A stretch of 24,063 nt of DNA. Source: a virus. This document shows, piece after piece, positions 1-24,063 of the stretch. Position 1 is the stretch's first letter. Every line of letters starts with the position of its first letter. The translations under genes were made by a program, and so were the position numbers. A model generated the notes under the pieces. The model saw only the letters and a program-made list of their open reading frames with translations. It had not been told where the DNA came from and made no database searches. The DNA lies in the IMG/VR virus record IMGVR_UViG_3300042480_001165, positions 1 through 24,063 of that record. One strand, given 5' to 3'.

Positions 1-516
1 AACGATAATAACAACTTTTGGCCAAAAAAAGATATATCTGAACATGCTAGTAATAGCGTAGATCATCAGAAATCTTTGCCAGCTATTAAGATGATAGAAG
101 ATGACTACATAAACGCCTTAAAAATTTGGTCAGAAAAAACAAATAATGATTTGCCTCACCACATAACCAGAAACTATTGTATTAGAAAGTATAGAACTGG
201 CGGTGGCATGGGACCACATATAGATAGAAATATATTGAATCCAAAAAACACTATGGACTGGACATCTCTTATATATCTTAACGATAACTACGAAGGTGGA
301 GAGATTGTCTTTGATGATCTGGGATATTCAATAAAGCCATCTGCTGGTAGCATAGTTTTTCTTCCCTGCTTGACCTCTCATTCAGTTAATGAAGTTTTGT
401 CTGGAAATAAAACATACATCTTTTTATTTATGCACACTGGAACAGGAATAACTTCAGCTTTGGGTGAACCTTACCACGCACTTGAAGAAGCTTTAATTAA
501 TTTTAATAAAAAATAA
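1..516 (+). CDS. 2OG-Fe(II) oxygenase (prolyl-4-hydroxylase-like), 5' end outside window
   Basis: The reading frame is open from base 1 and the true start lies upstream; 171 residues are visible. The sequence shows the iron triad of the 2OG-Fe(II) oxygenase fold: H-x-D in GPHIDRN (visible residues 73 and 75) and a distal His in TSHSVNE (about residue 127), with a Lys ten residues later (GNKTY) placed to bind 2-oxoglutarate. The segment NDNYEGGEIVF is typical of P4H-like phage oxygenases. The family hydroxylates protein or small-molecule substrates using O2 and 2-oxoglutarate; the substrate here is unknown. It is one of four such oxygenases in the window. A strong promoter follows within 10 bases of its stop. 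Confidence 0.85.
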   Translation, partial: NDNNNFWPKKDISEHASNSVDHQKSLPAIKMIEDDYINALKIWSEKTNNDLPHHITRNYCIRKYRTGGGMGPHIDRNILNPKNTMDWTSLIYLNDNYEGGEIVFDDLGYSIKPSAGSIVFLPCLTSHSVNEVLSGNKTYIFLFMHTGTGITSALGEPYHALEEALINFNKK

Positions 517-521
517 ATCTA

Positions 522-550
522 TTGACAGTATTTAGTTTATATTATATAAT
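522..550 (+). promoter_or_regulatory. Consensus sigma70-type promoter for the 559 gene cascade
   Basis: TTGACA (522-527) and TATAAT (545-550) are both perfect hexamers separated by exactly 17 bases. The expected transcription start is about 557, so the ATG at 559 would be at or within two bases of the 5' end of the mRNA. This looks like a leaderless transcript feeding the overlapping genes 559-1688. Confidence 0.8.
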
Positions 551-558
551 AAACTATA

Positions 559-690
559 ATGATAAAAAAAATAGTTTGCCGAATAGCTGGACATACTCTT
601 GTAGATGCTGGCACATGTCCCTATACTGGCTCAACATATCAATATTGTGAAAGATGTACTGCAATGATTCCAATTCAGGTGGCAGTATGA
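559..690 (+). CDS. Zinc-ribbon-like mini-protein (43 aa), leaderless
   Basis: The protein is 43 aa with Cys at 7, 20, 30 and 33 and His at 12, including a CERC knuckle, which suggests a small metal-binding fold. No family is recognised. The start is chosen because the ATG sits 8 bases after a perfect TATAAT, and there is no Shine-Dalgarno site, so translation is probably leaderless. Its TGA overlaps the next ATG as ATGA, so it heads a translationally coupled chain. Confidence 0.65.
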   Translation: MIKKIVCRIAGHTLVDAGTCPYTGSTYQYCERCTAMIPIQVAV

Positions 691-797
691 AAGAGCCTAA
701 GATTATGAAAATGGATTGGCGTTCATTAGGATATTGGCCAGTATATAAAGATGGAAAGCTTACATGGGAAAAGGATCCAAAAGAAGATGTGCAATAA
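687..797 (+). CDS. Hypothetical small protein (36 aa)
   Basis: The start ATG overlaps the upstream stop (ATGA, 687-690). The product is charged and aromatic-rich (WRSLGYWPVYKDGKLTWEKD) and resembles no family I can name. Its last 11 bases overlap the next gene. The support is the coupled position and phage-like density; the short length keeps confidence moderate. Confidence 0.55.
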   Translation: MKEPKIMKMDWRSLGYWPVYKDGKLTWEKDPKEDVQ

Positions 798-879
798 ATG
801 CGGAATGTACAGAGAAAACATAGAGTATTGGGATAACCACCAGACTATGTCAGATAATAATGTGTGGTGTGCAAAGTGA
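787..879 (+). CDS. CxxC mini-protein (30 aa)
   Basis: The 30-residue product begins MCNKCG and has a third Cys near the C terminus (VWCAK), a zinc-knuckle pattern. It overlaps the upstream gene by 11 bases and the next gene by 4 (GTGA). AAGGA and AAAGAAG stretches precede the ATG. Function is unknown. Confidence 0.5.
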   Translation: MCNKCGMYRENIEYWDNHQTMSDNNVWCAK

Positions 880-962
880 AGCCATTCTTTATAATTATGC
901 TAGGCCTATTTATATTCTTAAACTATATGGCTTGGCTACAACAGCAGAGGATGGTTGGATAA
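876..962 (+). CDS. Single-span membrane peptide (28 aa), GTG start
   Basis: The GTG start overlaps the upstream stop as GTGA. The protein is one hydrophobic helix (KPFFIIMLGLFIFLNYMAWL) followed by a short polar tail QQQRMVG. Its TAA overlaps the next ATG as TAATG. It is too small to assign; a membrane-anchored phage accessory peptide is likely. The coupled junctions at both ends are the main evidence. Confidence 0.5.
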   Translation: MKPFFIIMLGLFIFLNYMAWLQQQRMVG

Positions 963-1225
963 TGATTGAATGGTTAGCAAGACGTATATTTAGTTGGACA
1001 AGCCTTAGAGAATATATTTTTGATGAAGTTCATTTACATGATTATTTAGATAGCATTATGAGTGACCCAGAATCTATGGAGACAGCTTCATTGAGCTGGT
1101 GTGAAGGAGATACATGGTATGGTTGGACACATGATAGTAACGCAAAGCGTTACTACTTTGACGATATTGGTAACAAATCCCTTATCGGTTTATGGGAAGA
1201 TCAATTCCTAAGCAAGGCAGACTAG
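962..1225 (+). CDS. Hypothetical protein (87 aa)
   Basis: I prefer the ATG at 962 over the upstream in-frame ATG at 860. The 962 start forms a TAATG overlap with the preceding membrane peptide and has AGAGGA upstream, while the 860 start would overlap two plausible genes. The product is soluble, acidic and Trp/Tyr-rich (WCEGDTWYGWTHDSNAKRYYFDD). No family is recognised. It ends one base before the peroxidase gene. Confidence 0.6.
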   Translation: MIEWLARRIFSWTSLREYIFDEVHLHDYLDSIMSDPESMETASLSWCEGDTWYGWTHDSNAKRYYFDDIGNKSLIGLWEDQFLSKAD

Positions 1226-1226
1226 C

Positions 1227-1688
1227 ATGTCAATATACGATTTAAATTTTACAGACAACAAAGGAAACACAGTAGAGCTAAGATCTTTGAAGGACAAAGT
1301 AATCTTGTTAGTTAATGTGGCAAGCAATTGCGGATTTACTAAGCAATATAGTGGTCTCCAGCAACTTCACGAATCTTATGCAGAAGGTGGGCTTGAGGTT
1401 ATTGGCTTTCCATGTAATCAGTTTGGTGGCCAAGAGCCAGGAACTGATCAAGAAATTGAGGATTTTTGCAAGACAAACTATAATGTAAGCTTTACATTAG
1501 CAACAAAGACTGATGTGAATGGGATTAACGCACACCCTATTTATAAATACATTAAGGAAAAAACTGGAAAAGAAATTCAATGGAATTTTGAAAAGTTTTT
1601 GATTAATAATGGAGATATTGTTGCATACGGAAACTCAAATTTGCCAGTCGCTTCATTGGAACCACAGATAAAAGATCTATTAAAATAG
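1227..1688 (+). CDS. Glutathione-peroxidase-family thiol peroxidase
   Basis: This is a full-length member of the GPx family (153 aa; cysteine-type bacterial GPx are about 155-180 aa). The visible active site is peroxidatic Cys35 in NVASNCGFT, Gln69 in FPCNQFGGQEPG and Trp119 in the WNFEKFL segment. Cys81 in EDFCKTNYNVSF matches the resolving Cys of thioredoxin-dependent GPx enzymes, so reduction by thioredoxin rather than glutathione is likely, which fits an actinobacterial host lacking glutathione. It would reduce H2O2 or lipid hydroperoxides in the cytoplasm. It is the last gene of the cascade started at 559, one base after the preceding stop. It is unusual cargo for a phage. Confidence 0.9.
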   Translation: MSIYDLNFTDNKGNTVELRSLKDKVILLVNVASNCGFTKQYSGLQQLHESYAEGGLEVIGFPCNQFGGQEPGTDQEIEDFCKTNYNVSFTLATKTDVNGINAHPIYKYIKEKTGKEIQWNFEKFLINNGDIVAYGNSNLPVASLEPQIKDLLK

Positions 1689-1759
1689 ATTATATGTTGG
1701 CCCCAATTAGTGAGGTCGGCGAAAAGAGAGATCCTAGTCAACTACGTTGACACAACTGA

Positions 1760-1768
1760 TGGTATAAT
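1760..1768 (+). promoter_or_regulatory. Extended -10 promoter for the 1798 operon
   Basis: TGG (1760-1762) followed by TATAAT (1763-1768) makes a perfect extended -10 element. A TTGACA lies at 1747-1752, only 10 bases upstream, too close to act as a normal -35. The expected start is about 1775, giving a leader of roughly 23 bases. Confidence 0.6.
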
Positions 1769-1797
1769 AGATACCTAACGATAAGGGTATATTAAAT

Positions 1798-2046
1798 ATG
1801 GAACAGTGGGTAAATAGCTACGCCTCATACGTGCTTGTTTTAAGCGGTGCTGCAGCTATGTTTGTAATTGGCAGGAAGAAAAGATTTGGTTGGCTCTGGT
1901 TCATATTTAATGAATTTATGTGGACTGCATATGCTTTGATAACAAAGCAGTACGGTTTTATTCTTGGCGCTATCCTTTATGGGATAGTAGGTGTTAAATC
2001 TTATTTACACTGGTCTAAAAAGGGAATAAACAAGATACATTTATAG
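1798..2046 (+). CDS. Small polytopic membrane protein (82 aa)
   Basis: Three hydrophobic segments are visible: roughly residues 10-26, 31-48 and 54-72. The motif pattern (NEFMWTAYALITKQYGF then GAILYGIVGV) is reminiscent of one half of PnuC- or SWEET-like small transporters, but similarity is too weak for a functional name. Upstream are an extended -10 promoter and a weak AAGGG ribosome site. It is followed after 9 bases by the next gene. Confidence 0.7.
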   Translation: MEQWVNSYASYVLVLSGAAAMFVIGRKKRFGWLWFIFNEFMWTAYALITKQYGFILGAILYGIVGVKSYLHWSKKGINKIHL

Positions 2047-2055
2047 GGGGAACCA

Positions 2056-2304
2056 ATGGCATACTCTAGATTTACAGATAGTGATATATACATATACTCT
2101 CATGTAGGCGGATGGATAGAGTGTGCTGCATGTTGGTTAAATGAGCGTTCAGATGAATACTCCTTATTCTCAATGTCAGAAGAAATACATGATGATGGAC
2201 ACTTGATAGCTCATGTTCGGGAGCATATTAAAGCTGGGCACGATGTACCACAGGGATTACTAATGCATATCCTTGAAGATAATAACAGATATGGTAAACT
2301 ATAA
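2056..2304 (+). CDS. Small His/Cys-rich phage protein (82 aa)
   Basis: The start is set by a strong ribosome site (AGGGGGAA) seven bases upstream. The product contains CAAC near residue 23 and a His-rich C-terminal half (IHDDGHLIAHVREHIKAGHD), a layout compatible with a zinc site. The latter pattern resembles small proteins common in actinobacteriophages, but no function is known. Confidence 0.7.
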   Translation: MAYSRFTDSDIYIYSHVGGWIECAACWLNERSDEYSLFSMSEEIHDDGHLIAHVREHIKAGHDVPQGLLMHILEDNNRYGKL

Positions 2305-2306
2305 CT

Positions 2307-2528
2307 ATGGATAATATTGAATTAACAGATGAAGAGATCTCAAAAGGGTATGAGTCAGAGAACCCAGATGAAGATAAATGGGATAACATTGAAAAGGCTT
2401 GCTGGAGCGGATACAAGCAGGTAGGTATGAAAGACAAAGGCGGAAAAAGAGTTCCTAACTGCGTACCTATAAAGAAGTCTCTATTCGGCACAGAAGGACC
2501 CCAGAACCTCATACCAAGGAACAAGTAG
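2307..2528 (+). CDS. Small protein with C-terminal GGKRVPNCVP motif (73 aa)
   Basis: The N-terminal half is acidic (ENPDEDKWDN). The C-terminal half carries GYKQVGMKDKGGKRVPNCVP, a cassette I recognise as recurring at the ends of various phage proteins; its role is not known to me. It begins two bases after the preceding stop and ends one base before the next ATG, so it is in an operon. Confidence 0.65.
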   Translation: MDNIELTDEEISKGYESENPDEDKWDNIEKACWSGYKQVGMKDKGGKRVPNCVPIKKSLFGTEGPQNLIPRNK

Positions 2529-2529
2529 T

Positions 2530-2694
2530 ATGGGAATACTAGACAACCTTGAAGCAGCCTTAGAGGCGGAAGAGGCAGAAAAGTGTCATTACTGCCAAGC
2601 CATAGCTACATATAATGATCTAGCTGAAGTAGATAGAAACTATCAAATAGTAGGCGTATGTGCATGTCATTCATATAAAGGATTAGTTTCTTAA
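2530..2694 (+). CDS. Zinc-ribbon mini-protein (54 aa)
   Basis: The protein has a helical acidic N terminus (LEAALEAEEAEK), then CHYC and a distal CACH, a rubredoxin/zinc-ribbon-like arrangement. Its TAA overlaps the next ATG as TAATG. No catalytic assignment is possible; such phage mini-ribbons are often protein or nucleic-acid adaptors. Confidence 0.65.
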   Translation: MGILDNLEAALEAEEAEKCHYCQAIATYNDLAEVDRNYQIVGVCACHSYKGLVS

Positions 2695-3269
2695 TGGAAT
2701 CTTTTAACAAGATAGACGTATTTGATAGTACAGTTTTTTCCAGGATCCAGGAGTTTGTATTGGATCACATAAAGCATTCAGATAATCTTAAGTATGCAAG
2801 CTCTTATGGAAGATACTGGAATTTGATTGAGTTTCCTAAAGACATAGAGGATATTCTGGTAAGTACTGCTCAGTCTGAGTTTAATAAAGATCTAGACATA
2901 CTTTATACGCAATGCGTTAAATATCAAATAAAAGATGGTGTAGCCCCAGCTTTAGTAGCACACACAGATAACCTTTTTTGCACACATACAATGAATCTAA
3001 TAATAGATACGAATATAGATTGGCCACTAATAGTTCAAGATGTAGAGTTCCCAAGCAAGCCAAACTCAGCTGTATTCCTAAAGGGTGACACAGAATCTCA
3101 CTGGAGACCAGAGTACCCATCTAAAGATGAAGATGACTACCTGATAGCGGTGTTTGTTAACCTTGCCACTAAAGGTAGCGAAATGGCGGAGATTACTAAA
3201 AAATTTAGGGGCATGTCCGATCTTACGAAGAGTGCTTTCCTAGATCATGGCAACCCTCATGGTCAATAA
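2694..3269 (+). CDS. Putative 2OG-Fe(II) oxygenase-like protein (191 aa)
   Basis: His90-x-Asp92 (ALVAHTDNLF) and a distal His136 (TESHWRPEYP) match the iron triad layout of the 2OG-Fe(II) oxygenase fold, followed by a beta-strand-like YLIAVFVNL. The basic residue for 2-oxoglutarate is not obvious, so the cofactor assignment is less certain than for its neighbours. It overlaps the following oxygenase by 23 bases, suggesting paired expression and perhaps a shared pathway or substrate. The substrate is unknown. Confidence 0.6.
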   Translation: MESFNKIDVFDSTVFSRIQEFVLDHIKHSDNLKYASSYGRYWNLIEFPKDIEDILVSTAQSEFNKDLDILYTQCVKYQIKDGVAPALVAHTDNLFCTHTMNLIIDTNIDWPLIVQDVEFPSKPNSAVFLKGDTESHWRPEYPSKDEDDYLIAVFVNLATKGSEMAEITKKFRGMSDLTKSAFLDHGNPHGQ

Positions 3270-3837
3270 TACATTCATCTATGATGACAACTTTTTATCT
3301 GAAAAAGAAATACAGGAAATAGAAGATCTATTTAATTCCAATAGCAACAAGTGGATGTATTCTGAGGTAAGCATTCAATCAGATCATCAAGAATATGAGA
3401 CAATCGTTTCATCTGAACAATTTGGAGACTCTCAATATTTTGTGCTTTATCCAGAACATCAGGATAATGCCTATAAGTTATGTGAAAAGATTATAAATAG
3501 GTTTACCGAAAAGCATAAGGTTAAGTATAATCAATTATTAAGAGTTAAGCTAAACATGACTCCATCTGGGGCGGGACCGATAGTAACCTATCCCCATATA
3601 GATGATACCAATCCACACTACATATTCCTATATTATGTAAATGATTCCCAGGGAGATACAATAATATATAATGAAACTTATAATGGATCAAAGATAGATG
3701 ATGTATCAGTCATGACCAGAATATCTCCTAAAAGAGGATCTGCATTTATTATAGATGGAAGACATTTCCACAGCCTAACAGTACCAAATAATGGAGATTT
3801 AAGAAGAGTAATTAACGCTAATTTATTCTATATATAG
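3247..3837 (+). CDS. 2OG-Fe(II) oxygenase (196 aa)
   Basis: The start at 3247 could instead be the in-frame ATG at 3259; both overlap the upstream gene. The N terminus (FIYDDNFLSEKEIQEIEDLF) is the typical opening of phage P4H-like oxygenases. The iron ligands are His117 and Asp119 (TYPHIDD) and a distal His at about 175 (DGRHFHSLT), with Arg about 12 residues later (LRRVIN) for 2-oxoglutarate. It is a probable hydroxylase with unknown substrate. Confidence 0.8.
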   Translation: MATLMVNNTFIYDDNFLSEKEIQEIEDLFNSNSNKWMYSEVSIQSDHQEYETIVSSEQFGDSQYFVLYPEHQDNAYKLCEKIINRFTEKHKVKYNQLLRVKLNMTPSGAGPIVTYPHIDDTNPHYIFLYYVNDSQGDTIIYNETYNGSKIDDVSVMTRISPKRGSAFIIDGRHFHSLTVPNNGDLRRVINANLFYI

Positions 3838-3873
3838 GGTGCGAAAAAGTGAAGCGGAAAAGTAGAGAACATC

Positions 3874-3902
3874 TTGTCAGTACCTGACTTAAATGCTATA
3901 AT
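3874..3902 (+). promoter_or_regulatory. Promoter with extended -10 for leaderless gene 3909
   Basis: TTGTCA (3874-3879), a 17-base spacer ending in TGC, and TATAAT (3897-3902) form a strong promoter. The ATG at 3909 is only 6 bases downstream of the -10, so the transcript should be leaderless. Confidence 0.75.
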
Positions 3903-3908
3903 AAATAT

Positions 3909-4073
3909 ATGGCAAAAAAACGGAAGTTCAATTGGGATCAACAGGTTAAATATGCCCAAGAAGCATTAGATAAGAATAAAGCCCTAATAGAGTCTACATC
4001 TAGAGGAACTAATGCAAATAAGGCTTCATCTTGGTCTAGAAGACCATCTAAGAACAAGAGCCCATTGCAATAA
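3909..4073 (+). CDS. Basic small protein (54 aa), leaderless
   Basis: The Lys/Arg/Ser-rich product (MAKKRKFNWDQQVKYAQEALDKNK; then SWSRRPSKNKSP) has one predicted amphipathic helix and a basic tail, consistent with nucleic-acid binding but not diagnostic. The start follows a perfect TATAAT by 6 bases and has no ribosome site. It is the last rightward gene before the convergent junction. Confidence 0.65.
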   Translation: MAKKRKFNWDQQVKYAQEALDKNKALIESTSRGTNANKASSWSRRPSKNKSPLQ

Positions 4074-4121
4074 ATTAGCTCCTACCCATTATATCCCCCC
4101 TCCCTTTATCTCCCTTGTATC

Positions 4122-4136
4122 AGCCTCCTAGAGGCT
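4122..4136 (+). terminator. Weak hairpin after rightward genes
   Basis: AGCCTC (4122-4127) pairs with GAGGCT (4131-4136) around a 3-base loop, followed by TTATAAA. It is a weak candidate terminator for the 3909 gene. Confidence 0.3.
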
Positions 4137-4236
4137 TATAAAGTGGAGTATTGTGGAGTAAAGTGGAGAATCACACTATCAATTTGGATCTAAATACTAT
4201 CATTATATATAGTTAAACATATGTATGTAATGGAAC

Positions 4237-4303
4237 ACGATATCAGATGGGGTTCATAATGTCAATAGGGCCCATATAAAGCATATTGGCCAATATTTGT
4301 CAA
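4237..4303 (-). promoter_or_regulatory. Tandem leftward promoter-like sequences with palindromic spacer
   Basis: On the minus strand, TTGACA (4303-4298) with an 18-base spacer precedes TTATAT (4279-4274). The spacer contains the perfect 14-base palindrome ATATTGGCCAATAT (4283-4296). A second TTGACA (4265-4260) with a 17-base spacer precedes TATCGT (4242-4237). No gene lies downstream, so any product would be a small or antisense RNA. This is sequence inference only. Confidence 0.35.
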
Positions 4304-4512
4304 TAGATATTCCAGGAAATTTTTTTATTTGTTCGTAAAGAGCAATTTCGGCCCATATTTATGGCAAAAAATTATGTCTAATTCTGTATAATTTGTCTCA
4401 TATAATGAGATATTTTATACAGATATTGACAGATTTTATTCGATTTGCTACAAATTCCAGCGTATTTTTATATGCGTCGTAAAGAAGAAATTTGGCCCAT
4501 AAGATGGGCATA

Positions 4513-4545
4513 CAAAAATGGGACATATAGTATATAAACTATATG
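4513..4545 (-). terminator. Terminator of leftward gene 4566-4910
   Basis: On the minus strand an 8-base stem CATATAGT/ACTATATG (4524-4531 with 4538-4545) is followed a few bases later by a T-run (complement of 4514-4518). A second hairpin GCCCAT/ATGGGC (4495-4509) follows. Confidence 0.5.
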
Positions 4546-4565
4546 CCCCATAGGGGAAAGCTATC

Positions 4566-4910
4566 TTAGAATGAATCTAAGTCCATTATGTATTTGCTAT
4601 CTCTTACTCTTGTTTCTTCAAGGGATTTAATAGTTAGGTTTCTATCCACCGCCCCGTATTTTGCCTCAATCATATCGTTGAGAGCATCAGCCAAAAGCAA
4701 TCCTTCGGATGTATATCCTTTATCCCATTCTGACTTTAATCTAAGGGAATTATATTGGATAATATATCTAACTAGTTCCATTAGCCTGTCTTGTGTATAC
4801 AAGGTATGTTCAGTTGTTAGTACATTAGCCATTACTGCTGGTGAGAAGTTAGCATTATTTAGATAGTCTGTTAGTTTTTCTGCCGCCTTGAATTCGTTCG
4901 CCTTAGCCAT
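4566..4910 (-). CDS. Hypothetical helical protein (114 aa)
   Basis: The product looks all-helical and charged (AEKLTDYLNN; DRLMELVRYIIQYNSLRLKSEWDKG). No family is recognised. The start is supported by AAAGGCGGAA upstream of the ATG and by a TGTCAG-type promoter at 4931-4952. It is the last unit of the leftward block, ending at hairpins near 4500-4545. Confidence 0.7.
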   Translation of the reverse strand: MAKANEFKAAEKLTDYLNNANFSPAVMANVLTTEHTLYTQDRLMELVRYIIQYNSLRLKSEWDKGYTSEGLLLADALNDMIEAKYGAVDRNLTIKSLEETRVRDSKYIMDLDSF

Positions 4911-4930
4911 GAGTTCCGCCTTTCGTTTTG

Positions 4931-4952
4931 ATTATACCATTGACCACTGACA
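4931..4952 (-). promoter_or_regulatory. TGTCAG-box promoter 1 (for 4566-4910)
   Basis: On the minus strand the box TGTCAG (4952-4947), here in TGTCAGTGG, lies exactly 10 bases before TATAAT (4936-4931), preceded by TGG as an extended -10. No CRP-like palindrome is seen upstream. It is one of 14 copies with identical spacing. Confidence 0.75.
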
Positions 4953-4965
4953 TTTGTAAATGAAG

Positions 4966-4995
4966 GGGGACCTGCCTCCGAAGAGGAAGGTCCCC
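4966..4995 (-). terminator. Hairpin after the Lsr2-like gene
   Basis: GGGGACCT (4966-4973) pairs with AGGTCCCC (4988-4995), with an inner CCTC/GAGG pairing. It lies just downstream of the gene ending at 5007 on the minus strand. A clear T-run is absent, so termination is inferred. Confidence 0.5.
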
Positions 4996-5006
4996 ACAGT
5001 TAGTTA

Positions 5007-5156
5007 TTACTTGACGTTCTTCTTGTCTGTAAAGACTACGCCTTCTTGTGCTGCCTTGCTGATGACTCCTAGAGCTGCAGCTGAAAAGCGACCACGCTTG
5101 CCCACGGCAATTCCCTGGGTCTTTAGGTATTCACGAGTTGTTGTTGGTGTTGACAT
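5007..5156 (-). CDS. Lsr2 C-terminal-domain-like DNA-binding mini-protein (49 aa)
   Basis: The product REYLKTQGIAVGKRGRFSAA resembles the helix-RGR-helix C-terminal domain of actinobacterial Lsr2, in which an R-G-R loop enters the AT-rich minor groove; here RGRF is at residues 21-24. The N-terminal Lsr2 dimerisation domain is absent, so it could bind DNA as a monomer or compete with host Lsr2. That is inference. Unlike its neighbours it uses a conventional promoter (TTTACA-17-TATAAT) and has AAAGGA upstream of the ATG. Confidence 0.7.
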   Translation of the reverse strand: MSTPTTTREYLKTQGIAVGKRGRFSAAALGVISKAAQEGVVFTDKKNVK

Positions 5157-5191
5157 TAGTTTGATCCTTTCTAGATCGAGTTGTTATATAT

Positions 5192-5220
5192 ATTATATCC
5201 GAATTTCGGGGTTTTGTAAA
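5192..5220 (-). promoter_or_regulatory. Sigma70-type promoter of the Lsr2-like gene
   Basis: On the minus strand TTTACA (5220-5215), a 17-base spacer and TATAAT (5197-5192) form a standard promoter lacking the TGTCAG box. The Lsr2-like gene is thus controlled differently from the surrounding units. Confidence 0.65.
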
Positions 5221-5255
5221 TAGGGTCGTAAAGCAATATTTTTGCCCGTGTCCCT

Positions 5256-5302
5256 TAGCTTAATGGCCGTTATGTCCGAATTGTCCATAACGGCCAAAGC
5301 TA
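5256..5302 (-). terminator. Large hairpin after 5306-5488 operon
   Basis: TGGCCGTTATG (5264-5274) and CATAACGGCCA (5286-5296) are an 11-base perfect inverted repeat with an 11-base loop. TAGCTT/AAGCTA outside it extends the stem to 17 pairs with a two-base bulge. It sits four bases beyond the stop of the last gene of the 5306-6164 operon. There is no strong T-run. Confidence 0.55.
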
Positions 5303-5305
5303 TCT

Positions 5306-5488
5306 TTATTCAGTTGTTAGTTCTTCTACTTGGTATGGCTCTATCTTGTCCTTACGATTGGCACCCTTTTCCCATTCCTTTTTGGGTGAGGCTACCGCTT
5401 TGTACCATGCTTCATCACTGTCTTCGGCTTCTACTACAATGTAGTACTCCTGAATGATGTCTCCGTATACTTTAAATTGTTTACTCAT
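5306..5488 (-). CDS. Small phage protein (60 aa)
   Basis: The sequence FKVYGDIIQEYYIVVEAEDSDEAWYKA has the beta-beta-alpha look (Y.V.AED.DEAW..A) of small phage proteins of unknown role. The ATG overlaps the upstream stop by 4 bases (ATGA). It is the last gene of the 6164-5306 operon. Confidence 0.65.
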   Translation of the reverse strand: MSKQFKVYGDIIQEYYIVVEAEDSDEAWYKAVASPKKEWEKGANRKDKIEPYQVEELTTE

Positions 5489-5622
5489 AGTCCTACCTGC
5501 TCTATCTTATCTTTAATTAATTTAGCAATGATGTTGTGCGCCTCAATGTTTTCTGTTTCGGACCCACCCCACAAAAGTTTTTGGGCTTTGCTAAGTTGAT
5601 CGTTTAGATACTCATCACTCAT
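5485..5622 (-). CDS. Hypothetical small protein (45 aa)
   Basis: I place the start at the ATG at 5622 (MSDEYLNDQL), which overlaps the end of the acidic-tailed upstream gene and has GAGGACGAAG in front. Further upstream in-frame ATGs would overlap more. The product is a charged helical peptide with no recognised family. It is coupled to the next gene by ATGA. Confidence 0.6.
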   Translation of the reverse strand: MSDEYLNDQLSKAQKLLWGGSETENIEAHNIIAKLIKDKIEQVGL

Positions 5623-5932
5623 CTTCATCTTCGTCCTCCTCATCTTCTTCAAACATTGTATCCACAATGTAGTCACGGTTAGTCATCCATTCAAGTACAT
5701 CTTCTTGGTGCTGTTCTGCGCCATACTCCAAGGAGAACCCTTGGCCAGCCTCCACAGCCTCGCAGAGGTGGTCCCACATCTCATCTATGGTGCAGTTCTG
5801 CTTGTAGGTCTCATCCTCAAAGATGTTGTTGATTGTTGACCAAGTCCACAACCAAACCAGGGATAGACCAAGGTCAGTGCTGTCTAGAATCTTTAAACAT
5901 TCGTTTAGTTTATCTTTATCTTCAGGCTTCAT
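5615..5932 (-). CDS. Hypothetical protein with acidic tail (105 aa)
   Basis: The ATG at 5932 is preferred because GGAG lies seven bases upstream; an earlier ATG at 5950 overlaps the previous gene more. The protein ends in a run of Glu/Asp (FEEDEEDEDEDE), a feature seen in DNA-mimic or protein-binding phage proteins but not diagnostic. A Trp-rich helix WLWTWSTINNIF is in the first third. Function is unknown. Confidence 0.65.
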   Translation of the reverse strand: MKPEDKDKLNECLKILDSTDLGLSLVWLWTWSTINNIFEDETYKQNCTIDEMWDHLCEAVEAGQGFSLEYGAEQHQEDVLEWMTNRDYIVDTMFEEDEEDEDEDE

Positions 5933-6164
5933 TACGTGCTCCAATCGCAAATGACAGGTCGTATGTTAAGTTGTATAGTTCTGTAAATCCGTCTAGTTTA
6001 CCAGACCAGTACTTTTTGTGGTCAGGGTTAGTCCTAGTTAACATCATGTTTTCTGCTTCAAGCATTAGATTTTTTAGTTCGCCGTGCATTATATCTAGTC
6101 CACTAACATTTGCATTAACTAAGCGTTGCAAATGGGGCGGGAGCCCAATGTCTTCTCTATTCAT
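5922..6164 (-). CDS. Hypothetical helical protein (80 aa)
   Basis: The start forms a TAATG overlap with the preceding gene and has AAAGGG upstream. It is also the first gene after TGTCAG-box promoter 2, whose -10 lies 25 bases upstream inside the previous gene. The product is helical and Asn/Leu-rich with no recognised motif. Confidence 0.65.
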   Translation of the reverse strand: MNREDIGLPPHLQRLVNANVSGLDIMHGELKNLMLEAENMMLTRTNPDHKKYWSGKLDGFTELYNLTYDLSFAIGARNEA

Positions 6165-6370
6165 TAATATACCCTTTCGTTGTCAATCATTATATCATTG
6201 GCCACTGACAAAATATGTTCCATAGTATCAATGGCACCAGTGTAATAAGCATCTGATTCAAAATACTCATCTTCATTTAAAGGTACATTATTTCTAGCAT
6301 CCTCTAAATCTTGATTAAGACTAATTAAATGTATCTTCATGTATTCCAGGAAGTGTGATGATCTAGTCAA
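6164..6370 (-). CDS. Hypothetical protein (68 aa), TTG start
   Basis: The TTG start at 6370 has GGAGGG five bases upstream and overlaps the upstream gene. The product is acidic and helical (NQDLEDARNNVPLNEDEYFESD). Its 3' coding part contains promoter 2 (6189-6210). No family is recognised. Confidence 0.6.
   Translation of the reverse strand: MTRSSHFLEYMKIHLISLNQDLEDARNNVPLNEDEYFESDAYYTGAIDTMEHILSVANDIMIDNERVY
6189..6210 (-). promoter_or_regulatory. TGTCAG-box promoter 2 (for 6164-5306 operon), inside a coding region
   Basis: TGTCAG (6210-6205) in TGTCAGTGG lies 10 bases before TATAAT (6194-6189) on the minus strand. It lies within the 3' end of the 6164-6370 gene, and the leader CAACGAAAGG precedes the next ATG. 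No CRP-like site is seen upstream. Confidence 0.7.
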
Positions 6371-6515
6371 AGTAGCCCTCCGACCAAAGCCCGTCTAAAA
6401 AGTCTGCTGTCTTTTCTAATCCTTTTTCAGTCGGCAGTCCCTTAGAATCATATAGAGCCTTAGTAACAACAGCCCTCATTTCATCTAAATCGTTTAATGT
6501 ATATCCTAACATCAT
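6363..6515 (-). CDS. Hypothetical small protein (50 aa)
   Basis: The ATG at 6515 overlaps the upstream TGA (ATGA), and its end overlaps the next gene by 8 bases. The product is MMLGYTLNDLDEMRAVVTKA followed by DFLDGLWSEGYFD. It is a soluble helical protein of unknown function, supported by tight coupling on both sides. Confidence 0.6.
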   Translation of the reverse strand: MMLGYTLNDLDEMRAVVTKALYDSKGLPTEKGLEKTADFLDGLWSEGYFD

Positions 6516-6724
6516 AGTAAGAACTCATCTCCTTCAATATAACCATAGTATTCATTGTATGATTGTTTTAAGTTATCAGGAGCAAATTGCATGAACTTGT
6601 ATTCAGCATATGCCTCCCCTTCTTCTAAGTTAGAATTGTTCCATTGCTCAAATAGATGTTGCTCAATATCTACTTGAATTGCTCCAAGGATATGTTCTCC
6701 AACTGTATCTGTAAATGCTTCCAT
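6512..6724 (-). CDS. Hypothetical acidic protein (70 aa)
   Basis: The start is set at 6724, where TAATG overlaps the stop of the Api92-like gene and GGCGGA lies upstream. A longer frame reading into that gene is not needed. The product is acidic and aromatic (YNEYYGYIEGDEFLL at its end). No family is recognised. Confidence 0.65.
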   Translation of the reverse strand: MEAFTDTVGEHILGAIQVDIEQHLFEQWNNSNLEEGEAYAEYKFMQFAPDNLKQSYNEYYGYIEGDEFLL

Positions 6725-7449
6725 TATGCATCCGCCTTTTCCATAGAAGGTAATAATACCATGTGGGTCTGACAAATTGCCATAGCATCAAGGTCAGCAT
6801 CATGGCTAAAGAAACAAGATGAACATATCTCGCCACAATCATTGTCGCAATACTCAAATGTATCTGTTGCATCACAGTTGTTACATTTTGTATCATATGA
6901 TGATTCTGAAATAACTTCTCCACGGAGGAATTCCATTTCTCCACCCCAGCCTGTTTCTTCTTCATATACTAAAGTAAATAGTAGATTAGGGTATTGTGCA
7001 GATAGTTTAGATATAGCAGGAAGAGGTCTTGACCATGCCGTCTCAAAGTTGTAATAGACTACATAGTTCTCGCCATTCTCGGCTTCTTCCATATATGTAG
7101 TAGGACTAGTTTCTTCTTCTGTTACAGCAACATCCCACTTAGTTCCCCAGTTGCGGATATTCCAGTTGTACCAGTCATTAGTTTCAAACTTGTACCAATT
7201 CTTGTCGCCAACCGTACCAAAGTCGGGCTGGGAAAGATAAACCTCGTCAGTAACATTATCATCTATATAGTTATAGATGTTATGAAAACTAAAGATAGGA
7301 TTAACATGCTTGATATGTTTAATCTCAAATGCTAAATCACCACGAGATTGAACTTTGCTTACATATGGCTTATTCATTTGTTTAATTAAAGATTTAACTT
7401 GGTCAGGATTACCTTCAATAGTTAAACCGTTATATACCCAATTTGGCAT
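6724..7449 (-). CDS. Api92-like / DUF1281-type phage protein with C-terminal zinc motif (241 aa)
   Basis: The opening MPNWVYNGLTIEGNPDQV is the hallmark of the Api92-like ferredoxin-fold family found in phages and plasmids. The later segment ETAWSRPLPAISKLSAQYP and YEEETGWGGEMEF fits the same family. The C terminus adds a Cys-rich region (CNNC, YCDNDC, CSSC and a distal C/H), probably a zinc ribbon. The start at 7449 is chosen over upstream ATGs because it gives the family N terminus and has AAAGGAT in front. Molecular function of the family is unknown. It heads an operon down to 6164. Confidence 0.8.
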   Translation of the reverse strand: MPNWVYNGLTIEGNPDQVKSLIKQMNKPYVSKVQSRGDLAFEIKHIKHVNPIFSFHNIYNYIDDNVTDEVYLSQPDFGTVGDKNWYKFETNDWYNWNIRNWGTKWDVAVTEEETSPTTYMEEAENGENYVVYYNFETAWSRPLPAISKLSAQYPNLLFTLVYEEETGWGGEMEFLRGEVISESSYDTKCNNCDATDTFEYCDNDCGEICSSCFFSHDADLDAMAICQTHMVLLPSMEKADA

Positions 7450-7476
7450 TTTATATCCTTTCGTTGATATGTGATA

Positions 7477-7498
7477 ATTATACATTGGACCACTGACA
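7477..7498 (-). promoter_or_regulatory. TGTCAG-box promoter 3 (Api92-like operon)
   Basis: TGTCAG (7498-7493) in TGTCAGTGG lies 10 bases before TATAAT (7482-7477). A near-palindrome TGTGA-N6-CCACA (7517-7532, one mismatch) is centred 42.5 bases upstream of the -10, in helical phase with the other CRP-like sites. Confidence 0.75.
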
Positions 7499-7629
7499 AA
7501 TGGAATAGAATTGGCATGTGATACATGCCACATAATTCAGATTTGTGGTCAAGATCACAGCAAATTCCAGGGAATATAATTGACAGTCGTAAAGACAATA
7601 TGCTACCCTCAAGTCTTTGCGGGCAATAG

Positions 7630-7654
7630 AAAACCCCCAGCTATGCTGGGGGTT
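7630..7654 (-). terminator. Rho-independent terminator (leftward)
   Basis: CCCCCAGC (7634-7641) pairs with GCTGGGGG (7645-7652) around a 3-base loop, extendable with AA/TT. On the minus strand it is followed by TTTTC. It ends transcription entering from the 9117-7778 genes before promoter 3. Confidence 0.85.
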
Positions 7655-7750
7655 ATGAATATGGCTGCTGATTTCCAACGAAAGAAATAAACCGCTTTAC
7701 TTAGCGCCTGGCCATAAAGACTAAATAGACGCACCATTTCATTTCCTATT

Positions 7751-7770
7751 AAAACCAGGACCAAAGTCCT
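7751..7770 (-). terminator. Short terminator after 7778-8143
   Basis: AGGAC (7757-7761) pairs with GTCCT (7766-7770), and on the minus strand GGTTTT follows. It lies 8 bases beyond the stop of the 7778 gene. Confidence 0.5.
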
Positions 7771-7777
7771 AGTCTAA

Positions 7778-8143
7778 TTATACCATAACTAGTCGACTGT
7801 ATTTGTCTACAAATGCCGCTAATGATGAACTAAATACAACTGTTTCTAGGTCTTCCTCGTATAGCGTAAATGTTTGGCTTGCCCAATTAATTACAGGCAC
7901 CTTGTGCTCGTTGTCCCCCAATTGGTTGACATAGATACCCCACGATAATGTTTGGTTCCAGTCTTCTCCAATTAGATGTGAGATGGCAATGCGTGTTGCA
8001 TATGATGGGTCCTGCCATCTTGTTTCTGCAGCCTGCACAGCATTTGCTAGTTTTGCTAGCATGTCGTATCCTGCCCAGTGCCCGTATAAAAATACTGTAT
8101 CACCCTTTTGGTCTTTAAACCCAAAGTTTGCTCTGTCTCCCAT
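7778..8143 (-). CDS. Conserved phage protein MGDRANFGF type (121 aa)
   Basis: The N terminus MGDRANFGFKDQKGDTVFLYGHWAGYD is a pattern I recognise from uncharacterised actinobacteriophage proteins. The body contains YATRIAISHLIG and VNWASQTFTLYEEDL. Function is unknown. The start has GGCGGAA upstream and lies one base after the preceding stop. It is the last gene of the operon from 9117. Confidence 0.75.
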   Translation of the reverse strand: MGDRANFGFKDQKGDTVFLYGHWAGYDMLAKLANAVQAAETRWQDPSYATRIAISHLIGEDWNQTLSWGIYVNQLGDNEHKVPVINWASQTFTLYEEDLETVVFSSSLAAFVDKYSRLVMV

Positions 8144-8144
8144 T

Positions 8145-8345
8145 TTATTCCGCCGTTTCTAAAGTAGGTATTGCTGGTTCTATCTTGTCTAATTCTATCA
8201 CTTCATAGGCTACCTTGTCTAGGCCTGCCTTATTTTTATTGTAGTGGTGACCGCAAAAAGCTAACTCACCATCTACTAGTTTAACTAGATACATTGCATC
8301 TGCTGATCCACATGCATCACATGGAATGAACTCTCTGTCTCTCAT
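8145..8345 (-). CDS. DUF7455-like zinc-binding protein (66 aa)
   Basis: Cys9 and Cys12 (CDAC) with Cys31, His33 and His34 (FCGHH) match the compact zinc site of the DUF7455 family found in actinobacterial genomes and phages. Function is unknown. Its ATG overlaps the upstream stop as ATGA. Confidence 0.75.
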   Translation of the reverse strand: MRDREFIPCDACGSADAMYLVKLVDGELAFCGHHYNKNKAGLDKVAYEVIELDKIEPAIPTLETAE

Positions 8346-8488
8346 AGAGCACCGCCTTCAATCATTTCAGAAAGACGGTCAAGAATCCAAGAATCAATAT
8401 CGTTGATATCAATTTCTGATAACTTCTCCATTATTTCTTCACGGGCAAACTTATACCCGTCATCCCATCCATCCTTATACTCTGACAT
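8342..8488 (-). CDS. Hypothetical acidic protein (48 aa)
   Basis: A strong ribosome site AAGGAGAG lies six bases before the ATG at 8488. The product (MSEYKDGWDDGYKFAREEIM and a helical tail) is acidic and helical. The stop overlaps the DUF7455-like start. Function is unknown. Confidence 0.65.
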   Translation of the reverse strand: MSEYKDGWDDGYKFAREEIMEKLSEIDINDIDSWILDRLSEMIEGGAL

Positions 8489-8497
8489 AATCTCTCC

Positions 8498-8701
8498 TTA
8501 ATAACCTGTGGTTTCGTAGTCTGATACATAAGATTCAGTTAAGTTATACTTATCTCTAAGTCTACTTACTTTCTCAATACTACCAGTTCCAATGTTGAAT
8601 GTCAATGGAGACATTGCTTGTGGGTCGAGCCCTGTGATTTGTGCATCCCAATAGGCCCTCTCCATGGAGAGCCTATCAGGAGCGGTGAGTTCAAAATACA
8701 T
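8498..8701 (-). CDS. Hypothetical protein (67 aa)
   Basis: The ATG overlaps the preceding TAA (TAATG). The product starts MYFELTAPDRLSMERAYWDA and contains a short KVSRLRDKYNL segment. No family is recognised; its place in the coupled operon is the main evidence. Confidence 0.65.
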   Translation of the reverse strand: MYFELTAPDRLSMERAYWDAQITGLDPQAMSPLTFNIGTGSIEKVSRLRDKYNLTESYVSDYETTGY

Positions 8702-9117
8702 TAGTCCACCTCTACTGAATCGATAGATGATGACATATATGTAATAGGCTCATCATAAGATACTGTGTCAAAGTCTGTTTCGTGAATTGCATTGATAGCA
8801 GACTCCTCGTCACGAGCATTAACTGTAACTGAATATTGTACTGTTACAGTCAACTCAAATTCATTTGTAAGTTCGAACCCACAGATGCTTGCAATCTCTT
8901 CTGCTTGAAACTCAGTCAATGAATCATCATCAAGGCCCTCTAGTGTAAAGACCTTCATGTTATCACGTAACTGATTTAGAACGCTTGCAGTATTGTAATC
9001 TCGTTGAGTTACACGCTGGATGTGCTCTTCCAACTGTGTAATGCGGGCCTTGTTCTCAACTAACTGTGACTCAAGGAATTCTCGTGTCATGTAGTGATTA
9101 TCTGTTGTTGTTTCCAT
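8701..9117 (-). CDS. Short form: coiled-coil protein (138 aa) from internal start
   Basis: This is the nested product of the preceding entry. Its ATG follows GAAAGAGGATAAA, the conserved leader of the TGTCAG-box units, and promoter 5 lies 29 bases upstream. The N-terminal half is a predicted coiled coil; the C-terminal half has the pattern FELTVTVQYSVTVNARDEES seen in small phage proteins. Function is unknown. Confidence 0.65.
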   Translation of the reverse strand: METTTDNHYMTREFLESQLVENKARITQLEEHIQRVTQRDYNTASVLNQLRDNMKVFTLEGLDDDSLTEFQAEEIASICGFELTNEFELTVTVQYSVTVNARDEESAINAIHETDFDTVSYDEPITYMSSSIDSVEVD

Positions 9118-9318
9118 TTTATCCTCTTTCGTTGTTGTTGGTGTAATTGTAGCATGCTCCACTGACAATAATGTGGTCTTGCGTCCGCATGGGCATGTGA
9201 GCGTTGTCACACCTGAAGGAAAGCCAAATCCATCAGATGATGTTAGTTCTATTAATGAATCACATTCATCTGGGTCACAGACAAATGTATACTTGCTTGA
9301 TACTAGTTCGTTGGTCAT
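8701..9318 (-). CDS. Zinc-ribbon protein fused in frame to a coiled-coil protein (205 aa); nested short form from 9117
   Basis: From the leaderless ATG at 9318 the frame is open for 205 residues. Residues 1-55 are a zinc-ribbon-like module (Cys14, Cys19, Cys42, Cys44; SLIELTSSDGFGFPSGV then TCPCGRK). Residues 56-67 are encoded by DNA that also carries promoter 5 and a CAACAACGAAAG leader. Residue 68 is a second start (ATG 9117, with AAAGAGGA upstream) opening a 138-aa protein with a coiled-coil-like helix (TREFLESQLVENKARITQLE) and a beta-rich end. Either one fused protein, two nested proteins or both are made; the internal promoter and ribosome site favour both. Confidence 0.65.
   Translation of the reverse strand: MTNELVSSKYTFVCDPDECDSLIELTSSDGFGFPSGVTTLTCPCGRKTTLLSVEHATITPTTTKEDKMETTTDNHYMTREFLESQLVENKARITQLEEHIQRVTQRDYNTASVLNQLRDNMKVFTLEGLDDDSLTEFQAEEIASICGFELTNEFELTVTVQYSVTVNARDEESAINAIHETDFDTVSYDEPITYMSSSIDSVEVD
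9146..9167 (-). promoter_or_regulatory. TGTCAG-box promoter 5 (for 9117-7778 operon), inside a reading frame
   Basis: TGTCAG (9167-9162) in TGTCAGTGG lies 10 bases before TACAAT (9151-9146). It lies inside the longer 8701-9318 frame. Its perfect CRP-like palindrome at 9196-9211 is centred 52.5 bases upstream of the -10 hexamer. Confidence 0.75.
9196..9211. promoter_or_regulatory. CRP/GlxR-like palindrome within coding sequence
   Basis: TGTGA-N6-TCACA with both half-sites perfect lies inside the zinc-ribbon coding region, 52.5 bases from the -10 of promoter 5. A random codon run would not be expected to keep that spacing. Confidence 0.65.
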
Positions 9319-9325
9319 GAAGAGA

Positions 9326-9347
9326 ATTATACAGGATCCGACTGACA
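9326..9347 (-). promoter_or_regulatory. TGTCAG-box promoter 6 (leaderless, for 9318)
   Basis: TGTCAG (9347-9342) lies 10 bases before TATAAT (9331-9326). The ATG at 9318 is 7 bases beyond the -10, so this unit lacks the usual leader and should be leaderless. TGTGA-N6-ACACA (9375-9390, one mismatch) is centred 51.5 bases upstream. Confidence 0.7.
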
Positions 9348-9419
9348 TTATCAAGGATTTCCAGGGGATTTTTATGTGAGTCGTAACACACTTTTTGCCC
9401 CCTTAGCTTTGAGGGCGCT

Positions 9420-9496
9420 TGGCGATCCATAACGGACTTGAACCGTCGACCTCTACCGTGACAGGGTAGCGCTCTAACCAACTGAGCTAATGGACC
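9420..9496 (-). tRNA. tRNA-Asp (anticodon GTC)
   Basis: A complete cloverleaf is visible on the minus strand: acceptor GGTCCAT with ATGGATC, a D arm TAGCTCAGTTGGTTAGAGC, anticodon stem CTACC/GGTAG with loop CTGTCAC (anticodon GTC), and a T arm with TTCAAGT. The discriminator base G is followed by an encoded CCA. It sits four bases beyond the T-run of the DUF932 terminator. Confidence 0.93.
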
Positions 9497-9498
9497 TA

Positions 9499-9531
9499 GA
9501 AAAAATTGTGAGCAGTTTTTATTCATGCTCA
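9499..9531 (-). terminator. Terminator of the DUF932 gene, abutting tRNA-Asp
   Basis: TGAGCA (9509-9514) pairs with TGCTCA (9526-9531); on the minus strand CAATTTTTTC follows. The T-run ends only a few bases before the tRNA 5' end at 9496, so it may also act as a partial attenuator or processing point for a readthrough transcript carrying the tRNA. Confidence 0.7.
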
Positions 9532-9544
9532 GGAATTTATTTAT

Positions 9545-10552
9545 TTAGAACGCAGAAATTAATTTCTTAATTTTATTTTTTTCTGCGGTTAGAATTGGGT
9601 CAAACCCTGATGCACCCGCCATGAGTGTTTCAGAATTTCCACGCCCTGAACGATAGTAATCAAGGCGTTCAGTAAGTGCATTGAATGCACCCCACTTTGT
9701 TCCCTTGATATTAGCGTTAGTTGGTGAGTTGTGATACAACTCGTCAAGCAACACGACTTTGTTTTCCCACTTAGTCAATGCAACTTTAGCAGCATCCTTG
9801 TCAGGCTTAGGATAAATTGTCTGAATTAATTTTGAGAATTCAGCATCAGTGATTGATTGAGAATAAAGAGCCTGAGCCTCTTTCTCGAATTCATCAAAGT
9901 ACCCAAGAGCAAGCCCAAGAGTTTCACGAGCAACTTGGATGCGACCTTCAACAGATTGCGTGTGGCGAATCTTGAAAGATTGCTTAGCATTCTTCATTGC
10001 AAGGTTAAGAGTGTTTTGGCATACAACACGAACAGGAGTAACAGCAGCCTGAACGGCAACTGACCCGTCATGAGATGTCCAAACAATTAGATACAACTTA
10101 GTTGCATCATTTGCGCCTTGTGGGTCAAGCACCATTGTGCGAGGAATATCCACTGTACCGAATACAACCTTACCGCTACGAAGTGAGCCAGCAGATTCCC
10201 AACGGCAATCAGCATTAGCATCATGAATTGCATCAGCGAATGCGAATAGTTCCTCATTCTGCACAGGCTTGTAACGCTTTCCAACAGTTGCAAGAACATC
10301 AGTTCCATTGTTGAATGGGTTGTCACGAATAACTAATTGAGCATTAGATACATCATTCCATGTATCTGAGATATGGTCAGTTAGTGGAGACAGGCGAACA
10401 TTCCAATTAGAAAGTTTTGCCTCATCTAACATCATTTGAGTTGTGACATCTTCATCTTGTGTAAAGATGCGATTTGCGAGATTGTGCCAAGCGGGTGCGC
10501 CACGCAGAGCGAATGCAACTTGACCATTTTCGGTTTCGAGATTATGAGCCAT
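9545..10552 (-). CDS. DUF932 phage/plasmid-like protein (335 aa)
   Basis: Length and sequence fit the DUF932 (TIGR03299-type) family: an N terminus ending in RGAPAWHNL, the segments VGKRYKPVQNEELFAFADAI, then VQAAVTPVRVVCQNTLNLAM and a C-terminal helical part ending ILTAEKNKIKKLISAF. The family is widespread in phages and plasmids and its role is unsettled. It is the largest gene of the leftward block and forms its own unit behind promoter 7, with its own terminator. The leader contains ACGAAAGGT before the ATG. Confidence 0.88.
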   Translation of the reverse strand: MAHNLETENGQVAFALRGAPAWHNLANRIFTQDEDVTTQMMLDEAKLSNWNVRLSPLTDHISDTWNDVSNAQLVIRDNPFNNGTDVLATVGKRYKPVQNEELFAFADAIHDANADCRWESAGSLRSGKVVFGTVDIPRTMVLDPQGANDATKLYLIVWTSHDGSVAVQAAVTPVRVVCQNTLNLAMKNAKQSFKIRHTQSVEGRIQVARETLGLALGYFDEFEKEAQALYSQSITDAEFSKLIQTIYPKPDKDAAKVALTKWENKVVLLDELYHNSPTNANIKGTKWGAFNALTERLDYYRSGRGNSETLMAGASGFDPILTAEKNKIKKLISAF

Positions 10553-10582
10553 TATTTTTTACCTTTCGTTTGATTAGTTGTA

Positions 10583-10604
10583 AGTATAACAGACCCCACT
10601 GACA
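10583..10604 (-). promoter_or_regulatory. TGTCAG-box promoter 7 (DUF932 gene)
   Basis: TGTCAG (10604-10599) in TGTCAGTGG lies 10 bases before TATACT (10588-10583). The CRP-like site at 10643-10658 is centred 62.5 bases upstream, and a DnaA-box pair lies beyond it. Confidence 0.78.
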
Positions 10605-10642
10605 TTGTCTAGGATTAGTTACAATATGTCCGAATTGATCCA

Positions 10643-10658
10643 TGTGATTAATCTCACA
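10643..10658. promoter_or_regulatory. CRP/GlxR-like palindrome (promoter 7)
   Basis: Perfect half-sites TGTGA-N6-TCACA are centred 62.5 bases upstream of the -10 hexamer of promoter 7. Confidence 0.7.
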
Positions 10659-10661
10659 AAA

Positions 10662-10701
10662 TTCCAGGGTTATCCACAAGTGGTCGTAACCCTGTGGATA
10701 A
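10662..10701. promoter_or_regulatory. DnaA-box pair with TTCCAG-CGTAA element
   Basis: TTATCCACA (10670-10678) and its reverse complement TGTGGATAA (10693-10701) are perfect DnaA-box sequences facing each other 23 bases apart. They overlap TTCCAG (10662-10667)-N17-CGTAA (10685-10689). The 12-base arms GGGTTATCCACA/TGTGGATAACCC could also form a hairpin. Confidence 0.6.
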
Positions 10702-10748
10702 CCCCTTAGCTTTGCGGGCCAGCTGCATATGCAACTGGTGCTAGATCT

Positions 10749-11003
10749 TTACAGACCTAACTCTTCCCTAGTCAATTGGTTTTTGCGATTGAAGTTAATA
10801 ACTTCGGACGGGAGATAAAGAGCAGTAGTCTTAGTCTTCTTCAATGTATCATAGACATAAGCACGAACATCCCCTAAGAAATTACGTCTATTAGAGAATG
10901 CTAACTCAGTTAGATAATCTTTATCTACACCTTGTTCTGAATAGATTGTTACATCATTTGCTTTGTTTGCATCATAGATTTCTACTCTGAAACGATTTTT
11001 CAT
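10749..11003 (-). CDS. Hypothetical protein (84 aa)
   Basis: AAAGGC precedes the ATG. The product is basic and mixed alpha/beta (RFRVEIYDANKANDVTIYSE; LGDVRAYVYDTLKKTKT). No family is recognised. It is 71 bases downstream of the 11075 gene with no TGTCAG box between them, so the two are probably cotranscribed. Confidence 0.7.
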   Translation of the reverse strand: MKNRFRVEIYDANKANDVTIYSEQGVDKDYLTELAFSNRRNFLGDVRAYVYDTLKKTKTTALYLPSEVINFNRKNQLTREELGL

Positions 11004-11074
11004 TTTGTTGCCTTTGTTAGTAGTTGTCCCAAAAGGGAGAGCAGTTTGGCGACATACTCAGGTCGTTGGATTAT

Positions 11075-11497
11075 TTACAGATAACGAGCAACTGCATTGT
11101 ATGTAGAAGTATTTACTACTTCCTCATCTGTCATCTTGAGAATACGAATAGCGTTCTCAATTTCTTGCTTTTGCTCTAGGTATGTGTGGCGACCCATTTG
11201 CTCAAAATCACGCTCAGGCTCTGCTGGTAGTTCTGATTGTGTAACTGTCAAATCAAAGTCAATGTTGAGAGTGTTGTTCCAAGCACGATAGTTAGTACGG
11301 AAGTTTTCTGCCTTCTTGATGTTAGAAACGGCATAGGCAGTAATTTCCTTCTGCCACTTTTCCATAGCCTTCTTATACTTTGCTTCGTTTGTTTCTTGAT
11401 TAGCATAGTTAGCATTAAGTTCTACCAACTTTGCTTCTAGTGCCTTGATTACCTTTGGTGTTGCGATTTTAACGCTGATTGCTTTTCCTCTAGCCAT
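11075..11497 (-). CDS. Helical phage protein (140 aa)
   Basis: The product is largely helical with a Lys/Glu-rich central coiled-coil-like segment (LEAKLVELNANYANQETNEA; KKAMEKWQKEITAYA) and a C-terminal EIENAIRILKMTDEEVVNTS. I recognise the general type from actinophages but no function. It is first behind promoter 8, with AACGAAAGAAGG in the leader. Confidence 0.72.
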   Translation of the reverse strand: MARGKAISVKIATPKVIKALEAKLVELNANYANQETNEAKYKKAMEKWQKEITAYAVSNIKKAENFRTNYRAWNNTLNIDFDLTVTQSELPAEPERDFEQMGRHTYLEQKQEIENAIRILKMTDEEVVNTSTYNAVARYL

Positions 11498-11536
11498 TTG
11501 TTTCCTTCTTTCGTTGTTGGTTGGTTTGATTAGATA

Positions 11537-11558
11537 ATTATAGCAGGGGGGTCTGACA
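11537..11558 (-). promoter_or_regulatory. TGTCAG-box promoter 8 (11497-10749 unit)
   Basis: TGTCAG (11558-11553) lies 10 bases before TATAAT (11542-11537), with a C/T-rich gap. No CRP-like site is seen in the expected phase. Confidence 0.72.
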
Positions 11559-11583
11559 TTTCTGCGACCCCCCTCCCATTAGA

Positions 11584-11766
11584 TTAAACGCCTAGTAGTG
11601 TTTGAGCGGATACGGAAGTCCAACGAGTTTCCTTGTTGGGCATTTCCAATAGCACACGCACCGAGCCAGATGTTTGTGGGTGGATTTCTTTAATCACACC
11701 TGTTTTCTTTGACTTAAGGGTAGTGAATAAATCGCCTACCTGATACAACTTGTCGTTGATTGTCAT
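11584..11766 (-). CDS. Small beta-rich protein (60 aa)
   Basis: The pattern YQVGDLFTTLKSKKTGVIKEI followed by VRVLLEMPNKETRW suggests a small SH3-like barrel. Function is unknown. It is a single-gene unit behind promoter 9 with a leader ending AACAAAGAAAAGAGGC before the ATG. Confidence 0.7.
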   Translation of the reverse strand: MTINDKLYQVGDLFTTLKSKKTGVIKEIHPQTSGSVRVLLEMPNKETRWTSVSAQTLLGV

Positions 11767-11796
11767 TTATTGCCTCTTTTCTTTGTTAGGTTGGTA

Positions 11797-11818
11797 ATTA
11801 TAGCATTGGGGTCTGACA
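11797..11818 (-). promoter_or_regulatory. TGTCAG-box promoter 9 (11766 gene)
   Basis: TGTCAG (11818-11813) lies 10 bases before TATAAT (11802-11797). TGTGA-N6-TCACT (11857-11872, one mismatch) is centred 62.5 bases upstream and overlaps the stop of the 11868 gene. Confidence 0.75.
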
Positions 11819-11867
11819 TTAGTCTAGCCCTATCTCATTATTTGAGAAAGTTATTGTGTGACCTTAG

Positions 11868-12128
11868 TCACTCAGGTAGCCAAGCGTGTAAGTGGTGAGC
11901 CTCGATGATCGCCCACACTGGCGCACATGTCTGCCCCTTGTAAGTAATACCATCAGGCATTTCTATGGTTTCGTCCCACATGTCATCATGAGCAAAGTCT
12001 ATTGCTTCGATACATACTGGCACCATAGAAAGTGGGACGGGTGGGTAATGATTACCCTGTAAGTGATAGCCTAGTGCTACTTCCAAATCTAATTCATTAG
12101 ATAAATCTAACGCTGTATTGTATCCCAT
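11868..12128 (-). CDS. Conserved-type phage protein MGYNTALDL (86 aa)
   Basis: The product MGYNTALDLSNELDLEVALG, then QGNHYPPVPLSMVPVCIEAI, resembles uncharacterised actinophage proteins with the NHYPPVP motif. A Cys/His/Trp-rich C-terminal end (CAPVWAIIEAHHLHAWLPE) is notable. The ATG overlaps the upstream TAA (TAATG). Confidence 0.72.
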   Translation of the reverse strand: MGYNTALDLSNELDLEVALGYHLQGNHYPPVPLSMVPVCIEAIDFAHDDMWDETIEMPDGITYKGQTCAPVWAIIEAHHLHAWLPE

Positions 12129-12331
12129 TATTCTGCCACCTTAAGAATTGCGTAAGAGCCGTTAGCATTTATTTCATCAAGAATTGGTTGTAGTCGGCTA
12201 CCGACTAAATCTTTTAGCATTGACTCTAGCATAAAGATACGAGTATTTTCATCAAGTGCCATAACCTGTTGAGTTACTGGGTGATTGTCTGCAAACTCTG
12301 TTACAAACTTTAGATTGTGTTCTACTATCAT
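12128..12331 (-). CDS. Hypothetical helical protein (67 aa)
   Basis: The leader CAACGAAAGGC precedes the ATG, which is the first gene behind promoter 10. The product is helical (FVTEFADNHPVTQQVMALDE; MLESMLKDLVGSRLQPILDE). Function is unknown. Confidence 0.68.
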   Translation of the reverse strand: MIVEHNLKFVTEFADNHPVTQQVMALDENTRIFMLESMLKDLVGSRLQPILDEINANGSYAILKVAE

Positions 12332-12360
12332 TTTTTGCCTTTCGTTGTTGGTATAAGAGT

Positions 12361-12382
12361 ATTGTACACTAGGCCACTGACA
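12361..12382 (-). promoter_or_regulatory. TGTCAG-box promoter 10 (12331-11868 unit)
   Basis: TGTCAG (12382-12377) in TGTCAGTGG lies 10 bases before TACAAT (12366-12361). A perfect CRP-like site (12420-12435) is centred 61.5 bases upstream, with a DnaA-box pair beyond. Confidence 0.78.
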
Positions 12383-12419
12383 AATTGTGCAACACGCCCA
12401 AGATTTATCTAATTTATTT

Positions 12420-12435
12420 TGTGATTAATCTCACA
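12420..12435. promoter_or_regulatory. CRP/GlxR-like palindrome (promoter 10)
   Basis: TGTGA-N6-TCACA with the same inner bases (TTAATC) as the site at 10643 is centred 61.5 bases from the -10 hexamer. Confidence 0.7.
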
Positions 12436-12437
12436 AA

Positions 12438-12478
12438 TTCCAGGGGGTTGTGGATAACCCACGTAAGCCTGTGGATAA
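12438..12478. promoter_or_regulatory. DnaA-box pair (direct) with TTCCAG-CGTAA element
   Basis: Two copies of TGTGGATAA (12449-12457, 12470-12478) repeat in the same direction 21 bases apart. They overlap TTCCAG (12438-12443)-N18-CGTAA (12462-12466). The direct orientation here argues for protein binding rather than a hairpin. Confidence 0.6.
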
Positions 12479-12479
12479 C

Positions 12480-12511
12480 CCCGCAGTATTGCGGGCCTGC
12501 ATAGCTATGCA
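12480..12511 (-). terminator. GC hairpin plus palindrome after 12512 gene
   Basis: CCCGCA/TGCGGG (12480-12495) forms a hairpin, and the perfect palindrome TGCATAGCTATGCA (12498-12511) lies next to it, immediately after the stop of the 12512 gene. T-runs are weak, so termination is inferred from position. Confidence 0.45.
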
Positions 12512-12643
12512 TCACTCTGCATATTTATTTTTATGTTTGATCTTTCGAAAATATTTTTTCTTATTGCGAACAGGTTGCGCCGCATTACTGCGACGCAATT
12601 CCTGAATTCGCTTTACTTTATCTCGTAGTGAGTTTTGGGACAT
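12512..12643 (-). CDS. Basic mini-protein (43 aa)
   Basis: The product is strongly basic (LRDKVKRIQELRRSN then RNKKKYFRKIKHKNKYAE), consistent with nucleic-acid binding. It overlaps the preceding gene by 26 bases and is the last gene of the unit from promoter 11. The start is inferred from the only suitable ATG; GAGTGGG precedes it. Confidence 0.5.
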   Translation of the reverse strand: MSQNSLRDKVKRIQELRRSNAAQPVRNKKKYFRKIKHKNKYAE

Positions 12644-12809
12644 GATACCCACTCGCTTCATGAAATCTATTTACATCAAATCGGTCATTATCTTTTGCGA
12701 ACATCTCCGCAAAGTCATTAACCATTTTAGAAAATAGTGCTGGGTGTGCTTTATCGCTTGCGAACTTTAGAATTTCCGCAACCGCGACATAATCTTTTCG
12801 TGTCATCAT
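12618..12809 (-). CDS. Hypothetical helical protein (63 aa)
   Basis: The start ATG overlaps the previous stop as ATGA (a second ATG follows at once). The product (VAVAEILKFASDKAHPALFS, then FAEMFAKDNDRFDVNRF) is helical with no recognised motif. Confidence 0.62.
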   Translation of the reverse strand: MMTRKDYVAVAEILKFASDKAHPALFSKMVNDFAEMFAKDNDRFDVNRFHEASGYHVPKLTTR

Positions 12810-13009
12810 TTAACTGATACCATTCCATTTCTGTAAAATACTTTGGTGTACATTTTGCCAGTTGGCGTCATTATGTTTACTGTTGAGAATTCGTTAGCCA
12901 TACCCCAATCGGTAAAGCGAAAGAAACTTTCCCAAGCACCGAATTCCTTTTCGTATTCAGCCGTCCAGTGTGGTGCATTGCCGTCATAGGCGCAAGTTAA
13001 TTTATACAT
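12806..13009 (-). CDS. Hypothetical aromatic-rich protein (67 aa)
   Basis: The ATG overlaps the previous TAA (TAATG). The product YEKEFGAWESFFRFTDWGMA and TPTGKMYTKVFYRNG looks like a small beta-rich fold. Function is unknown. Confidence 0.65.
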   Translation of the reverse strand: MYKLTCAYDGNAPHWTAEYEKEFGAWESFFRFTDWGMANEFSTVNIMTPTGKMYTKVFYRNGMVSVK

Positions 13010-13152
13010 TAGTCATTTTCTCCGTTCCAAAATAGTGAGCCGTCATCTACGCAATCGCAAGGTTCGCAATCGAAATCATTATCATCACCAAAAAAGATTA
13101 CTCCGTGCCCGTGGCAATCTTGGCAATCTATTGCTAATACTGAGTTAATCAT
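13009..13152 (-). CDS. Cys-rich zinc mini-protein (47 aa)
   Basis: CQDCHGHG at residues 10-17 resembles one DnaJ-type zinc-finger repeat, and a second cluster CEPCDC lies at 29-34. An acidic linker separates them. The ATG and TAA overlap its neighbours as TAATG on both sides. Function is unknown. Confidence 0.62.
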   Translation of the reverse strand: MINSVLAIDCQDCHGHGVIFFGDDNDFDCEPCDCVDDGSLFWNGEND

Positions 13153-13316
13153 TAGTGTTGTTCCTCGCAATCTTTGTCATAGTCAAATCCGCAAAAGTAG
13201 CAACCCATAAATTCTAGGTGTTCGATACAGTAATACTTAAATTGACTTTCATCACAACAAAAATGTTGTTCGTCTGCGATTTCATAGAAATCGGTTTTGT
13301 CGATTATGTTTAACAT
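13152..13316 (-). CDS. Cys-rich small protein (54 aa)
   Basis: Cys20, Cys21, Cys30, Cys39, Cys42 and Cys50 with nearby His make a likely zinc-binding protein (FCCDES, YYCIEH, CYFCG). It is first behind promoter 11 with AACGAAAGGAAAA before the ATG. Function is unknown. Confidence 0.62.
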   Translation of the reverse strand: MLNIIDKTDFYEIADEQHFCCDESQFKYYCIEHLEFMGCYFCGFDYDKDCEEQH

Positions 13317-13344
13317 AGTTTTCCTTTCGTTTGTTTATTTAGTT

Positions 13345-13366
13345 ATTGTATCAGGTAGCACTGACA
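13345..13366 (-). promoter_or_regulatory. TGTCAG-box promoter 11 (13316-12512 unit)
   Basis: TGTCAG (13366-13361) in TGTCAGTGC lies 10 bases before TACAAT (13350-13345). No CRP-like site is seen upstream, where the 13369 gene begins immediately. Confidence 0.72.
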
Positions 13367-13368
13367 AA

Positions 13369-13581
13369 TTAGTCAGATGTCTTGACCGCTAAATAGCGGT
13401 ATGTGTCCTTAAGATTTAACGGGGCTGAATAATAAGGTCGAACCTGAACCTTGTATGTATCACAATTTGCATACCATACATCATTATTTTTTTCCGCTGA
13501 GATAATTTCACCCTTTAATGATTTTGAGTGATAGGTCTTTCCTACAAGTAGGCTTTCGATAGAATAAACATTTGCTGACAT
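13369..13581 (-). CDS. Small beta-rich protein (70 aa)
   Basis: The product (SLLVGKTYHSKSLKGEIIS, then YKVQVRPYYSAPLNLKD) suggests a small barrel, comparable in style to the 11584 gene. It forms its own unit behind promoter 12, with CAACGAAAGGCGG before the ATG. Function is unknown. Confidence 0.7.
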   Translation of the reverse strand: MSANVYSIESLLVGKTYHSKSLKGEIISAEKNNDVWYANCDTYKVQVRPYYSAPLNLKDTYRYLAVKTSD

Positions 13582-13612
13582 TTGAGTCCGCCTTTCGTTG
13601 TTGATAGTAGCA

Positions 13613-13634
13613 ATTATAGCCTATCGCACTGACA
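13613..13634 (-). promoter_or_regulatory. TGTCAG-box promoter 12 (13581 gene)
   Basis: TGTCAG (13634-13629) in TGTCAGTGC lies 10 bases before TATAAT (13618-13613). Its perfect CRP-like site at 13683-13698 is centred 72.5 bases upstream. Confidence 0.78.
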
Positions 13635-13682
13635 TTTTCACATTACTGACGAGTAATTCCACATTTTGAGACGCTCAAGCCG

Positions 13683-13698
13683 TGTGATAAAAATCACA
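13683..13698. promoter_or_regulatory. CRP/GlxR-like palindrome (promoter 12)
   Basis: TGTGA-N6-TCACA is centred 72.5 bases from the -10, one helical turn farther than at promoters 7 and 10. The flanking GAGACGCTCA matches the copy near 14545, so the whole block looks duplicated. Confidence 0.7.
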
Positions 13699-13719
13699 AA
13701 ATCTCGGGCGTGTCGCAAA

Positions 13720-13776
13720 TTCCAGGGGTTGTGGATAACCCCCGTAACCCTGTGGATAACCCCGCTCTTTTGCGGG
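13720..13776. promoter_or_regulatory. DnaA-box pair (direct), TTCCAG-CGTAA element and GC hairpin
   Basis: TGTGGATAA occurs at 13730-13738 and 13751-13759, both in the same direction and 21 bases apart, overlapping TTCCAG (13720-13725)-N17-CGTAA (13743-13747). CCCGC/GCGGG (13761-13776) forms a hairpin that may terminate the 13811 gene. Confidence 0.6.
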
Positions 13777-13810
13777 CGCATCAACTTTTGTCAAGTCGAC
13801 ACGCCTTTAC

Positions 13811-13909
13811 TTATTCGAAATCCTTAAAAATTTCTTCAAGCTTTAGAATTTGCTCATCTGTTAAATGATCAATTTGAATTGCTTTTTCAAATCCAAAAAA
13901 ATCTGTCAT
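13811..13909 (-). CDS. Small helical protein (32 aa)
   Basis: The ATG overlaps the preceding TGA (ATGA). The product (MTDFFGFEKAIQIDHLTDEQ and an acidic helix) is a short amphipathic peptide. It is the last gene of the unit from promoter 13. Confidence 0.5.
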   Translation of the reverse strand: MTDFFGFEKAIQIDHLTDEQILKLEEIFKDFE

Positions 13910-14121
13910 TCGCTCATCAACCTTTCTAAATCGTCTGCGTTATCTTTCATGTAATTATCTTGAAAATCTAAAAGTGCCTCATTGTATGCAATAGGGTCGC
14001 AATCTTTTAGAATTTGGGAGGGATAAAAAACAGCGTTACCCATTTCATAAACGGGATAACAATCATCAAGCATTTCATCAAATAATTGTTTAATCGCAAA
14101 AGTAATTTCGAAATCTAGCAT
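13906..14121 (-). CDS. Hypothetical acidic protein (71 aa)
   Basis: The ATG overlaps the previous TAA (TAATG). The product is acidic and helical (FAIKQLFDEMLDDCYPVYEM; FQDNYMKDNADDLERLMSE). No family is recognised. Confidence 0.65.
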   Translation of the reverse strand: MLDFEITFAIKQLFDEMLDDCYPVYEMGNAVFYPSQILKDCDPIAYNEALLDFQDNYMKDNADDLERLMSE

Positions 14122-14282
14122 TATGCGTTTTCCTTTTCTTTTAGTATGTCAAGAATTAACTCTAATTGTGTTGCGGTTAGTAGTGCGGTTGCACAACCCC
14201 ATGACCATGCAAGGTGTTGCTCACCATAGTGCTTTTTAGCAAGAGTGCTAATCTCTTGCGTTAATTCGAAATTAGTTTTCAT
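14121..14282 (-). CDS. Hypothetical helical protein (53 aa)
   Basis: The ATG overlaps the upstream TGA as ATGA and the TAA overlaps the next ATG as TAATG. The product (ELTQEISTLAKKHYGEQHLA, then a hydrophobic segment CATALLTATQLELILDIL) could be a soluble helical hairpin. Function is unknown. Confidence 0.62.
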   Translation of the reverse strand: MKTNFELTQEISTLAKKHYGEQHLAWSWGCATALLTATQLELILDILKEKENA

Positions 14283-14455
14283 TTAGATACATACCAATCT
14301 GTCCACATAGGGAATTGCTCAGGGTCACTGTCATAGTAGTAACGCTCAATGTTTTGTTCGCAATCTACGCAGAAAGTAAATTGCTCATCTCCTACATTTG
14401 AGATAGCGGACACCATAGGGGTATGGTCTTTACATAGTGTGTTTAGTGTAGTCAT
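14279..14455 (-). CDS. Small Cys-containing protein (58 aa)
   Basis: I choose the ATG at 14455 (MTTLNTLCKDHTPM) over an upstream in-frame ATG because the leader AAAGGTGG precedes it and promoter 13 overlaps the upstream alternative. Cys-x-x-His and CVDC suggest a zinc site. Function is unknown. Confidence 0.65.
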   Translation of the reverse strand: MTTLNTLCKDHTPMVSAISNVGDEQFTFCVDCEQNIERYYYDSDPEQFPMWTDWYVSK

Positions 14456-14488
14456 TTGAGACCACCTTTCTTTTTCGTTATAGTAGGA

Positions 14489-14510
14489 ATTGTACACTAA
14501 GGGGCTGACA
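14489..14510 (-). promoter_or_regulatory. TGTCAG-box promoter 13 (14455-13811 unit)
   Basis: TGTCAG (14510-14505) lies 10 bases before TACAAT (14494-14489). Its perfect CRP-like site at 14560-14575 is centred 73.5 bases upstream. Confidence 0.76.
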
Positions 14511-14559
14511 TTTCTCTACTTACTAGCCAGTAATTCCATAATGTGAGACGCTCAGCCTA

Positions 14560-14575
14560 TGTGATAAATCTCACA
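14560..14575. promoter_or_regulatory. CRP/GlxR-like palindrome (promoter 13)
   Basis: TGTGA-N6-TCACA is centred 73.5 bases from the -10, matching promoter 12. The surrounding sequence (AGTAATTCCA, GAGACGCTCA) repeats that of the 13.65 kb region. Confidence 0.7.
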
Positions 14576-14578
14576 TAA

Positions 14579-14619
14579 ATCCAGGGGTTTTCCACAGAGG
14601 CCCGTAACCCTGTGGATAA
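14579..14619. promoter_or_regulatory. DnaA-box pair (one imperfect) with ATCCAG-CGTAA element
   Basis: TTTTCCACA (14588-14596, one mismatch to the DnaA box) faces TGTGGATAA (14611-14619) at 23 bases. ATCCAG (14579-14584)-N18-CGTAA (14603-14607) overlaps them. Confidence 0.55.
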
Positions 14620-14621
14620 CT

Positions 14622-14659
14622 CCCGCAAGTACTTGCGGGCCAGCTTGACATTGTCAAGC
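14622..14659 (-). terminator. Two adjacent perfect palindromes after 14675 gene
   Basis: CCCGCAAGT/ACTTGCGGG (14622-14639) is an 18-base perfect palindrome, and GCTTGACA-T-TGTCAAGC (14643-14659) follows. They lie downstream of the 14675 gene on the minus strand; termination is inferred from position since no T-run is seen. Binding of a dimeric protein is an alternative. Confidence 0.45.
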
Positions 14660-14674
14660 CGACACGCCGTTAGG

Positions 14675-14797
14675 CTAGTGTGACTCTTGCCACATCTCTC
14701 TCATCTCTGCTTTAAAGTCATGCCATACGATCCTCGCCATGTATAGGGCGGGGAGGGCAAGGGATAACTGTACTAGTGTAGTAAGTAGTCTATTCAT
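14675..14797 (-). CDS. Membrane-anchored small protein (40 aa)
   Basis: An N-terminal hydrophobic helix (LLTTLVQLSLALPALYMA) is followed by a polar tail RIVWHDFKAEMREMWQESH. The ATG overlaps the upstream TGA (ATGA). Function is unknown. Confidence 0.55.
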   Translation of the reverse strand: MNRLLTTLVQLSLALPALYMARIVWHDFKAEMREMWQESH

Positions 14798-14961
14798 GCT
14801 GTTACCTTTATGTCCATTACATTAGCGGTAAACTTTTTAACCTTGCCTAATTCGCTATCGTTGAGCGATTGTATTACATGGTCGATAGCCTTAGCCTCAT
14901 GCGCTACATTGTCGATTGAGATTAGTTTAGAGCCTTGCCAAATTGAGTAAGTGATAGTCAT
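14794..14961 (-). CDS. Hypothetical protein (55 aa)
   Basis: The ATG at 14961 has GGGAGA eight bases upstream and sits two bases after the previous stop; an ATG at 14976 is a weaker alternative. The product (MTITYSIWQGSKLISIDNVA, then an amphipathic helix HVIQSLNDSELGKVKKF) is unassigned. Confidence 0.62.
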   Translation of the reverse strand: MTITYSIWQGSKLISIDNVAHEAKAIDHVIQSLNDSELGKVKKFTANVMDIKVTA

Positions 14962-14963
14962 TA

Positions 14964-15146
14964 TTAGTTCTCCCATGTTAGTGCGAATAGTTTTGCTAGT
15001 TCTTCATCATCTTCATCATTAAAGTCATCTAGTGGAGGTTGTTCCTCATCTACCTCATCAAGGTATGCGTATGCGTCTGCGACATCTGATTGGATAGTAT
15101 CCCACTTAGACACGCTATTAGTTTCGTATGAGTATGCGTATGACAT
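14964..15146 (-). CDS. Highly acidic small protein (60 aa)
   Basis: The central segment LDEVDEEQPPLDDFNDEDDEE is extremely acidic. Acidic phage mini-proteins can mimic DNA or bind host enzymes, but this is only suggestive. The ATG overlaps the previous TAA (TAATG). Confidence 0.62.
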   Translation of the reverse strand: MSYAYSYETNSVSKWDTIQSDVADAYAYLDEVDEEQPPLDDFNDEDDEELAKLFALTWEN

Positions 15147-15259
15147 TATTTATTCATCTCCTTAGCAATAGACTCTGACTTACGGAGTGCCTCTAGGGCG
15201 ATTGATAGGGAGGCAAGGCGTTGCGCCTCTACCATTTGCTTGTATTCATCTAGTGTCAT
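15146..15259 (-). CDS. Helical mini-protein (37 aa)
   Basis: A single long amphipathic helix (EYKQMVEAQRLASLSIALEA...) is predicted. It is first behind promoter 14, and the leader CAACGAAAGGTCAG precedes the ATG. Function is unknown. Confidence 0.58.
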   Translation of the reverse strand: MTLDEYKQMVEAQRLASLSIALEALRKSESIAKEMNK

Positions 15260-15291
15260 TTATTCTGACCTTTCGTTGTTGTTATGTTGTA

Positions 15292-15313
15292 AGTGTAGCA
15301 TAGGGGTCTGACA
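15292..15313 (-). promoter_or_regulatory. TGTCAG-box promoter 14 (15259-14675 unit)
   Basis: TGTCAG (15313-15308) lies 10 bases before TACACT (15297-15292). A perfect CRP-like palindrome (15342-15357) is centred 52.5 bases upstream and overlaps the stop of the 15349 gene. Confidence 0.75.
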
Positions 15314-15341
15314 AATTGGGGAGGTTAGCCTAGCGTGTCGG

Positions 15342-15357
15342 TGTGATACTAGTCACA
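15342..15357. promoter_or_regulatory. CRP/GlxR-like palindrome (promoter 14)
   Basis: TGTGA-N6-TCACA, extended to GTGTGA...TCACAC, is centred 52.5 bases from the -10. It includes the stop codon of the upstream gene. Confidence 0.7.
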
Positions 15358-15525
15358 CTCTCCGCAAGGGCATTGAGGAAACTCTTGCTCTTGCTTGATA
15401 CGATTAGCAAGGCGCTCTACTTTCATGTATGTATCAAATGAAGCGCCTCGGAAAGATACGACCTTTCCTTCAGCGATAAGGTGAGCAGCCTTAGCAATCT
15501 TTTGCTCTAGTGTTAGTGAAGTCAT
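15349..15525 (-). CDS. Small protein with C-terminal Cys cluster (58 aa)
   Basis: The N-terminal part is helical (LTLEQKIAKAAHLIAEGKVV) and the end is CPCGEC, a possible metal ligand group or redox site. It is the first leftward gene, alone behind promoter 15, with AGGAAG near the ATG. Function is unknown. Confidence 0.65.
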   Translation of the reverse strand: MTSLTLEQKIAKAAHLIAEGKVVSFRGASFDTYMKVERLANRIKQEQEFPQCPCGECD

Positions 15526-15557
15526 TTTTTAACTTCCTTTCTTTTTGTTATACCTTA

Positions 15558-15579
15558 AGCATAGCAGGGGGGACTGACA
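15558..15579 (-). promoter_or_regulatory. TGTCAG-box promoter 15 (15525 gene)
   Basis: TGTCAG (15579-15574) lies 10 bases before TATGCT (15563-15558). The perfect CRP-like site at 15618-15633 is centred 62.5 bases upstream. Confidence 0.74.
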
Positions 15580-15617
15580 AATTAACTCAAATCTCGGGCG
15601 TGTCGCAAATAAATCTT

Positions 15618-15633
15618 TGTGATAAGGGTCACA
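15618..15633. promoter_or_regulatory. CRP/GlxR-like palindrome (promoter 15)
   Basis: TGTGA-N6-TCACA is centred 62.5 bases from the -10 hexamer, the same distance as at promoters 7 and 9. Confidence 0.7.
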
Positions 15634-15771
15634 CTCACGCTCAAGGCTCAAAGAATTATGGGCGCACTATCCGAAATGTCCGTTTTGTCCAGGGTATGTA
15701 TCATACATCATAAAAATATATTAACATTTTTTAAAATCTGAAATTGCAGTCGACTAGAATATATGGCGGGG

Positions 15772-15777
15772 TATAAT
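15772..15777 (+). promoter_or_regulatory. TATAAT -10 of leaderless gene 15784
   Basis: A perfect TATAAT ends 6 bases before the ATG. No good -35 at 16-18 bases is visible and the preceding bases are GGCGGGG. Confidence 0.55.
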
Positions 15778-15783
15778 AGAGCT

Positions 15784-15894
15784 ATGACATGTTCATTTTG
15801 CGATAAATACGCTTATACAAGTATGATTAACAACAGGGGTATAAAATACAACCTTTGCGTAGATCATGTAAAAAAGATTAAAACAGAAGATTAA
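15784..15894 (+). CDS. Zinc-ribbon mini-protein (36 aa), leaderless
   Basis: Cys3, Cys6, Cys25 and His28 (MTCSFC ... NLCVDH) form a compact C-x2-C/C-x2-H site. The ATG is 6 bases after TATAAT and lacks a ribosome site, so it is probably leaderless. Its last 17 bases overlap the end of the convergent 15878 gene. Function is unknown. Confidence 0.62.
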   Translation: MTCSFCDKYAYTSMINNRGIKYNLCVDHVKKIKTED

Positions 15895-16690
15895 CTGTTT
15901 CTTTTATTTCTCTAGACAAATTCTCATAAACCTTCTTGTTGTACTCAGGAAGAATTCCATCTACTAAAGTATTTTTTTGTTTTTCTCCACCAGGACGAGC
16001 ATGCTTTGAAAGCAGAAATTCTTCTCCTATGGCGTCATAGACTATATCCTGAGTAACTGGTGGAAGCAACCCGTATTCTTCAGAAACTTGTCTTAAAACG
16101 GCTATGAAAGACTTTTCTGCTGCAGATCTAGCTTCATAGTCCAACATCGAATAGGCATATGTTTCAACATGTTTAAATTGTGGGAAAGGCTCAATAAATC
16201 TTATTTTTTTGGACGGGAACTCAGTAATAAAAGCATGTACATAATCTCTGACTATTTGCTCAGCATTATTGTACTTTGGAATCCAATTGCGACAATCTAC
16301 ATATCCTAAAAATGGCATAACAAGATCTGCATCTGTAACATCTGATAGATTAAAGAATAAATCAACAAGATCAGATCCTCCAATAAGATTTGGATATTCA
16401 GGATGAGTTGCAGCTAATTCATTTGAATCAATTGCATCTTCTGCGGCGGAGGATAGTAAATTTTGGTTTATATCTTCTCCCAAATCTAGGCCAAAGCACT
16501 TATATCCAGCACGTCCCCAGAAGTTAACTTCAATATTTGAGTCAACTAGGAATTTAGAGTTCTTCTCTTGAATTTCTGGGTTAAATCTGGTAAGATTTTC
16601 TATTGGGCCAAGATGTGCGTTAATATGTTGACCTTGAAGTCTAGCTGTTTGACAATCTCCAATTACTTGAACTTTTATTTTTTTATCCAT
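15878..16690 (-). CDS. Putative SGNH-hydrolase / WcbI-like enzyme (270 aa)
   Basis: The N terminus KVQVIGDCQTARLQG (residues 6-20) fits a first beta strand and nucleophile-type turn seen in SGNH hydrolases and in WcbI-like polysaccharide enzymes (G-x-C-Q). A middle segment ADLVMPFLGYVDCRNW and a late His in LLSKHARPGGEK fit the family layout, but the catalytic triad is not proven. It could act on glycans, for example removing or transferring an acyl group. The gene is apparently leaderless: the ATG lies 6 bases after TATAAT. It lies next to sulfotransferase genes, hinting at glycan decoration. Confidence 0.55.
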   Translation of the reverse strand: MDKKIKVQVIGDCQTARLQGQHINAHLGPIENLTRFNPEIQEKNSKFLVDSNIEVNFWGRAGYKCFGLDLGEDINQNLLSSAAEDAIDSNELAATHPEYPNLIGGSDLVDLFFNLSDVTDADLVMPFLGYVDCRNWIPKYNNAEQIVRDYVHAFITEFPSKKIRFIEPFPQFKHVETYAYSMLDYEARSAAEKSFIAVLRQVSEEYGLLPPVTQDIVYDAIGEEFLLSKHARPGGEKQKNTLVDGILPEYNKKVYENLSREIKETVNLLF

Positions 16691-16696
16691 ACAAAC

Positions 16697-16743
16697 ATTA
16701 TACTATTAAAGTATTGACATGACAATTTTTGTTATGTTACACT
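16697..16743. promoter_or_regulatory. Divergent promoters with adjacent -35 boxes
   Basis: Leftward: TTGTCA (16725-16720), 17-base spacer, TATAAT (16702-16697), reading the 16690 gene. Rightward: TTGACA (16714-16719), 18-base spacer, TACACT (16738-16743) with TGT as extended -10. The two -35 hexamers are directly next to each other, so the two polymerases probably exclude one another. Confidence 0.65.
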
Positions 16744-16945
16744 TAGTTTGCTTTGTGGGGGCTTACCCTGAAACTCAATATGTACCAGATAACATCTGTG
16801 GATATCGTTTTAGGAACTGCTTTCTCTATCTTTCCAAAAAGTTAAAATTTGGGGGGTAGGGGGGCTTTCCTAAAATCTAATATCCCCAGATAAAAAATTA
16901 CAAAGCATAAAGAAAACACAAAAGAAAAAGCGGGAGAGCTAAAAA
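16744..16945 (+). other. Leader region before the 16946 peptide and tRNA-Ile
   Basis: Transcription from the rightward promoter would give a roughly 195-base leader. It contains G-rich runs (about 16852-16870) and pyrimidine stretches. A weak frame from TTG 16753 (about 28 codons) is possible but unsupported. No known riboswitch is recognised. Confidence 0.35.
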
Positions 16946-17023
16946 ATGAAAACCCTATATGCCATAATGATAGTCATAGTAATGACAACTATCCTTGGCA
17001 TAATATATCAGATATGGTCCTAA
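16946..17023 (+). CDS. Membrane peptide (25 aa)
   Basis: GGGAGAG lies nine bases upstream of the ATG. The product is one hydrophobic helix (KTLYAIMIVIVMTTILGIIY) with a QIWS end. Small phage membrane peptides are common; function is unknown. Confidence 0.5.
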   Translation: MKTLYAIMIVIVMTTILGIIYQIWS

Positions 17024-17028
17024 CATAA

Positions 17029-17103
17029 GGGCCTATAGCTTAATCTGGTTAAAGCAATTGTCTTATATGCAATCGACTTTGGGTTCAAATCCCAATGGGC
17101 CTA
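17029..17103 (+). tRNA. tRNA-Ile (anticodon TAT, reads AUA)
   Basis: A cloverleaf is visible: acceptor GGGCCTA with TGGGCCT, D stem GCTT/AAGC, anticodon stem ATTGT/GCAAT with loop CTTATAT (anticodon TAT), and T arm TTGGG-TTCAAAT-CCCAA. CCA is not encoded. A UAU anticodon is unusual in bacteria, which normally read AUA with a lysidine-modified CAU tRNA. AUA codons are frequent in the genes of this window. Confidence 0.85.
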
Positions 17104-17104
17104 C

Positions 17105-17133
17105 TTGGTTTCACGTGGAACATGGAGTATAAT
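17105..17133 (+). promoter_or_regulatory. Promoter of leaderless gene 17140
   Basis: TTGGTT (17105-17110), a 17-base spacer and TATAAT (17128-17133) end 6 bases before the ATG at 17140. The promoter begins two bases after the tRNA. Confidence 0.6.
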
Positions 17134-17139
17134 ACTTAT

Positions 17140-17289
17140 ATGATAGCTTATGACGTTCCTCTTTCCGCCCTCCTTTATATCGTATATGCTGGGGTTCCAG
17201 TAGAGCATAAAATTGGCTCTGAGGAACAACATCTAGCTCATATGGAGTATTTGAGAAGTTTATACGAAGATAAAAATGATGGTCTCTAA
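17140..17289 (+). CDS. Hypothetical small protein (49 aa), leaderless
   Basis: The start at 17140 is preferred because it sits 6 bases after TATAAT; an earlier ATG at 17095 lies inside the tRNA. The product (MIAYDVPLSALLYIVYAGVPVEHK, then an acidic helix) has a mildly hydrophobic N-terminal half. Function is unknown. Confidence 0.55.
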   Translation: MIAYDVPLSALLYIVYAGVPVEHKIGSEEQHLAHMEYLRSLYEDKNDGL

Positions 17290-17337
17290 TTTTCGGCTCA
17301 CTTTTCGCCGCACTTTTCACTCAACTGAAAGCATATA

Positions 17338-18063
17338 ATGCAATACGATTCTTTTTATTTTTTACATGTACCTAAAAGCGATGGTAGAAGATTTACCGAT
17401 AGTATAGTTATTCCTTTAAAAAATAGCAACCCAGAATTTACAGTGTACAACCAAGAAGAGTATATTCCTGTAAACGAAAACGATCAATCACCTTTTCATC
17501 ACCAAGGATGGGACTCAAGAATAACTGATAGCACATACATTGTAATGATAATGAGGGACCCAATCGAAAGAGCGGTAAGCTGGTATATAGATAGAATTAA
17601 AGCAGATGTCAAAAATACCCCAGGATATAATAAAAATACAAAGGTGCATTTGTTAAAAGATAAGTTTATAAATTATGTAAATACAGACTCAAGATTTTAT
17701 AATCCAGTAAGCAAATGCCTACTAAACGACTTAGGCAAAGACAGATCCTTTCTTACAAACAATAGTCCTATAAAAAATATAGATTTAGTGTTTGAAAGAG
17801 CGCTTAGAGTCAATATGATTATCAAAATGAATACTTTTATGGAATGCGACAAAAATCTTATATCTGAAAAAATAACAAAAGATTTATATCTCAATAAGAT
17901 AATACCCGATCTAGATGTTTTTAAAGAAACAGATTATTACACTAACTCTGAATCAAAAGAGCTATATTTATCTTTAACAGATTCAGATAAAGAAAATATA
18001 AAAAAGAATTTAATGTTAGACTACTATATATATAATAACGAGGATCTATTTTGGAAGCCATAA
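17338..18063 (+). CDS. Sulfotransferase-family protein, copy 1 (241 aa)
   Basis: Two PAPS-binding motifs of the Sulfotransfer_2-type family are visible: the 5'-phosphosulfate loop FYFLHVPKSDGRRF (about residues 6-19, like HIPKTGGT) and the 3'-phosphate motif RDPIERAVSWY (73-83). The C-terminal DYYIYNNEDLFWKP fits the family's end. It would transfer sulfate from PAPS to an acceptor, probably a sugar or tyrosine. The next gene is a paralogue whose start overlaps its last 13 bases. Confidence 0.75.
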   Translation: MQYDSFYFLHVPKSDGRRFTDSIVIPLKNSNPEFTVYNQEEYIPVNENDQSPFHHQGWDSRITDSTYIVMIMRDPIERAVSWYIDRIKADVKNTPGYNKNTKVHLLKDKFINYVNTDSRFYNPVSKCLLNDLGKDRSFLTNNSPIKNIDLVFERALRVNMIIKMNTFMECDKNLISEKITKDLYLNKIIPDLDVFKETDYYTNSESKELYLSLTDSDKENIKKNLMLDYYIYNNEDLFWKP

Positions 18064-18815
18064 AATATAATTCATTTTATTTTTTACATATGGCTAAATG
18101 TGATGGAAGAAGGTTTATAGATTCTATTGTTAAGCCTCTTATAAAATCAAATCCTGATTTAGAATGCTATACTGAGTATTATACTAAACATCATGAGTGG
18201 ATTTCTTCAGACAACCTTGCAATAAGAGAAGAAGATATGGCACACCAGGGTTGGGACTCAAGAATATCAGAAAACACCTATATTGTTTCAATACTTAGAG
18301 ATCCCATAGAAAGAGCTGCAAGTTGGTATGCTATGGTGGTAGACAATAAAGTAAAGGTTAAAATAGGTTCCAGGAAAGAAACAAATTTGCATCTAGATAA
18401 AAATAAATTTATTGATTTTGTAGCAAAAAATACTAGGTTCCATAATTACTATAGCAAAATGATTTTAAATGATTTTACAAATAATGGGTCTATTATATTT
18501 GACAACTCTTCTCTTAAAGACGAAGAAAATATTAAGTTAATACTATCCAGGATTAAAACAATTAATCTTCTTTTAAAAATGAAAGATCTTATTAATATTG
18601 ATAATGTGCAAATATCTAAAAAAATTATAGATGACTTAGGCAGCAATAGTTTTTATCCAGCTTTAGAAAAAAACAAAAACTCAAAACCTTACACTCTTCC
18701 TGCCTCTAAATTACTTTATGATTCTTTAACGGAAGATGATAAGGGTAAACTAAAACAGTATATGGATCTAGACTATGCTATATATAACGACAACTCCTTG
18801 TTTTGGAAACCATAA
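18051..18815 (+). CDS. Sulfotransferase-family protein, copy 2 (254 aa), TTG start
   Basis: This paralogue of the preceding gene has FYFLHMAKCDGRRF (about 9-22) and RDPIERAASWY (83-93), sharing HQGWDSRI and the LFWKP end. Ser is replaced by Cys in the first loop. The TTG start has GAGGA six bases upstream and overlaps the first copy, so the two are cotranslated. Divergence suggests different acceptors or a heteromeric enzyme; that is inference. Confidence 0.75.
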   Translation: MEAIKYNSFYFLHMAKCDGRRFIDSIVKPLIKSNPDLECYTEYYTKHHEWISSDNLAIREEDMAHQGWDSRISENTYIVSILRDPIERAASWYAMVVDNKVKVKIGSRKETNLHLDKNKFIDFVAKNTRFHNYYSKMILNDFTNNGSIIFDNSSLKDEENIKLILSRIKTINLLLKMKDLINIDNVQISKKIIDDLGSNSFYPALEKNKNSKPYTLPASKLLYDSLTEDDKGKLKQYMDLDYAIYNDNSLFWKP

Positions 18816-18830
18816 GGGCTATGGTATAAT
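18803..18830 (+). promoter_or_regulatory. Extended -10 promoter of leaderless gene 18836
   Basis: TTGGAA (18803-18808), a 16-base spacer ending TGG, and TATAAT (18825-18830) lie 5 bases before the ATG at 18836. The -35 lies inside the end of the upstream gene. Confidence 0.7.
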
Positions 18831-18835
18831 TAATT

Positions 18836-19903
18836 ATGGAATTTATAGAGCTAACAAAAGACGTACTGCTTATTAAGAATGCAGTAAATGACCCACAAAA
18901 ACTATATGATATTTTAAAAAAATCAAAAACAGAAGAGATTAACTTCTTTGGTCCTTGGACAGACTGGAAACCTTGGGGAGAATACTCTAAGGCATATCCA
19001 AGGCAAGAAGCTGGGTGGCAAGACTGCCCAACAGAAGGTGGACAGTTTGTAACAGAAGTTATGAACTCATTTTTTGCAGCTCTAAAATACTACAAAGAAA
19101 ATTGTTTGAATAAAGAATACTTTGAACTTTGGGGAGAAGATCCTAATATACCAACTTCATGGTTAGAGCTAGTTGACCAACCAGGATATTCAAGAGAAGA
19201 TACTCATATGTTTAAAAATCCAGCAAGATGGGAATACGGAGACCTTCTAATTGCAGAAACTATAAATACAAATCCAAAGAGTGCATATGCTATGGAATTT
19301 CATAAAGATAGAAGAATGTGGTTAACTGGAGCCCCCGCATTTTTTAACTATAATGTTTACATAAACGATGATTATGAAGGCGGCGAGATTCAGTTTATAG
19401 ATGAAGAGTCAGCTGAAAAGTCTTTTTATGTTGATCAAAATGGAGAAGAAAAAGAGTGCTGGATGATTGATGATCCAGTAATATACAAAATGGAAGCTGG
19501 AGATGGAATGTTATTTAGAACAGATCACCCACATTCAGTTTTTCCAATAAAAGGTCATAAGTTTTACGTTAGACATTTTTTAATGGCTAAACAGCCACAA
19601 GAGTTTAGAGACCTAAGACAATCTCTTTCCGAAGAAGACTTTGCTGCAAAGATGGCACAAATAGAAAAAGATGGATTTGAGAATAATCAGTGGCATGGTA
19701 GATTATTTGCTACAAAAGAAGATATAGATGATGCAGGACATCCAAGAACAAAGAAATTTGTTTTAAAGTCTGGTAACCGTGATCTTGTTTCAAAGCCAGG
19801 TAGATATTCTTATGATGAAAATGAATCTGCTATGCCTATATACGCAACAGATCATCTCTACGATTTTAATGATAGAAAAGACGATATTAAGCTAGAGGAT
19901 TAA
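18836..19903 (+). CDS. Large 2OG-Fe(II) oxygenase (355 aa), leaderless
   Basis: The iron ligands are His156 and Asp158 (AMEFHKDRRMW) and a distal His at 233 (TDHPHSVFPI), with Arg246 in KFYVRHF to bind 2-oxoglutarate. INDDYEGGEIQF is characteristic of the fold. The N-terminal 150 residues are extra relative to minimal phage oxygenases, and a C-terminal extension follows. The ATG is 5 bases after an extended -10, so the mRNA should be leaderless. The substrate is unknown; nearby sulfotransferases hint at a decoration pathway. Confidence 0.82.
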   Translation: MEFIELTKDVLLIKNAVNDPQKLYDILKKSKTEEINFFGPWTDWKPWGEYSKAYPRQEAGWQDCPTEGGQFVTEVMNSFFAALKYYKENCLNKEYFELWGEDPNIPTSWLELVDQPGYSREDTHMFKNPARWEYGDLLIAETINTNPKSAYAMEFHKDRRMWLTGAPAFFNYNVYINDDYEGGEIQFIDEESAEKSFYVDQNGEEKECWMIDDPVIYKMEAGDGMLFRTDHPHSVFPIKGHKFYVRHFLMAKQPQEFRDLRQSLSEEDFAAKMAQIEKDGFENNQWHGRLFATKEDIDDAGHPRTKKFVLKSGNRDLVSKPGRYSYDENESAMPIYATDHLYDFNDRKDDIKLED

Positions 19904-19904
19904 A

Positions 19905-20453
19905 TTAAATAATATTGGCAGTGCCGCTAGTAACTTCAGAAGCATGTTGTTCGCTAAACACTTCGCCTTCCCAATCTTCAGTTCCATCTTTAGGTGCTAT
20001 TCCATTTTGCCATTTTTGAACAGAAAAGAATACTCCACCTTCTGGCCCAAAGTCACCATTGTGCATATCTCCTGGTAAAATTCTTAAGAAGTCTCCTCTA
20101 TTTTTGGATTGATAAATTTTTGTTGTATCAACTAAATTAAAATCTTCTGTTTCTAGCTCACCATTTTTAAAGAAATTTATTTGACCACCAGCATAAACTT
20201 CAAAGTTATCCATATTTGGATGTTTGTGTTTTGGAATAATTGAGTCTGGATCCATTATTACTAATTGAACTTGAAAAGGACCCTTGGTGTACCAGTTTAA
20301 AGTATAAGCTCTTTTTTCTTCATTAAAATATGTAACCTTAAAAGGTTTAAGAAAAGGCATTAATCCAATATGTGGACCAGAATTTAAAAACCAGTTTAAA
20401 AAATCTTCAAGTGAGTGAGACTCATTCCAATCTTGATCTTTAAATATTGACAT
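19905..20453 (-). CDS. Cupin-domain protein (182 aa)
   Basis: Cupin motif 1 is PKHKHPNMDNFEVYAGG (two His and a Glu as metal ligands) and motif 2 is LPGDMHNGDFG (distal His). The fold binds a metal and could act as an isomerase, dioxygenase or sensor; no substrate can be named. The start has GGGGAG eight bases upstream. It ends one base from the convergent oxygenase gene and lies 16 bases after the 20470 gene. Confidence 0.75.
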   Translation of the reverse strand: MSIFKDQDWNESHSLEDFLNWFLNSGPHIGLMPFLKPFKVTYFNEEKRAYTLNWYTKGPFQVQLVIMDPDSIIPKHKHPNMDNFEVYAGGQINFFKNGELETEDFNLVDTTKIYQSKNRGDFLRILPGDMHNGDFGPEGGVFFSVQKWQNGIAPKDGTEDWEGEVFSEQHASEVTSGTANII

Positions 20454-20469
20454 AATCTATCTCCCCTGT

Positions 20470-20631
20470 TTATTTTTTAATAAAAAAAATAAAAGCTGAT
20501 TTTATGGTTTTTTTAATTTTTCTTAAAAAATCTTCAACTTTTTTTTCAGCTTTTGCTTCAGGAGATTCTTGGTATGCATCAGTATGAAACCTAGGGCTTC
20601 TCATTGCTTTTGAAAAATGATCTCTTGCCAT
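20470..20631 (-). CDS. Basic small protein with hydrophobic tail (53 aa)
   Basis: I choose the ATG at 20631 over upstream starts because it lies 9 bases after an extended -10 (TGC-TATAAT). The product (MARDHFSKAMRSPRF, then EKKVEDFLRKIKKTIKSAFI) has a basic amphipathic C-terminal segment ending FIFFIKK that could associate with membrane. Function is unknown. Confidence 0.6.
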   Translation of the reverse strand: MARDHFSKAMRSPRFHTDAYQESPEAKAEKKVEDFLRKIKKTIKSAFIFFIKK

Positions 20632-20640
20632 AATAATATC

Positions 20641-20649
20641 ATTATAGCA
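20641..20649 (-). promoter_or_regulatory. Extended -10 promoter of gene 20631
   Basis: On the minus strand TGC precedes TATAAT (20646-20641). It lies directly after the 20654-20681 terminator hairpin, marking the start of a new unit. Confidence 0.6.
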
Positions 20650-20653
20650 CAAA

Positions 20654-20727
20654 CCCCAATTGGAGGCGGATCCAATTGGGGTTGTTAGCATTTGCATGCT
20701 AGATGTAGGGATTTAAATCAACCTACA
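20654..20727 (-). terminator. Terminator region of lysis-type operon
   Basis: CCCCAATTGGA (20654-20664) pairs perfectly with TCCAATTGGGG (20671-20681); on the minus strand TTTG follows. Two smaller hairpins lie nearer the gene, TAGCAT/ATGCTA (about 20686-20701) and TGTAGG/CCTACA (about 20704-20727). Confidence 0.65.
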
Positions 20728-20918
20728 CTATTTTGTATATCAGGAAAATTTTCTACAAGATTGTCTAGAACTTTTTCCATACACTTTTTAATAACTTCAT
20801 CCATAACTTCAATCTGTGATTCAGCAGATGTTTTTTCAACACCACTTTCAATAGCTAAGTCTACATTTGCTTTCTTAAAAGAGTGCACCATTATGCTTAA
20901 AACTAAATCTTTATTCAT
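20718..20918 (-). CDS. Hypothetical helical protein (66 aa)
   Basis: A strong ribosome site GGAGGAA precedes the ATG, which overlaps the upstream gene by 8 bases. The product is helical (MVHSFKKANVDLAIESGVEK; MDEVIKKCMEKVLDNLVENF). It is the last gene of the operon from 22079. Function is unknown. Confidence 0.65.
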   Translation of the reverse strand: MNKDLVLSIMVHSFKKANVDLAIESGVEKTSAESQIEVMDEVIKKCMEKVLDNLVENFPDIQNSVG

Positions 20919-21123
20919 TTTCTTCCTCCGCTCTAAATGCTGGGCTGGGACCTAGCAAAAAACCTTCTTTGTGATATTCTATCATTTTTTTTATTTTAAT
21001 GTCATCCTCTTCGCCTCTAGATTGTATATTTGCAATTAAGGTAAGCACGTCGTAAATCCTATGTAGCATTATATAGTTAACCATAGGAAGATTATCTTCT
21101 AGATTATCTCTATTTTCATTCAT
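20911..21123 (-). CDS. Hypothetical helical protein (70 aa)
   Basis: It overlaps both neighbours by 8 bases. The product is a helical acidic protein (MVNYIMLHRIYDVLTLIANI; GEEDDIKIKKMIEYHKEGFL). A heptad-like pattern in the first half could give a coiled coil. Function is unknown. Confidence 0.62.
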   Translation of the reverse strand: MNENRDNLEDNLPMVNYIMLHRIYDVLTLIANIQSRGEEDDIKIKKMIEYHKEGFLLGPSPAFRAEEENE

Positions 21124-21307
21124 CTTTATTTTTTAGGCTTTCTATAGCCTCATCAATTGTTGAAGCCCCTTTTAACTTTAAATCTTCTAAATATGTAACA
21201 AATGAATTTAAAACTCTTTCACTAATTAAAATTGTATTCATATGCACACACGGAATGCTTCTAGCTATCTGCTTTCTTATCTCTAAGTTATATTGACTTT
21301 CCTGCAT
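21116..21307 (-). CDS. Hypothetical helical protein (63 aa)
   Basis: The product (LEIRKQIARSIPCVHMNTIL; FVTYLEDLKLKGASTIDEAI) is helical and similar in size and style to its two downstream neighbours. It overlaps the zinc-ribbon gene by 20 bases. Function is unknown. Confidence 0.62.
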   Translation of the reverse strand: MQESQYNLEIRKQIARSIPCVHMNTILISERVLNSFVTYLEDLKLKGASTIDEAIESLKNKDE

Positions 21308-21506
21308 TTTTAATTTCCAATTCCATTTTTTTATAAAGAGACATGCCGATGTGGCTCTTATATTTACAAGACATGCAATAAATAAATATTTCGTCTTTTT
21401 CGTCTAAGTTAGAAAAGAGAAGGCCTTGATCTAATGGGCAAGCCATTTCTGAAACAAGACCTTCTCTCGAAAGACTTAGATATTCAGATACTAATTGTAT
21501 CTTAAT
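21288..21506 (-). CDS. Zinc-ribbon phage protein (72 aa), possible AUU start
   Basis: The frame opens right after the muralytic gene's stop. Cys23 (MACPLDQGLLFSNLDEKDE) and Cys44/Cys47 (YCMSCKYKSHIG) form a zinc-ribbon-like pattern I recognise from actinophage proteins. GAAGGGA overlaps the upstream stop and is ideally placed for ATT at 21506 as start; the first in-frame ATG (21446) would give 52 aa, with AGAGAAGG 13 bases away. No ATG, GTG or TTG occurs between. I prefer the AUU start but it is unproven. Confidence 0.6.
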   Translation of the reverse strand: MKIQLVSEYLSLSREGLVSEMACPLDQGLLFSNLDEKDEIFIYCMSCKYKSHIGMSLYKKMELEIKNAGKSI

Positions 21507-21518
21507 AATAAATCCCTT

Positions 21519-22079
21519 CTAACTCTTAGATGGAAACTTGCTTAGCCACTCTTTTGTTCGAGGAGTTAAGCCTTTCCATGACGACCAATCTTGACCGCCA
21601 TTGGTCATATAATACGTTATCTCTGCGTTGATTGCTGGATCAAATAACGAATAGTTACTGTCCAGTTTGAATTTTTCTTTACGATCATTACCTAGGTTTC
21701 CCAACATGTTAATCTGAAAAATTCCATAGGAACTGTCTCCAGTTTTCCTGTTGCCGTTATAAGCCATTGGGCGTCCATTAGACTCCTTTTTAGCTACAGC
21801 CCACGCCATTTTAAGGGCGCTACCCTCAAAGCCTACAGCCTTGAGAAGTTCAACCAATTCTTTGTCTGTTAAAGACTCTGATGGTTTCCACACAGTATTG
21901 CTGAATTGCTCCAGCTTTTCCTTGTTAAGTTGTGCTTCGGTTTTTACATCTGGTTTTACAACCAGAGCAGATGCTGATTGAATTATTTCTGGTTGACCAG
22001 CAAATAAAAACAATACAAACACTGATATTGCAACATAGTGATGTAAAACATCGCTAAGTTTTTGTTTTATATTCTCCAT
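21519..22079 (-). CDS. Membrane-anchored muralytic enzyme, SLT/lysozyme-like (186 aa)
   Basis: The C-terminal domain has AWAVAKKESNGRPMAYN with a catalytic Glu (about residue 99) followed by GDSSYGIFQIN, the core of lytic transglycosylase SLT/goose-type lysozyme folds. Residues 14-28 form a hydrophobic N-terminal helix (signal or signal-anchor), so export does not require a holin. The ATG at 22079 has GGAGG eight bases upstream; the ATG at 22085 and TTG at 22094 are too close to or overlap this site. It could be an endolysin or a cell-wall entry enzyme; it heads an operon to 20718 behind TTGACA-18-TATTCT. Confidence 0.78.
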   Translation of the reverse strand: MENIKQKLSDVLHHYVAISVFVLFLFAGQPEIIQSASALVVKPDVKTEAQLNKEKLEQFSNTVWKPSESLTDKELVELLKAVGFEGSALKMAWAVAKKESNGRPMAYNGNRKTGDSSYGIFQINMLGNLGNDRKEKFKLDSNYSLFDPAINAEITYYMTNGGQDWSSWKGLTPRTKEWLSKFPSKS

Positions 22080-22112
22080 AGGCATTTCCTCCAATAGAGA
22101 TAACGAACTATA

Positions 22113-22142
22113 AGAATACCATTAAAAAGTTTAATCTGTCAA
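22113..22142 (-). promoter_or_regulatory. Promoter of the muralytic operon
   Basis: On the minus strand TTGACA (22142-22137), an 18-base spacer ending TGG, and TATTCT (22118-22113) form an extended -10 promoter. The leader to the ATG is about 27 bases. Confidence 0.65.
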
Positions 22143-22235
22143 CCTGGCACATATAGTATTATTGTTCTAGTTAACTAATAATAAAATGGTTTTTATTGGC
22201 TTTTTATTAATGCTCTTCCTATGTTTAAAAAAGTT

Positions 22236-22244
22236 TGGTAGAAT
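22236..22244 (+). promoter_or_regulatory. Extended -10 promoter of the reductase gene
   Basis: TGG (22236-22238) precedes TAGAAT (22239-22244). No clear -35 is seen. A leader of about 45 bases containing CCGC/GCGG would follow before the TTG start. Confidence 0.45.
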
Positions 22245-22297
22245 AGGACTCTACTTAAATTAAATTATACCGCTAGGCGGAGAAAAAGGTACTATAA

Positions 22298-24063
22298 TTG
22301 TCAAATACTATTGCAAACCCGTATGAAAATTTTATTGCGTTATCACGTTACGCTAGATGGATTCCAGAAGAGAACCGTCGTGAAACGTGGGGTGAAACGG
22401 TGGATAGATATTTTGGCTTTATGCTAAACCACTTGAAAGAAAATTATAATTACATTCCAACTGAAAAGCTTGTAGCGGAATTAAAAGACGGTGTATTTAA
22501 AAGAAACGTTATGCCCTCTATGCGCTCCGTAATGACTTCAGGAGCAGCATTAGAAAGAGATAATGTAGCAGGCTACAATTGTTCATTTGTACCAGTTGAT
22601 TCGCCAAGATCTTTTGATGAAACCATGTATATTCTTATGTGCGGAACAGGTGTTGGTTTTTCTGTTGAATATAAGTATATTAACAAGCTTCCTTCCGTCC
22701 CAGAAACATTTGAAAAGTCTACAACAGTAATTACAGTAGAAGATTCAAAGCAAGGTTGGGCAAAAGCTTACCGTGAGCTTCTTGCATTACTTTGGTCAGG
22801 ACAAATTCCAGCAGTTGATGTTTCAAAGGTTCGCCCAGCTGGCGCACGTTTAAAAACAATGGGAGGCAGATCTTCAGGTCCTCAACCTTTGGTCAATCTT
22901 TTTGATTTTACAATCGCAAAGTTTAAATCAGCAGCAGGAAGAAACTTAAAGCCCATAGAGGCGCATGACATTATGTGCAAAATTGGTGAAGTTGTTGTTG
23001 TTGGAGGGGTTCGTCGATCAGCTATGATTTCTCTTTCAAATATTAACGATATTGAAATGGCCGCAGCTAAATCAGGAAACTGGTGGGAAAACAATACGCA
23101 ACGTGCTCTTTCAAATAACTCTGTAGCTTATTCTCGCAAGCCAGACATGGAACAATTTATTGCAGAATGGAAATCCCTTTATGATTCAAAATCAGGAGAG
23201 CGTGGAATATATAATGTTGCAGCAGCTCAAAAGCAAGCCTCAAAGTATGGACGAAGAGATCCAGAAATTCATTACGGAACAAACCCTTGCTCAGAAATTA
23301 TTTTGCGTCCTTATCAATTTTGTAATCTTTCAGAAGTCGTACTACGTGAAAGCGATACAAAGAAAGATATTGAGCGCAAAGTTGAGCTTGCAACAATCCT
23401 TGGAACCTGGCAAGCAACATTAACAGATTTTAAGTATCTTAGAAAAATTTGGAAAGATAACACAGAAGAGGAAAGGCTTTTGGGCGTTTCCCTTACTGGA
23501 CAGTTTGGTCATAAGTTTATGTCTGGAAAAGAAGACATGGTTGCATTAGAGGCTTTTTTAATGTCTATGCGTGAAAAAGCAAGAGACACAAATAAAGAAG
23601 AGGCTAGCAAGATAGGAATTCCAGAGTCAGCAGCAATTACATGCGTAAAACCTTCTGGAACAGTATCTCAGCTTGTAGGAGTATCTTCAGGAATGCATCC
23701 ATGGCATTCTCCATACTACATTCGAACAGTTCGTGGATCTAAAGGAGATCCTATTTCTGTTTTTTTAAAAGAAGTTGGAATTCCAGTAGAAGATGATGTT
23801 ATGAAGCCAAATGAAACTTATGTTTTTTCATTTCCAGTAAAAGCTCCAGAAGGCGCAATTGTTAGAAGCGACCTGACTGCCCTAGATCACTTAAACACTT
23901 GGTTAATTTATCAACGTGCATGGTGTGAACACAAGCCATCTATTACCGTTTCTGTAAAAGAAGATGAGTGGATGGAAGTGGGCGCCTGGGTATACAAGCA
24001 CTTTGATGAAGTTTCTGGAATCTCATTTTTGCCTCATTCAGATCATACTTATAAGCAAGCCCC
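22298..24063 (+). CDS. nrdJ: Class II adenosylcobalamin-dependent ribonucleotide reductase (RTPR-type), 3' end outside window
   Basis: The frame is open from TTG 22298 (AAAAAGG eight bases upstream) to the window end, 588 codons. The N terminus YARWIPEENRRETWGETVDRY, the segment AGYNCSFV (Cys95), MCGTGVGFSVE, and the catalytic loop NPCSEIILRPYQFCNLSE (Asn329, Cys331, Glu333, Cys342) match the monomeric RTPR-type reductase; the 11-residue spacing between the thiyl Cys and the second redox Cys equals that of Lactobacillus RTPR. ITCVKPSGTVSQ and FLPHSDHTYKQAP follow. It supplies deoxyribonucleotides for phage replication and needs host or imported B12, but no oxygen. No intein is visible. Confidence 0.93.
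   Translation, partial: MSNTIANPYENFIALSRYARWIPEENRRETWGETVDRYFGFMLNHLKENYNYIPTEKLVAELKDGVFKRNVMPSMRSVMTSGAALERDNVAGYNCSFVPVDSPRSFDETMYILMCGTGVGFSVEYKYINKLPSVPETFEKSTTVITVEDSKQGWAKAYRELLALLWSGQIPAVDVSKVRPAGARLKTMGGRSSGPQPLVNLFDFTIAKFKSAAGRNLKPIEAHDIMCKIGEVVVVGGVRRSAMISLSNINDIEMAAAKSGNWWENNTQRALSNNSVAYSRKPDMEQFIAEWKSLYDSKSGERGIYNVAAAQKQASKYGRRDPEIHYGTNPCSEIILRPYQFCNLSEVVLRESDTKKDIERKVELATILGTWQATLTDFKYLRKIWKDNTEEERLLGVSLTGQFGHKFMSGKEDMVALEAFLMSMREKARDTNKEEASKIGIPESAAITCVKPSGTVSQLVGVSSGMHPWHSPYYIRTVRGSKGDPISVFLKEVGIPVEDDVMKPNETYVFSFPVKAPEGAIVRSDLTALDHLNTWLIYQRAWCEHKPSITVSVKEDEWMEVGAWVYKHFDEVSGISFLPHSDHTYKQA

Follow-up and report, generated by a model that had tools for sequence, protein, structure and literature searches.

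A tandem pair of probable sulfotransferase genes behind a conserved leader in an uncultured phage

The presence of two paralogous sulfotransferase genes, one directly after the other in a phage genome, raises the question of whether both encode enzymes and of what such enzymes would modify. Phage sulfotransferases had been called rarely described in a first-pass annotation of this DNA, which is too strong, as phrog_3347, the viral models of BFVD and several papers on auxiliary metabolic genes contain them. Studies of viromes from estuaries, glacier ice and corals (PMC12285232, PMC13079714, PMC8290583, PMC11309003) list such genes, in the excerpts available, among the auxiliary metabolic genes. 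In OM43 phages, Sulfotransfer_3 genes are found beside 2OG oxygenases, and the available part of that report states that their function 'remains unclear' (PMC10580990). Here, we analysed a stretch of 24,063 nucleotides (IMG/VR record IMGVR_UViG_3300042480_001165, positions 1 to 24,063), hereafter the window. The pair represents a common type of enzyme, here encoded by a phage; its fold is well supported by predicted models, and its activity and acceptor are predictions. The tandem pair and the proposed exchangeable slot are, as far as we know, new.

The gene pair and its recurrence

The tandem sulfotransferase observation is confirmed. The coordinates and lengths of both genes, named ST1 and ST2 (Table 1), their 13-base overlap (18051-18063) and the TTG start of the second gene were all as noted at first pass. 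This TTG lies within the last ST1 codons (TTT TGG, shifted by one frame), and the two proteins are 45% identical in an end-to-end alignment (E 1e-67, single comparison). Upstream from the TTG, the Shine-Dalgarno-like GAGG of the window is found at the same distance of 7 bases in L002 and L003, and as GAAG in L007; translation of ST1 and ST2 may be coupled through this site. The RDPIERAxSWY motif and the LFWKP ends are present in both proteins, as claimed, and a C-terminal LFW is family-wide (F238 in 77 of 77 members of at least 220 residues) and no hallmark of the tandem. Both also keep the PAPS loop, in a non-canonical form (HVPKSDGRRF in ST1, HMAKCDGRRF in ST2).

Table 1. Features of the window around the tandem pair
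Feature	Position	Strand	Basis or remark
ORF earlier called WcbI/SGNH-like	15878..16690	-	no family match
tRNA-Ile (TAT), left of slot	17029..17104	+	ARAGORN; Rfam tRNA 66.6 bits
Conserved leader element	17290..17321	+	TTTTCGGCTCACTTTTCGCCGCACTTTTCACT, ends 16 bases 5' of ST1 ATG
ST1 (P0001), first sulfotransferase gene	17338..18063	+	ATG, 241 aa
GAGG, possible ST2 ribosome-binding site	18040..18043	+	7 bases 5' of TTG, within ST1; sequence
ST2 (P0002), second sulfotransferase gene	18051..18815	+	TTG start within ST1 end, 254 aa
Putative 2OG-Fe(II) oxygenase, directly after ST2	18836..19903	+	PF13640 19.7 bits, under 27-bit cut-off
Putative cupin-like protein	19905..20453	-	sub-threshold PCO_ADO 14.9/27 bits, WbuC-cupin 16/42 bits
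Two small backbone ORFs right of slot (20911-21123, 21116-21307)	20911..21307	-	tblastn matches beside relatives' endolysin
Endolysin-like transglycosylase (SLT_3), right slot border	21519..22094	-	PF18896 54.4 bits
Class II-type ribonucleotide reductase, cut by window end	22298..24061	+	phrog_367 600.6 bits

When the pair was sought in other phages, a check proposed earlier, it was found in four further viral contigs, each with another IMG taxon number. In 43803_002280 and 34280_001050, both genes are 98-100% identical to those of the window; in 32292_001117, the identity is 83% for ST1 and 80% for ST2; and in 32288_003364 orthology is limited to the second gene (78%), the first being another paralogue. 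The TTG start and the 13-base overlap of the second gene are found in all five pair contigs, the window included. Compared with L003, dN/dS is 0.10 for ST1 and 0.13 for ST2 at dS values of 0.8-1.0, and the comparison of ST2 with L007 gives 0.14; the ratios obtained with the near-identical L002 (0.22 for ST1 and 0.39 for ST2) derive from very few changes. Since the pair and its TTG start are conserved and dN/dS is low, both genes are maintained as proteins under purifying selection. Misassembly of one gene into two is ruled out by the recurrence of the pair under the four other IMG taxon numbers, and chance ORFs by fold matches, conservation and dN/dS. A search for larger arrays with a junction pattern (exact matches only) and the family profile yielded no locus with more than two copies among the family loci examined, which are incomplete.

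Family membership, predicted fold and proposed catalysis

ST1 matches PF03567 (Sulfotransfer_2) with 28.9 bits, above the cut-off of 22 bits, and ST2 with 18.5 bits, below this cut-off; ST2 is tied to PF03567 only through its identity with ST1 and its predicted fold. Sulfotransfer_1 was rejected as a better family, no record scoring above its cut-off. The profile phrog_3347, named 'Galactose-3-O-sulfotransferase', matches ST2 (E 1.2e-4) and not ST1, and of 39 family members compared with it 30 reach E 0.01 or better; its scores against the family are low, and its name is an annotation with no tested function.

With a family profile constructed from ten members, we found a relative encoded in at least 75 viral contigs, a total that is a lower bound, relatives having been sought with short peptide patterns. 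Counting one locus per contig, adding the window and excluding the cyanobacterial L092, this amounts to 76 loci with 81 members, 77 of which have at least 220 residues; two copies are present in 5 of the 76 loci and one copy in 71. This subfamily of uncultured phages (at least 75 contigs and the window), single-copy outside the five-contig pair clade, is new here. Among 50,697 phage records, tblastn gave no match for ST1 or ST2 (E 1e-3) nor for the members of L048 and L065 (E 0.01), and cultured relatives are therefore visible through folds only.

When 24 positions were examined in the 77 members of at least 220 residues, H10, K13, G16, H55, W58, T66, Y67, R73, P75, S81, D228 and F238 were invariant (77/77). 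These include the lysine of the 5'-PAPS loop (K13) with G16, and R73 and S81 of the 3'-PAPS segment, positions which we take to bind PAPS as they do in known enzymes. R18 and R78 each occur in 10 of the 77 members, and A12 and C14 each in 5, P0002 among them. The ST2 loop reads A-K-C-D-G against P-K-T-G-G, and AKCDG is found in all the ST2 orthologue sequences listed. It could be argued that only one member of the pair is an enzyme and that the other, ST2 or ST1, is a degenerate partner with a binding or regulatory role, as ST2 carries A12 and C14 in its loop and scores under the Pfam cut-off. However, ST2 retains every family-invariant residue, its A12 and C14 are fixed in orthologues, and it is under purifying selection, so that we consider this explanation improbable.

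A structure prediction lacking a PAPS-type fold had been named beforehand as the refuting result; the predicted models do have such a fold. The AlphaFold2 models have a mean pLDDT of 86.4 and a pTM of 0.85 for ST1 (39-row alignment, weak loop at residues 46-53) and of 84.3 and 0.84 for ST2 (38-row alignment, weak loop at residues 43-63). Both ligand-free models are nearest to PAP-bound heparan sulfate (HS) sulfotransferases: the best PDB folds, re-aligned by VIA-align 2, are those of the HS 2-O-sulfotransferase HS2ST (3f5f, 4ndz) and the HS 6-O-sulfotransferase HS6ST (5t03, 5t05), with Z of 12.5-12.8 for ST1 and 12.8-13.2 for ST2, rmsd of 3.9-4.4 and 194-215 residues aligned. Sequence identity to the solved enzymes in the structural alignments is 12-19%. 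The next fold group (3-O-sulfotransferases, NDST1, SULT) reaches Z of 9.4-9.6 or below. Moreover, Foldseek placed HS6ST first for both models (E 1.9e-4 and 1.4e-3, TM-scores of about 0.5), and a sequence search of the PDB with the family profile gave HS6ST3 as the top match (E 7.3e-5). Among the viral models of BFVD, the best matches listed are named sulfotransferase and come from uncultured Caudovirales and giant viruses, followed by those of Synechococcus phage ACG-2014f and Prochlorococcus phage P-SSM7. The predicted models thus bear out the proposal that the two paralogues are sulfotransferases and have a PAPS-type fold. The sulfotransferase fold is related to that of P-loop kinases, and one could imagine that ST1 and ST2 are such kinases or other nucleotide-binding proteins; the best matches of both models, throughout the 50 entries listed, are sulfotransferases, which makes this highly improbable.

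ST1 and ST2 are probably PAPS-dependent O-sulfotransferases of the Sulfotransfer_2 type. Duplication and divergence within one phage lineage would have given rise to two paralogues translated as a coupled pair. By analogy with the solved enzymes, PAPS would be bound at a P-loop-like strand-loop (H10-x-x-K13-x-x-G16) and at the R73...S81 segment, and H55 would likely act as the general base that takes a proton from the acceptor hydroxyl. H55, invariant in 77 of 77 members, would be the equivalent of His142 of HS2ST, although profile matches to HS2ST stop short of the His142 region. His142 is the putative catalytic base of HS2ST, and the H142A variant keeps <1% activity according to the available part of the report (PMC6094399). 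Catalysis by ST1 and ST2 may be expected from the conserved residues and the models. Each paralogue might sulfate a different position or acceptor, as suggested by their divergence (45% identity) together with the separate conservation of ST1 and ST2. Neither protein has a membrane-like stretch (highest 19-residue Kyte-Doolittle mean of 0.74 for ST1 and 0.95 for ST2), and the acceptor should therefore be accessible from the cytoplasm. As a whole, the explanation that we favour, and hold to be fairly likely, is that of coupled cytoplasmic PAPS-dependent O-sulfotransferases of the Sulfotransfer_2/HS 2-O-/6-O- type, duplicated in-lineage, whose acceptor is likely a glycan.

A search of eight records of the endolysin-reductase lineage gave no APS kinase domain, and PAPS must therefore be supplied by the host or by a portion of the phage genome that lies outside these records. 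In 10 of 19 sulfotransferase-bearing records searched (L093:1501-2268; L094:994-1752, minus strand), a fusion protein combines an APS-kinase-like domain at the N-terminus with a half resembling a nucleotidyltransferase (GRYQPWHEGH); such fusions are also found in isolate phages of Stenotrophomonas, Xanthomonas and Clavibacter. Phage-made PAPS was set aside as evidence, since the fusion is present in 0/8 endolysin-reductase records and in other phages too.

The conserved leader and the variable slot

The leader that precedes ST1 matches, as a pattern, 15 further viral contigs, once per stretch fetched, with 0 matches expected in the shuffled window. This element measures 32-35 nt and is located in relatives at L014:2196 on, L015:6244 on and also in L096-L106. 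A repeated regulatory element was rejected, the window having one copy only at up to 3 mismatches. A structured RNA was rejected as well, as the hairpin was not above shuffles in 4/4 cases and the Rfam matches were tRNAs only.

An endolysin gene is found in all 16 leader-bearing contigs and a reductase gene in 14, the stretches fetched for L104 and L106 stopping before the reductase. The endolysin search was given 13 of the 15 loci and found the gene in 11, the two others being L099 and L105; the contigs of L099, L105, L019 and L101 are covered by L015, L016, L002 and L044. In the 11 loci, 1.5-4.2 kb separate the leader from the start of the endolysin gene. The leader is followed by ST1 in the window, L019, L021 and L022, by another sulfotransferase paralogue in L020, by a 2OG oxygenase in L096 and L103, by a double 2OG protein in L098 and L104, by a JmjC/cupin-like protein in L099 and L105 (with the same start in L101, which is incomplete), and by small ORFs without assignment in L097, L102 and L106; in L100, no ORF of 60 aa was found up to 90 bases past the leader. 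A family sulfotransferase is present in nine of the 16 contigs, five times as a pair after the leader and four times as a single gene before it (in L014, which is the contig of L103, and in L015, L016 and L044). A pair located behind a shared leader that precedes different genes in 16 contigs with one endolysin-reductase backbone is new here.

The window and L007 have the same leader, and their reductases are 98%, their endolysins 93% and the following oxygenases 94% identical, whereas ST2 is 78% and the first sulfotransferase just 38% identical. Between the window and L014, the reductases are 87% and the sulfotransferases 33-36% identical. In the tree, the six window-clade genes are found together (support 100/98), and L014 and L015, of the same backbone lineage, group with WhiB/Hsp20-bearing contigs (98/96); long branches are flagged, that of the L007 first gene included, and the detailed order is unsafe. 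The dS of ST1 and ST2 relative to L003, given above, is also higher than that of neighbouring genes (0.2-0.6). The most economical interpretation is that this slot gains, loses and exchanges sulfotransferase genes.

The contents of the slot were then compared among relatives. Near the leader, TylF-type O-methyltransferases above cut-off are encoded in L097 and L102, another methyltransferase in L100, and 2OG oxygenases in L096 and L098. Raw counts over the 76 loci are 15 for a carbamoyltransferase, 14 for a cluster of GlcNAc-type (PF11397-type) glycosyltransferases and 34 for the main 2OG cluster, the family of each cluster being assigned on a single representative and one representative of the 2OG cluster (L018) having no Pfam match. 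We interpret the interval behind the leader as an exchangeable cargo slot for decorating enzymes, which are most likely directed to glycans. In a more far-reaching reading, which we regard as rather doubtful, the interval from the leader to the endolysin and reductase would be a dedicated exchange site, where uncultured actinophages swap enzyme sets (sulfotransferase subfamilies, 2OG oxygenases, O-methyltransferases and the carbamoyltransferase). The glycans displayed by the phage or imposed on the host would then differ, being variously sulfated, methylated and carbamoylated, and the tandem would give a doubly sulfated product.

In the window itself, oxygenases and a WcbI/SGNH-like enzyme had been proposed as neighbours of the pair. 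For the oxygenases, the H-x-D...H pattern is present in the gene directly after ST2 and the Pfam match is sub-threshold only (Table 1). The assignment to WcbI/SGNH could not be retained, the ORF having no match in Pfam (E 1), PHROGs or NCBIfam, and none in the PDB below E 1.3. The earlier suggestion that such enzymes would make or modify a sulfated glycan or virion protein is plausible. At 18803-18830, the sequence resembles a promoter, with TG in front of its second hexamer (consensus match only).

Several other features of these loci were observed. A TATAAT (window 18825-18836) ends 5 bases 5' of the ATG of the 2OG gene, as in leaderless transcripts, and in L014:2066-2079 a TATAAT is likewise located 5-7 bases 5' of a small-ORF ATG. 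Beside tRNA-Ile(TAT), a non-coding stretch with GGGGGG runs (window 16735-16900 compared with L014:1190-1335) has a mean column identity of 81%. The carbamoyltransferase always occurs with a partner ORF, c20, in the 15 of 15 loci having either (L024, L026, L027, L054, L062, L067, L083 and L085 among them); c20 has no Pfam match and is SGNH-like by eye. In L032, L060 and L065, five to seven genes of the 2OG-oxygenase cluster surround a single sulfotransferase and a DUF6065 gene. Finally, other ORFs in the slot of relatives are sulfotransferase-like by motif (PRSG..., RDPxE), namely L098:2196-2804, L100:7555-8184 (minus strand) and L102:1971-2567. Among these motif-only ORFs (L098/L104, L100 and L102), that of L102 alone has a Pfam match, a sub-threshold one to Sulfotransfer_3 (18/27 bits), and none matches PHROGs.

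Candidate acceptors and relation to known systems

The reductase of the window is 67% identical to that of Jay2Jay and other Streptomyces phages, and for the DUF932 protein the identity is about 51%; because of this relatedness, the window phage is probably an actinophage. The G+C content of the window is 37%. The family has a single match among genome contigs, to L092 from a cyanobacterial MAG; this match is weak and uninformative on the host.

The acceptor is most likely a glycan, located either on the host envelope or on the virion. A glycan is favoured by the further contents of the slot (carbamoyltransferase, TylF-type O-methyltransferase and, in other contigs, GlcNAc-type glycosyltransferase) and by the glycosyltransferases that the closest cultured phages have at the matching position, genes 37-39 and 46 of Jay2Jay being the context counted here. 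Carbamoyl-, O-methyl- and glycosyltransferases as well as 2OG oxygenases often decorate glycans.

A host surface glycan could be sulfated during infection, which would block adsorption of later phages or trapping of the progeny. The enzymes, predicted to be cytoplasmic, could use lipid- or nucleotide-linked precursors, the slot adjoins the endolysin gene, the Jay2Jay glycosyltransferases sit in the matching region, and rapid turnover of the slot fits an arms race. On the other hand, the host is taken as an actinobacterium by reductase and DUF932 relatedness only, and we know of no sulfated glycan of this presumed host. In addition, homology between the endolysins of Jay2Jay and the window was looked for and none was detectable, so that the two loci are alike in position only. 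We consider a host glycan possible, though somewhat short of likely.

The target could also be the virion itself, the phage adding sulfate to a glycan or a hydroxylated residue on its capsid or tail proteins. In agreement with this, the single sulfotransferase of L060/L061 comes after an ORF end that resembles, by eye, a tail-fibre chaperone domain, that of L032 follows a tail-like ORF, and collagen-like ORFs are located near the sulfotransferase in L017 and L018. Possible capsid glycosylation is also mentioned, in the part of the report available, for actinophages with glycosyltransferases (PMC11256854). However, structural genes are absent from the slot of the window and collagen-like ORFs are found in just 2 of 76 loci, which leaves sulfation of the virion tentative and slightly less probable than that of the host. 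Neither a sulfated virion nor a sulfated host glycan imposed by a phage was found in the literature searched, and to our knowledge none is on record.

A third type of acceptor would be a small molecule or another non-glycan compound, such as a metabolite, hydroxylated amino acid or modified nucleobase, whose hydroxyl would come from the 2OG oxygenase. The putative 2OG oxygenase gene directly 3' of ST2 and the 2OG-type genes of many slots are consistent with such a role, and the association of oxygenase, sulfotransferase and carbamoyltransferase is also known from natural-product clusters. Yet the fold match to polysaccharide sulfotransferases is well above that to the SULT, NodH-like and glycopeptide sulfotransferase types, and the slot has no biosynthetic core enzyme; this acceptor type is unlikely, and a glycan is preferred.

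If a glycan is indeed the acceptor, these phages would have enzymes that add a negatively charged group to it and a genomic site for exchanging such enzymes. This would provide a testable handle on the function of phage sulfotransferases, left open in the available part of PMC10580990. The two first-position paralogues found behind one leader, in phages with reductases 98% identical, would constitute a natural allele panel, with which one may ask what phages gain by altering surface chemistry.

In the literature searched, outside which most subscription journals lie, we found no account of a tandem sulfotransferase pair in a phage. In the excerpts available of the papers on sulfotransferases as auxiliary metabolic genes, a Pfam type is named only in PMC10580990 (Sulfotransfer_3, a different family), and neither a tandem pair nor an exchange slot is mentioned. 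The left arm of Jay2Jay (Samistivirus, Stanwilliamsviridae) has a related reductase and DUF932 protein and, left of the reductase, an endolysin and cargo genes, with a nucleotidyltransferase and three glycosyltransferases; tblastn detected no sulfotransferase in this phage. Compared with HS6ST (5t03/5t05) and HS2ST (3f5f/4ndz), the phage pair has in common a fold of about 200 residues, the PAPS-loop and RDPxxR...S segments, and an invariant histidine between the PAPS segments. It differs from these enzymes by the absence of a membrane anchor, a size of about 240-254 aa, a PKSDGRR or AKCDGRR loop, and its phage-borne, tandem arrangement.
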